A stretch of DNA of 44,082 bases from Minisyncoccota bacterium (GTDB lineage: Bacteria; Patescibacteriota; Minisyncoccia; UBA6257; 2-01-FULL-56-20), in NCBI GenBank assembly GCA_025449695.1, contig JANWIW010000026.1, forward strand, positions 1-44,082, given 5' to 3'. A program made the position numbers and the translations under genes. The first letter of the stretch is position 1. Each line of letters starts with the position of its first letter. The notes beneath the pieces are model-generated. The model searched no databases. It was not told where the DNA came from and worked only from the letters and a program-made list of their open reading frames with translations. This document shows, piece by piece, positions 1 through 44,082 of the stretch.

Positions 1-26
1 GATTCCCGCCTGCGCGGGAATGACAG
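1..26. repeat. REP-like inverted repeat (GATTCCCGC/GCGGGAATGACA family)
   Basis: ATTCCCGC and GCGGGAAT form an 8 bp stem with a 4-base loop, followed by GACAG. Relatives lie at 34859-34976 and 36896-36966. It sits just downstream of the valS stop (minus strand) and could act as a 3' hairpin, but there is no T tract. Confidence 0.7.
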
Positions 27-41
27 AGCCTCAGGAAATCA

Positions 42-2276
42 CTACCATTGTCTTATCATGAGAAACTCTGGCTCCTCTATAGGGAGAGCACCTCGCTTTC
101 TCATTTCTTGGTAAATGGTTTCGGTCACGAAAGGCATAAAAGGATGGAGAAGAGTAATTAATTCAAGCAGGGTCTGAAGAAGTTCTTGCTGCCGGAAGCC
201 CTTGCTAACTTCATCCTGCAGTTCTTTTTTTGATTCTTCAATGTATTTGTCAGCGTATTCATACCAAACGAATTGATAAAGCTCCTGGGCAGCTTCGTGC
301 AGTCGAAGAGCATCAAGGTGGAGAATTACTTCTTTTTTGAGCCGGGCAACTCGGCCGATCATTTTGAACGCTTCTAAAGTTCCCCCGTCGGCTTCGATAT
401 CGTGAATCTGTATCCCTTCAGCATTCGCTAATACAAAACGGGCGATATTCCAAAGCTTGTTCGCGAAATGGCGCATGCCTTTGATCTTGTCCTCGGCCAG
501 CGGAATGTCGTTCCCCGCGGCGGTCGAGAAGACCAGGGCGAAGCGCAAGGCGTCAGTGCCGTGGGTGTCAATTACTCCCAGGGGATCGACGACATTGCCC
601 TTGCTCTTCGACATCTTCTGGCGGTCCTTGTCGCGGACCAGGCCGTGCAGATAGACTTGTGCGAAAGGCGGCTTGCCGGTGCGGTAGTAGGAGAACATGA
701 TCATGCGCGCCACCCAAAAGAACAGGATGTCCCAGCCGGTCTCCATGAGCTGGGTTGGGAAATAGGTCTCGAAATCCTTTTGCCCTTCTTTTTGGGCCAT
801 GAGCGCGGCAAAAGGCCACTGGCCCGAAGAGAACCAGGTGTCGAAGGTATCGGGGTCCTGTCGGAGCTTCCCGCTCCCGCACTTCGGGCAAGCTGCGGCT
901 TTATCCTCGATGTCCAGGATGATTTCGTTGCAGTCCTCGCAGTATTTGACCGGGATGGGAATGCCCCACCAGATCTGACGGGAGATGGACCAGTCCTCCA
1001 GGTTTTCCATCCAATGCATAAAGACCTTGCGGAAGCGCTCGGTCACGATCTCCACTTCGCCTTTCTCGATCGCGGCCACCGCCATGTCGCGGAGCGAGGG
1101 GCGCCCCGCCTTCGCTAAAGCTTCGGCGGGCAAGCCGTCCTGTGTCGCTGAGGAGGGGATAGGCTTCGTCATGGCCATGTACCACTGCGGCATGACCTGC
1201 GGCTCTATGATCGTGTTGCACTTGTAGCAGGTCTGCACGTTGTGCTTGTAATCAGTCTTTTCCTCGACGAAAAGGCCCTTCTCTTTGAGCTTCTCGACTA
1301 TCTTGGAGCGTGCCTCGCCTATCTTCATGCCGGCAAACTCCTGGGCGATGGGCAGGAGTTTTCCACGCAGGTCTATGATCTGTTCCATGGCGAGGTTGTG
1401 CCGCCGGGCGATGTCGAAGTCTACGGCGGAGTGCCAGGGCGTGATGGTCATGGCGCCCGTGCCGAATTCCATTTCCGCAGCCGCGTCCTTGATCACCGTC
1501 GCGGTCAGGGGACCGTTGATCCATTCGATCTCCAGCTTTTGGCCGTGGACGTAATCCTTGTAGCGCTCATCGTCCGGGTGCATAACGACGTACTTGTCGC
1601 CGAACTTGGTTTCGGGGCGGGCGGTGCCGATCGTGAATGGGCCGTATTTGAAGTAGTAGAACGTATCCGTGCGCTCCTCGTACTTCGTCTCCAGATTAGC
1701 CAGGTTGGTCTGGTGCTTCGGGCACCAGTTGCAGGTGCGGTTGCCGCGGTAAACGAGACCGTCCCGGTACATCATCGCGAACGTCTCATAGACGATCTTC
1801 ACGATGCGCTCGTCCAGGGTGAACATGGCCCTGGACCAGTCGCAGGACGAGCCGAGGCGCTTCAACCCATGCTCGGACAGGTGCTTGTTCGATTGCACGA
1901 AGTCCCATACCTCCTTATAGAACTCCTCCCGCTGCATCCCGAACCGGCTCCGGCCTTCCTTATCCAGTTTCTTCTCGAAAACCACCTGCGTCTCGAAACC
2001 CGCATGATCGAAACCGGGCAGCCACAGCGCCTTTCGGCCGCGCATGCGCTGGTAACGGGTAACGATATCCTCGACGGTCACGAAAAGAGCGTGCCCCAGG
2101 TGCAGGGGCGCGTTCGCATTCGGCGGCGGCATGATGATGGTGTAAGGCTCGCCCGCATCGGGCAACTTGTCCGGGTTGAAATATCCCGACCGTTCCCAGA
2201 GCGTGTAGATATCCTGCTCTCCCGCCGGATCGTATTGGGGAGGCAAAGTTCGGTCGCGGTCGGGAGTATCGGCCAT
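42..2276 (-). CDS. valS: Valine--tRNA ligase
   Basis: Class I aminoacyl-tRNA synthetase that charges tRNA-Val with valine in the cytosol. Visible are the HIGH-type motif HLGH (residues 59-62), GTARPET (about 217-223) opening the CP1 editing domain, the WWGIPIP segment of the catalytic core (about 436-442) and KMSKS (554-558). Several CxxC pairs (C182/C185, C350/C353, C446/C449, C463/C466) suggest zinc knuckles. At 744 aa it is shorter than the usual 880-950 aa, and the C-terminal tRNA-binding coiled coil is missing. Residues about 376-394 (LPAEALAKAGRPS) come from a GC-rich element containing CGCTAAAGCTTCGGCGG that recurs in proS, so they look like an in-frame repeat insertion. The ATG start fits the promoter at 2285-2313. 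Family assignment is certain; consequences of the truncation are inference. Confidence 0.97.
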   Translation of the reverse strand: MADTPDRDRTLPPQYDPAGEQDIYTLWERSGYFNPDKLPDAGEPYTIIMPPPNANAPLHLGHALFVTVEDIVTRYQRMRGRKALWLPGFDHAGFETQVVFEKKLDKEGRSRFGMQREEFYKEVWDFVQSNKHLSEHGLKRLGSSCDWSRAMFTLDERIVKIVYETFAMMYRDGLVYRGNRTCNWCPKHQTNLANLETKYEERTDTFYYFKYGPFTIGTARPETKFGDKYVVMHPDDERYKDYVHGQKLEIEWINGPLTATVIKDAAAEMEFGTGAMTITPWHSAVDFDIARRHNLAMEQIIDLRGKLLPIAQEFAGMKIGEARSKIVEKLKEKGLFVEEKTDYKHNVQTCYKCNTIIEPQVMPQWYMAMTKPIPSSATQDGLPAEALAKAGRPSLRDMAVAAIEKGEVEIVTERFRKVFMHWMENLEDWSISRQIWWGIPIPVKYCEDCNEIILDIEDKAAACPKCGSGKLRQDPDTFDTWFSSGQWPFAALMAQKEGQKDFETYFPTQLMETGWDILFFWVARMIMFSYYRTGKPPFAQVYLHGLVRDKDRQKMSKSKGNVVDPLGVIDTHGTDALRFALVFSTAAGNDIPLAEDKIKGMRHFANKLWNIARFVLANAEGIQIHDIEADGGTLEAFKMIGRVARLKKEVILHLDALRLHEAAQELYQFVWYEYADKYIEESKKELQDEVSKGFRQQELLQTLLELITLLHPFMPFVTETIYQEMRKRGALPIEEPEFLMIRQW
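1105..1155. repeat. In-frame repeat (FAKATAG-type) inside valS
   Basis: The plus-strand text CTTCGCTAAAGCTTCGGCGG matches copies in proS (26926-27004) and a variant before the first zinc-ribbon gene (about 35070-35095). It is read in frame in valS without a stop. Confidence 0.6.
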
Positions 2277-2284
2277 ATCCGCCC

Positions 2285-2313
2285 ATTCTAGCCGTTTCCG
2301 GGCCCTATCTCAA
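2285..2313 (-). promoter_or_regulatory. valS promoter, predicted leaderless
   Basis: Read on the minus strand: TTGAGA (2313-2308), 17 bp spacer, TAGAAT (2290-2285), then 8 bases to the valS ATG. The spacing puts the transcription start at or next to the start codon, and no Shine-Dalgarno sequence is possible. Confidence 0.7.
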
Positions 2314-2347
2314 TACTCCATGCGCGGGTTCGTATTTATCTCTATTA

Positions 2348-2377
2348 TTGACAACGCGAGGAAAGCATATACATAAT
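2348..2377 (+). promoter_or_regulatory. Sigma70-type promoter of the 132-aa gene
   Basis: TTGACA at 2348-2353, with TACATA (2370-2375, 16 bp spacer) or CATAAT (2372-2377, 18 bp spacer) as -10. It predicts a leader of about 80 bases before the ATG at 2465, unlike the leaderless arrangement of most neighbours. Confidence 0.6.
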
Positions 2378-2434
2378 GTGCTTAGTTGTGCCCCGTTGTA
2401 AAACGCTTCCTAAAACTGTTCGCACAGGAGTTCC

Positions 2435-2452
2435 ATGCCGTTACGCTCATGA
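2435..2452 (+). promoter_or_regulatory. Possible 5-codon leader ORF (MPLRS)
   Basis: ATG at 2435 is preceded by AGGAG at a suitable distance. It encodes MPLRS and stops at TGA (2450-2452), directly abutting the AAGGAGGAG ribosome site (2452-2460) of the next gene. Translation of the leader would run into that site. Function is speculation. Confidence 0.3.
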
Positions 2453-2464
2453 AGGAGGAGCCCC

Positions 2465-2863
2465 ATGCCACGAGAAGATGAACGATCAGAAATTGATACA
2501 GGAACGGGAGGTACTCCGCGTCCGACGACCACCCAACGACCGCCCGCGCGCGAGGACCAAGGGGGGGACCGGGTTATGGAATGCCCGACAACCTCGGATC
2601 AAGGTGGCCCGCCTCGCGAGATCATGGTGGTCGGTGCGGATGGCCGCGCGGACAGGACGATGAGTCTCGACAACCTGTTCAACCAGTACGGCCGGCCGAC
2701 GGCGATCGCGCTCGACACGGCGGCCCGCGCCCAGTTCGAGAAACACGGCGTGATCGTCGTGGAAGGGGGTCACGAATTCCTGACTCTCATCTACGACGCA
2801 GGCCGCTACCCCCAACTGCGCGATAGGACGCATGCGCTGAACACCGACTGCGCAGCGCATTAA
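2465..2863 (+). CDS. Hypothetical protein, 132 aa
   Basis: I do not recognise this protein. The N-terminal half (about residues 1-60) is charged, Pro/Gly/Arg-rich and probably disordered. The C-terminal half (about 62-132) has an ordered look: SLDNLFNQYGRPTAIALDT, then GVIVVEGGHEFLTLIYDAG. It stands alone with its own sigma70-type promoter, a strong SD (AAGGAGGAG, 5 bases before ATG) and a downstream hairpin. These three signals make it more credible than the overlapping minus-strand frame. Its SD-led initiation differs from the leaderless core genes, which could mark later acquisition; that is inference. Confidence 0.65.
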   Translation: MPREDERSEIDTGTGGTPRPTTTQRPPAREDQGGDRVMECPTTSDQGGPPREIMVVGADGRADRTMSLDNLFNQYGRPTAIALDTAARAQFEKHGVIVVEGGHEFLTLIYDAGRYPQLRDRTHALNTDCAAH

Positions 2864-2883
2864 GCGCTCTCACAGGAGATCCG

Positions 2884-2907
2884 AAGGCCGGCACCCACGC
2901 CGGCCTT
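2884..2907 (+). terminator. Hairpin terminator
   Basis: AAGGCCGGC and GCCGGCCTT form a perfect 9 bp stem with a 6-base loop, 20 bases after the stop of the 132-aa gene and 2 bases before the tsaD stop on the other strand. It lies between convergent genes and could serve both. There is no long T tract. Confidence 0.7.
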
Positions 2908-2909
2908 CC

Positions 2910-3986
2910 TCACGTCTGCATGTCGCCCTTCGCCCTCAAGGGGCGCTTCTTTTTGCGCAGTGCCTGCAGATATGCGGCCGCGCCTATCATGGCGGCGTTG
3001 TCCGTGTTGTGGGCCATGTCCGGGGCAAAGAGGCTAATGCCCCGCTCCGCCGCCCCGGCCTCGAAGGCTTTGCGCAGGGACGCGTTCGCGGCCACCCCGC
3101 CCGCGATCCAGACGGACCGCGCGCCGTATTGGTCTACGGCGCGGAACGCTTTGGTGCAAAGCACGCCGACCGCGGCGAACTCGAAGGATGCAGCAACGTC
3201 ATTAACCAGGGTATCGGGTATGGGGTTTAGAGTTTTGTTCTTGGCCGAATCAGCTATACCCGAAACCCTATACCCTAAACCCTTGAGATGGTACAGCACC
3301 GCTGTCTTCAGCCCGGAAAAGCTGAAGTCGTAATCCTTGGAGTGGAGCATGGGCATCGGAAAGGGAATGGACGGCCGGCCGAGCTTGGCCCGCTTGGAGA
3401 TCTCCGGGCCGCCGGGGTAGGGAAGATTCAAAAGACGGGCAACCTTGTCGAAGGCCTCGCCGGCAGCGTCGTCGCGCGTCTCGCCGAGCAGTTTCCAATG
3501 CGCGGTATCGGCGAGGCGCAGGAGCATGCTATGGCCGCCGGACACCACGAGGGCGACGGCGGGGAAAGGCTTACGAGAATCTGGAATCTGGAATCTTGAA
3601 TCTAGCAGGGGACTGAACAAGTGGCCTTCCATGTGGTTCGTTCCTATTAAGGGTTTGCCCCATTTTTTTGCAAGCTCTTTCGCGAACTCTATGCCCGCCC
3701 AGAGCGCGGGTTCCAGGCCCGGTCCCACCGTGACCGCGATCAGGTCGGTCCTGGAGGCGAGGCGCGGCGTTTTGCGTGAGATCTTGTCGAGTAAGATGGG
3801 AAGGTTCTTAATATGCTCGCGCTTGGCGAGCATGGGCACCACGCCGCCCCAGGCCGCGTGGAGCTCGATCTGCGAGGCCAGGGTCTCGGCCAATATTTTA
3901 AAGCGCGGCGCGGTGAGACCTCCCGCGCAGTCGACAAAGGCAAGACCCGTCTCGTCGCAGGAGGTTTCGATGGCGAGGATGCGCAT
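2910..3986 (-). CDS. tsaD: tRNA N6-adenosine threonylcarbamoyltransferase TsaD
   Basis: Transfers threonylcarbamoyl from TC-AMP to A37 of ANN-decoding tRNAs, normally with TsaB and TsaE. It has the Kae1/TsaD ASKHA fold: MRILAIETSCDET start, HMEGH metal motif (118-122), VSGGHS (148-153), GEAFDKVARLL (176-186), FSFSGLKTA (221-229), GGVAAN (296-301) and C-terminal HNTDNAAMIG. It is 358 aa against about 335 for the family; the excess is explained by two in-frame repeat insertions, at 128-139 (LLDSRFQIPDSR) and about 236-260 (GLGYRVSGIADS to NPIPDT). It is the last gene of the ATP synthase cluster, separated from atpC by a GAATCTG repeat that abuts its ATG. Confidence 0.97.
   Translation of the reverse strand: MRILAIETSCDETGLAFVDCAGGLTAPRFKILAETLASQIELHAAWGGVVPMLAKREHIKNLPILLDKISRKTPRLASRTDLIAVTVGPGLEPALWAGIEFAKELAKKWGKPLIGTNHMEGHLFSPLLDSRFQIPDSRKPFPAVALVVSGGHSMLLRLADTAHWKLLGETRDDAAGEAFDKVARLLNLPYPGGPEISKRAKLGRPSIPFPMPMLHSKDYDFSFSGLKTAVLYHLKGLGYRVSGIADSAKNKTLNPIPDTLVNDVAASFEFAAVGVLCTKAFRAVDQYGARSVWIAGGVAANASLRKAFEAGAAERGISLFAPDMAHNTDNAAMIGAAAYLQALRKKKRPLRAKGDMQT
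3209..3282. repeat. In-frame inverted repeat of GGGATAGGGTTT family inside tsaD
   Basis: The left arm (3209-3230, words like GGGTATGGGGTTTAG) and right arm (3254-3282, words like ATACCCTAAACCC) are complementary around a loop of about 23 bases. The whole element is translated without a stop in tsaD. The same word family fills the atpG-atpA gap at 7384-7457. Confidence 0.8.
3580..3606. repeat. In-frame GAATCTG-family repeat inside tsaD
   Basis: Two tandem GAATCTG words followed by a GAATCTT variant, read on the minus strand as DSRFQIPDSR (residues about 129-138). It lies in the loop after the HMEGH metal site. Confidence 0.85.
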
Positions 3987-4056
3987 AGAATCTGGAAACT
4001 GGTATTTGGAATCTGGGACGAGGCCGGCAGATTCCAGATACTAGATTCCAGATTCT
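3987..4056. repeat. GAATCTG inverted repeat between atpC and tsaD
   Basis: The element starts at the base next to the tsaD ATG (complement of 3984-3986) and runs into the 3' end of atpC. The left arm has AGAATCTGGAAAC-type words and the right arm the complementary GATTCCAGA words. It supplies the last codons (E-S-G-I) and the TAG stop of atpC. Confidence 0.85.
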
Positions 4057-4289
4057 ACCAGTATCCGCACGCTGTTACCAGGTTCGACTTCAAGGAAGCC
4101 GCCCTTCACCTCGAACCACTGATCGCCTTTCGTGGTGTCGGTTACCCGGAGGGGGCCGGGGACGAGCATGGAAATGAGCGGACGGTGGTGGTTGAGCACG
4201 GTAATCTCGCCGGCCTGCGTCCTGCAGTTCACGGCGCTTGCCTCGCCCTCATAGAGGATTTTCTCAAGACTGTAGATGGCAACGCGCAT
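4041..4289 (-). CDS. atpC: ATP synthase epsilon subunit, N-terminal domain only
   Basis: Central-stalk subunit of F1, coupling rotation to the c ring. The 82 residues correspond to the beta-sandwich domain (LEKILYEGEASAVNCRTQAGEITVLNHHRPLISML). The usual C-terminal helical hairpin (full length about 130-140 aa), which can inhibit ATP hydrolysis in many bacteria, is absent. The end is abrupt: the final ESGI and the TAG are encoded by the GAATCTG repeat at 3987-4056. It lies between atpD and tsaD in the minus-strand operon. Gene identity is firm; loss by repeat insertion, and loss of epsilon inhibition, are inference. Confidence 0.93.
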   Translation of the reverse strand: MRVAIYSLEKILYEGEASAVNCRTQAGEITVLNHHRPLISMLVPGPLRVTDTTKGDQWFEVKGGFLEVEPGNSVRILVESGI

Positions 4290-4296
4290 GGTTTAA

Positions 4297-4362
4297 GAGA
4301 ATCTTGAATCTGGAATCTAGAATCTGGTTGGCTAGGTTCCAGATACCAGATTCTAGATTCTT
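4297..4362. repeat. GAATCTG inverted repeat between atpD and atpC
   Basis: Left-arm words GAATCTTGAATCTGG and AGAATCTGG, a short loop around GGTTGGCTAGG, and a complementary right arm TTCCAGATACCAGATTC. It fills almost the whole gap between the atpD stop and the atpC ATG. Confidence 0.85.
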
Positions 4363-4367
4363 GTCTG

Positions 4368-5824
<1,457 letters not shown>

Positions 5825-5828
<4 letters not shown>

Positions 5829-6292
5829 CCTATATTCTGCAAAAGATCGACAATATCCTTGCCAAAGATCTGGAGGAACCTTTCGCGATATTTTGCCGCA
5901 CCATAACTTAAGTCGCTTTGAGAAGGCTCTGGATACCACATCCATTGGACGTTACCGTCAGAAGATTTATGCCCATCGATATCCCGGTTCCTGAAGTAAA
6001 CCCGCTGACCCGCCGTACCGCTGCCGACACTTAGGCAATCCTCCCCTTTGATGAAAGTACTCCGCATTCGCCTGAGAACGCTTTCATGCCAAACCGTCGA
6101 GCCGCTGTAACGATGACGTTCTTCACCCGGAGTCAATAATCGCACCAATTGTTCATCTAATTTGGCGCAGAGATCCAGTTGTTTCTTCTCGTCCTGTTCT
6201 TGTCGAAGGCTCTGGTATGCGGCGATCACTTCTCGCGCTTCCGGACCTAACTCTCCTTCCGCTGAAAAATGCTTTGCAGTAAGTTCTGGCAT
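5825..6292 (-). CDS. Hypothetical protein inserted in the atp operon, 155 aa
   Basis: Not recognised. It is soluble with no membrane segment. Residues 1-55 look helical (GPEAREVIAAYQSLRQEQ, then LDLCAKLDEQLVRLL). The middle contains SGSTVWHESVLRRMR and a GEDCLSVGSGTAGQRVYF stretch, and the C-terminus is aromatic (VQWMWYPEPSQSDLSYG). It lies in the orientation of the operon between atpG and atpD, which are normally adjacent. A TGTCATCCTGAG element precedes it and an atpD promoter overlaps its 3' end. Amino-acid composition looks like a real protein. It could be a lineage-specific passenger rather than an ATP synthase component. Confidence 0.75.
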
Positions 6293-6310
6293 GTTAAATT
6301 CTCTTATTTG

Positions 6311-6394
6311 CTGTCATCCTGAGGTACTCCGAAGGACCTTCTGCCCGTCCGTAGAGAAGGTCCTTCGTCCGCTGCTGCGGACTCAGGATGACAG
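6311..6394. repeat. TGTCATCCTGAG inverted repeat between atpG and orf155
   Basis: Outer arms CTGTCATCCTGAG (6311-6323) and CTCAGGATGACAG (6382-6394) are perfectly complementary over 13 bp; inner arms GAAGGACCTTCT and AGAAGGTCCTTC pair as well. Related elements lie at 9026-9084, 10406-10482 and 41104-41190. Confidence 0.9.
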
Positions 6395-6411
6395 AGGAGA
6401 TGGTAGCCATA

Positions 6412-7383
6412 TCACTTTAAGCTTTCCGCCCCGGCGGTGATCTCGATGATCTCGCGGGTGATGGCGGCCTGGCGCGACTTGTTGTAGGCCAGGTTCAACC
6501 CGGAGGCTATCTCGTCGGCATTGTCCGAGGCGCTCTTCATGGCCAGCCGGCGCGCGGCGTGCTCGGAGGCGTTGGCCTCGAGGACGATCTGGTAAATCTC
6601 CGCTTCCACGAGGTGCCGGGCCAGCCGGTCCAGGACCTCGGCGGGGGAGGGTTCGATGAGGTAGTCGCGGAGCATCGCATCGGTCTTATTGAAAAAGGTG
6701 ACGCGCTTGTCGCGTACGAGCTCGGCGAAGCGCCCATGCTCGGGCACGATCTCGCGCGCAGTCGCGGAGAGTTCTTCGGCGGAGATGGGGAAGATGCGGC
6801 GCATGAGCACCTCTTGGCGCAGGGCGGAACGGAAATGGGTGGAGAAAACCACCGCTTCATCCCATTTCCTCTCCAGGTACCCGTCGATGAGGAGGTTTGA
6901 TATTGGGCGGATCTGCTCGACGGATGTGTAATCCCCGGCGCGCGTGAAGCGCGTTCCAAGGTTGCCGGTCTTTTCGAGGCGGGCGATGGCCTTCTGGCCC
7001 ACCCCTATGAACTGGTACTTCGGGTCGGCGGTGTCTATCTTGTTCTCGCGGATGTAGGCGTCGAAGGCGCGCAGGACGGCGCTGTTGAATGCCCCGGCCA
7101 GGCCTTTGTCCGACGTTATGACCACAATAGCGGTGCTCTTCTGCCCATCCTTCAGCGAGCCGGTCTCCCTGGGAACGAGCAGGTCCGGCAGTTGTACGCC
7201 TTCCATCCGGGTGAGCGTGGCCAGGAGGTCGAGAGCGGTCAGGGTATACGGGCGCGAAGCCAGCGCCACCTCCTGGCTGCGGCGCATCTTCGTGGCCGCC
7301 ACCAGTTCCATGGCCTTCGTGATCTGGCCTATGTTCTTGACGCTCTTCAGGCGCGTCTTGATGCTTTGAAGGGATTCGGGCAT
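6412..7383 (-). CDS. atpG: ATP synthase F1 gamma subunit
   Basis: Rotor shaft inside the alpha3beta3 ring. The N-terminus SIKTRLKSVKNIGQITKAMELVAATKMRR is diagnostic, and the C-terminal signature NADEIASGLNLAYNKSRQAAITREIIEI is present. At 323 aa it is slightly long. It sits between atpA and orf155 on the minus strand. The GGGATAGGGTTTAG repeat begins at the base next to its ATG, so no room is left for a Shine-Dalgarno sequence. Confidence 0.97.
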   Translation of the reverse strand: MPESLQSIKTRLKSVKNIGQITKAMELVAATKMRRSQEVALASRPYTLTALDLLATLTRMEGVQLPDLLVPRETGSLKDGQKSTAIVVITSDKGLAGAFNSAVLRAFDAYIRENKIDTADPKYQFIGVGQKAIARLEKTGNLGTRFTRAGDYTSVEQIRPISNLLIDGYLERKWDEAVVFSTHFRSALRQEVLMRRIFPISAEELSATAREIVPEHGRFAELVRDKRVTFFNKTDAMLRDYLIEPSPAEVLDRLARHLVEAEIYQIVLEANASEHAARRLAMKSASDNADEIASGLNLAYNKSRQAAITREIIEITAGAESLK

Positions 7384-7457
7384 CGGGGATAGGGTTTAGG
7401 GGATAGGGTTTAGGGGATAGGGTTTTTACCATACCCTAGACCCAATACCCTAAACCC
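7384..7457. repeat. GGGATAGGGTTTAG inverted repeat between atpA and atpG
   Basis: Three tandem GGGATAGGGTTT words, a short loop, then complementary ATACCCTAGACCCAATACCC words. It is flush with the atpG ATG and ends a few bases before the atpA stop. It resembles a telomere motif only superficially. Confidence 0.85.
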
Positions 7458-7461
7458 ATTG

Positions 7462-8985
7462 TTACTGGCGGTTGGCTATGAATTTTTGTATCGCGTCCTT
7501 TAGCTTTGTCTCTGTTTCGGACGTAAGGTCGCGTTTCTCGCGGATGTCTTTGAGGATGTCGCCGTGGAGCTTCTCCAGGTGCTCAAGGAAGTCCGTCTGG
7601 ACCTTCTGCATATCCTTGGGGTCGATGTCGCCGAAGTGGCGGTTCAGGACCGCATAGAAGAGGGCCACCTGCTTCTCGAGCGGCACCGGGTTCAGGTCTT
7701 CCTGCTTCAGGATTTCGGTGACCTGCTGGCCCTCGCGGATGCGGCGCTTGGTATTCTCATCCACGTCGGAGGCGAACTGCACGAAGGCCTGGAGCTCGCG
7801 GAACTGGGCGAGGGCGAGGCGCAGGTTCTTCACCACTTTCTTCATGGCCTTGGTCTGCGCGGCGGAGCCCACGCGGGAGACGGAAAGTCCTACGCTGATG
7901 GCCGGCCGGATACCCTGGTAGAAGAGATCGGACTCCAGGAAGATCTGGCCGTCAGTTATGGAGATGACGTTGGTCGGGATGTAGGCGGTGATGTCGCCGA
8001 GCTGGGTCTCGATAATGGGGAGCGCGGTCAGCGATCCGCCGCCCTTCTCCTCTGACATCTTCGCCGCGCGTTCCAGGAGGCGGGAGTGCAGATAGAAGAC
8101 GTCGCCGGGATACGCCTCACGGCCCGGCGGGCGCCTGAGGAGCAGGGAGATCTGGCGGTACGCCCAGGCGTGCTTGGAGAGGTCGTCGTAGATGACGAGC
8201 GCGTCCTGCCCGCGGTCGCGAAAATATTCGCCGATGGCGCAGCCCGCGAAGGGGGCCAGGTACCACATGGCGGCGGGGGAGGAGGCCGGCGCGGACACGA
8301 TCACCGTGTAGTCCAGGGCTCCCTCGCGGCGCAGGGTCTCCACGATGGTCGCGATCTTCGATTCTTTCTGCCCGACCGCGACGTACACGCAGATGACCGG
8401 TTTCACCTCGTGCTTCTGGTTGATGATGGCGTCGAGGGCGATGGCAGTCTTGCCGGTTTGGCGGTCGCCGATGATGAGCTCGCGCTGGCCGCGGCCAATC
8501 GGGATGGAAGAGTCGATGGCCTTGATGCCGGTCATGAGCGGAAAGTTGACCGGCTCGCGGTCGAGGACGCCCGGCGCCTTGTTCTCGAGGAGGTAGCGGG
8601 CGACGTCCTGTCTCTTGGGAAAGAGGTCGCCCCTGCCGTCCAGGGCGTTGCCCAGGGGGTCGATCACCCGGCCGGTGATCTCCTTGCCGATCTCGATCGA
8701 GAGCACCTGTCCGGTGTTCTTGACGGTGTCACCGCTCTTGATGCTGAGGTAGTCGTCCAGCACGAGGGCGCCGATGGAGTCCTCTTCCAGGTTCAGAGCC
8801 AGGGCGCGCCGCGGGCCGGCGGAGGTCTCGATAGTCAGGACCTCCTGGGCGAGCGTGCTCCGCAGGCCGGTCAGGCGCACGATACCGTCGCCGATCTCGG
8901 TCACCCGGCCGATGGATTCCCAGCCGGCTTCGTCCTTGAATCCTTCGATCTCCTTCTTGAGTTTTTCGATGATGTCGTAGGCCAT
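7462..8985 (-). CDS. atpA: ATP synthase F1 alpha subunit
   Basis: Non-catalytic nucleotide-binding subunit of F1. Walker A GDRQTGKT (173-180) is followed by TAIALDAI. Also present are GAVVIYDD-like ALVIYDDLSKHAWAYRQISLLLRRPPGREAYPGD (split here only for description), SLTALPIIETQ and the conserved Arg-containing RPAISVGLSVSRVGSAAQ. Length (507 aa) is typical, and a MAYDIIEKLKKEIEGF amphipathic N-terminus would contact the peripheral stalk. It lies between atpH and atpG, with normal gene order on this side. Confidence 0.98.
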   Translation of the reverse strand: MAYDIIEKLKKEIEGFKDEAGWESIGRVTEIGDGIVRLTGLRSTLAQEVLTIETSAGPRRALALNLEEDSIGALVLDDYLSIKSGDTVKNTGQVLSIEIGKEITGRVIDPLGNALDGRGDLFPKRQDVARYLLENKAPGVLDREPVNFPLMTGIKAIDSSIPIGRGQRELIIGDRQTGKTAIALDAIINQKHEVKPVICVYVAVGQKESKIATIVETLRREGALDYTVIVSAPASSPAAMWYLAPFAGCAIGEYFRDRGQDALVIYDDLSKHAWAYRQISLLLRRPPGREAYPGDVFYLHSRLLERAAKMSEEKGGGSLTALPIIETQLGDITAYIPTNVISITDGQIFLESDLFYQGIRPAISVGLSVSRVGSAAQTKAMKKVVKNLRLALAQFRELQAFVQFASDVDENTKRRIREGQQVTEILKQEDLNPVPLEKQVALFYAVLNRHFGDIDPKDMQKVQTDFLEHLEKLHGDILKDIREKRDLTSETETKLKDAIQKFIANRQ

Positions 8986-8990
8986 TTTCT

Positions 8991-9084
8991 AGTGAGTAGT
9001 TTGTAGTTGTTAGTGAGTAGGGGGTCTGTCATCCTGAGTGCAGCGAAGGACCTTCTGAGTTCCTCGCTATACTCGGAATGACAG
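8991..9084. repeat. Composite repeat between atpH and atpA
   Basis: 8991-9020 is a run of AGTGAGTAG/TTGTAGTTGT words. 9026-9084 is a TGTCATCCTGAG element (CTGTCATCCTGAG to CTCGGAATGACAG, outer arms imperfectly complementary). Confidence 0.75.
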
Positions 9085-9090
9085 CAATTG

Positions 9091-9471
9091 TTATGCGAAC
9101 AGCTTCTGGAGCTTGCGGGAGAGAGAGGCGTCGAACTGCCGCTCCTCATCCACGGTAACGCGGATGCCCGCCACGATACCCGGGTCAACCTTTTCCTCCA
9201 TCACGTCCTTGTCGCGGACTACGCGACGCACCTCCTGCTGCAGGCGTCCTTTGAGGGGCCGGGCGGTCTCGATGACGAACTTGCGGACGCCCTCCTTGGC
9301 CCGGAGCAGGCGGTCCGCCTCCCCGATTATCTTCGGCAGGAGCGCTCCGTCGCCGTTCCGGCGGACCAATTCCGTGAAATTCTTGACGATTTTCTTCTCT
9401 TCCACAGGGGAAAGCTTGCCGGCCGCGGCCGCCGCGAACGCTGATGCATACATTTTGACCGAGTATTTCAT
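9091..9471 (-). CDS. atpH: ATP synthase delta subunit (OSCP-like), short
   Basis: Peripheral-stalk subunit linking F1 alpha to subunit b. It is recognised by position between atpF and atpA and by the C-terminal part (GRLQQEVRRVVRDKDVMEEKVDPGIVAGIRVTVDE), which matches the delta signature region ending in GG[IVL]-type strands. It is 126 aa against about 175-180; most of the N-terminal six-helix domain is reduced. Whether it still binds the alpha N-termini normally cannot be seen from sequence. Confidence 0.85.
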   Translation of the reverse strand: MKYSVKMYASAFAAAAAGKLSPVEEKKIVKNFTELVRRNGDGALLPKIIGEADRLLRAKEGVRKFVIETARPLKGRLQQEVRRVVRDKDVMEEKVDPGIVAGIRVTVDEERQFDASLSRKLQKLFA

Positions 9472-9480
9472 GGCGCGGAT

Positions 9481-9534
9481 AGTGCTCAGTAATCAGGTTG
9501 AACTGTTCCTAGTTACTAATTACTGATTCCTAAT
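9481..9534. repeat. AGTAATCAG inverted repeat between atpF and atpH
   Basis: AGTAATCAGG near 9489 pairs with ATTACTGATTCC near 9519, and CTAGTTACTAATTACT words lie between. It overlaps the atpF stop codon. Confidence 0.65.
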
Positions 9535-10030
9535 GCACCTTCATTTCTTTGACCGCGCTTTCGATGAGCGCTTCGTCTATGCTCTCCGGCTTCATCGACA
9601 CGGCCTTGGCCAGGGCGTTTCTCATGAGCTCTTTGGCCTCCGCGCGGACCTTCGCCGCGGCCTCGTCAGCCTTGGCCGCTGCGAGGCGTTCAGCGCTCTC
9701 AAGCATGGCCGCCTGTTTCTTTTGGGCCTCGGCCATGAGGCTCGCTTCCAGCTCCTTGGCCTTGGCCTCCGTGCTGCGGAGCATGGTCATGGCCTCTTCC
9801 TCCGCCTGCTTCATCTTGGCCTTGACCATATCGTTCGTGTCCGCGAGGCGGCGGTCCGCCTCGTCCGCTTTCGCGAACCCCTCCTCGACACGGGCGCGCC
9901 GGTCGGCGAGCACCTTAAGGAGGGGGCGGTAGACGAAGCGGCTGAGGAGATAAAGCAGGATCAGGAAGTTGACCGCCTGCGCGAGCAGGAGTTTCCAATC
10001 CAAACCGAGTTTTACGAATAGTTCATTCAT
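9530..10030 (-). CDS. atpF: ATP synthase F0 subunit b
   Basis: Peripheral stalk of the F0 sector. The N-terminal membrane helix is about residues 15-38 (LLLAQAVNFLILLYLLSRFVYRPLL), followed by a long charged coiled coil (residues 40-150) rich in Ala/Glu/Lys/Arg. Its 166 aa is the normal length. It is a single b gene, implying a bb homodimer (inference). It sits between atpE and atpH. Confidence 0.95.
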   Translation of the reverse strand: MNELFVKLGLDWKLLLAQAVNFLILLYLLSRFVYRPLLKVLADRRARVEEGFAKADEADRRLADTNDMVKAKMKQAEEEAMTMLRSTEAKAKELEASLMAEAQKKQAAMLESAERLAAAKADEAAAKVRAEAKELMRNALAKAVSMKPESIDEALIESAVKEMKVH

Positions 10031-10031
10031 A

Positions 10032-10115
10032 ATGCCAATCTACGAATCTTATGCCAATCTACGAATAGCCAATACGCAGCACACCATTCTTAATTAGTAA
10101 CTGGTAGATGGGCAT
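10032..10115. repeat. CCAATCTACGAAT repeat between atpE and atpF
   Basis: Tandem ATGCCAATCTACGAAT at 10032-10047 and 10051-10066, with a nearly complementary GTAGATGGGCAT at 10104-10115 (one mismatch). Confidence 0.7.
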
Positions 10116-10166
10116 TGCATTTTTGGATTCGCATCACACAGGCGCGCACCTTTCCACGCGCTTAGC

Positions 10167-10394
10167 TTAGACGAACTTCAGTACCAGCGCGACCACCAGC
10201 GCATAGATGGCGATGGCCTCCGCGAAGGCGATCGCGAGGATCATCGCGGTCTGGATGCGGGGAGCGGCTTCCGGGTTGCGGCCGATGGCTTCCAAGCCCT
10301 TGGCGCCGATCCAGCCGATGGAGAACGCGGGGATCATGGTGCCCACGGCGATCGCGAGCGCCGGTCCCCAGGTCTTTACCATTTCTATATCCAT
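10167..10394 (-). CDS. atpE: ATP synthase F0 subunit c
   Basis: Proteolipid of the rotor ring. Two membrane helices flank the polar loop GRNPEA (38-43; the RNP contacts gamma/epsilon). The ion-carrying carboxylate is Glu59 in AFAEAIAIY. Helix 1 lacks the Gln, and helix 2 lacks the Glu-Ser/Thr pair, of sodium-binding c subunits, so proton coupling is the better guess (inference). Length (75 aa) is typical. It lies between atpB and atpF. Confidence 0.97.
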   Translation of the reverse strand: MDIEMVKTWGPALAIAVGTMIPAFSIGWIGAKGLEAIGRNPEAAPRIQTAMILAIAFAEAIAIYALVVALVLKFV

Positions 10395-10405
10395 GTTTTT
10401 GATAG

Positions 10406-10482
10406 TGTCATCCTGAACGCAGTGAAGGATCTCATTGTCAGTGCTTTATCTGCGGGGGTTCTTCGCTACGCTCAGAATGACA
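10406..10482. repeat. TGTCATCCTGA element between atpB and atpE
   Basis: Starts TGTCATCCTGAACGCAGTG and ends ACGCTCAGAATGACA; outer arms are imperfect complements. It occupies most of the gap. Confidence 0.8.
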
Positions 10483-10500
10483 TAAGTTTATGTACGACCT

Positions 10501-11415
10501 TTAATGCGAATGCCCATGCGCCGGTTCGGCGGCATGGTCCTCATCGTGGCCCGTGATGGCGATGCCTACGAACACGAGCGCCAGCATCGCGAACACGAAC
10601 GCCTGGATGAAGCCAACGAAGATCTCGAGGAAGAGGAAGGGCAGCGGCACCACGTACGGCACCAGGAAGGCCACAATGGTGAGGAGCACCTCTCCCGCGA
10701 ACACGTTGCCGAACAAGCGGAACGAAAACGAGATAATTTTACTGAATTCGCTCATGAATTCAAGCAAGCCCACGAAGGTGTTGATGGGGTTCTTGAAGGT
10801 GAAGAACTTGCTGGCGTGCGCCTTGAAGCCGAGCGCCATGAAGCCGAAGAAATTGACGCCGATGATGGCAATAAGGCCGAGGGCCAGGGTAAAGTTCATG
10901 TCGGCGGCGGCGGGACGGAGGAGGGGAATGATCTTTCCGCCCTCGTGCCACACCAATGAGCCGACGCCGGGCAAAAGGCCCAGCCAGTTCGAGACCAGCA
11001 CGAAGAAGAAAATAGTCGCGATGACCGGCAGGTACTTCTCGGATTTTTCGCGGCTGCCGAGGATGGAGTCCATGAGCGAGAGCAGCGCTTCGAGCATCAT
11101 CTCAAAAATGCCCTGGATTTTGCCCGGCAGGGTGGCGATCTTCCGTTTGAAGAACCCGGCCAAAGAGACGAGGACCGCGAAGGTCAGTACTGACATCAGG
11201 ATGGAATTGGTCACGGGGAAGCCTCCGATCGAGAATAACTTCTCCGCGGCGAGCGAGATGTGGATGCCGCTGCCGTGTTCCGTTCCCGTTTCCCCGTGCC
11301 CGGCCGGGGAGGCGCCGTGTTCTGCCGGAGGCGCCGTATGCTCTTCGGCCGCAGATGCGTGTTCCACGACAGGTTGGGAATGATCTATTCCGTTATGTGC
11401 GATAGTGTGTGGCAT
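10501..11415 (-). CDS. atpB: ATP synthase F0 subunit a with His-rich tails
   Basis: Stator ion channel against the c ring. The essential arginine is Arg233 in SFSFRLFGNVFAGE, and the C-terminal helix carries QAFVFAMLALVFVG. The protein has five to six membrane helices. Unusual features are a 50-residue N-terminal extension with about eight histidines (HASAAEEHTAPPAEHGASPA) and a C-terminal tail DEDHAAEPAHGHSH. These tails could bind metal or buffer protons, but that is only a suggestion. It is the first gene of the operon, with an extended -10 promoter at 11433-11441 and a weak AGGA before ATG. No atpI gene precedes it. Confidence 0.96.
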   Translation of the reverse strand: MPHTIAHNGIDHSQPVVEHASAAEEHTAPPAEHGASPAGHGETGTEHGSGIHISLAAEKLFSIGGFPVTNSILMSVLTFAVLVSLAGFFKRKIATLPGKIQGIFEMMLEALLSLMDSILGSREKSEKYLPVIATIFFFVLVSNWLGLLPGVGSLVWHEGGKIIPLLRPAAADMNFTLALGLIAIIGVNFFGFMALGFKAHASKFFTFKNPINTFVGLLEFMSEFSKIISFSFRLFGNVFAGEVLLTIVAFLVPYVVPLPFLFLEIFVGFIQAFVFAMLALVFVGIAITGHDEDHAAEPAHGHSH

Positions 11416-11432
11416 GTCCTAAAAACGCCGAA

Positions 11433-11441
11433 AGTATAGCA
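11433..11441 (-). promoter_or_regulatory. Extended -10 promoter of the ATP synthase operon
   Basis: Minus-strand TGCTATACT (TGn-TATACT) ends 17 bases before the atpB ATG, which leaves a leader of about 10 bases. There is no good -35. Confidence 0.6.
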
Positions 11442-11535
11442 GGAAAGCCGCTCAGGCGCCAGATTGGGGCTGAGGGGTGGCCTGCTGGCAACCCTCCTTA
11501 ATTATAGATGTCCCGGAAGGACAAAAAACATAGCG

Positions 11536-11556
11536 CGCCAGTCCGAAGGACTGGCG
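11536..11556 (-). terminator. UUCG-loop terminator
   Basis: CGCCAGTCC and GGACTGGCG pair around GAA on the plus strand; read on the minus strand it is a C(UUCG)G-capped stem followed by GCGCTATG and TTTTTT. It ends the minus-strand gene that stops at 11575. Confidence 0.7.
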
Positions 11557-11574
11557 GCTTGTTTGCGACGACCA

Positions 11575-11988
11575 CTATTTGTCAGGCGCCCTTCTGCCAT
11601 CCGGCAGCCTCTCTCCGGGCCGGAAGAGCCATATCACGATCAGGTTCTTGAAGTGACGGGATATGAAGACCGGCTGCTCTTCAGCCCACGCGAGACGAAA
11701 AGAAGAGGCAAAGATGGAGAAGCCACTGAAGTGGGGATGGTCGGACCAGTGAGGGTTGCGGCCCGGTTCCGTCAACTGCGAGTATCGCGGGTTGGACAGC
11801 GCGAGTCGGATGAAGGCAGGCCTCGGATTCCTGGAGGTTCCAGTGTTCAGATGCATGCCCACAAGACCGGCCTTGAGCAGTATGTTCCACTTATGGTGAT
11901 CTTCCATCCAGAAGACCGTGCATTTCGCGAGCCTGTCGAGATCATGCTGCGTGAAGTGATCGGGGATATTCGGCGTACTTCTTTTCAA
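11575..11988 (-). CDS. Hypothetical protein, about 137 aa
   Basis: Not recognised. It is basic and aromatic/histidine-rich (VFWMEDHHKWNILLKAGLVG, NPHWSDHPHFSGFSIF). The plausible content, a strong upstream promoter (12022-12049) and a terminator at 11536-11556 support this strand over the overlapping plus-strand frame. A GTG at 12019-12021 would give 148 aa, but it abuts the -10 box, so it would lie upstream of the predicted transcription start. TTG at 11988, preceded by AAGGCGG at 8 bases, is the better start. Function unknown. Confidence 0.6.
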   Translation of the reverse strand: MKRSTPNIPDHFTQHDLDRLAKCTVFWMEDHHKWNILLKAGLVGMHLNTGTSRNPRPAFIRLALSNPRYSQLTEPGRNPHWSDHPHFSGFSIFASSFRLAWAEEQPVFISRHFKNLIVIWLFRPGERLPDGRRAPDK

Positions 11989-12021
11989 TCGGACATTCCG
12001 CCTTTCGCTAGAACTCCGCAC

Positions 12022-12049
12022 ATTATATCAGAAAATCCGGGATGGTCAA
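12022..12049 (-). promoter_or_regulatory. Promoter of the 137-aa minus-strand gene
   Basis: Minus strand: TTGACC (12049-12044), 16 bp, TATAAT (12027-12022) with an extended TGA in front (TGATATAAT). It is a near-consensus sigma70 site. Confidence 0.75.
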
Positions 12050-12116
12050 CGAAAGCGCGTTGATTTTAGGCTGAAAATCCAGTATTTTTATGGAGATTTC
12101 TTTGTGGAATATGCAA

Positions 12117-12188
12117 GGCCTCATCGTCTAACGGCTAGGACGGCGCCCTTTCACGGCGCAAATGGGGGTTCGATTCCCCCTGGGGCTA
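12117..12188 (+). tRNA. tRNA-Glu (anticodon TTC)
   Basis: Full cloverleaf. The acceptor GGCCTCA (12117-12123) pairs with TGGGGCT (12181-12187) through two G-U pairs. The D arm contains GTCTAACGG. The anticodon stem GCGCC/GGCGC encloses loop CTTTCAC with anticodon TTC at 12150-12152. The T arm is GGGGGTTCGATTCCCCC. CCA is not encoded. A remnant of its 3' part lies 110 bases downstream. Confidence 0.95.
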
Positions 12189-12202
12189 CTGACGGTCAAG
12201 AT

Positions 12203-12232
12203 GGCATAAGTACAGCGTTGTTGTACTTTTTC
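12203..12232 (+). terminator. tRNA-Glu terminator carrying the GGCATAAGTACAGC word
   Basis: AAGTACA (12208-12214) and TGTACTT (12222-12228) form a 7 bp stem followed by TTTCT. The 14-mer GGCATAAGTACAGC (12203-12216) recurs exactly at 14827-14840 in a longer palindrome. Confidence 0.65.
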
Positions 12233-12273
12233 TAAACCGATTAGCCCTGTTTTTAAGAGTTCAGCGTCTTTTT

Positions 12274-12300
12274 GGCGGTTCGATTCCCCTTGAGGGTATG
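12274..12300 (+). other. tRNA-Glu 3'-end remnant (possible att scar)
   Basis: GGTTCGATTCCCC at 12277-12289 is identical to the T arm of the tRNA-Glu (12167-12179), and flanking bases TTGAGGGTA resemble its acceptor end. No upstream half of a tRNA exists, so it is a fragment, as left by integration at a tRNA 3' end. Confidence 0.55.
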
Positions 12301-12316
12301 AGAGGTGCGGGATAAC

Positions 12317-12345
12317 TTGACCGACCCCATCAAAGCAGATACAAC
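12317..12345 (+). promoter_or_regulatory. Leaderless promoter of the helicase gene
   Basis: TTGACC (12317-12322), exactly 17 bp, TACAAC (12340-12345), then 6 bases to the ATG at 12352. There is no room for a ribosome-binding site. Confidence 0.75.
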
Positions 12346-12351
12346 CAACTT

Positions 12352-14013
12352 ATGCCCTCATTTGAGGAGGACGCTAATCAAGCGATCCTAGACATTCTCA
12401 ATCCTTCAAAGACGAAGCGGCTTGTTATGGCTGGGCCGGGCACTGGGAAGACATTTCTCTTTCGAAAGCTTCTGGAACAAAGTCGTGCTCGTAATGCAGA
12501 CGCCAAACATCTGGTAGTCACGTTTATACGAGCGCTGAAGCATGACCTAGAACAAGATCTGCAAGGCTTGGGCAATGTGTATACTTTTCATGGCTATTGC
12601 AACGCACTGCTTAAACGCATACCGCCGTTGCGCGGGGGACTTACCAGTAAGTTTCAAGTATATCCAAAGCTGCCACTTTTGGTGGCGTTTGATTGGGTTC
12701 GTCTTACAGGTACGCAAGTGCAAGCTTACAAAAAGGCTGAAGATTTTGTGCGTTTAATGCAGAAAGCAGTAGAGAACAGCGATACTCAATTTTACCTAGA
12801 GCGTACCACCCACTACGAAGCAGTCGGCTTAGATGAAATGGTTTACCGCAGCTATTTAGCGCTAAACGCTGCGCCACAGTTCATAGAGCAGTACGACGAC
12901 ATTCTGGTCGACGAGTATCAGGATTTTAACCGCTTGGAAGTGTTGTTGCTGGACCTGCTGTCTACCCGAAGTCCTATATTGATAGCGGGCGACGATGATC
13001 AGGCCTTGTACGATGTGATGCGAGGAGCTTCATGGGAATACATCCGCGCGTTATGGGAGGGAACTGAATACGAAAACTTCACGCTTCCGTTTTGCCGGCG
13101 GTGTCCAAGGGTTATTCTTGAGGCATTCCATGATGTGCTTGGTGAGGCTCAGCGACTCAGACACTTAGGAGGAAGGGTTGGAAAGGCCTATGAATACTAT
13201 CCGCCGGACAAAGATGAGGACAGCAAGAAACATCCACACATCACATTTATACAAACCTCTGTACAACGTAAAAATGTGAATTTGTTCGCAGAGATCATTG
13301 AGCACGTGGCTCTATCGATGCCGCGGGCGTATGTGCGAGAAGCTGCACAAAAGGGATTCCCGGCGATGTTAGTCATTGGTAGTAGGCATTATCTGCGAGA
13401 TGTCAGCGAGTATCTTAAAGGCAGGGGACATCGCGTTGAAACGCGTGAGGAAAGCGAGGTCTCGGATAGGAAGTTTGAAAAGATAGATGCAATCCAGTTG
13501 CTGCGCGAAACACCAGATTCCAATTTGGCCTGGCGGGTTGCTCTCGAGGCCTATTCGCCCACGTTTTTCACGCGTGATCCGGCCAGCTTTATAAAACACA
13601 ACGATATTCTGAGGGTGCTTCCTAAGAACTTCGTTGGGCGGGTGCGTCGAGATGTAGAGCGATTTAATGAACCTGAGCAAGCAGCTCCCGCTAACGATCC
13701 TAATAAGCCGGTGATTCGCCTGACATCGTTCCAAGGAGCAAAAGGATTATCGGCTCAGTATGTTGTCATTGCAGGTCTTCATAACGGAGTTATGCCCGGT
13801 GATCCAGCGCGATTGAAAGATGCGGAAATTTGTAAGTTCTTGGTTGCGCTGACGCGAACCAGAAAACAATGTTATGTATTAACAACGCGAAACTTCGGCG
13901 GGATTCCTCAGCGCACATCCCTGTTCGCGGATTGGATTAAGGCAGATAGAAAAAAAATTATCACGAATGTGGATCGAGCCTACGTAGACAAGTACATCCG
14001 GGGTGAGAAATGA
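12352..14013 (+). CDS. UvrD/Rep-like superfamily 1 DNA helicase, 553 aa
   Basis: ATP-dependent SF1 helicase. Motifs are motif I AGPGTGKT (27-34), Ic TFHGYC (78-83), II VDEYQDF (186-192), III IAGDDDQALYDV (211-222), V IRLTSFQGAKGL (455-466) and VI VALTRTR (498-504). It is smaller than UvrD (about 720 aa), and the 2B region is reduced. Codon use and a lower GC content than the neighbouring core genes suggest acquisition. The location next to tRNA-Glu with a tRNA-end remnant supports that. GajB of the Gabija defence system is a helicase of similar size, but no OLD-family GajA is adjacent, so Gabija is not claimed. The downstream partner is a membrane coiled-coil protein. Confidence 0.93.
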   Translation: MPSFEEDANQAILDILNPSKTKRLVMAGPGTGKTFLFRKLLEQSRARNADAKHLVVTFIRALKHDLEQDLQGLGNVYTFHGYCNALLKRIPPLRGGLTSKFQVYPKLPLLVAFDWVRLTGTQVQAYKKAEDFVRLMQKAVENSDTQFYLERTTHYEAVGLDEMVYRSYLALNAAPQFIEQYDDILVDEYQDFNRLEVLLLDLLSTRSPILIAGDDDQALYDVMRGASWEYIRALWEGTEYENFTLPFCRRCPRVILEAFHDVLGEAQRLRHLGGRVGKAYEYYPPDKDEDSKKHPHITFIQTSVQRKNVNLFAEIIEHVALSMPRAYVREAAQKGFPAMLVIGSRHYLRDVSEYLKGRGHRVETREESEVSDRKFEKIDAIQLLRETPDSNLAWRVALEAYSPTFFTRDPASFIKHNDILRVLPKNFVGRVRRDVERFNEPEQAAPANDPNKPVIRLTSFQGAKGLSAQYVVIAGLHNGVMPGDPARLKDAEICKFLVALTRTRKQCYVLTTRNFGGIPQRTSLFADWIKADRKKIITNVDRAYVDKYIRGEK

Positions 14014-14144
14014 TGTCCACAACAAGTACAGCTTCGCATTACCCTTTTCGTGCTATCGCAACTAGCATTTCCAAGGAAATTCCGGTTCGACAAGCAGAGT
14101 TGGGCTCTACCACTTGCAGGTTCAAAAGCTGGCGATAGAATGGA

Positions 14145-14804
14145 TTGCAGGCTCTTATTCGGAGCATCTACCAATCTGTTCTAATGGTTTTAACCATCAT
14201 ATCGAACGCAGCTTCTCTGATTCTGGCACTCGTGTCCATCTGGCTGGCCTTATATTTCTATACCCAAAGCAAGAAGACGGAGGCAGAGACCAGCCGAGCT
14301 CTCGAGGGTATTAAGACTCAAACAGAAATGCTTCAGCGTCTAGCGGGAAATCACATGGAAATGTTAATTCGTGGCCTAGTCACGCCCAACCCTCAACAAG
14401 AAAATATAATAAGTATGGCACTTACTCTGGTCGAGAGAGTTGCTGTGACCCCGCATTTACAGGCTCCAGTGAGTGGCGTAGAACAAGGGGAGTCTTTGGA
14501 ACCAGTAGAGAGAAGTGCGCTGGTAAAGCAGATCAGAACGTCGCACATCGGCATGTACTACTACATTGCGATGACTAACCTAGCGTGCCAGACACTCCTG
14601 CCTCCAGAGGGTCAGACTAACGAAGCCGTCCAAAATACGTTAGATAATAGCTACGTGGATTTTTTCTACGTAGACGATCTGTTGAGTAAGGTTGGCGAAG
14701 TGGATATCAACGACAACCCCTTGGCAGGCTTATACCAAGAGGCAAGCGCATTAAAACCACTAATAAAGACTTCCGCGATGTTGTATGCAGAACGAGCAGC
14801 ATAA
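14145..14804 (+). CDS. Membrane-anchored coiled-coil protein, 219 aa
   Basis: Not recognised. An N-terminal hydrophobic segment (about residues 12-40, LMVLTIISNAASLILALVSI) is followed by a heptad-like, charged stretch (45-70, QSKKTEAETSRALEGIKTQT) and a soluble helical domain of about 150 residues. The reading frame opens with TTG at 14145, after a stop at 14136; an internal ATG is at 14184. No convincing SD is visible. It lies 131 bases after the helicase, in the same direction and of similar base composition, and the pair is closed by the palindrome at 14822-14862. A membrane effector paired with a helicase sensor is conceivable but unproven. Confidence 0.75.
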   Translation: MQALIRSIYQSVLMVLTIISNAASLILALVSIWLALYFYTQSKKTEAETSRALEGIKTQTEMLQRLAGNHMEMLIRGLVTPNPQQENIISMALTLVERVAVTPHLQAPVSGVEQGESLEPVERSALVKQIRTSHIGMYYYIAMTNLACQTLLPPEGQTNEAVQNTLDNSYVDFFYVDDLLSKVGEVDINDNPLAGLYQEASALKPLIKTSAMLYAERAA

Positions 14805-14821
14805 CTGGGGTAAGGCGTGAT

Positions 14822-14862
14822 GAGACGGCATAAGTACAGCAGCCCTGTACTTATGCCGTCTC
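14822..14862. repeat. Perfect 18-bp palindrome closing the helicase island
   Basis: GAGACGGCATAAGTACAG and its exact complement flank CAGCC. It lies 17 bases after the membrane-protein stop. It contains the same GGCATAAGTACAGC found at 12203-12216, so the two copies bracket the helicase/membrane-protein pair. It may double as a terminator, but there is no T tract. Confidence 0.8.
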
Positions 14863-14913
14863 TGGGCTGTGCTAGAACGGACATAGTGGACATTGGGGAC
14901 ATTGCGGAAAGGA

Positions 14914-14937
14914 AAGACCCGCCTTGCGGCGGGTCTT
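14914..14937 (-). terminator. Terminator AAGACCCGCC-TTGC-GGCGGGTCTT, copy 1
   Basis: Perfect 10 bp stem with a 4-base loop, followed on the minus strand by TTTCCTTTCC. It is nearly identical to the hairpin at 15506-15529. It follows the minus-strand reading frame that stops at 14955. Confidence 0.75.
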
Positions 14938-14954
14938 CCGGTCCGTGTTTCTGA

Positions 14955-15212
14955 TCAATCCTTCGGCGGCACTTTGATCGCTCCAAGGAGATGTTCCACG
15001 AGGGCGATCCGCCATTCTCCCCAGTCTGAGCCCCACATTGCCAACTCCTCCTTGGAGAAAGTTCGATCCGTGTCATAATGTGGTCTACTTATACCCGATT
15101 TGTCGAACTTTTGCGCGTTTTCGTCTAGAAAAATAAGGCGTTGTTCGAGTTCGACAGTCGCACTTTCACGAATCGGCAGATTCGCACACGATCGTCGGTT
15201 AACCCAAGTTTT
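14955..15212 (-). pseudogene. In-frame continuation beyond the UGA of the 83-aa membrane gene
   Basis: Directly after the TGA at 15213-15215, the same frame stays open for 85 codons to TGA at 14955-14957. It reads like protein: ESATVELEQRLIFLDENAQK, then TFSKEELAMWGSDWGEW and RIALVEHLLGAIKVPPKD. No ATG, GTG or TTG lies near its beginning, and a terminator follows its end. Its last part is paralogous to the small gene at 15543-15635. It is best explained as the 3' part of a gene broken by a nonsense mutation, or as a coding fragment with lost start. Programmed readthrough is possible but unsupported. Confidence 0.55.
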
Positions 15213-15464
15213 TCAGGCTATTTCAGAGTTCGACAATCCAGGCTCGTTATCAGTTCTCTGTAGGGCGAGGCGTGTCGCCTTACGACGCAATTCAGTCAGT
15301 TCTGTTATCCCAAGAATAGTTAGCAAAGCGCCTATACCGGGGATGCTGGCTAACCCTTTGAGGATTGTATCGATAGGCAGCAACCAGGCAGCAATAAATG
15401 AAGCGATGACAACTATCAGGGCTTCTACCCAAAAGGTGAAACGATGATGTGACGGAGCCAACAT
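15213..15464 (-). CDS. Small membrane protein, 83 aa
   Basis: Not recognised. Two hydrophobic segments (about residues 12-30, WVEALIVVIASFIAAWLLPI, and 36-55, GLASIPGIGALLTILGITEL) precede a basic tail. It has a near-consensus promoter (15471-15498) whose -10 ends 6 bases before the ATG, so it is predicted leaderless. The frame continues for 85 protein-like codons past its TGA, so the original product may have been about 168 residues with a soluble C-terminal domain. Confidence 0.6.
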   Translation of the reverse strand: MLAPSHHRFTFWVEALIVVIASFIAAWLLPIDTILKGLASIPGIGALLTILGITELTELRRKATRLALQRTDNEPGLSNSEIA

Positions 15465-15470
15465 GAGTTA

Positions 15471-15498
15471 AGGATATAAGTGGTGGTTAGGCTGTCAA
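15471..15498 (-). promoter_or_regulatory. Leaderless promoter of the 83-aa gene
   Basis: Minus strand: TTGACA (15498-15493), 16 bp, TATCCT (15476-15471), 6 bases, ATG. The -35 lies just downstream of the hairpin that terminates the preceding minus-strand gene. Confidence 0.7.
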
Positions 15499-15505
15499 CA
15501 AACAG

Positions 15506-15529
15506 AAGACCCGCCTTGCGACGGGTCTT
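15506..15529 (-). terminator. Terminator, copy 2
   Basis: AAGACCCGCC-TTGC-GACGGGTCTT differs from copy 1 at 14914-14937 by one base in the stem, and is followed on the minus strand by CTGTTTGTTG. It lies 13 bases after the stop at 15543. Confidence 0.7.
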
Positions 15530-15542
15530 CCAATCAGTGTCT

Positions 15543-15635
15543 CTAGTAGTTAATCTGACCCAGAAGGTGCACGACGGACTGTGGTAGTTCGTTTGCCATT
15601 CTAATCAGCTCACCAGTCGATAAGTTCGAATACAT
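15543..15635 (-). CDS. Small ORF paralogous to 14955-15212, 30 aa
   Basis: The frame reads MYSNLSTGELIRMANELPQS followed by VVHLLGQINY. It aligns with the end of the 14955-15212 frame (TFSKEELAMW to VEHLLGAIKV): GEL/EEL, M, and V-x-HLLG-x-I agree, both are preceded by the nucleotide word GTAGACCAC, and both are followed by almost the same terminator. The open frame extends a few codons upstream to TAA. It is either a very small gene or the 3' relic of a duplicated one. Confidence 0.4.
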   Translation of the reverse strand: MYSNLSTGELIRMANELPQSVVHLLGQINY

Positions 15636-15788
15636 GTCCCATAGTGGTCTACCAAAGAATTATTTTTTTAGACTGGCGTACTCGGTTCGTTCCTTGTATT
15701 AAGACCACTGTCGGGATTAATTCCTAGTGTTCCATTATCAAAAATGAAGAGTAGGGGCGGGGAGCCAGCCGTGGCCAGCTCCCGTGCT

Positions 15789-16268
15789 TTAGCCTCTCCG
15801 CGTTGCGTCAAAATCGATCTCCGGGGTCACTGCAGCCGGTCGGGCAACCACCAATGTGCGGTCCGCAAGCTCCCATCGGGCACCTCTGGAGCGTTCTTCC
15901 TTGAGGCGTTGCAGGAGTACCGTCACTGTCTTCACGGCAGCGCCCGGGCGCCAGAAATGTAGCCTGACTTTGTTATCCGGGTTCAGGACAAACCACTCAC
16001 GAGTCTTTGCCCATCTGCCGTATTCCACCAGCACCCTTCCTCCCAGAGTGGCAGTGATCCTGACCCCATCGGAGAAAAAAATCGACAGGGCAGTGTCCAG
16101 AACTCCGTCGCCCGAGAGTATTTCTTCGGGGAATATCTCGGCCAGGGCTCCGTACACCTTCCCCAGCACAGCGTTCCGCCATTTACGCATGATGAACGGG
16201 AGTGCCGGGCCGAGCACGATAATCAGGGCGAACAGAGTAGTCAGCGTAACATTCCAATGTGTAGCCAT
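15789..16268 (-). CDS. Membrane-anchored hypothetical protein, 159 aa
   Basis: Not recognised. One N-terminal membrane helix (about residues 8-28, TTLFALIIVLGPALPFIM) is followed by a basic soluble domain with alternating hydrophobic strands (GVRITATLGGRVLVEYGRW, WFVLNPDNKVRLHFW, VKTVTVLLQRLKEE). The start is firm: GGAGG lies 8 bases before the ATG on the minus strand. SD use sets it apart from the leaderless core genes, as with the 132-aa and 240-aa hypotheticals. It is isolated, with no operon partner. Confidence 0.7.
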   Translation of the reverse strand: MATHWNVTLTTLFALIIVLGPALPFIMRKWRNAVLGKVYGALAEIFPEEILSGDGVLDTALSIFFSDGVRITATLGGRVLVEYGRWAKTREWFVLNPDNKVRLHFWRPGAAVKTVTVLLQRLKEERSRGARWELADRTLVVARPAAVTPEIDFDATRRG

Positions 16269-16541
16269 AGCGTAGACCTCCGTTTCATTTGATAATATTG
16301 TGAACGCAAGCCTGCTTGACCCTTACGTCATACCTGCGGCAGTTGCGGTCGTAATTCTGGGCGTACCTTGACACGAGCCATTGAATAAGTCAATGAAGAT
16401 CTCCCAAAGGCAGCATGATATACTTTCCATAAGGATCCTCTTGTTAGGGGTGCTAAACAGTGTGGAGCTTGTGTCGAAAGAAACTAAAACTCTGATATCC
16501 ATGAGAAAAGTTCGGATAATGACCTTAACGCTTCTGGCGGA
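16269..16541. other. Intergenic region, no recognisable feature
   Basis: Between divergent genes; no repeat word family, RNA gene or convincing promoter pair seen. A minus-strand frame that runs through it continues antisense to DoxX and was not accepted. Confidence 0.5.
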
Positions 16542-16961
16542 ATGAACATTCTCCTTCTCTATAGCGACCCCGCCCTGGCGGCGTTCCGCATCATGGTGGG
16601 AGCGCTTCTCTTGGTCCACGGCATACCGAAGCTGAAGCACTGGAAGGGGAACGCGGACTGGTTCCAGAGCGCCGGGTTCCGTCCGGGCTGGTTGTGGGGC
16701 ACCGTCGCGGGCCTCCTCGAGACGCTCGGCGGACTGGCGCTCATTGCTGGCATTTTTATACAGCCGCTCGCAATCCTTCTCATCGGGCAGTTTGCGGTCA
16801 TCATCGTCTGGAAGTTGCTCCGCAAGCAATCCTTCACCGGACCGAACGGCTGGGAGCTCGATCTCCTGATTCTCGGCGCCATGCTCGTTTTCCTCACCCT
16901 GGGCGGAGGCTCGCTCAACTTCGATCGCTGGCCGCTTTGCCTCGCGATGGGAGGATGCTAA
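16542..16961 (+). CDS. DoxX family membrane protein
   Basis: Four-helix membrane protein of the DoxX/DoxD type, a family often linked to redox or oxidative-stress functions but without one settled activity. Visible features are RIMVGALLLVHGIPKL (residues 16-31, the typical first helix with HG), GLLETLGGLALIAGIF (57-72), LAILLIGQFAVIIVW and a last helix LLILGAMLVFLTLGGGSLNFDRW. Its 139 aa is the usual length. It stands before the GT2 glycosyltransferase, separated by a GAATCTG inverted repeat, so the two may be one transcript. Confidence 0.88.
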   Translation: MNILLLYSDPALAAFRIMVGALLLVHGIPKLKHWKGNADWFQSAGFRPGWLWGTVAGLLETLGGLALIAGIFIQPLAILLIGQFAVIIVWKLLRKQSFTGPNGWELDLLILGAMLVFLTLGGGSLNFDRWPLCLAMGGC

Positions 16962-16967
16962 GGCAAA

Positions 16968-17041
16968 GAATCTGGAATCTAGAATCTGGTTTACTTTTCA
17001 CGGCTTATCCACTAGATTCTAGATTCCAAATACTAGATTCC
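16968..17041. repeat. GAATCTG inverted repeat between doxX-like gene and GT2 gene
   Basis: Arm AGAATCTGGAATCTAGAATC, loop of about 25 bases, arm CTAGATTCTAGATTCC. It ends five bases before the ATG of the GT2 gene. Confidence 0.85.
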
Positions 17042-17046
17042 ATTTC

Positions 17047-18621
17047 ATGTACCGCTTCTTCGAAACAGTGCCGGGTGCGCTGACCTGGCTCACCCTCGCG
17101 GCCATAGTGGTGTGCTCCTGGCGGTTCCCCGTGGAGACCTCCATATTCATCATCCTGTTCGACATCTACTGGCTCCTGAAGACGGTCTATCTTTCCCTGC
17201 ACCTCAGGGTGACCTTCAACCACATGCGCGCGAACATGAAGGTGGACTGGCTGGAGAAACTCCGGAATCTGGAATCTGGAAACTGGAAACTGGAAGGGGA
17301 TAGCGCGCACACATCTCCCTCAGATTCCAGATTCCAGATTCCAGATTCTCCCGACTGGGAGGACATCCATCACCTAGTCATCTTCCCGATGTACACGGAG
17401 CCGTACGAGGTGGTAAGAGAGAGCTTCGCATCGCTTGCCAAGGTGAAGTATCCGAAGGACAAGTTCCTGGTGGTGCTGGCCACGGAGGCGAGGGCGGGGG
17501 AGGAGGCACAGCGGACCGCCCGCCGCATTGAGGCGGAGTTCGCGCCGCTCTTCGGCAAATTCCTGGTGACGACCCATCCCGCGGACATTCCCGGCGAGCT
17601 TGCGGGGAAGGGCGCCAACGAGACCTGGGCGGCTCGCGAGGCTAAGGCCAAGCTGATCGATCCCGCAGGCATGCCGTACGGCGACATATTGGTCTCGGTC
17701 TTCGACATCGACACGCAGAACTATCCCCACTATTTCAGCCGGCTCACTTATGTTTTTCTGGCAGAGAAGGACCGCCTGCGCGCGATCTACCAGCCGGTGC
17801 CCCTTTTCATCAATAATATTTACGAGAGTCCCGCCCTGGCGCGGGTGGTCGCGTTCTGCACCACCTTCTGGCAGATGATGCAGCAGGCGCGGCCGGAGCG
17901 CCTGACTTCTTTCTCGTCGCAGTCCATCCCTTTCAGCGCGCTCACGGAGATGGGTTTCTGGGATACTAATGTGGTGTCGGAGGATTCGCACGTATTCTGG
18001 CAGGGCTATCTCCATTACGACGGCAATTTCCGGGTGGTGCCCCTGGAGTACCCCGTTTCCATGGACGCGAATGTCGCCCCGACCTTCTGGGGAACCATGC
18101 GCTCCCTCTATAAACAGCACCGCCGCTGGGCCTGGGGCGCGGAGAACGTGCCCTATATGCTGGAGGGCTTCCGGTTGAACAAGAAGATCTCCGCCGGCAA
18201 AAAATGGTATTGGAGCTTCATCACCGTCGAGGGATACCATTCCTGGGCGACGAACACCCTGCTCATATTCGCCCTCGGCTGGCTGCCGGTCTTGATCGGC
18301 GCAGGCAACTTCAGCCACTCCCTGCTTTCGTTCAACCTGCCGCGCATCACCCGGCTCATCATCGGCCTTTCCACGCTCGGCATCGCCGCGTCCGCAGTGC
18401 TCTCCATCTTGCTCCTGCCGAAGACCGACCAGAAGCCCGGCGTGCGCTACACGGGCTACTTCCTGGAATGGATATTCGTGCCGGTCACGCTCATCGTCTT
18501 CGGCGCTTTCCCCGCGATCGAAGCGCAGACGCGGCTGCTCCTGGGAGGAAAGTACAGGCTGGGTTTTTGGGTAACGCCGAAAGGGCGCTATGCGCCCAAG
18601 AATCTGGAATCTGGAATCTAG
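17047..18621 (+). CDS. Membrane family 2 glycosyltransferase, 524 aa
   Basis: Cellulose-synthase-like GT2 enzyme, probably making or exporting a surface polysaccharide. There are two N-terminal membrane helices (about 12-55), then a cytoplasmic GT-A domain starting near 105 (HHLVIFPMYTEPYEVVRESF). It carries DxD in VFDIDTQN (220-222), the acid in VSEDSHVFWQ (311-313) and the Q-x-x-R-W-type QHRRW (357-361), followed by three to four C-terminal helices. Residues 74-102 (RNLESGNWKLEG to DSRFQIPDSPDW) are a complete inverted-repeat element read in frame between the membrane helices and the catalytic domain. The C-terminus KNLESGI and its TAG are again repeat-encoded. Substrate unknown. Confidence 0.9.
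   Translation: MYRFFETVPGALTWLTLAAIVVCSWRFPVETSIFIILFDIYWLLKTVYLSLHLRVTFNHMRANMKVDWLEKLRNLESGNWKLEGDSAHTSPSDSRFQIPDSPDWEDIHHLVIFPMYTEPYEVVRESFASLAKVKYPKDKFLVVLATEARAGEEAQRTARRIEAEFAPLFGKFLVTTHPADIPGELAGKGANETWAAREAKAKLIDPAGMPYGDILVSVFDIDTQNYPHYFSRLTYVFLAEKDRLRAIYQPVPLFINNIYESPALARVVAFCTTFWQMMQQARPERLTSFSSQSIPFSALTEMGFWDTNVVSEDSHVFWQGYLHYDGNFRVVPLEYPVSMDANVAPTFWGTMRSLYKQHRRWAWGAENVPYMLEGFRLNKKISAGKKWYWSFITVEGYHSWATNTLLIFALGWLPVLIGAGNFSHSLLSFNLPRITRLIIGLSTLGIAASAVLSILLLPKTDQKPGVRYTGYFLEWIFVPVTLIVFGAFPAIEAQTRLLLGGKYRLGFWVTPKGRYAPKNLESGI
17263..17349. repeat. Complete GAATCTG inverted repeat in frame inside the GT2 gene
   Basis: The forward arm (17263-17297, GGAATCTGGAATCTGG words) and reverse arm (17320-17349, AGATTCCAGATTCC words) are both translated, as NLESGNWKLEG and DSRFQIPDS. 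No stop occurs in this frame. Confidence 0.9.
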
Positions 18622-18628
18622 AATCTGG
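18600..18628. repeat. GAATCTG repeat supplying the GT2 stop codon
   Basis: Tandem GAATCTGG words; the variant GAATCTAG gives the TAG at 18619-18621. Only a single arm is present. Confidence 0.8.
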
Positions 18629-18632
18629 ACGC

Positions 18633-19001
18633 TCAGACATGTAAGCGGTTTAGCACCTTATTTAATATTCGCATGATTATTCCTAGGTCTTTGTTTAGGT
18701 TCTGGTAGTTTTCTGAGCTCAGATATTCAAGTTCTGTTGAGATGAGAAGCTGGGTTTCGATTTCAGCCCCGGAACCATAGGCGATTCTTAGGAACTGGAG
18801 CTTTTCTTTCGTGAATTTTCTTTGGAACCCTTCTGCTATGTTAGAAGGAATGGAAATCGCGGCTCTCCGAAGTTGAGCAGTTAATCCATACACCTCCTCT
18901 CTGGGGAATGTATTGGTAGTTTCGTATATAACAACTGCGAAGTCTTTGGCTCGCCGCCACATTTCCAGGTCTTTATAGGATCTAATCACTTCCTGGGACA
19001 T
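18633..19001 (-). CDS. Four helix bundle protein (23S rRNA IVP / S23 family)
   Basis: The family was first seen as products of intervening sequences in 23S rRNA genes, but it is common as stand-alone genes in CPR genomes; its role is unclear. Diagnostic segments are YKDLEMWRRAKDFAVVIYE (9-27), GLTAQLRRAAISIPSNIAEG (39-58), FLRIAYGSGAEIETQL (69-84) and a final helix with IMRILNKVLNRL. Length (122 aa) is normal. AGGAGG directly abuts the ATG, while GATAGT ends 7 bases before it, so a leaderless start is as likely as an SD-led one. It is convergent with the GT2 gene. Confidence 0.92.
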   Translation of the reverse strand: MSQEVIRSYKDLEMWRRAKDFAVVIYETTNTFPREEVYGLTAQLRRAAISIPSNIAEGFQRKFTKEKLQFLRIAYGSGAEIETQLLISTELEYLSSENYQNLNKDLGIIMRILNKVLNRLHV

Positions 19002-19053
19002 CCTCCTAACTATCCATGTAAATCCTCAAATTTTCTTAAACACCCCTCCCGAA

Positions 19054-19062
19054 TGTTATACT
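19054..19062 (+). promoter_or_regulatory. Extended -10 promoter, leaderless, of the prepilin gene
   Basis: TGT-TATACT: the hexamer 19057-19062 ends 7 bases before the ATG at 19070. Confidence 0.65.
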
Positions 19063-19069
19063 GGGATAT

Positions 19070-19879
19070 ATGCTTCCAGATTCCAGATTCCAGATTCCAG
19101 ATTCTCCTCGCGCTTCGCGCGCGGGCTTCACTCTCCTCGAGACACTGGTCTTCATCGGCATCTTCTCGGTCGCCATCGTGGCGTTCATGGGCATATTCGT
19201 GTCCACTTCGCGCGTCCTCGTGCGCCAGTCGGGCGCGGCGGAGGTCACCTCCCAGAGCCAGTTCCTCCTCCAGAACCTGCAGTACTACATAGAGCGCTCC
19301 AGCAACGTGGACATGGCCGCTGGCACGGCAACGACCACGCTCCGCCTGCGCATGCCCGACTCTGCCCAGGACCCGGCCGTGTTCCAGCTCTCCGGTAACG
19401 CGGTCACGCTCACGGTGGCGGGCGGGGCGGCCAGCGTCCTCACTACGAACAAGGTCAGGGTAGCGGACCTTTCCTTCACGAAGCGCGCCAACGCGCGGGC
19501 CCACGATGCGGTGGCGGTGGCTTTCACCATGGAGTACAACACCGACAACCTGACCCGGAAGTTCCTGCAGGCGCTGCATATATCCGTGGCACGTGTCGCG
19601 GCGGCGACCTTCGACTCCGATCTCTTGCCTGCGAACGGCAGCTTGAACCTGGGCAGCGACGAGCTGGGCTGGAGCTCCATCAACAGCCTGATCAACTTCT
19701 CCAATAATAATGTAGGCATCGGCATCGTCCCTGCGGCGAAGCTGCAGGTGTCGGGAGGCGACATATATATAGATACTGCCACCCGGGGCTTGATCCTCAA
19801 GGGACCGAGCGGCGCGAACTGCTACCGGATCACCGTGACCGACGGCGGTGCCATAGCCACCAGTTCGGTGGCTTGCTAG
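19070..19879 (+). CDS. Prepilin-like (type IV pseudopilin) protein with fibre-like tail, 269 aa
   Basis: Class III signal: after a basic leader ending RASRAG, the prepilin peptidase site G/FTLLE at residue 19/20 precedes the hydrophobic spine FTLLETLVFIGIFSVAIVAF. The globular part contains a pilin-like alpha/beta region (QSQFLLQNLQYYIERSSNV, TTTLRLRMPDSAQDPAVFQL). The last 90 residues switch to NNNVGIGIVPAAKLQVSGGD and DTATRGLILKGPSGANCYRI, a motif shared with the neighbouring 766-aa fibre-like protein. Leader residues 2-13 (LPDSRFQIPDSP) are encoded by a GAATCTG-family repeat. The promoter at 19054 predicts a leaderless start here and supports this ATG. Confidence 0.85.
   Translation: MLPDSRFQIPDSPRASRAGFTLLETLVFIGIFSVAIVAFMGIFVSTSRVLVRQSGAAEVTSQSQFLLQNLQYYIERSSNVDMAAGTATTTLRLRMPDSAQDPAVFQLSGNAVTLTVAGGAASVLTTNKVRVADLSFTKRANARAHDAVAVAFTMEYNTDNLTRKFLQALHISVARVAAATFDSDLLPANGSLNLGSDELGWSSINSLINFSNNNVGIGIVPAAKLQVSGGDIYIDTATRGLILKGPSGANCYRITVTDGGAIATSSVAC
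19073..19106. repeat. GATTCCAGATTCCA repeat forming the prepilin leader
   Basis: Four tandem CCAGATT words right after the ATG, translated as LPDSRFQIPDSP. Confidence 0.85.
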
Positions 19880-19886
19880 GGGGGAG

Positions 19887-19970
19887 TAGTTCGTAAGTCG
19901 TAGGTCGTTGTGGAAAGCACGAAAACAGTTTGATCGCGCATTCCGACCTACGACCTCCTACCTACGATCT
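19887..19970. repeat. CGTAGGTCGT inverted repeat
   Basis: AGTCGTAGGTCGT (around 19896-19908) pairs with ACCTACGACC (19947-19956), and CTACCTACGATCT continues the arm. It fills the gap between the prepilin and cupredoxin genes. Confidence 0.75.
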
Positions 19971-20005
19971 AGGCATCTTATCCACACCTGGCCGGGAAGC
20001 GGGTA

Positions 20006-20011
20006 TATAAT
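20006..20011 (+). promoter_or_regulatory. Leaderless promoter of the cupredoxin gene
   Basis: TATAAT at 20006-20011, then 6 bases, then ATG at 20018. No clear -35. Confidence 0.6.
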
Positions 20012-20017
20012 AAGGGC

Positions 20018-20566
20018 ATGAGTTCGGATGGGCGTAACTTAAGTCTCATCATAGGCGGAGTAGTGGTCATCGTAGCGATCGTGGCCATCGTCCTCTGGAA
20101 GGTGGGAGGACCGGGCACGTCCGGAAACATCGGCCAGGAGCCTGCCGGCGGCGCGGCGGCGGACGGCGCGATCACGCGGGAGGATGTTTCCGCTGACACC
20201 GAGGTGCCGGGGCTCGATTCGGAAACGCCGGACAACGTGGCCAGGCCGACCATTGTCACTCCCGTCGTGCCCGGCTCCGACTCCTCCGTGCGGGCCTTCG
20301 ATATGAAGATAGAGAACGGCGCGTTCAATCCGGATACGGTCATCGTCCAGGTGAACGACGTTGCGAACGTAAAAATAATGGCAGTCGACCAATCATACTC
20401 CATTGTTCAACCCGATTATGGCTTCAGCCTCACCATCCCCAAAGGGGAGACCAAGGTCTTCGCGGGCCAGTTCACTTCGCCCGGGAAGTACCTCCTCTAC
20501 TGTCCCTCCTGCGGCGGCCCCGACAAAGGACCCAAAGGCTACGTGGTCGCGGTTCCCAAACAATAA
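20018..20566 (+). CDS. Membrane-anchored cupredoxin-like protein, 182 aa
   Basis: An N-terminal membrane anchor (residues 9-27, LIIGGVVVIVAIVAIVLWKV) is followed by an acidic linker (30-90) and a cupredoxin fold at about 92-180 (FDMKIENGAFNPDTVIVQVN, PKGETKVFAGQFTSPGKYLLYC). Blue-copper and CuA proteins need His and Cys ligands. Here the first-ligand position reads DQSYSIVQP rather than HSF/HNV, and the ligand loop is YCPSCGGPDKGPKGY, with a CxxC but no His or Met. Copper binding is therefore doubtful; a CxxC redox or structural role is possible. It is the first gene of a run with the 135-aa and 766-aa secreted proteins. Confidence 0.8.
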   Translation: MSSDGRNLSLIIGGVVVIVAIVAIVLWKVGGPGTSGNIGQEPAGGAAADGAITREDVSADTEVPGLDSETPDNVARPTIVTPVVPGSDSSVRAFDMKIENGAFNPDTVIVQVNDVANVKIMAVDQSYSIVQPDYGFSLTIPKGETKVFAGQFTSPGKYLLYCPSCGGPDKGPKGYVVAVPKQ

Positions 20567-20573
20567 CGGCAAC

Positions 20574-20981
20574 ATGTCCCTGAAGACCATCGGCGCGTTC
20601 GCAATAGTGCTCATCCTGCTCGTGGCTGGTTTCTTTATAGGACGGGCGTTGTCCCGGCCCGCGGTGCTCTCGCCGTACTCGGCGGTGTACATGGCCTCCG
20701 GCGACATGTACTTCGGCAAGTTCTCCCGTTGGCCCCATGCCCGTATCACCGACGCCTGGCATCTGGACCGCGGCCCGAACGGGGAGGCAGGCCTCAGCCC
20801 CATGAGCTCGGTGGCCTGGGGACCGGGACCGGCCATACAGCTGAACGAGGACCAGATCATCTTCTGGGTCGCGCTTAGGAGCGATAGTCCGCTGGTCCAG
20901 GCCTTGAAGACAGGGCAAGCGCCTCCGCAGGACCCGGCCGCCCAGCCGCCGGTCGCTGCCGGAACGACAACCACTCCCTAG
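20574..20981 (+). CDS. Membrane-anchored hypothetical protein, 135 aa
   Basis: Not recognised. An N-terminal helix (residues 5-24, TIGAFAIVLILLVAGFFIGR) precedes an extracytoplasmic domain (PYSAVYMASGDMYFGKFSRW, QLNEDQIIFWVALRSDSP), then a low-complexity Pro/Ala/Thr tail. The chosen ATG lies 7 bases after the cupredoxin stop; longer upstream in-frame starts would overlap the cupredoxin gene. It ends 12 bases before the 766-aa surface protein, consistent with one operon. Confidence 0.75.
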   Translation: MSLKTIGAFAIVLILLVAGFFIGRALSRPAVLSPYSAVYMASGDMYFGKFSRWPHARITDAWHLDRGPNGEAGLSPMSSVAWGPGPAIQLNEDQIIFWVALRSDSPLVQALKTGQAPPQDPAAQPPVAAGTTTTP

Positions 20982-20993
20982 GTCTCCATAATA

Positions 20994-23294
20994 ATGAGCA
21001 CCCTCCGCAAAATCTGGTTCGCCCTCCTCCTCGTTCTGGGGGCAGGAGGCGTGTTTGCGCTCGTATCGGCCCAGACCTTCACTGGCCCGAACTGCGCGGC
21101 GGGACAATGCCAGGGCGTGATCTCGGTGGATTCCGCACGCAACCTAGCCATTGGCACGACGACCGTATATTCGGATACCCGTCTCTTCATCCAGGGCGGC
21201 AATTCCACCACGACCGCGTTCGCCATTCAGCTGAAGAACCAGGAAGGGCGCCCTCTTTTCATCATGCGGAACGACGGCCGGGTGGTCATGGGGCCCTTCC
21301 CTATCGGCGGCGCGCCTTCCTTCCCGAGCGCCGCCACGCTGCAGGTGCGCGGCCTTATCGAGACCGTGAACAGCACTAACCCTGACTTGGGCGGCGGCAT
21401 CCGTTTCCCCGACGGCTCGACCCTGACTACGGCGCCTAGCGCGGTCACGAGCCCCACCACGACTGCGGGCAATGTGTCTTCCGGCGTCTTCGGCGCGAAC
21501 CTGGGCAACGGCAACTTCGCCTTCCCGGCAAGCCTCGGCGTGGGTACCACGACCCAGGCGAACCTGCCGCAGGAACTTTCCGTGGTAGGGGACGGGTACT
21601 TCAGCGGTAATCTTTCCCTTGGCATCGCCACCCCGTCGGGCCGGCTGCACGTACAAGGTCTTGTGAGCGGAGTGACCGCAAGCTTGCGCGGCACCGGCAC
21701 CGAAAATGTAGTGCAGCAATTATGCACCAATGCGGGATGCAACTACTTGGGCGTCGATGATGCTTCGACTCTCCTTACCCTTGGCGGCACAAGCGACGCC
21801 GTCGGCGGTTTTTCGCCGACCATCTGGGTTCAAGGAAACAACGGCGATGTAGGTATCGGCACTTCCACCCTGAGTTCCAAACTGACTGTAGCCGGAGCGA
21901 TACGTTCGACGACGGGCGGGGTGGTCTTCCCCGACGGCACGACCCAGACGACCGCGGCCACATCAAGTACAAATTATTGGTCATTGTCAGGCAGCAACTT
22001 ATATCCCACTTCGACCTCATATAGAGTTGGTATCGGCACTACAACGCCCTCTTCTGGATATGGCCTGACCATCGACGCCGGCGCGAACAGCGGTATTTTC
22101 ATCAAGTCGACGGGCGCTTTGGCAGTGGCCCTGAGTAATTCTTCGCGCAGCTGGGCTGTTATAAATGGCGTGGCTGGTACGGGCTACTTCAGCATCTATG
22201 ACGGAACTGCCGCGCAGAACCGGCTGACGATAGATACTTCCGGCAACGTAGGTATCGGCACCACCACGCCGGCCTATCCTCTGACGGTGAACGGCGTGAT
22301 CCATTCTCTGACCGGCGGCTTGCGCTTCCCCGACGGCACGACCCAGACGACCGCAGCTGCGGCGGGTTCCGTGACCACGACTGCTGCCAATATAGGGTCC
22401 GGCGTCTTCGGCGCGAACCTGGGCAACGGCAACTTCGCCTTCCCGGCAAGCCTCGGCGTGGGTACCACGACCCAGGCGAACCTGCCGCAAACTCTCTCCG
22501 TGAACGGCGGAGCTTCTTTCAGCAGCAATGTCGGTATCGGTACCGCCTCGCCGGTCGGCAGATTGACCGTCTTCAACATGAATGTGAACCCCGGCACGAA
22601 CGCTCTCGCCATAGGCTGGGACAGTTCTTATTACTACACGATAGGCCGTGACCACTATAACGGCGGCCACTTGCTGTTCGACGGCTCAAATAACTCCTCA
22701 GGAGGGAAGTTCGCCTTCATGAGCGGCAACGTGGGCATCGGCACCACCACCCCGGCCGTCGCGCTCCACGTGATCGGAACTTCGACCATCTCCGGCAACC
22801 TGAGCATCGGGGGCACCTCCGCCCTTGCAGGTACGGTGACGATAGGGGGCGGTACCGGCAAGATCAATGTGGGTACCGTCGACCCCATCTACACCATCGG
22901 CGGCAAACGCTATGCGACCTACCTGCCCGCCATGACCGGACAGAAAGAGGAGACGACCGGCACCTTGTCCTGCGTTCCGCGGCACGGCATGTGCACCATG
23001 ACCATCGATCTCGCGGGTTCTGCTGAAGGTTCCGATACGTGGCTCTTCGGCAAGGTCACGAATATCGGAGAGCATTTCGACGACTTAGTGGTCCTGCTCA
23101 CGCCTTCTTTTGACGGGAAGGCTTGGTATAAGAAGGATGCGGGTAAGCGTACGGTCACGATATATGGAGAGGGCGCCGGCGACGTGTTGGAGGTTTCTTA
23201 TCGCCTGACTGCCCCTCGCTTTGACGGGGCCGAGTGGCTGAACCGGTCCAAGGATGCTGAAGAAGGCTTCAATCTCGACAAGCTTTTGAAGTGA
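20994..23294 (+). CDS. Secreted fibre-like repeat protein, 766 aa
   Basis: Signal peptide, residues 1-26 (IWFALLLVLGAGGVFALVSA). The body is made of tail-fibre-like repeats with the recurring motifs VGIGTTTP, LTVNG, FPDGTTQTTAA and L-x-V-x-G, usual in phage-tail-like and peptidase S74 type proteins; no intramolecular chaperone peptidase domain is seen. A 91-bp block (21481-21571) is repeated almost exactly at 22399-22489. The last 130 residues (TYLPAMTGQKEETTGTLSCV, SAEGSDTWLFGKVTNIGEHF, TAPRFDGAEWLN) form a separate conserved-looking domain. It probably forms a rod-like surface fibre or adhesin; receptor unknown. Confidence 0.82.
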   Translation: MSTLRKIWFALLLVLGAGGVFALVSAQTFTGPNCAAGQCQGVISVDSARNLAIGTTTVYSDTRLFIQGGNSTTTAFAIQLKNQEGRPLFIMRNDGRVVMGPFPIGGAPSFPSAATLQVRGLIETVNSTNPDLGGGIRFPDGSTLTTAPSAVTSPTTTAGNVSSGVFGANLGNGNFAFPASLGVGTTTQANLPQELSVVGDGYFSGNLSLGIATPSGRLHVQGLVSGVTASLRGTGTENVVQQLCTNAGCNYLGVDDASTLLTLGGTSDAVGGFSPTIWVQGNNGDVGIGTSTLSSKLTVAGAIRSTTGGVVFPDGTTQTTAATSSTNYWSLSGSNLYPTSTSYRVGIGTTTPSSGYGLTIDAGANSGIFIKSTGALAVALSNSSRSWAVINGVAGTGYFSIYDGTAAQNRLTIDTSGNVGIGTTTPAYPLTVNGVIHSLTGGLRFPDGTTQTTAAAAGSVTTTAANIGSGVFGANLGNGNFAFPASLGVGTTTQANLPQTLSVNGGASFSSNVGIGTASPVGRLTVFNMNVNPGTNALAIGWDSSYYYTIGRDHYNGGHLLFDGSNNSSGGKFAFMSGNVGIGTTTPAVALHVIGTSTISGNLSIGGTSALAGTVTIGGGTGKINVGTVDPIYTIGGKRYATYLPAMTGQKEETTGTLSCVPRHGMCTMTIDLAGSAEGSDTWLFGKVTNIGEHFDDLVVLLTPSFDGKAWYKKDAGKRTVTIYGEGAGDVLEVSYRLTAPRFDGAEWLNRSKDAEEGFNLDKLLK
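21481..21571 (+). repeat. Internal 91-bp coding duplication, copy 1
   Basis: Encodes GVFGANLGNGNFAFPASLGV and the following TTTQANLPQ; copy 2 is at 22399-22489 with almost identical nucleotides. This points to a recent duplication or gene conversion rather than only protein-level constraint. Confidence 0.85.
22399..22489 (+). repeat. Internal 91-bp coding duplication, copy 2
   Basis: Second copy of the block at 21481-21571, 918 bases downstream and in the same reading frame. Confidence 0.85.
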
Positions 23295-24544
23295 TGATGG
23301 GCTCCCCGAAACGCAATCTTTGGATAAACAGAGGCGTGCTTGGAGTCGCGGTGATCGCCGCCGTAGCTACTCTCTATGGGGGGTCGTTGTACTCCCACCT
23401 CAGAGATCAAAACAAAGAAGTTGTCCAGGTGCCCACGGGGAAATTCAGCCTGCCCGCAGGCAGTGAGACTTACCGGATAGTCCAGGCGGAAGAGATCTGG
23501 CCGAAGATACTTGAAGCCACCATCGACCCGCCGGATGTGCATGTCGGCGATGTCCAGAAACTTACGGTCGTGATTCAGGGACCGGATGAGATCGCGTCGG
23601 TGGAGGCAAGGACACAGCTCGATCATGAGTTCAAGGTGATTCCATTGAAATTCACGGGTGAAATTGCAGCCGGAGATCTTCAACCCAACTCTTATTACGT
23701 GAATAAGAACGGGAAACTTGCGGTTGTAGGCCGTTTTTCCCACGGGCTACGGGCTACGGGCTACGGGCTTTCCGCGGCTAGCGCCGCCGAATATCCTAAG
23801 CTCAAATACGAAGCCGAGTGGACCGTCCATGACACGCATGATGAAAAATACAACATGGCTTTCGTGGTCAAGGACGTGAAAGACCGGGAAAATTCGGTCA
23901 CGCTCGCCTGGTCGGATGCGTGCGCTATTCCTGTTTCTGGCGCCTGGAATCTTGGCACCTTCGGCAATTGCACTATCGCTTCTGCCGACGGCGTGGAAGC
24001 GGGCAACGTGACAATTGCCACATGGACGCTTACGCTGAACGCTTCTTTCGCTTGGAATCCAGGTAACAGTATCACCGTCTCGAGCGGGTCCATTGCCATC
24101 GGCTCTGGAGGCTCGCTGGTAGAGTCTTACGTATGGAGCGAAGATACGGATAGCGATAACTACGCGTCATCAACCGGAATGCAGGTATCCGCGACCGATC
24201 CCGGCGTCAGTTGGAGCCGGCGAAGTTCTTTCAATGGCTATGATTGTTACGACTCGAACGCGCAGGCCAAGCCTGGACAAACGGCTTACTTCGCAACTCA
24301 TCGCGGCGACGGGTCGTTCGACTATGATTGCAACAGCACCGAGGGCAAGGAATTCAATTCGGTATATAGCTTAAGCTGCAGTAGTTACCCGGCTTGCAGC
24401 AACATAGGCAATGGAGATGGTTGGTCAGGCTCGGTGCCGGCTTGCGGAGTAGAGGGACAATATTTGAGTCGAGGCTGCAGTGCAGGAGCGTCATCTTGCC
24501 AGATATTAGGAAACAGCAGTTTCTTTGCGCAAACCTGCCGCTAG
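23294..24544 (+). CDS. Secreted protein with MopE-like metal-binding/Cys-rich C-terminus
   Basis: The start overlaps the preceding stop (TGATG; GTG at 23291 or ATG at 23297 are alternatives), so it is translationally coupled to the 766-aa fibre protein. An N-terminal hydrophobic anchor (about 15-30) leads into a beta-rich domain (IDPPDVHVGDVQKLTVVIQG). A Gly/Ser spacer follows, then a C-terminal region with SEDTDSDNY and DCYDSNAQAKPGQTAYF...RGDGSFDYDCNSTE. That pattern recalls the Asp/Cys metal-binding repeats of the MopE type; about twelve cysteines follow. The in-frame word ACGGGCT repeated four times (23742-23769) encodes GLRATGYGL. Confidence 0.78.
   Translation: MMGSPKRNLWINRGVLGVAVIAAVATLYGGSLYSHLRDQNKEVVQVPTGKFSLPAGSETYRIVQAEEIWPKILEATIDPPDVHVGDVQKLTVVIQGPDEIASVEARTQLDHEFKVIPLKFTGEIAAGDLQPNSYYVNKNGKLAVVGRFSHGLRATGYGLSAASAAEYPKLKYEAEWTVHDTHDEKYNMAFVVKDVKDRENSVTLAWSDACAIPVSGAWNLGTFGNCTIASADGVEAGNVTIATWTLTLNASFAWNPGNSITVSSGSIAIGSGGSLVESYVWSEDTDSDNYASSTGMQVSATDPGVSWSRRSSFNGYDCYDSNAQAKPGQTAYFATHRGDGSFDYDCNSTEGKEFNSVYSLSCSSYPACSNIGNGDGWSGSVPACGVEGQYLSRGCSAGASSCQILGNSSFFAQTCR
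23742..23769. repeat. ACGGGCT tandem repeat in frame
   Basis: Four copies of the 7-mer ACGGGCT inside the coding sequence. Because 7 is not a multiple of 3, any change of copy number would shift the frame. Confidence 0.85.
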
Positions 24545-24703
24545 TCCCCTCATGGGAAAAACGCGGCTTGGCTTATACCGGATTCCGGATTACAATATAA
24601 GGCAGAAGTTGTAAAGCGTTGCGGCGCGTGGTCGCTTCGTTTTCAAATCGTTGTCAAATAGCAGAGACTTCCGTTTTTGCTCAAATGCCCAAAAGGAGAC
24701 TCC

Positions 24704-25426
24704 ATGAAACGACTCGTTGTTTTTTCTCTTCTCACCCTGCTCGTTCCCGCCCTTGTCGTCTTCGCCCAAGAAGAACCGTCCCTTGTCCTCCAGCAACTCG
24801 CGGCTTCGATGAGACGCCGGACGATCGGCAGTGGTGGAGGTTCGGTTACGAACCCGGTCGCGTCGGCCGGCGCTTCCGGCTGCGTGCTGCTTGAAGGAGG
24901 GGTCGTATCGAGCCTCTGCATTCTCCCTAGCGGCCTCCTGATCCACCAGGGGAATTTCACGGCGACAGGGGACATGTACGCAAACGGGCAGTTGTCCATC
25001 GGCGGCCGAACCCGCATCGGGGGAGTGGTGACTGCAGCCGGAGCGGCTTTTGAGGGAATTCCGGCATTCTACGTGCCCGGCTACTCTCGGCCGGTGTTCC
25101 CGGTCACAACGGCTCCCTACGGTGTCTTCGAGATGCCTCTCCAGGAGATGTTCGAAAGCTCGAGCGGGATCCGCGTTATGAATGTGCCGGACCTTTTCCT
25201 GGTCTACGTTGACACGGAAAAGTGGTATAGGGTGCAGGTCTTCGTGGATGAGGATGCTCCGGTGAACGCCGCGAACGGGGTCGTAGAATCCGACGTCAGG
25301 ATTCGCGACAAGACCCCGACGCGATTCACTGTAGTGAATCGGAAGGGGACTGCATTTGAGTTCACGCTGAAACTCTCTGGGTTCCAGCGGGGGTTCAAGG
25401 TCCACCCAGCGCTGCCGATTCCATGA
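24704..25426 (+). CDS. Secreted hypothetical protein, 240 aa
   Basis: Not recognised. Signal peptide, residues 1-21 (MKRLVVFSLLTLLVPALVVF, cleavage after FAQ likely). The N-terminal half has short beta repeats (GNFTATGDMYANGQLSIGGR, RIGGVVTAAGAAF) like the stalk motifs of the 766-aa fibre protein. The C-terminal half is a possible receptor-type beta domain (YRVQVFVDEDAPVNAANGVV, TAFEFTLKLSGFQRGFKVHP). The ATG at 24704 is chosen for its SD AAGGAG 8 bases upstream; an upstream in-frame start would lose the signal peptide position. It ends in a UUCG-capped terminator. Confidence 0.78.
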   Translation: MKRLVVFSLLTLLVPALVVFAQEEPSLVLQQLAASMRRRTIGSGGGSVTNPVASAGASGCVLLEGGVVSSLCILPSGLLIHQGNFTATGDMYANGQLSIGGRTRIGGVVTAAGAAFEGIPAFYVPGYSRPVFPVTTAPYGVFEMPLQEMFESSSGIRVMNVPDLFLVYVDTEKWYRVQVFVDEDAPVNAANGVVESDVRIRDKTPTRFTVVNRKGTAFEFTLKLSGFQRGFKVHPALPIP

Positions 25427-25449
25427 AAAGAAAACAGGACCAAAAACAA

Positions 25450-25479
25450 GGCCCGGGAATTCGTTCCCGGGCCCGTTTT
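25450..25479 (+). terminator. Strong UUCG-loop terminator
   Basis: GGCCCGGGAA and TTCCCGGGCC form a perfect 10 bp stem with loop TTCG, followed by CGTTTTC. Confidence 0.9.
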
Positions 25480-25487
25480 CAATGCTA

Positions 25488-25516
25488 TTGACATTTTTAA
25501 TCATTAGGTGTACAAT
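25488..25516 (+). promoter_or_regulatory. Consensus sigma70 promoter of the small Cys peptide gene
   Basis: TTGACA (25488-25493), exactly 17 bp, TACAAT (25511-25516). Predicted leader of about 47 AT-rich bases before the ATG. It is the best-matching promoter in the window. Confidence 0.85.
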
Positions 25517-25569
25517 TAGTACATCAATCAAAAAGGTCGTCGGATTTTATCAAAACGTAAACAAAATCA

Positions 25570-25800
25570 ATGAAAAAGCTTATTATCCTCGCTGCGGTCG
25601 TACTCGGTCTCGCAGGCTACATGGTCGCTCCTTCAGCCCTTGCTGCGAAACGTCCGCCCCTCACTCCGTGCACCGGCAACTGCCTTCCGCAGTATGAGCC
25701 CAAGCGTCCGCCGCTGATCCCTTGTACTGGTAACTGCCTTCCGAAACATGACGGCAGTTCAAACGGAAAAGAACGGTCCGCGCTGCCCCGGTTCCCTTAA
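25570..25800 (+). CDS. Small secreted peptide with tandem CxxxC repeats, 76 aa
   Basis: Signal peptide, residues 1-25 (LIILAAVVLGLAGYMVAPSALA, cleavage after ALA). The mature peptide of about 50 residues has two copies of KRPPL[T/I]PCTGNCLP (27-40 and 45-58), giving cysteines 34, 38, 52 and 56. The tail is DGSSNGKERSALPRFP. I know no family for it. The expression unit is self-contained: consensus promoter, AT-rich leader, strong terminator. Two disulfide loops or metal sites are plausible. Candidate roles are secreted effector, toxin-like peptide or surface ligand; none can be shown from sequence. Confidence 0.8.
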   Translation: MKKLIILAAVVLGLAGYMVAPSALAAKRPPLTPCTGNCLPQYEPKRPPLIPCTGNCLPKHDGSSNGKERSALPRFP

Positions 25801-25819
25801 ACTCACCAACTCAGGAAAG

Positions 25820-25850
25820 AAAAAACCCGCCCTCAGCGGGTTTTTTCTTT
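25820..25850 (+). terminator. Intrinsic terminator
   Basis: AAAAAACCCGC and GCGGGTTTTTT flank CCTCA; classic GC stem with a T tract, 19 bases after the small-peptide stop. Confidence 0.92.
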
Positions 25851-25893
25851 TGCATTTGTGGATGCAAGCGTCTCCATGATATTGTCTATAACA

Positions 25894-27246
25894 ATGCTTC
25901 AATCGCGGCTTTTTTCAAAGACTTTGCGCGACGCCCCCAAGGACGAGGAGACCGCCAACGCCAAGCTCCTGGTCCGTGCCGGTTACGTGGATAAATTAAT
26001 GGCGGGAGCTTACTCCTACATGCCCCTTGGTGTGCGGGTGCTTAAGAAGATCGAACAGGTTGTGCGCGAAGAGATGGACGCGATGGGTGGCCAGGAGGTT
26101 CTCATGCCCATGCTCCACCCCAAGGCTAACTGGCAGGCCACCGGCGGTTGGGACAGCATCGACGTTCTTTTCAAGATAAAGAGCCGCACGGAGAAAGAGT
26201 ATGCCCTTGGGCAGAGCGAGGAAGAAGTGGTGACGCCGCTGGTCATGTCACGCATCCAGACGTATAAGGATCTGCCGGTGGCGGTGTACCAGATCCACTG
26301 GAAGTTCCGCGACGAGCTTCGCGCCAAATCCGGGCTCCTGCGCGGCCGAGAGTTCTTTATGAAGGACATGTACAGCTTTCATGAGTCCCAGGAGGACTTC
26401 GATAGGTTTTACGGCGTGGCCAAGCAGGCCTACCTCAAAGTTTTCGAGCGTCTGGGCCTCGTCGCCAAGGTCACCGAGGCTTCCGGTGGAAGTTTCAGCG
26501 AGAAGATATCCTACGAGTTCATGGTCCTGACGGATGCGGGTGAGGACGATATTTTGTACTGCGATGCGTGCGAGTTCTGCGTGAACGCGGAGATCGCCAA
26601 GCAGAAAGAGAAAGACGCTTGTCCCAAGTGCGGCCCGCCGAATGGCGAGGCTCGCCCAAAGGGCGGCAAGGGTTCGCTCACTAAGGCGCGCGCTTCGGAG
26701 GTGGGAAATGTGTTTGACCTGGGCCAGAAGTACGGCAAGGACTTCGACCTGGCATTCATGGACCGCGAAGGCAAGCGCCAGTATCCGGTGATGGGCTGTT
26801 ACGGTATCGGCATCTCCCGGCTCATGGGCGTGCTCGCAGAGAAATTTCATGACGAGAGCGGTCTGCTCTGGCCGCACGCCGTGGCGCCGTTCGATGTGCA
26901 TCTCCTCAGGCTGGGATCCACCTCCGCTAAAGCTGCGGCGGACGAGCAGGGGACTTCTTCTTCGCCCAAGGCTTCCACCGTCGCTAAAGCTTTGGCGGAC
27001 GAGACGGAAGGGCACAGCACGGGCTCCGAGGTTTATCAAGATTTACAAGCCGCGGGGCTCACGGTACTCTATGACGAGCGCGCAGTGTCCGCGGGCCAGA
27101 AGTTCGCGGATGCGGACCTCATCGGTATCCCTTGGCGGGCGATACTATCGCCGAAGACGGGGGACAAGATCGAGGTGAAGCGGCGCGGTAGCGACGACGT
27201 AAAGCTGGTTTCGGTAAGCGAGTTTGTAAAAATGTTGGTATCTTGA
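25894..27246 (+). CDS. proS: Proline--tRNA ligase without editing domain
   Basis: Class II synthetase charging tRNA-Pro. Motif 2 is FRDELRAKSGLLRGREFFMK (138-157) and motif 3 GCYGIGISRLMG (301-312), followed by the C-terminal anticodon domain. At 450 aa it lacks the roughly 180-residue INS editing domain of the E. coli type between motifs 2 and 3; only a short Cys-rich segment (C223, C226, C229, C243, C246) stands there. Residues about 341-377 (STSAKAAADEQGTSSSPKAS) are an in-frame repeat insertion between catalytic and anticodon domains. The start is set at MLQSRLFSKTL by family alignment; TG-A-TATTGT (25877-25885) would make it leaderless. An ATG at 25876 is possible. Confidence 0.95.
   Translation: MLQSRLFSKTLRDAPKDEETANAKLLVRAGYVDKLMAGAYSYMPLGVRVLKKIEQVVREEMDAMGGQEVLMPMLHPKANWQATGGWDSIDVLFKIKSRTEKEYALGQSEEEVVTPLVMSRIQTYKDLPVAVYQIHWKFRDELRAKSGLLRGREFFMKDMYSFHESQEDFDRFYGVAKQAYLKVFERLGLVAKVTEASGGSFSEKISYEFMVLTDAGEDDILYCDACEFCVNAEIAKQKEKDACPKCGPPNGEARPKGGKGSLTKARASEVGNVFDLGQKYGKDFDLAFMDREGKRQYPVMGCYGIGISRLMGVLAEKFHDESGLLWPHAVAPFDVHLLRLGSTSAKAAADEQGTSSSPKASTVAKALADETEGHSTGSEVYQDLQAAGLTVLYDERAVSAGQKFADADLIGIPWRAILSPKTGDKIEVKRRGSDDVKLVSVSEFVKMLVS
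26644..26656. repeat. GGCGAGGCTCGCC palindrome in frame in proS
   Basis: Identical 13-mer to 5637-5649 in atpD; here it encodes part of GEARPKGG in the Cys-rich linker. Confidence 0.5.
26926..27004. repeat. Double CGCTAAAGCT element in frame in proS
   Basis: CCGCTAAAGCTGCGGCGGAC and GTCGCTAAAGCTTTGGCGGA are two diverged copies about 58 bases apart, translated as SAKAAADE and VAKALADE. A third relative lies in valS. Confidence 0.75.
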
Positions 27247-27249
27247 AGC

Positions 27250-27316
27250 GTAGAGCATATGTCGTGAGTGCGTAATCATCCGACCCTACGCACTACGACC
27301 TACTCACTACGCACTA
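27250..27316. repeat. GTGAGTGCGTA inverted repeat before mreB
   Basis: GTCGTGAGTGCGTA pairs with TACGCACTACGAC, and ACTCACTACGCAC continues the arm. It fills the proS-mreB gap up to seven bases before the mreB ATG. Confidence 0.75.
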
Positions 27317-27323
27317 TCTATTC

Positions 27324-28358
27324 ATGTCCCTCTTCGATTCATTCTTCAAGGACGTCGGCATAGACCTCGGCACCGCGAACACGCTTATCTATGAACGCCA
27401 TAAGGGTCTCGTCATCGACGAGCCGACCGTGGCCGCGATCAACAACAAGACGAACGAGATCCTGGCGGTGGGCGACAAGGCCAAGAAGATGTTGGAGCGC
27501 ACGCCCTCGCACATCAGCGTGGTGAGGCCGCTTCAGAACGGCGTGATTTCCGATTTCGACATGGCCTATGAGATGCTCCGTCAGTTCCTGAAGTCCATCG
27601 CCGGACCCTTCGGTTTCCGGCGGGGTGTTTTGGGTGTCCCGAACGACCTGACCGAGGTGGAGCGGAAATCCGTGGAAGACGTGGCCAAGAACGCGGGATG
27701 CGCCAAGGTAAACCTGGTGGAATCCCTGGTCGCGGCTGCTCTCGGTGCGGACCTGCCCATCGAATCCCCGACGGCTTCCCTTGTGATCGATATCGGCGGA
27801 GGCACGTCCGACATAGGTGTCATTTCCATGGGTGGCATCGTCATATCCCGCACTCTCCGGGTCGCGGGGGACAAGCTGAACGAGGATATCATCCGGTTCC
27901 TGCGGGAGGAGTTCAAGCTCGCCATCGGCGAGCCGACCGCGGAGTTCGCGAAGATCGCTGTTGGTTCGGCGGTGCCGGTGGAGAAGCTCGAGGTGCCGGT
28001 ACGGGGGCGTGACCTCGCGAGCGGCTTGCCGCGGGAGGTCCTGGTCAAGAACATTCACATACGGGCGGCGATCGCGAAGTCGCTGACCACCATGCTGGAA
28101 TCCATTCACGAGGTGATCGAGGGCGCGCCGCCGGAGCTCGCCGGCGACATGCTGCGCCAGGGCATCGTGGTCTGCGGCGGAGGCGCCCTTCTGCGCGGTT
28201 TGGATCATCTGATCGAGAAAGAGACCTCGGTGACCACCCACATGGCTCCGGAACCTTTGACCTGCATGGTGAGGGGCTTGGGACGCATCGTGGACAACTT
28301 CGATCACTACGGCAATCTCCTGGATAATCCCCTGAAGCCGGTGGATATACAGCTATAG
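27324..28358 (+). CDS. mreB: Rod-shape-determining actin homolog MreB
   Basis: Cytoskeletal ATPase that guides lateral wall synthesis at the inner membrane. N-terminal FDSFFKDVGIDLGTANTLIY (phosphate 1 motif), VIDIGGGTSDIGVISMGG (phosphate 2) and GIVVCGGGALLRGLDHLI (adenosine motif) are all present. Length (344 aa) is normal. It is the head of mreB-mreC-mreD-mrdA, with genes separated by GAATCTG repeats. Its TAG (28356-28358) is the first part of such a repeat. Confidence 0.98.
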   Translation: MSLFDSFFKDVGIDLGTANTLIYERHKGLVIDEPTVAAINNKTNEILAVGDKAKKMLERTPSHISVVRPLQNGVISDFDMAYEMLRQFLKSIAGPFGFRRGVLGVPNDLTEVERKSVEDVAKNAGCAKVNLVESLVAAALGADLPIESPTASLVIDIGGGTSDIGVISMGGIVISRTLRVAGDKLNEDIIRFLREEFKLAIGEPTAEFAKIAVGSAVPVEKLEVPVRGRDLASGLPREVLVKNIHIRAAIAKSLTTMLESIHEVIEGAPPELAGDMLRQGIVVCGGGALLRGLDHLIEKETSVTTHMAPEPLTCMVRGLGRIVDNFDHYGNLLDNPLKPVDIQL

Positions 28359-28451
28359 AATTTGGAATCTGGAATCTAGAATCTAGTATGAATACACTAA
28401 AGATCGACGTTTCAGTCCTCCAGATTCAAGATTCCAAATTCTAGATTCTAT
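28357..28451. repeat. GAATCTG inverted repeat between mreB and mreC
   Basis: Forward words GAATTTGGAATCTGGAATC, loop of about 35 bases, reverse words CAGATTCAAGATTCC. It overlaps the mreB stop. Confidence 0.85.
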
Positions 28452-28456
28452 TTCCC

Positions 28457-29119
28457 ATGCGCCGCGATACCCTTTTCATCACCATCCTCTCGATATTCCT
28501 CATTTGCCTTTTCGCGTTCGGCTCGCGCCTCGGCATGAGGCTCCAGACCCTTCTCGCCGGCCCGGTGCCGCAGGGGTCCGCGGTCATGGAGAGTATTGCC
28601 ACCATCTCCCGCACCATCGAAGGCTATGGGGTGATGCGCACCACGAACGCCGCAGGCGGGAGGAATGTTCCCGTCTATTCCCGGTACCCTTTCAACCTGA
28701 AAAACGAGTTTCTGCTGGCGGTGGGTGAGGACCAGCATGTGGAAGCGGGCGACGTGGCGCTCTATCAGGGTTCCGTCTTCGGCAGCGTGGAGAAGGTCTT
28801 TAAAGGTTCCGCCCTGGTTCAGACCGTGTTCGACAGCCGCACCAAGATCCCGGTGCGCATCGGCGCAGCAGGCGCCGATGCCCGTCTGGTCGGCGGCCCG
28901 GAGCCGAGGCTCACCTTGATCCCCAAGGCAGCGGATATCTCCGAGAACGCCGCGGTCTATGCCGCCGGGGTAGGCTGGCCGTATGGCGCTCCCTTGGGCA
29001 CCCTGCGCGGCTTGGAGGATGCTCCCGACAACATCTATCGCATCGGGACCCTGCGAGTGTTCTACAACCCGGCAGGGGTGACGGAGGTGACCCTTTTGCC
29101 GCACGCGGAAAATAGATAG
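28457..29119 (+). CDS. mreC: Rod shape-determining protein MreC, short
   Basis: Bitopic inner-membrane scaffold linking MreB to the wall synthases. N-terminal membrane helix at about residues 8-25 (FITILSIFLICLFAFGSRL), short helical neck, then beta domains (FLLAVGEDQHVEAGDVALYQ, GSVFGSVEKVFKGSALVQTV). Its 220 aa is short beside the usual 270-330 aa, mainly in the coiled coil. The TAG stop abuts the next repeat. Confidence 0.88.
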   Translation: MRRDTLFITILSIFLICLFAFGSRLGMRLQTLLAGPVPQGSAVMESIATISRTIEGYGVMRTTNAAGGRNVPVYSRYPFNLKNEFLLAVGEDQHVEAGDVALYQGSVFGSVEKVFKGSALVQTVFDSRTKIPVRIGAAGADARLVGGPEPRLTLIPKAADISENAAVYAAGVGWPYGAPLGTLRGLEDAPDNIYRIGTLRVFYNPAGVTEVTLLPHAENR

Positions 29120-29191
29120 AATCTGGTATCTAGAATCTGGTATCTGAATCAGGACAGCTCAGCCCAGATTCCAGATTCCAGATGCTAGATT
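29117..29191. repeat. GAATCTGGTATCT inverted repeat between mreC and mreD
   Basis: Two tandem AGAATCTGGTATCT words, a loop, then complementary CAGATTCCAGATTCCAGATG. It starts inside the mreC stop codon. Confidence 0.85.
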
Positions 29192-29199
29192 CTTCTGCC

Positions 29200-29649
29200 A
29201 TGTCTAACCCTTCCAAATTCGCCGCCGCGTTCGTCATCCTTCTCCTCGTGCTTGGCGTGGTGCTCAAGATGAAGCTCTTCTTCGGCTGGGCGCCGGATCT
29301 CATCCTCGCCATGGCGGTGGTGTTCGGCCTGGTATTCAGCCTCGGCGAAACGCTCTTTCTCTCCGCATTCGCGGCATGGGTCCTGAACTGGCGTCCCGTA
29401 CCGGCGCCGGAGCTCGCGGTGCTCGTCGGGATCGCGATCATCGCCTATTTCGGACGGTATTTTATGCCATGGCAGAGATGGCTCTCTCTTTTGATACTCA
29501 CTTTGGGCGGGACCCTCCTTCTCTATCTTGCCGCTTCCCCTTCGCTCCTTGCCGCCAATTTGGGGTTTATACTTGCCGACGGCGCACTATCTGCCGCCTT
29601 CGGATTCCTAGCCCTCCGCCTCTTCCGGTTTTTCTACGGCAAGCGCTGA
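29200..29649 (+). CDS. mreD: MreD-like membrane protein
   Basis: Five hydrophobic segments in 149 aa (FAAAFVILLLVLGVVLKMKL, DLILAMAVVFGLVFSLGETL, ELAVLVGIAIIAYFGRYF and two more). Position between mreC and mrdA, and size, fit MreD; sequence signatures of MreD are weak, so the call rests on context. An upstream in-frame ATG at 29182 lies inside the repeat, so 29200 is preferred. Confidence 0.72.
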   Translation: MSNPSKFAAAFVILLLVLGVVLKMKLFFGWAPDLILAMAVVFGLVFSLGETLFLSAFAAWVLNWRPVPAPELAVLVGIAIIAYFGRYFMPWQRWLSLLILTLGGTLLLYLAASPSLLAANLGFILADGALSAAFGFLALRLFRFFYGKR

Positions 29650-29653
29650 GCTC

Positions 29654-31549
29654 ATGTCCAAGCTTTCCGATTTCAACGATCTCGCGTTCGAGGACTCCCT
29701 GGCAGAGGACTGGTCACGCGACCTGGAGACGGTCGAGGTCCGCCTGGAGGCCCGTCCGACGCGCGGCACAATGATATTTGCGGCCTGCCTGATCGCCATA
29801 GTAGCGGGGCGCGTGCTCTATTTAAATATGATCAAGGGCGGCTTTTATGCCGCCCGGGCCGAGGCAAACGCGAATCGCACCGAGCACATCCTCGCTCCCC
29901 GCGGCCTGGTCAAGGACCGGAACGGCATGGTACTCGCGGAGAACCGCTCCGTGTTCCGCGCGGTGCTGAACGTGGACGAGTATGCGAAACACCCCGAACT
30001 CCACGAACAGACCTTGTCTGTAGTGGGAGAGGTGCTCGGCCTTGCCCCCGAAGCGGTGGACGTCATGATGGCCGAGCGGACCAAGGCGGAAAGCTCGGAG
30101 CCGCTCGTGATCGGCGAAGACCTTTCCCAGGAGCAGATCGTGAAGCTGAAAGCTCTGGACCTGCTTACTCTCGCGGTCACCGATGCCTACATGCGCCATT
30201 ACTCCGAGGGGGAGACGTTCGGCTCCCTGCTTGGCTACGTGAGCCTTCCTTCCGTGCGGGACCTGCAGCAGAACTCGAAGATATCCAGCCAGGACCTGGT
30301 GGGCAAGGCGGGCCTTGAGAGCCGCTACGACGAGAGGCTCCAGGGCGTTCCCGGCCTGTACGTGCGGGTTCGTGACGCGAAAGGCAATCTCATCCACGCT
30401 GAGGAGAAGCGGCCGCCGCAGATCGGCTCCACGCTCACTCTGGCCGTGGACGGGGAATTTCAGAAGTATCTCGCCGGCCGCATGAGGCAGGGCCTCTCGA
30501 GCCTAGGCCGCACCACGGGCGGGGCGATCGCCCTTGACCCTCAAAACGGCGAAGTACTCGCCCTCATCAGCTTCCCGTCTTACGACAACAATATCCTGAG
30601 CTCCCCGGGACGGAACGAAGAGAAACGCGCCCTGCTCAATTCGCCGCTCCAGCCCCTCTTCGATCGCATGGTGAGCGGCAACTACAGCCCCGGTTCGGTC
30701 GTGAAGCCGCTGGACTCGGTCGCCCTCCTCAACGAGAAAATCGTGGATCCCATGCGCAGTATCTTCTCGCCCGGCTACCTGGACGTGCCGAATCCTTACG
30801 ATCCGTCCAAGCCGACCCGTTATCTGGACTGGCGCTACCAGGGGTACGTCAACATATACTCCGCCATCGCCCAATCCTCGGACGTGTATTTCTACGAGAC
30901 GGTCGGAGGCTTCGGCGACATCAAGGGGCTTGGCATCACCCGCCTCAAAGAGTGGTGGCAGAAGTTCGGTTTCGGAACGCCGACCGGCATCGACCTGCCT
31001 TCGGAAGGAAAGGGCTTCCTGCCCGACCCGGAATGGAAAGAGAGGCGGCAGGGCCGGCCGTGGCTGCTCGGCGATACTTTCAACGTGTCCATCGGCCAGG
31101 GGGACTTGCAGGTCACGCCGATCCAGCTCACCAATGCCATCGCTTCCCTCGCGAACGGAGGCATCCTCTATCAACCCGTCGTGAACAAGGACGCTGACCG
31201 TAAGATCTTGGCCGACCTCACCCGGTACGCGCCGGAGATCAAGGAAGTACAGAAGGGCATGAGGCTGACGGTGACCTCCGCGCTCGGCACGGCACACGCG
31301 CTGAACGACCTGCCGTTCGAAGTCCATGCAAAGACCGGTTCCGCCCAGATCCAGAACAATACCAAGGAGAACGCCTTCTTCGCGGGATATATTCCGTCGC
31401 CGGAGGGAGAAGGGGAGAATGGATCAGCCAACACCGGCGCGCGGATCGTCATATTGATACTGATCGAGGATGCGAGGGAGGGCAGCCTGAACGCCGTCCC
31501 GATCGGCAAGGATGCGCTGAGATGGTATTGGGAGCATCGGCTGCAGTAG
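29654..31549 (+). CDS. mrdA: Penicillin-binding protein 2 (transpeptidase)
   Basis: Peptidoglycan DD-transpeptidase of the elongation machinery. One membrane helix (about 40-58), pedestal domain with RGLVKDRNGMVLAEN (83-97), then transpeptidase motifs SVVK (348-351, catalytic Ser348), SSD (408-410, SxN/D position) and KTG (560-562). Length (631 aa) is typical. It begins four bases after the mreD stop. rodA, its usual glycosyltransferase partner, is not in the window. Terminated by the hairpin at 31564-31590. Confidence 0.96.
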   Translation: MSKLSDFNDLAFEDSLAEDWSRDLETVEVRLEARPTRGTMIFAACLIAIVAGRVLYLNMIKGGFYAARAEANANRTEHILAPRGLVKDRNGMVLAENRSVFRAVLNVDEYAKHPELHEQTLSVVGEVLGLAPEAVDVMMAERTKAESSEPLVIGEDLSQEQIVKLKALDLLTLAVTDAYMRHYSEGETFGSLLGYVSLPSVRDLQQNSKISSQDLVGKAGLESRYDERLQGVPGLYVRVRDAKGNLIHAEEKRPPQIGSTLTLAVDGEFQKYLAGRMRQGLSSLGRTTGGAIALDPQNGEVLALISFPSYDNNILSSPGRNEEKRALLNSPLQPLFDRMVSGNYSPGSVVKPLDSVALLNEKIVDPMRSIFSPGYLDVPNPYDPSKPTRYLDWRYQGYVNIYSAIAQSSDVYFYETVGGFGDIKGLGITRLKEWWQKFGFGTPTGIDLPSEGKGFLPDPEWKERRQGRPWLLGDTFNVSIGQGDLQVTPIQLTNAIASLANGGILYQPVVNKDADRKILADLTRYAPEIKEVQKGMRLTVTSALGTAHALNDLPFEVHAKTGSAQIQNNTKENAFFAGYIPSPEGEGENGSANTGARIVILILIEDAREGSLNAVPIGKDALRWYWEHRLQ

Positions 31550-31563
31550 ATATGAAAAAGCTT

Positions 31564-31590
31564 TGACCCCGACTCGAGAGAGCGGGGTCA
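31564..31590. terminator. Bidirectional terminator
   Basis: TGACCCCG and CGGGGTCA (8 bp) around ACTCGAGAGAG, between convergent mrdA and the 225-aa gene. Confidence 0.75.
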
Positions 31591-31594
31591 GCTG

Positions 31595-32272
31595 TTATGA
31601 GAAACGCGCGATGGTGACCAGTGCCCAGCTCACTTCGTTGCCGGTTTCGGCGACGAGGGTGCTGATCTGAGCCTGATCATTGCGGTTCTCGGGGTTTACG
31701 AAGAAGCGGTAGGCGGTGGGAATGAGGCGGACGAGTATGGTGCCGTGACCTATCGCCAGAGCGATGAGATCGACAGTCCGGTCGTGATGCCCTACCTGGT
31801 AAGCGTAGAAGCATTGCGAGACGGCTTTGAAGCACAGGGCGAGGCCTGCTTTCGTGTACGGATGAGAGAGGGACCAGCCCTTCGTCCGCGTCACGGCAAG
31901 CACGATCACCGCCGAGCTTCCGATCACCGCAGAGTTCATCGTGTCGGATTCGCTCCACACGAGGAGGTGCTCCCTCCAGGTGAGCCATACCAGCACAGAC
32001 ATCGCAAACGCCCACTGTGAGTAGACGATGCCAAGCCCGCACTTGTATGTACGCTCTGCGGTGTTCCATACATCCGTCTTGCGATATGCGTCGAACTGGA
32101 TGGATGCAACGAGCGCTGCGAACACGATAAACGAGACCGCCCAAGAGATACTCACGCTGACGAGTGTCACGAGAGTATGACTCAGGCTGTAGATCCCGAA
32201 GCCCCATGCCGCTGCGGATTGCAGGGCGGGGGAAACGGCGGGGTTTCTAGCCCAAAAGTTCTCTTGTGACAA
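31595..32272 (-). CDS. Polytopic membrane protein, 225 aa
   Basis: Not recognised. Five to six membrane helices (LVTLVSVSISWAVSFIVFAA, YSQWAFAMSVLVWLTW, NSAVIGSSAVIVLAVT, LIALAIGHGTILVRLI), with a conserved-looking His/Gly-rich QVGHHDRTVD loop. It starts with TTG, preceded by AAGGGAGA at an SD distance; a consensus promoter (32344-32372) lies 70 bases upstream. It is a solitary gene, and its SD-dependent start again separates it from the leaderless core set. Confidence 0.75.
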   Translation of the reverse strand: MSQENFWARNPAVSPALQSAAAWGFGIYSLSHTLVTLVSVSISWAVSFIVFAALVASIQFDAYRKTDVWNTAERTYKCGLGIVYSQWAFAMSVLVWLTWREHLLVWSESDTMNSAVIGSSAVIVLAVTRTKGWSLSHPYTKAGLALCFKAVSQCFYAYQVGHHDRTVDLIALAIGHGTILVRLIPTAYRFFVNPENRNDQAQISTLVAETGNEVSWALVTIARFS

Positions 32273-32343
32273 GCGAGCATCTCCCTTCTTCTGTTAGATT
32301 TTAGATGAACTCCAGCCCAAGGCGATTCTCAGGTTGGTTTAAT

Positions 32344-32372
32344 ATTATACGATATAAATCATTAAAAGTCAA
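32344..32372 (-). promoter_or_regulatory. Sigma70 promoter of the 225-aa gene
   Basis: Minus strand: TTGACT (32372-32367), 17 bp, TATAAT (32349-32344). Leader of about 65 bases. Confidence 0.8.
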
Positions 32373-32443
32373 GGATTTGTCAAGCCCCGTGGCAATAGCC
32401 CTTCCGAATCCTGCGGTTCCCCGCTGCCCGGGATAACCGGCGA

Positions 32444-32486
32444 TGGTATAGTGAACCAAATGAACCCGGCGGCCTCTGCGAGTTGA
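32444..32486 (+). promoter_or_regulatory. Extended -10 promoter and leaderless leader ORF
   Basis: TGG-TATAGT (hexamer 32447-32452) ends 7 bases before an ATG at 32460 that opens an 8-codon ORF, MNPAASAS, stopping at 32484-32486. The 174-aa gene starts 7 bases later. The geometry is the same as for leaderless genes here, so the leader peptide may be translated. Confidence 0.4.
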
Positions 32487-32493
32487 ATGGCTC

Positions 32494-33018
32494 ATGCATA
32501 CCGTTCTTCTTAATAGTGAAAGGAGAGCCTTCACGCGCGCCGACCTGCCGCTTCTCGTGCATGGCAAGGAGGGGAGTGGGGCTTCGCTTTTCACGATCGT
32601 CCTCGCGGCGGACCTGGCCCGGGCAGGAGAACAGATCGTCCTCTGGAGCGCCTATCCGATGGCGAAACGCGCCTTGGAGGAGGAGTTGGGGGAAGACGTT
32701 TTCAACGTGACCATGCTTGCGGAAGGAGAGCGAGCGTTGATGGAAGCGCTGCCCTCGGTGTCCGTCGGTCGCATCCTGGTGGTGAAGAACTGCGAGACTC
32801 TTTCCACGAGTGCGCTGGAAGCGGTCACAGGTCTTCCGACGGTCATCGCTTCCGGCGATCTCGATGCCGTTAAGGCCTCTGCTTGGGATGGCTTCCGGAC
32901 CAAAGTCCTTTTTTCACCGGGCCTCCATCCGGTCGCGGCTATGCCACCGCTCGCCAAGTACGAGGCTTTCCTGATGGGTGCTACCGAAGGGGTGGTTCGT
33001 GTGTCCACTGTTACCTAA
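32494..33018 (+). CDS. P-loop-like hypothetical protein, 174 aa
   Basis: Looks like a RecA/AAA-type core: strand plus loop LVHGKEGSGASLFTIVLAAD (residues 21-40), then GEQIVLWSAYPMAKRAL and GRILVVKNCETLSTSALEAV resembling Walker B, then LPTVIASGDL. The Walker A lysine is missing (GKEGSGAS in place of GxxGxGK[S/T]), so ATP binding is doubtful. No SD. It is followed by galT across a CCTAAAA word repeat. Related proteins probably exist in CPR genomes; function unknown. Confidence 0.72.
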   Translation: MHTVLLNSERRAFTRADLPLLVHGKEGSGASLFTIVLAADLARAGEQIVLWSAYPMAKRALEEELGEDVFNVTMLAEGERALMEALPSVSVGRILVVKNCETLSTSALEAVTGLPTVIASGDLDAVKASAWDGFRTKVLFSPGLHPVAAMPPLAKYEAFLMGATEGVVRVSTVT

Positions 33019-33042
33019 AACCTAAAACCTGTAACCTATTCC
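33013..33042. repeat. CCTAAAA word repeat
   Basis: CCTAAAA-CCTAAAA-CCTGTAA-CCTATTC; short single-arm member of the intercistronic repeats, overlapping the end of the 174-aa gene. Confidence 0.65.
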
Positions 33043-33043
33043 T

Positions 33044-34021
33044 ATGTCCCAGTTCCGCAGAGATCCCGTGTCCGGCGAGTGGATCATCATCGCTCCCGAG
33101 CGCGCGGCGCGTCCGCATCCGGTCCAGCAAAGGAAACGGCTGTCCACGCCCTTGGCCAAATGTCCCTTCGAGGATCTTCACGGGAGCGGCAACTGGCCGC
33201 CTATCTTAGAGTACGACGAGAAGGGCAAGTGGCAGATGGCGATAATCCCGAACAAGTATCCCGCCCTGGTCCATGCTGAGCGCTGCCCCCGCGAGCTGCA
33301 GGTGGGGCCTTATCATGTGACGGAGGGCCTTGGCTACCATGAACTTCTGGTCACTCGCGACCACAAGAAAGGATTCGCCGACCTTGCACCGCGCCACGCC
33401 CTGCAGGCCTTCCGCATGTTCCGGGAGCGCTACCGCGCGATCGATCGCGACGAGTGCATGGCCTATCTCGTCGTCTTCGGCAATTGGGGTCCTTCCGCAG
33501 GCGCGTCCCTCACCCATCCGCATTACCAGCTCATGGCGCTGCCGGTTATACCTCCGAACGTCGCGCGCTCCTATGCAGGCTCGGAGCGGCACTTCCGCCG
33601 CGCCAAACGATGCGTGCACTGCGATATCATCGCCGCAGAACGCAAGGCGGGCACGAGGGTGATCTTCGAGAACTCCGGCGCCATCGCCATCGCCCCCTTC
33701 GTATCCCACTCTCCGTACGAGGTTAAGATTTTTCCCAAGCGGCACCACGCCGCCTTCGAGCGTTCGCCGGAAGGGGTCTTGGCGGACGCGGCGGCGCTCC
33801 TCCAGAAAGTGCTCGGCCGGATGCGCGCAAGGCTTGGCGATCCCGACTACAACTTCTACATCCATACCGCCCCCCTGCGCGAGCACGAGCGGTATGCTCA
33901 TTACCACTGGCAGATCGAGGTGGTGCCGAAAATGGGCATTCCCGCAGGTTTCGAACTCTCCACCGGTATAGACATCGACCAGGTCGATCCCGACCGCGTC
34001 GCCGCGCTCCTTCGCAGATGA
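33044..34021 (+). CDS. galT: Galactose-1-phosphate uridylyltransferase-like (GalT) protein
   Basis: HIT-superfamily nucleotidyltransferase. N-terminal DPVSGEWIIIAPERAARP, then NWGPSAGASLTHPHYQLMAL with the HPH catalytic triad (about residue 163), and a second HIT half with CVHC and YAHYHWQIEVVPKM. The usual first zinc motif CPFC is CPFE here, so one ligand is replaced. Possible alternatives are ADP-glucose phosphorylase or a related UDP-sugar transferase. No other Leloir gene lies near. It overlaps the next gene by four bases (ATGA). Confidence 0.88.
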   Translation: MSQFRRDPVSGEWIIIAPERAARPHPVQQRKRLSTPLAKCPFEDLHGSGNWPPILEYDEKGKWQMAIIPNKYPALVHAERCPRELQVGPYHVTEGLGYHELLVTRDHKKGFADLAPRHALQAFRMFRERYRAIDRDECMAYLVVFGNWGPSAGASLTHPHYQLMALPVIPPNVARSYAGSERHFRRAKRCVHCDIIAAERKAGTRVIFENSGAIAIAPFVSHSPYEVKIFPKRHHAAFERSPEGVLADAAALLQKVLGRMRARLGDPDYNFYIHTAPLREHERYAHYHWQIEVVPKMGIPAGFELSTGIDIDQVDPDRVAALLRR

Positions 34022-34359
34022 ACGCTCTTCTCAGGTACCGCCGTCTGATAGCGATTTTCGGGGTGAGCGTCGTTCTTCTCGCCGCTGCCGCAGCCATCGC
34101 GTGGGTGAGGCTGCACGCCATCCGTGAGCCGCTTGTTCTCCATTACTCCCCCTACACCGGCATCAACCAGATCGGGAGCGTGGTGAACCTGCTCGGGGTG
34201 GCGGCGACGGGGCTGGTCCTCGTGGGAGTGAACGCCCTCATCGCCTTCGCCCTGGAAGACCGGGAGAGGCTCTGGGCGGATCTCCTCGCGCTCATGACGC
34301 TCTTCCTCTCTGCCTTGCTTTTTATCGCGTTTATGGCTATTATAAGCGTCAACAGTTAG
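34018..34359 (+). CDS. Small membrane protein, 113 aa
   Basis: Not recognised. Three membrane helices (LIAIFGVSVVLLAAAAAIAW, GSVVNLLGVAATGLVLVGVN, LLALMTLFLSALLFIAFMAI) with a conserved-looking HYSPYTGINQIG loop outside the first helix. Start overlaps the galT stop (ATGA), indicating translational coupling. The loop motif is of a type I associate with small CPR membrane proteins, but no function is known to me. Confidence 0.75.
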   Translation: MNALLRYRRLIAIFGVSVVLLAAAAAIAWVRLHAIREPLVLHYSPYTGINQIGSVVNLLGVAATGLVLVGVNALIAFALEDRERLWADLLALMTLFLSALLFIAFMAIISVNS

Positions 34360-34361
34360 GG

Positions 34362-34444
34362 AGCCGTTGTAGTCGTTCAAGTCGTTCTAACCGTTCTGCA
34401 TCGGACGATTAGAACGATTACCACGTTTTCAACGGTTACAACAT
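34362..34444. repeat. CGTTCTAACCGTT inverted repeat before rplU
   Basis: Words GTCGTTCAAGTCGTTCTAA pair with TTAGAACGATTACCACG, and outer CCGTTGTAG with CGGTTACAAC. It fills the gap to five bases before the rplU ATG. Confidence 0.8.
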
Positions 34445-34448
34445 TCTC

Positions 34449-34760
34449 ATGTCCAACTTTGCGGTAATCGAGACCGGAGGCAAGCAATACAAGGTAACCA
34501 CCGGCTCCAAGATAAAAGTGGAAAAGCTCGCCGGAGAGGCGGGCAGCACGATCACCTTCGACAAGGTTCTGCTCACCGCGGATGGCGCGAACGCCAAGAT
34601 CGGCACGCCGTACGTGAGCGGCGGCGCCGTGGAAGGCAAGGTGGTGCGCCAGGCCCGCGACCGCAAGAAGATCGTGTTCCGCTACCATTCCAAGACCCGC
34701 TACCGGAAACGCAAGGGCCACCGCCAGCACTTCACGGAGATCGAGATAACCAAGATATAG
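34449..34760 (+). CDS. rplU: 50S ribosomal protein L21
   Basis: Early-assembling 23S-binding protein. FAVIETGGKQYKV at the N-terminus and KTRYRKRKGHRQHFTEI at the C-terminus are diagnostic; 103 aa is full length. rpmA (L27), its usual neighbour, is not downstream. Confidence 0.98.
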   Translation: MSNFAVIETGGKQYKVTTGSKIKVEKLAGEAGSTITFDKVLLTADGANAKIGTPYVSGGAVEGKVVRQARDRKKIVFRYHSKTRYRKRKGHRQHFTEIEITKI

Positions 34761-34858
34761 TTGGTAGGTTGTAGTGCGTAGTGAGTAGCGCCCAAGCAGT
34801 TCGGCATATAAAATAATACGGTGGTTTTTTGCAACTCCCGCATTAAAGCACTTGTATT

Positions 34859-34976
34859 GTCATTCCCGCGACGCTTGTCCTCGCGAAGGCGGGGAGCGGG
34901 AATCAACTCCTGCGTCCTTTGCTTGATTCCCGCCGGAGTTTACGCCCGTGAAGACGGGTGCGGGAATGACAAAGCA
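34859..34976. repeat. REP-like GTCATTCCCGC pair
   Basis: GTCATTCCCGCGACG at the left and GTGCGGGAATGAC at the right are inverted; internal GAGCGGGAATCAA and TTGATTCCCGCCG also pair. The outer arms are the same family as 1-26 and 36896-36966. Confidence 0.85.
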
Positions 34977-34981
34977 CGAGC

Positions 34982-35009
34982 TTGCACCGGTTTTTCTTTC
35001 TTGTATCCT
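34982..35009 (+). promoter_or_regulatory. Promoter with leaderless ATG at 35016
   Basis: TTGCAC (34982-34987), 16 bp, TATCCT (35004-35009), then 6 bases to an ATG at 35016. That ATG is not in frame with the zinc-ribbon gene; it opens a 33-codon frame ending at 35117. Confidence 0.6.
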
Positions 35010-35015
35010 GAACCC

Positions 35016-35117
35016 ATGTCCGCGCCAGGAGCCCCTTCGACAAACTCAGGACAAGAGCGCGTCTGCCCCGCCTTCGCCAAGGCTACTGCGGGCACGGCAG
35101 AATTGTATGAACGCTGA
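35016..35117 (+). pseudogene. 33-codon leader frame made largely of repeats
   Basis: Reads MSAPGAPSTNSGQERVCPAF then AKATAGTAELYER, stopping at TGA 35115-35117, which overlaps the zinc-ribbon ATG at 35107. Its DNA contains CCTTCGACAAACTCAGGAC and CGCCTTCGCCAAGGCTACTG, words typical of dispersed repeats. It may be the displaced original N-terminus of the zinc-ribbon gene after repeat insertion, or a coupling leader. Confidence 0.45.
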
Positions 35118-36882
35118 AGAAAGAAACTGTCAGAATTGCAAAAGTCAGTTCGCCGTAGAGGCGGATGACTTCGATTTCTATAAAAAGGTGGAGGTGCCGC
35201 CGCCGACCTGGTGTCCGGAGTGCCGGTTGATACGACGCTTGTGTTGGCGGAACGAGCGATCCCTTCATAAACGGACCTGCGAGCTATGCGGCAAGACCAC
35301 TCTCGCTGTCTACGCGGAAGCAGCGCCAATTCACGTCTACTGTAACGAGTGCTGGTGGTCTGACAAGTGGGAGGCGATGGAACAGGGAGTTGACTTCGAT
35401 CCATCCCGGCCGTTTTTGGAACAGTTTTTTGATCTTATGCACAAGGTTCCCATGGTGAGCCGTTTCGGGCTCAATCCCAGTCTGGTGAACTCCGAGTACA
35501 CGAATATGGTGGGGTATCTCAAGAACTGTTATCTCCTCACTCATAGCGATTACAGTGAGGATTGCTCCTATGGAAGCAATGTCACCAACTCTAAGCAGTG
35601 CATCGATGCGTATCTCATCGATAAGTGCGAGTCGTGTTACGAGATAACGAACTGCCGTGATTGCTACCGGACCATGTTCTCCGTGGACTGCGTGAGCTGC
35701 CACAACGTCTATTTCAGCAAGAACTGCAGCGGCTGCACGGATTGCTTCGGCTGCGCCAACCTGCGCAATCAGAAGTACCATATCTTCAACCAGCCCTACA
35801 CCAAGGAAGAGTACGAGGCGAAATTGAAGGACCTTTACCCGTCGGACGTACTGAAAATACAGGACGCGTTCGCGAATGCGGAGGAGCTCTGGCGGGGGTA
35901 TCCGCAGAAGTACATGCACGAGCGGTTGAACTCTCACGTAACCGGAGATTACATCTATAACTCCAAGAACGTGCGTGACACATTCCTAGCTGGCAAGCTG
36001 GAAGATTCGCGTTTCTGCATGATGATCACGCCGGGCGAGGGGGTGATGTCCAACTCCTACGATTTCACCCACTTTGGCGAGAACTCCGAGCTCATGTATG
36101 AGGCACTGATGTGCGGCTGGTGCTCGCGCGTACGTTTCAGCTGGTTCATTACCGTCACCGGCCAGGACATCGAGTACAGCATCGGCTGCATCACGTGCAA
36201 GGACCTCTTCGGTTGCGTGGGACTAAAGAAGAAGCAGTATTGCATCCTGAACAAACAATATTCGAAAGAGGAGTTTGAAGCCCTGCGCGCGAGGATCCTC
36301 AAGCACATGGACGAGATGCCCTATGTGGACAAGCAGCGCAGAGTTTACAAATACGGCGAGTTTTTCCCAATGGAGGCGAGCCCGTTCGGGTATAACGAGA
36401 CGGCACACATCTATTTCCCGCTTGCCAAGGAAGATGCGGTGCAGCGCGGCTATGTCTGGCGAGAGCCGGATGAGCGGAACTACACGCCCACGAAAACGGG
36501 CAGCCAGTTGCCGCTCGAAGATTTTCTCGATTCGGTCAAAGAAGAGGTCGTGGCCTGTGACCACAAGGGCAAATGCATGCACAACTGTTCCACGGCGTTT
36601 CGGTTCATCCCGTACGAACTCGCGTTTTATAGGCAGAATAAGCTACCCCTGCCGCGACTTTGTACAAACTGTCGTCACGCGGAGCGTGTTGCCCGTACGA
36701 ACCCGCCGCGCCTCTGGGCACGGGAATGCATGTGTCGCGATGTGGAAGCGGCTGTCTATGCGAACACAAGCGAGCATTTCCACGGCGCGAACGCCTGTCC
36801 CAATCAGTTCGAAACCTCTTATTCGCCGGAAAATCCCACCATCGTGTATTGCGAACAGTGTTACCAGCAAGAGATGATATAA
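35107..36882 (+). CDS. Large zinc-ribbon / Cys-ladder protein, paralog 1 (591 aa)
   Basis: Function unknown. The N-terminal zinc module has four Cys pairs: C8/C11, C36/C39 (CPECR), C58/C61 (CELCG), C79/C82 (YCNECWW). The centre (about 130-240) repeats Cys at short intervals (NCYLLTHSDYSEDCSYG, CESCYEITNCRDCYRTM, NCSGCTDCFGCANLRNQKYH), like rungs of a beta-helix with a Cys ladder, followed by NQPYTKEEYEAKLKDL; a second ladder occurs near 345-390. The C-terminus repeats the first module (FIPYELAFYRQNKLPLPRLC, TNCRHAERVARTNP, YCEQCYQQ). It is paralogous to 37412-39109. About 50 cysteines and no signal peptide suggest a cytosolic metal-rich protein. ATG 35107 is chosen because longer frames run through repeats. 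Confidence 0.88.
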   Translation: MNAEERNCQNCKSQFAVEADDFDFYKKVEVPPPTWCPECRLIRRLCWRNERSLHKRTCELCGKTTLAVYAEAAPIHVYCNECWWSDKWEAMEQGVDFDPSRPFLEQFFDLMHKVPMVSRFGLNPSLVNSEYTNMVGYLKNCYLLTHSDYSEDCSYGSNVTNSKQCIDAYLIDKCESCYEITNCRDCYRTMFSVDCVSCHNVYFSKNCSGCTDCFGCANLRNQKYHIFNQPYTKEEYEAKLKDLYPSDVLKIQDAFANAEELWRGYPQKYMHERLNSHVTGDYIYNSKNVRDTFLAGKLEDSRFCMMITPGEGVMSNSYDFTHFGENSELMYEALMCGWCSRVRFSWFITVTGQDIEYSIGCITCKDLFGCVGLKKKQYCILNKQYSKEEFEALRARILKHMDEMPYVDKQRRVYKYGEFFPMEASPFGYNETAHIYFPLAKEDAVQRGYVWREPDERNYTPTKTGSQLPLEDFLDSVKEEVVACDHKGKCMHNCSTAFRFIPYELAFYRQNKLPLPRLCTNCRHAERVARTNPPRLWARECMCRDVEAAVYANTSEHFHGANACPNQFETSYSPENPTIVYCEQCYQQEMI

Positions 36883-36895
36883 ATATAAGGCGTTG

Positions 36896-36966
36896 TCATC
36901 CCTGCCCAGGCGGGGATCAGGCACAGGCGACGCGTACCTTGATTCCCGCCGTTGCGGGAATGACAG
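36896..36966. repeat. GTCATCCCTGCC / GCGGGAATGAC element
   Basis: GTCATCCCTGCCCAGGCGGG and ATTCCCGCCGTTGCGGGAAT, two adjacent stems, between the zinc-ribbon gene and the DUF2000 gene. Confidence 0.8.
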
Positions 36967-36973
36967 GATAGGG

Positions 36974-36982
36974 TGGTATATT
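36974..36982 (+). promoter_or_regulatory. Extended -10, leaderless, of the DUF2000 gene
   Basis: TGG-TATATT; the hexamer 36977-36982 ends 7 bases before the ATG at 36990. Confidence 0.65.
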
Positions 36983-36989
36983 AAATCTT

Positions 36990-37412
36990 ATGCCGCAGGA
37001 CTTCTCCAAGAGGATGGCCATCGTGGTGCGCGGAGACCTGCCCTCCTGGCAGGCGATGAACGCGGTGGCGCACATCTCCGCCTATCTGGGCAATAAGGTA
37101 AAGGAGCCGTTCGATACGGGCGAAAATTTCGAGACGAAGGACGGCGTGAAACACCCTCGCAACTCGCAGTACGCCATTATCGTCCTTAAAGGCGAAGCGA
37201 AGGACCTCACGGGATTCATGGGCGAGGTCCGCGCTTCCGGGTTGCCCTATCTCGGTTTCATCCGGGAAATGATCGAGACGACGGATGACGCGGAGATTGT
37301 GCAGGGGCTCTCGGGCAAGGATGATGCGGAGATCGAATACCTGGGCATCGGGCTCTTCGGGACGAACGAGGTTTTAAAAATGCTCACCAAGAAGTTCTCC
37401 CTGTGGAAGTAG
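36990..37412 (+). CDS. DUF2000 family protein
   Basis: MAIVVRGDLPSWQAMNAVAHISAYLG is the usual DUF2000 opening; NSQYAIIVLKGEAKDL and LPYLGFIREM follow. The fold is related to peptidyl-tRNA hydrolase 2, but activity is not established. At 140 aa it is of normal length. It sits between the two zinc-ribbon paralogs, and its stop overlaps the start of the second (TAGTG), so DUF2000 and zinc-ribbon protein 2 are translationally coupled. A functional link is likely but unproven. Confidence 0.88.
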   Translation: MPQDFSKRMAIVVRGDLPSWQAMNAVAHISAYLGNKVKEPFDTGENFETKDGVKHPRNSQYAIIVLKGEAKDLTGFMGEVRASGLPYLGFIREMIETTDDAEIVQGLSGKDDAEIEYLGIGLFGTNEVLKMLTKKFSLWK

Positions 37413-39109
37413 TGCCTCACAAAAGGGGGTGCCAGAATTGCAAGGCGCAGTTCGCCATAGGGGCGGACGACATCGATTTCTACAAGAAAGTTGACGTTCC
37501 GCCGCCCACCTTCTGTCCGCAGTGCCGGTTCCAGAGGCGGCTTATGTGGCGGAACGAACGCACTTTTTATAAACGGGACTGCGCCCTTTGTGGTAAAAAT
37601 GTCCTGACCAACTTCGCTCCCGATAAGGAGTTCGTGGTCTACTGCCAGCCCTGCTGGTGGTCCGACAAATACGACGCCGGCAGCTATGGGATGGATTATG
37701 ATCCGCACCGGCACTTCTTCGAACAGCTCCAGGAATTGATGCGCAAGGCCCCTTGGGCAGCGCTCTCGACCGGATACACCACCCTGGTCAATAGCGATTA
37801 CGTTAACGAAGCCGCCTATGCGAAGAACTCCTACCTCATTTTCAATGCGGACTACAACGAGAACTGCCTCTACGCATTCACCATCGATCACTGCAAAGAT
37901 GCCATGGACGCGAATCTTCTGGAAAGCTCCGAGCTTTGCTATGAACTGATAAACTGCGAGAAGTGTTTCAAAGCATTCTTCTCTGAGGATTGTATCAGCT
38001 GCACAAATGTCTATTTTTCAAAGAACCTGAGCGGATGCAACGATTGCTTTGGATGCGTTAACCTGCGGAACAAGAAGTATCACATCTGGAACGAACCCTG
38101 CACCAAGGAAGAATACGAAAAAAAACTGGAGGATCTCCGCCTAGATTCGTTCGCTGCGGTATCCAAGCTGCGGGAAGAAGCGTATAGATTTTGGAAGAAG
38201 TATCCTCACAAATTCATGCAGGGCGTGCACAATGTGAACGTGTCCGGGGATTACGTATGGGAATCGAAGAATTCGCATTTCATGTATCAGACACGGAGCG
38301 TCGAGGACGGAAAGTACTCGCAGTTCATGACCTTGGGGCCGGCGAAAGACATTATGGATCAGACGCAGTGGGGCAACGGGGTCCAGCGAATTTACGAGAC
38401 CCTAGGGGCGGGAGAAGGCGCAGATTTCATCCGTTTCTGCATGTGCTCGTGGTCCGAGTCAAGAGAGAATGAGTACTCCATATATGCCATTTCTTCTTCC
38501 TATTTGTTCGGCTGCGTCAACATGAGGAAAAAGAAGTTCTGTATCCTGAACAAGCAATACTCAGAGGAGGAATACCGCGCGCTTCGCGGGAAGATAATCG
38601 CGGACCTGGACGCGAATCCCTATGTCGACGCCAAAGGAAGGGTTTGGAAATACGGAGAGTTCCTTCCTTACGATCTGAGCCCCTTTGAATACAATGAAAC
38701 CACGGCTGCAGAATTGTATCCGCTCTCGAAAGAGGGAGTGCTGGACAACGGTTTCCGGTGGCGGGAGCCGGTCAAGAGCCTGCATGCCGTGACTCTCGCA
38801 ACAGATAAGATTCCAGACAGCATACAAAAGACCGAGGGCTCCATCACCAAAGAGATACTGGGTTGTATTCTCTGCGAGAAACCGTTCCGGATAGTGCCGA
38901 TGGAATTGGAGCTGCTGCGCCGGTTTAACCTGCCCCTGCCGCGCGCCTGCTCCAATTGCCGTCACTTGGCTCGCGTTGCCCGCACCAATCCGCCCCGGCT
39001 CTGGACGAGGAACTGCGGCAAATGCGGGAAAGAGATCCAGACCTCATATGCTCCTGAACGGCCAGAAGTGGTGTATTGCGAGCAGTGCTATCAGACCGAA
39101 GTGGCCTAA
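37412..39109 (+). CDS. Large zinc-ribbon / Cys-ladder protein, paralog 2 (565 aa)
   Basis: Same architecture as the 591-aa protein at 35107. N-terminal module GCQNCKAQFAIGADDIDFYK, CPQCRFQRRLMWRNER, CALCGKN, YCQPCWWSDKY. Then a Cys ladder (ELCYELINCEKCFKAFFSED, CISCTNVYFSKNLSGCNDCF), NEPCTKEEYEKKLEDL, a second half with FGCVNMRKKKFCILNKQYSE, and a C-terminal module FNLPLPRACSNCRHLARVAR, CGKCGKE, YCEQCYQTE. The start is GTG at 37412, overlapping the DUF2000 stop; GTG at 37403 is possible. Fewer central cysteines than paralog 1. It probably binds several zinc ions; role unknown. Confidence 0.88.
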   Translation: MPHKRGCQNCKAQFAIGADDIDFYKKVDVPPPTFCPQCRFQRRLMWRNERTFYKRDCALCGKNVLTNFAPDKEFVVYCQPCWWSDKYDAGSYGMDYDPHRHFFEQLQELMRKAPWAALSTGYTTLVNSDYVNEAAYAKNSYLIFNADYNENCLYAFTIDHCKDAMDANLLESSELCYELINCEKCFKAFFSEDCISCTNVYFSKNLSGCNDCFGCVNLRNKKYHIWNEPCTKEEYEKKLEDLRLDSFAAVSKLREEAYRFWKKYPHKFMQGVHNVNVSGDYVWESKNSHFMYQTRSVEDGKYSQFMTLGPAKDIMDQTQWGNGVQRIYETLGAGEGADFIRFCMCSWSESRENEYSIYAISSSYLFGCVNMRKKKFCILNKQYSEEEYRALRGKIIADLDANPYVDAKGRVWKYGEFLPYDLSPFEYNETTAAELYPLSKEGVLDNGFRWREPVKSLHAVTLATDKIPDSIQKTEGSITKEILGCILCEKPFRIVPMELELLRRFNLPLPRACSNCRHLARVARTNPPRLWTRNCGKCGKEIQTSYAPERPEVVYCEQCYQTEVA

Positions 39110-39120
39110 TTATCCCCAAG

Positions 39121-39149
39121 TTGCTTGATGCGAAACCCGGCCCTAGGAT
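39121..39149 (+). promoter_or_regulatory. Leaderless promoter of the 77-aa gene
   Basis: TTGCTT (39121-39126), 17 bp, TAGGAT (39144-39149), 6 bases, ATG at 39156. Confidence 0.65.
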
Positions 39150-39155
39150 ATATCC

Positions 39156-39389
39156 ATGGAGGTATTCCCGGAGCTTATAGAATACTTGGATCAAAAGTTC
39201 ATCTCTATCGACAGGCGTTTCGAGGCTATGGAGGAAAGATTTATTGAATCTCAGCGAGGCTTGGACGTTTACGCGAAGAGAGCAGACGAGTATTTCCAAG
39301 AGATGAAACTGCTGACCAGGCAGGTTGATCGGCACGACCGCTGGATCCACCGGCTGGCGGATGCTACCAAAACGAAACTCGACCATTAA
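39156..39389 (+). CDS. Small coiled-coil protein, 77 aa
   Basis: Almost entirely helical with heptad spacing: FPELIEYLDQKFISIDRRFE, EERFIESQRGLDVYAKRADE, LLTRQVDRHDRWIHRLADAT. It ends KTKLDH. It probably forms an oligomeric coiled coil. Similar short proteins are common in CPR genomes without known function. It has its own leaderless promoter and is convergent with ddl, 6 bases away. Confidence 0.75.
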   Translation: MEVFPELIEYLDQKFISIDRRFEAMEERFIESQRGLDVYAKRADEYFQEMKLLTRQVDRHDRWIHRLADATKTKLDH

Positions 39390-39395
39390 GTGGTC

Positions 39396-40517
39396 TTAGG
39401 CCTCAAAGGTTCGTTTCAGGCGGTCTTTTTGCCGTTTACGTTCCAAGGCCAAGCCGATGAGCCGGTCCAACAGCTTGACGTAGGAGAGCCCGGAAGCTTC
39501 CCAAAGCTTCGGATACATGCTGATCTTGGTGAATCCAGGCAGGGTGTTGATCTCGTTTACAAGGAGCCTGCCGCCGGGTGTAAGGAAGAAGTCCACGCGG
39601 GCCATGCCGGAGCACTCCAGCGCCTTGAAGACCCTGATCGCGAGTGCCTGCGTCTCTTTGACCTTCCCTGCGGGCAGCTTGGCCGGTATTTCGAGGCCCG
39701 CACCGTCTTCGTCGATGTATTTGGCTTGGTACGAATAAAAGCCATGGCGGGGAATCACCTCGCCGGGCACGGACGCCCGAGGGTCGTCGTTGCCCAGCAC
39801 CGCCACCTCGATCTCCCGTCCCTTCACCGCCTTCTCGAGGAGGATCTTAGTGTCGTAACGGAAGGCGTCCCGGATGCCGCCAAGGAGTTCCGGAAGGGAA
39901 GTGCACTTGTGGACACCGACGGAGGACCCCAAGTTGGCGGGCTTCACGAAGATCGGCCAACCAAGATTTTTCACAGCCTGCTTTAGGGCGGCGGGGGTGA
40001 AGTTGGTGCGGGAAAAGGCCTTGAAACCGGTGACGGGGATCCCGGCCTCCCGGAGCAGCCGCTTCATTACATCCTTGTCCATGCCGACCGCGGAACCCAG
40101 CACCCCTGCGCCCACGTAAGCCGCGTCGAGAAGTTCCAGCATGCCCTGCAAGCTGCCATCCTCGCCGTAGGTGCCGTGGATGACCGGGAAGAACACTTCC
40201 ACCTCGCTCATGGGCTCGCCGCTTCGGGGCGAGATGAGGGCGGTCTGGTCTCGCCCGGCGAGCGCGGTAACCTCCGGCGCCCGCTTGTTGAGGGCGATAA
40301 GCTTGGGGTTCCCGGCATGGAGGAGGTAATTGGAAGAGTCGCCGAGGCGCCATTTGCCCTGTTTGTCCACGCCGATCAGGAGCACGTCGTATTTCTGCTT
40401 GTCCAGCGCTTCGTAAACGGATTTCGCGGATTGGAGCGATACCTCGTGCTCGCCGCTTCTCCCGCCGAAGATCAAGCCCACCTTTATCTTCCTTTTTCTT
40501 TTTTTGGGTTGTTTCAT
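39396..40517 (-). CDS. ddl: D-alanine--D-alanine ligase
   Basis: ATP-grasp ligase making D-Ala-D-Ala for the peptidoglycan stem peptide, complementing the mre/mrdA wall genes. VGLIFGGRSGEHEVSLQSAK (N-terminus), HGTYGEDGSLQGMLEL, GWPIFVKPANLGSSVGVHK and RLLVNEINTLPGFT are diagnostic. At 373 aa it is near the long Ddl type, with a basic N-terminal KQPKKRKRKIK. Start ATG is 3 bases after the stop of the upstream glycosyltransferase gene, so they form an operon. Confidence 0.97.
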   Translation of the reverse strand: MKQPKKRKRKIKVGLIFGGRSGEHEVSLQSAKSVYEALDKQKYDVLLIGVDKQGKWRLGDSSNYLLHAGNPKLIALNKRAPEVTALAGRDQTALISPRSGEPMSEVEVFFPVIHGTYGEDGSLQGMLELLDAAYVGAGVLGSAVGMDKDVMKRLLREAGIPVTGFKAFSRTNFTPAALKQAVKNLGWPIFVKPANLGSSVGVHKCTSLPELLGGIRDAFRYDTKILLEKAVKGREIEVAVLGNDDPRASVPGEVIPRHGFYSYQAKYIDEDGAGLEIPAKLPAGKVKETQALAIRVFKALECSGMARVDFFLTPGGRLLVNEINTLPGFTKISMYPKLWEASGLSYVKLLDRLIGLALERKRQKDRLKRTFEA

Positions 40518-40520
40518 GCA

Positions 40521-42122
40521 CTATTGGATGGTTGCCCTGTAAGCGCCGGGCGGCGGGATGACCGCCTCGTCTTCGCCCTCCACTATATAGCGGACATTAT
40601 GCTCCAATTGCCGCTCCGGGGAAAAGGTATCGGTCATGAACATGAACGTCTGGGCGAAGATGGGGACGTCATGGAAGCTGCCGGAGACAAAAGGATCGGG
40701 CATCGTGACGTGACCTCCGCTTGGCCGCAGGAATATGTATTTCGGCTGCTCATCGGGCAGGGCGCGCACCTCGCGTCCCAGGGCGACGTAATCCGCTCCG
40801 AACGCTCCGGGCACGTTAGGATTAGCCGCCCATATCCTGAAGTACGTATGGTATCCCTCGAACGTGAGCACAGCGAGCAGAACCCAGGCGCTGATGCGTA
40901 CGGCGTGCGCCGCAGACATGCTTTTCGCGATACCAAGGGCCTTATCATAGATCCATATCCCGCCGATCGCGGCGAGGGCCATGATCGGACAGGTCATGAG
41001 CAGGGAACGGAGCGCGTGGGGGATGCCTTCGTTCGAGAAGACCACTGAAAGAGCGGCAAGGAATATCCAGCCGAAAAGAAGGAGAGCGGCGAACCTCAAC
41101 CGGCTGTCATCCTGACCCCGCACTTGATGCGGGGGAAGGACCCTCTGTTTGTTGGAAAAGAAGGTTCTTCGGCTTTGCCTCAGAATGACAATTATGCCCA
41201 GTCCTGCGCCGATCCAGAACATGATGCCGGTAGGCCAGAAGAGCTGGGGCCGCCCGGCGGCGTTATGCCGCCAGTTGCCGTCGCCTTGGAAGTTCAGCAT
41301 ACCTACGGTCTTTACAGTGTTCACCGCCAGGTCTTTCAGCGGATGCGTTCCGGCGGTGATCGAAACGTCGGTGGTGCGCCCGAAAAAATCAGCGGGATGA
41401 CCGAGGAAATAGAGGCCGAGAGGGAGGGCCACGATGAAAGTGGCCAGGGCCAACATGCCGGCGGCCTTCCGGAAATGCGGCGTGCGGCGGAAGAAGGGGA
41501 TAAAGAGGAGGAAGAGAAGTGGCATCACCCGGTAGGAGATGTAGGAGTAGAACCCCAGACCGAAGAAGATGCCGGCCAGAATGGAATCTGGAATCTGGAA
41601 TCTGGAATCTGGACGGCGGAGTGCGCGGAGGAAAAAGAAGAGGGCCCATACTAAGAAAAACGAGGCGGTGATGGCGCGGAAACCGATCCGGGAAAAGTTG
41701 ATATGCCAAAACGAGGTTGCCAGCAGGAACGCGGCCAGCAGGCCTGCCCGATCGGCGTATGGAATCTTCCAGATTCCAGATTCCAGATTCCGCGTTCCCC
41801 GCAAGAGCTCCCGCACGAAGAAGAAGAGGCCGAGCACCGTCAGGATGCCGAAAATAGCGGAGGGCAGGCGCATCACCCAGGGCTCGCGAAGGCCCGTGGC
41901 CTGGAGGAAGAGGGCCTGTATGTTCATAAAAAGCCCTTCCCGGCCGTTATTCTCGGGATAAAATATTTTGAAGTCGCCGGTGCGCAGGGCCTCGAGCGCG
42001 TTCGAACCGTTCATCGCCTCGTCCGGGTAGAGGCCCGGAGGAGCGGTGGTTAAATGGTACGTCCGCAAGAAGGTTGCTATAATCAATATGCCAACCACGA
42101 GCCAGAATGTCCGACGATGCAT
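40521..42122 (-). CDS. Membrane glycosyltransferase (GT39/PMT-like), 533 aa
   Basis: Polytopic C-type glycosyltransferase, probably polyprenyl-phosphate-sugar dependent. Helix 1 (LVVGILIIATFLRTYHLT), loop with PPGLYPDEA (acidic catalytic-type motif, about 28-36) and NNGREGLF, then about ten more helices and a C-terminal periplasmic domain. Three dispersed repeats are read in frame at 109-122 (TRNLESGIWKIP), 170-181 (PDSRFQIPDS) and about 315-341 (RQSRRTFFSNKQRVLPPHQV), each in a loop between membrane helices. The upstream TACAAT lies 8 bases before the ATG. Forms an operon with ddl. Acceptor (glycan or protein) unknown. Confidence 0.85.
   Translation of the reverse strand: MHRRTFWLVVGILIIATFLRTYHLTTAPPGLYPDEAMNGSNALEALRTGDFKIFYPENNGREGLFMNIQALFLQATGLREPWVMRLPSAIFGILTVLGLFFFVRELLRGTRNLESGIWKIPYADRAGLLAAFLLATSFWHINFSRIGFRAITASFFLVWALFFFLRALRRPDSRFQIPDSILAGIFFGLGFYSYISYRVMPLLFLLFIPFFRRTPHFRKAAGMLALATFIVALPLGLYFLGHPADFFGRTTDVSITAGTHPLKDLAVNTVKTVGMLNFQGDGNWRHNAAGRPQLFWPTGIMFWIGAGLGIIVILRQSRRTFFSNKQRVLPPHQVRGQDDSRLRFAALLLFGWIFLAALSVVFSNEGIPHALRSLLMTCPIMALAAIGGIWIYDKALGIAKSMSAAHAVRISAWVLLAVLTFEGYHTYFRIWAANPNVPGAFGADYVALGREVRALPDEQPKYIFLRPSGGHVTMPDPFVSGSFHDVPIFAQTFMFMTDTFSPERQLEHNVRYIVEGEDEAVIPPPGAYRATIQ
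41104..41190. repeat. TGTCATCCTGA element in frame in the GT39-like gene
   Basis: CTGTCATCCTGACCCCGC to GCCTCAGAATGACA, the same family as 6311-6394, translated as about 27 basic residues in an inter-helix loop. Confidence 0.85.
41579..41616. repeat. GAATCTG repeat in frame in the GT39-like gene (1)
   Basis: Four tandem GGAATCT words, read on the minus strand as DSRFQIPDS between two membrane helices. Confidence 0.85.
41760..41796. repeat. GAATCTG repeat in frame in the GT39-like gene (2)
   Basis: TGGAATCTT followed by CCAGATTCCAGATTCC, read on the minus strand as RNLESGIWKIP after a membrane helix. Confidence 0.85.
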
Positions 42123-42124
42123 GA

Positions 42125-42213
42125 GGAAGTATTGTAACTGTTATAGTTGTTGTAACTGTATGGCAACTAATGCAATTACAACAGGTACAACAATTATAAC
42201 AATTACAACACCC
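42125..42213. repeat. GTAACTGTTATAGTTGTT inverted repeat between divergent genes
   Basis: TTGTAACTGTTATAGTTGTT and its neighbour words pair with AACAATTATAACAATTACAA. It occupies the entire gap between the GT39-like gene and the 138-aa gene. Confidence 0.75.
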
Positions 42214-42217
42214 CACC

Positions 42218-42634
42218 ATGTCTGAGGAATCCCTGCCTAAGCCGGTCCCGAAGTTGGAGACTCCCGTCCGCGCGCTGGAAGCCGACATGGACCGCCTCGC
42301 GGGAGAGATAATGAAGCACAAAGAGAACCCGGAGATGGCCGGAGCGGGCGATCGCGAACTCGTGCGGCAGGCCATCCGTTCCATCGGCCCCCTGCCGGCG
42401 GCCCCGCAGGCTTCCGAGGCGCAGACCTCGCCGTACCTGCCGGCCTACGTGGCGAACGCCGCCCCCGCGACCAAGCTCGAGATAGAGTACCTGGTAGACA
42501 TAGCCTTCAAGGAAGGCATCGCCAAGGCCAATACGGCTGCCCTGAAGTCCAACCCTTTCGTTCTCGACGCTTTCCATGACGTCCTGGCCGGCAAGCTTTA
42601 TTCCGAACTCCAGAAGAGAAAACTAGTAGATTAG
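42218..42634 (+). CDS. Hypothetical protein upstream of the T4SS-like ATPase, 138 aa
   Basis: Not recognised by family. Helical, soluble, with a Pro/Ala linker: ALEADMDRLAGEIMKHKENP, then GPLPAAPQASEAQTSPYLPA and a C-terminal helical part ATKLEIEYLVDIAFKEGIAK, PFVLDAFHDVLAGKLYSELQ. Genes of this size often sit before VirD4/TraG-type ATPase genes in CPR genomes. A role in the same membrane machine is inferred from position only. Confidence 0.75.
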   Translation: MSEESLPKPVPKLETPVRALEADMDRLAGEIMKHKENPEMAGAGDRELVRQAIRSIGPLPAAPQASEAQTSPYLPAYVANAAPATKLEIEYLVDIAFKEGIAKANTAALKSNPFVLDAFHDVLAGKLYSELQKRKLVD

Positions 42635-42639
42635 TTCCA

Positions 42640-42699
42640 AGTTCTTAGTTTGAAGAATGAAAACTTGCCCGCAACTAAGAACTAAGAACTAAGAACTAT
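42640..42699. repeat. ACTAAGAACTA inverted repeat
   Basis: AAGTTCTTAGTTTG pairs with three tandem CTAAGAA words (42674-42698). Flush with the start region of the next gene. Confidence 0.8.
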
Positions 42700-42702
42700 C
42701 CC

Positions 42703-44082
42703 ATGTCCCTCCAAACGATCATCGGTATCGGCATCGGTCTCCTCGTGGCCGTGGCGTTCTATTTCATCTGGCGCTGGACACGAGTCCGCGTCCTCAAGGG
42801 CTCCCTCGGACAGGACCTGCTCCTCATCAAGATACCGAAGGAGGCGATGCAGGCCAATAACAACCAGAACATGCGGGAGTTCAGGTACGTGGAAACAGAG
42901 ATTATCAAGTTCGAAGAACTCCTGGGCAGCCTGGCCGGCATCAAGGAGACGGTGGTCCTGGAGATGGCGGTGCCGCACGTGGGCGAAGAGATCCATTTTT
43001 ATGCCTCGGTGCCGAAAAAGTACAGCGAGGTCACCGCGAAGCAGGTCCAGAGCATTTGGAACGGAGCGTCGGTGGAAAAGATCTCCGACGATTACAACAT
43101 ATTCAATCCCCAGGGCACGTCCGTCGGGGCGTATCTCAAGTTGAAGGACCACTTCGCCCTGCCCATCCGCAGCTACCGGGAGATCCAGACGGACACGGTG
43201 AACCCCATCTTCGGCGGTTTCGCCAAAGTGGCAGAAATAGGGGAAGGAGCGGCCATGCAGGTCGTCCTCAGGCGCCCGGGCCGGCGGCCGAAGAAGAACA
43301 TCCGCCGCGCCCTGAACGGCTTGAAGCAGGGCTGGTCGGTGGACCAGGTGCTCGGCCTCAGCTGGTGGAAGCTCCTGAAGGGCGTGCTCCACCCCAAGTA
43401 CCAGAAGCGCGGCGAGGTGGAGGATAAGGTGGTGGACGAGGAGGCCGTAAAGGCGGTCACCGCCAAGATGGCGAAGCCTCTCTTCATGGTGAACGTGCGC
43501 ATCCTGGCCTCGGGACCTTCGCCCTTCCAGGCGAACGACGTGTTGAACGGCATCGTCACCGTGTTCGAGCAGTTCACGAGCCCTGCCCGCAATAACCTGC
43601 GGGTAATGAAGCCGCGCAATCCCAAGGGGCTCATCTACGATTTCATCTTCCGTAAATATGAATCCTCGCAGGCGATGATTCTTACGAGCGAGGAGATAGC
43701 CAGCCTTTATCACTTCCCGACGCCGTTCACGGAAACGCCGCGCATAAAGTGGCTGAAGTCCAAGGAGGCCCCGCCGCCGCCCGACGTGCCCACGGAAGGC
43801 ACCCTGCTCGGCGAGAGCGATTTCCGCGGCGACCGCCGTCCGATCCGCATCGCCCCAGCCGACCGGAAGCGCCACGTCTACATCATCGGTCAGACCGGCA
43901 CCGGCAAATCCACCCTGCTCTCCGCGATGATCATCGAGGACATCAAGCAGGGGAAGGGAGCGGCCCTGGTGGACCCCCATGGCGACCTAGTGGAGACCGT
44001 GCTCGGCCACATTCCCACAGAGCGCGCGGAGGACGTGATCGTCTTCGATCCTGGCGACCTGGCCCGTCCGCTCGGCATGAAC
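42703..44082 (+). CDS. Type IV secretion-like (VirD4/TraG, DUF87) ATPase, 5' part
   Basis: Open for 460 codons to the window edge. One N-terminal membrane helix (residues 4-24, TIIGIGIGLLVAVAFYFIWR) is followed by a large beta-rich N-terminal domain of about 350 residues (VLEMAVPHVGEEIHFYASVP, FMVNVRILASGPSPFQANDV). The RecA-like motor then begins: HVYIIGQTGTGKSTLLSAMI (Walker A GQTGTGKS about residue 400) and GAALVDPHGDLVETVL. It resembles coupling-protein ATPases that are frequent in CPR genomes, where they may serve DNA transfer or pili. The C-terminal motor is outside the window. Confidence 0.88.
   Translation, partial: MSLQTIIGIGIGLLVAVAFYFIWRWTRVRVLKGSLGQDLLLIKIPKEAMQANNNQNMREFRYVETEIIKFEELLGSLAGIKETVVLEMAVPHVGEEIHFYASVPKKYSEVTAKQVQSIWNGASVEKISDDYNIFNPQGTSVGAYLKLKDHFALPIRSYREIQTDTVNPIFGGFAKVAEIGEGAAMQVVLRRPGRRPKKNIRRALNGLKQGWSVDQVLGLSWWKLLKGVLHPKYQKRGEVEDKVVDEEAVKAVTAKMAKPLFMVNVRILASGPSPFQANDVLNGIVTVFEQFTSPARNNLRVMKPRNPKGLIYDFIFRKYESSQAMILTSEEIASLYHFPTPFTETPRIKWLKSKEAPPPPDVPTEGTLLGESDFRGDRRPIRIAPADRKRHVYIIGQTGTGKSTLLSAMIIEDIKQGKGAALVDPHGDLVETVLGHIPTERAEDVIVFDPGDLARPLGMN

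What the first reader, a model, noticed from the sequence alone, without database searches (positions are those of the whole stretch)
35107..39109. Two giant Cys-ladder zinc-ribbon paralogs around a coupled DUF2000 gene
Both proteins share a symmetrical design: a zinc module of four Cys pairs at each end (N- and C-terminal modules are similar to each other: F-Y-[KR]-x2-x-[LV]-P-x-P-x2-C-x2-C-R) and a central set of short Cys-containing rungs ending in a N-x-x-[YC]-[ST]-KEEYE segment. The DUF2000 gene overlaps paralog 2 by one base (TAGTG). I know no function for this architecture; a DUF2000/zinc-ribbon pair could be a tRNA- or peptide-related machine or metal storage.
Basis: partly seen in the sequence, partly recalled or inferred. 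Interest (0 to 1): 0.75.

Follow-up and report, generated by a model that had tools for sequence, protein, structure and literature searches.

The report
Zinc-ended protein family tied to secretion-like ATPase
The two odd cysteine-rich proteins belong to a large unnamed family that fills about 4% of this tiny bacterium's genome, and across its phylum they occur almost only in genomes that also carry one particular ATPase of the type that drives type IV secretion, so they are probably that machine's cargo or partner.

Summary
The two paralogs (591 and 565 aa) belong to an unnamed family with about 23 genes (4.1%) in this ~1 Mb Patescibacteria genome, often in tight same-strand arrays. Architecture: treble-clef zinc modules at both ends, an internally duplicated solenoid between them, and a conserved core. 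Zinc ligands are gained and lost together. The 'ladder' cysteines fall strictly on every third residue, swap with Ser/Val/Leu and barely covary, so they look like core packing, not a metal ladder. The real partner is a VirD4/TraD-type ATPase with a VirB4-like N-terminal domain (split genes 'T' and 'A', or fused). In 384 genomes of the class, family and ATPase agree in 372 (45 both, 327 neither; p=1.5e-45). In 263 genomes of other classes they agree in all (19 both; p=2.5e-29). The genes are often adjacent; copy number within one genus runs 0-26; A genes broken by stops occur only where the family is absent. Best reading: a diversified repertoire of folded proteins handled, probably exported, by a type-IV-secretion-like ATPase. 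The link is shown; the cargo role is inferred.

The parts
35107..36882 (+). Family member 1, 591 aa (P0001)
   Evidence: ORF; start supported by homologs (Met at this column in 88%); AF2 pLDDT 87.9, pTM 0.90
35107..35382 (+). N-terminal double treble-clef zinc module of member 1 (Cys 8,11,36,39 / 58,61,79,82)
   Evidence: C8/11/36/39 conserved 98-99%; 61/79/82 covary r=0.98-1.0; zf_Tbcl in 4 of 30 members
35497..35814 (+). First solenoid ('ladder') domain of member 1, residues 131-236
   Evidence: Cys-Cys spacings almost only in multiples of 3; short strands every 3 residues in the AF2 model, pLDDT only ~62-65 at residues 171-220
35938..36276 (+). Second solenoid domain of member 1, residues 278-390
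   Evidence: Homologous to the first, hhalign probability 99.9, E=4.8e-34
36277..36537 (+). Conserved helical core/linker, residues 391-477 (MPYxDxxGRxYxYGEFFP...YNET)
   Evidence: mean pairwise identity 0.46 across 244 members for residues 383-477
36538..36879 (+). C-terminal double treble-clef zinc module of member 1
   Evidence: Homologous to the N module; Cys 484, 494, 519, 522, 541, 564, 582, 585 conserved 88-100%
36990..37412 (+). DUF2000 gene (PF09391), 140 aa; local neighbour, not a conserved partner
37412..39109 (+). Family member 2, 565 aa (P0002); GTG start overlaps the DUF2000 stop by 1 base
   Evidence: 48% identical to member 1
38850..39106 (+). C-terminal zinc module of member 2 (zf_Tbcl_2 / TIGR04272-like); start approximate
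   Evidence: PF23477 E=4e-7, above its cut-off; TIGR04272 E=1.1e-5, below its cut-off
42703..44082 (+). N-terminal 460 aa of a type C VirD4/VirB4-like ATPase, running off the contig; near the family pair but present in almost all relatives with or without the family
   Evidence: C-terminal half at the end of contig C31

Best explanation
The two genes belong to a multigene family of zinc-capped solenoid proteins confined, as far as tested, to Patescibacteria. The family works with a dedicated ATPase of the type IV secretion superfamily: 'A', a VirD4/TraD-type motor domain, paired with or fused to 'T', a VirB4-like N-terminal domain. Most likely mechanism: each genome keeps a set of 1-30 divergent family proteins whose conserved end modules and core are recognised by the T-A machine and its partners, and whose less conserved solenoid middle differs between copies and supplies specificity. 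The T-A ATPase then moves or deploys them, probably across the cell envelope, in interactions with host or neighbour cells. Shown here: the family, its architecture, its copy-number behaviour, and its co-occurrence and gene linkage with the ATPase. Inferred: direct recognition, export, and a role in cell-cell interaction.
For: Co-occurrence: 384 class genomes, 45 both / 4 ATPase only / 8 family only / 327 neither, Fisher p=1.5e-45; shuffling labels within taxonomic families still gives p=5e-6. Independent replication in other classes of the phylum: the 19 genomes with full-length family members are exactly the 19 with an A-type ATPase, 0 discordant of 263, p=2.5e-29. Linkage: A lies within 1.5 kb of one of the few listed family genes in 16 of 45 genomes, about 1 expected, all 16 on the same strand; fused T-A abuts family arrays in other classes. 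Decay: A genes with in-frame stops occur only in family-negative genomes (2 of 4 strict, 5 of 13 with diverged A-like genes, versus 0 of 45). Motor identity: TrwB_AAD_bind, T4SS-DNA_transf and TraG-D_C Pfam domains; Walker A and B in 31 of 31. T model: the best 13 PDB matches are all chains of R388 T4SS structures, mostly labelled TrwK/VirB4, E 5e-5 to 6.5e-4, probability 0.98-1.00. Repertoire behaviour: 0-26 copies within one genus; 136 of 136 adjacent pairs on the same strand, median gap 25 bp; copies are ancient and distinct, nearest relative in the same genome no more often than chance (9 versus 11.8). A second T4CP-like ATPase (type B), often beside the arrays, carries the same zf_Tbcl_2 finger in its tail.
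Against: Family proteins have no membrane segment by hydropathy and no recognisable signal peptide or type IV secretion signal was seen. The T model is only moderate (pLDDT 71) and its PDB matches have low TM-scores (0.28-0.37 over the query). The fused T-A ATPase in the other classes has no predicted membrane segment, so it could be a soluble motor. One complete genome (G081) has intact A but no family genes, and several (G066, G231, G209, G028) have family genes without A. Nothing here shows physical interaction or export.
Confidence: 0.45

Rival explanations
1. The family proteins are structural or adaptor components of the T-A machine (subunits of a cytoplasmic or surface assembly) rather than cargo.
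For: Near-obligate co-occurrence and operon-like linkage with the ATPase; zinc finger shared with type B ATPase.
Against: Copy number runs 0-26 within one genus and the copies are highly divergent (median 41% identity), which is unusual for a fixed machine part.
Confidence: 0.22
2. A DNA-centred system: T-A is a DNA-translocating motor (Ced- or HerA-like DNA import, or defence) and the zinc-ended proteins bind nucleic acid or mimic it.
For: A, B and C score weakly against CedD and TraD models, and A and B against HerA models; type B sits beside trmD-comEC; treble clefs and solenoids can bind or mimic nucleic acid (general knowledge).
Against: No nuclease or relaxase domain in the family; only mild net negative charge (median -5); no PADLOC hit for family proteins; 20-30 divergent copies are hard to explain.
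Confidence: 0.15
3. Metal storage or redox ladder.
For: Most members have about 30-40 Cys; CutA-like genes next to the ATPase or arrays in several loci.
Against: Ladder Cys swap with Ser/Val/Leu and do not covary strongly, while true zinc sites do; one residue in three is the inward solenoid position.
Confidence: 0.06
4. The two paralogs and DUF2000 form a functional unit (tRNA/peptide chemistry).
For: One-base overlap in the window; the 3 DUF2000-bearing genomes of 41 are all family-positive.
Against: No DUF2000 gene in the other loci examined around family genes; DUF2000 is absent from 11 of 14 family-positive relatives.
Confidence: 0.02

Closest known systems
zf_Tbcl (PF13451) and zf_Tbcl_2 (PF23477) / TIGR04272 CxxC-x17-CxxC treble-clef zinc fingers
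   Same: The end modules; some members score directly (6 of 30 zf_Tbcl_2, 4 of 30 zf_Tbcl)
   Different: Here two such double modules flank a duplicated solenoid and core in a ~590 aa protein; the known models cover only short finger domains
VirD4/TraD/TrwB coupling proteins and VirB4 ATPases of type IV secretion (Patescibacteria T4SS described in PMC12102498)
   Same: Motor domain of A, B and C; T resembles the VirB4 N-terminal region; that survey also found many VirD4 homologs away from virB4
   Different: A is an extra paralog linked to the family, split from or fused to T; the parts of that survey read here do not mention this family
Narrow beta-solenoids (ice-binding proteins, hexapeptide left-handed helices)
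   Same: Strict residue periodicity with small inward residues; weak Foldseek hits
   Different: 3-residue register lined with Cys/Ser; no convincing whole-chain structural match (TM over the query at most 0.13 in the listed hits); sequence unrelated
VirB2 pilin arrays of Patescibacteria (PMC12102498)
   Same: Tandem arrays of divergent paralogs tied to T4SS genes
   Different: Small pilins versus large soluble zinc proteins; no relation was tested

Membership tests
zf_Tbcl / zf_Tbcl_2 treble-clef modules (end modules) | Match to the curated model above cut-off | tested here: met
   P0002 PF23477 30.1 bits versus cut-off 27; P0001 itself below detection, modules homologous by profile
zf_Tbcl / zf_Tbcl_2 treble-clef modules (end modules) | Four metal ligands conserved as a set | tested here: met
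   C8/11/36/39 98-99%; 61, 79 and 82 kept or lost together with at most 2 exceptions per pair; C58 is also present in ~55 members that lack the other three
VirD4-type T4SS coupling protein (partner A) | TrwB_AAD_bind / TraG-D_C domains with Walker motifs | tested here: met
VirD4-type T4SS coupling protein (partner A) | Own N-terminal membrane anchor | tested here: not met
   A starts almost directly with the ATPase domain; the separate T protein has a hydrophobic N-terminus; fused T-A has none. So A works like a T4SS motor but is not filed as a canonical T4CP
VirB4 (partner T) | N-terminal domain fold of VirB4 | tested here: inconclusive
   Top PDB matches are R388 T4SS chains, mostly TrwK/VirB4, but low TM-score and moderate model
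T4SS effector/cargo | Translocation by the T4SS | not testable with these tools
   Needs experiment
T4SS effector/cargo | Linkage to the secretion motor, with variable copy number (typical, not strictly defining) | tested here: met
Metallothionein-like metal store | Cys of the central region conserved as ligands | tested here: not met
   No strong covariation, Ser/Val/Leu replacement
DUF2000 partnership | Conserved adjacency | tested here: not met

The most novel reading that the evidence does not exclude
Patescibacteria possess an undescribed secretion-type system in which a split or fused VirB4/VirD4-like ATPase deploys a large, fast-turnover repertoire of folded zinc-capped solenoid proteins. 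It would be one of the largest protein investments of these minimal genomes and a candidate determinant of host or partner specificity.
Probability: 0.35. Interest if true: 0.9.

Novelty: new variant of a known kind. Interest (0 to 1): 0.72.

Why it matters
Patescibacteria are a huge, mostly uncultured bacterial group whose tiny genomes depend on other cells, and the proteins they send to those cells are largely unknown. A family that takes 4% of such a genome, is kept or lost as a set, and tracks one secretion-type ATPase with few exceptions is a strong, testable candidate. It gives the VirD4-like ATPases reported away from virB4 in this phylum (PMC12102498) a possible substrate, and gives many 'hypothetical' genes a first functional context.

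Tried and rejected
DUF2000 as partner: no conserved adjacency. Metal ladder: ladder Cys do not covary strongly. Phage or plasmid origin: no tblastn hit in the phage or plasmid collections and one short fragment in viral contigs. Known fold: no convincing whole-chain PDB or viral match; only zinc-ribbon and weak solenoid hits. Anti-phage system: no PADLOC hit for the family. Recent amplification: the tree shows old, distinct copies. Other recurrent neighbours (pgk, dnaK, leucyl aminopeptidase, secDF, trmD-comEC) look like ordinary housekeeping synteny. Literature: eight searches found no description of this family; subscription papers, preprints and supplements were not covered. From memory only, some members may carry the misleading database name 'Caib/baif family protein'; not checked.

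Full report
OBSERVATION. The two ORFs, the DUF2000 gene and the TAGTG overlap are as described. The N- and C-terminal modules are homologous (probability 99.6, E=2.8e-24), as are the two rung domains (99.9, E=4.8e-34). The order is zinc module, solenoid 1, solenoid 2, core, zinc module.

SCALE. A search of the window's own genome (983,527 bp, 92.7% complete) finds about 23 family genes, 40.1 kb or 4.1% of the assembly. Many stand in tight arrays of 2-8: over all fetched loci, 136 of 136 adjacent pairs are on the same strand, with median gap 25 bp. In 41 relatives, 14 have the family, with 3-30 matches, and 27 have none. Other classes of the phylum carry it too.

THE PROTEIN. Across 244 diverse members (median pairwise identity 41%), Cys 8, 11, 36, 39 are 98-99% conserved and the main C-terminal ligands 88-100%. 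The second N-terminal site is present in half the members, and three of its ligands appear and disappear together (r=0.98-1.0), as a true metal site should. Ladder cysteines behave differently. Their spacing in the first solenoid is confined to multiples of three (observed/expected 2.5-3.9 for those distances, below 0.2 for all others). They share their columns with Ser, Val, Leu and Ala and show at most weak covariation (r up to about 0.4). The simplest reading is a narrow beta-solenoid whose inward position recurs every third residue, with Cys as one of several acceptable core residues. Column spacings of 12 (141, 153, 165, 177; 174, 186, 198, 210) suggest 12-residue coils; this is inference. 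AlphaFold2 gives pLDDT 87.9 and pTM 0.90 with short strands every three residues in this region, though confidence is only 62-65 at residues 171-220. No solved structure matches the whole chain convincingly. End modules and core are more conserved (mean pairwise identity 0.46-0.49) than solenoids and middle (0.28-0.36).

THE PARTNER. The commonest neighbours of the family are VirD4/TraD-type ATPases. Three types exist. Type C (~790 aa) is in nearly every relative with or without the family; its N-terminal half lies in this window at 42703-44082. Type B (~580-770 aa) usually carries in its tail the same zf_Tbcl_2 finger as the family (18 of 21 by pattern). Type A (~480-520 aa) tracks the family: among the 41 relatives it is in 13 of 14 family-positive and 0 of 27 family-negative genomes. 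A typical cluster is secD, secF, a gene with sigma-70 region 4, T (~460 aa, hydrophobic N-terminus), a ~184 aa protein with one membrane segment, A, sometimes a CutA-like gene, then family genes. In this genome the order on contig C29 is T, ~200 aa, A, 87-aa ORF, 1535-aa ORF, family gene.

TESTS OF THE LINK. In 384 genomes of the class: 45 both, 4 A only, 8 family only (two of these marginal), 327 neither, p=1.5e-45. Within taxonomic families, by permutation: 40 concordant positives versus 31.7 expected, p=5e-6. In other classes, used as an independent sample: the 19 genomes with full-length members (E<1e-80) are the same 19 that have an A-type ATPase at 51-56% identity, none discordant of 263, p=2.5e-29. 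Short zinc proteins and degraded fragments were not counted as family members there. In those classes A is fused to a T-like domain (~745 aa) and abuts arrays of up to seven family genes. A lies within 1.5 kb of one of the few listed family genes in 16 of 45 class genomes, against about 1 expected, always on the same strand. A genes with in-frame stops are seen only where the family is missing. T's predicted structure finds R388 T4SS chains, mostly TrwK/VirB4, as its 13 best PDB matches, at low TM-score. T-like genes of lower identity (mostly 28-44%) also exist in family-negative genomes, several beside a type B ATPase, so the T-A pair looks like a specialised paralog of a general T-B pair.

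HOW IT MOST LIKELY WORKS. Shown: family, architecture, zinc sites, copy-number behaviour, co-occurrence and linkage with T-A. Inferred: T-A (with B) recognises the conserved ends and deploys the proteins; the variable solenoid surface gives each copy its target. Cargo is favoured over a machine part because copy number runs from 0 to 26 within one genus (first-look counts) while that genus keeps A, and because copies are old and distinct rather than recent duplicates. Against export: no membrane segment or signal, and a fused T-A without a membrane segment in other classes. I give cargo 0.45, machine part 0.22, DNA system 0.15.

LIMITS. Presence of A was called by a clear gap in E-values, with nine diverged A-like genes (50-68% identity) in family-negative genomes left out of the strict count. 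Only the best few family hits per genome were placed in the large surveys, so proximity is underestimated. Loci fetched by family hits are biased toward family neighbourhoods; the co-occurrence and distance tests do not depend on them. The thresholds for A in the class and in the other classes were set after looking at the lists. Fisher tests treat genomes as independent; only the within-family permutation corrects for relatedness, and only in the own class. The HMM-based A/B call on fused proteins is not decisive (near-equal scores); their identity rests on exclusive presence and linkage.

Noticed in passing
window 42703-44082 (+): N-terminal part of a type C VirD4/VirB4-like ATPase, cut by the contig end; its other half is at the end of contig C31, so the two contigs are probably neighbours and the family arrays of C26 and C31 form one region.
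   Followed up: partly
L099:1663-6267 (own genome, contig C29): A 1535-aa ORF without any Pfam match lies between the type A ATPase and a family gene.
   Followed up: no
L096:10441-12213 (own genome, contig C31): An ABC exporter gene (membrane + ATPase domains) sits inside a family array; related ORFs are near family genes in four other loci.
   Followed up: no
L123:13407-13712 and similar genes in other loci: CutA-like (divalent cation tolerance) genes directly after the type A ATPase or near arrays in several genomes.
   Followed up: partly
L123:13943-18686, L092:1523-6533: Type B ATPase gene is followed by trmD and comEC, hinting at a link between this ATPase and DNA uptake.
   Followed up: no
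L151:658-2127, L158:1-1783, L160:4747-6147: A multi-pass membrane protein that looks like a GT-C glycosyltransferase (by eye, not scanned) sits next to the fused T-A ATPase in another class; a GT39-like gene is also in the window at 40521-42122.
   Followed up: no
window 34850-34970 and 36895-36965: Similar intergenic segments (gtcattcccgc ... gcgggaatgac) on either side of family member 1, likely a dispersed genomic repeat (seen by eye only).
   Followed up: no
other classes, e.g. G504:C1:66108-66362: Stand-alone ~100 aa proteins matching only the N-terminal zinc module are found in many genomes of the phylum and may be the ancestral unit.
   Followed up: no
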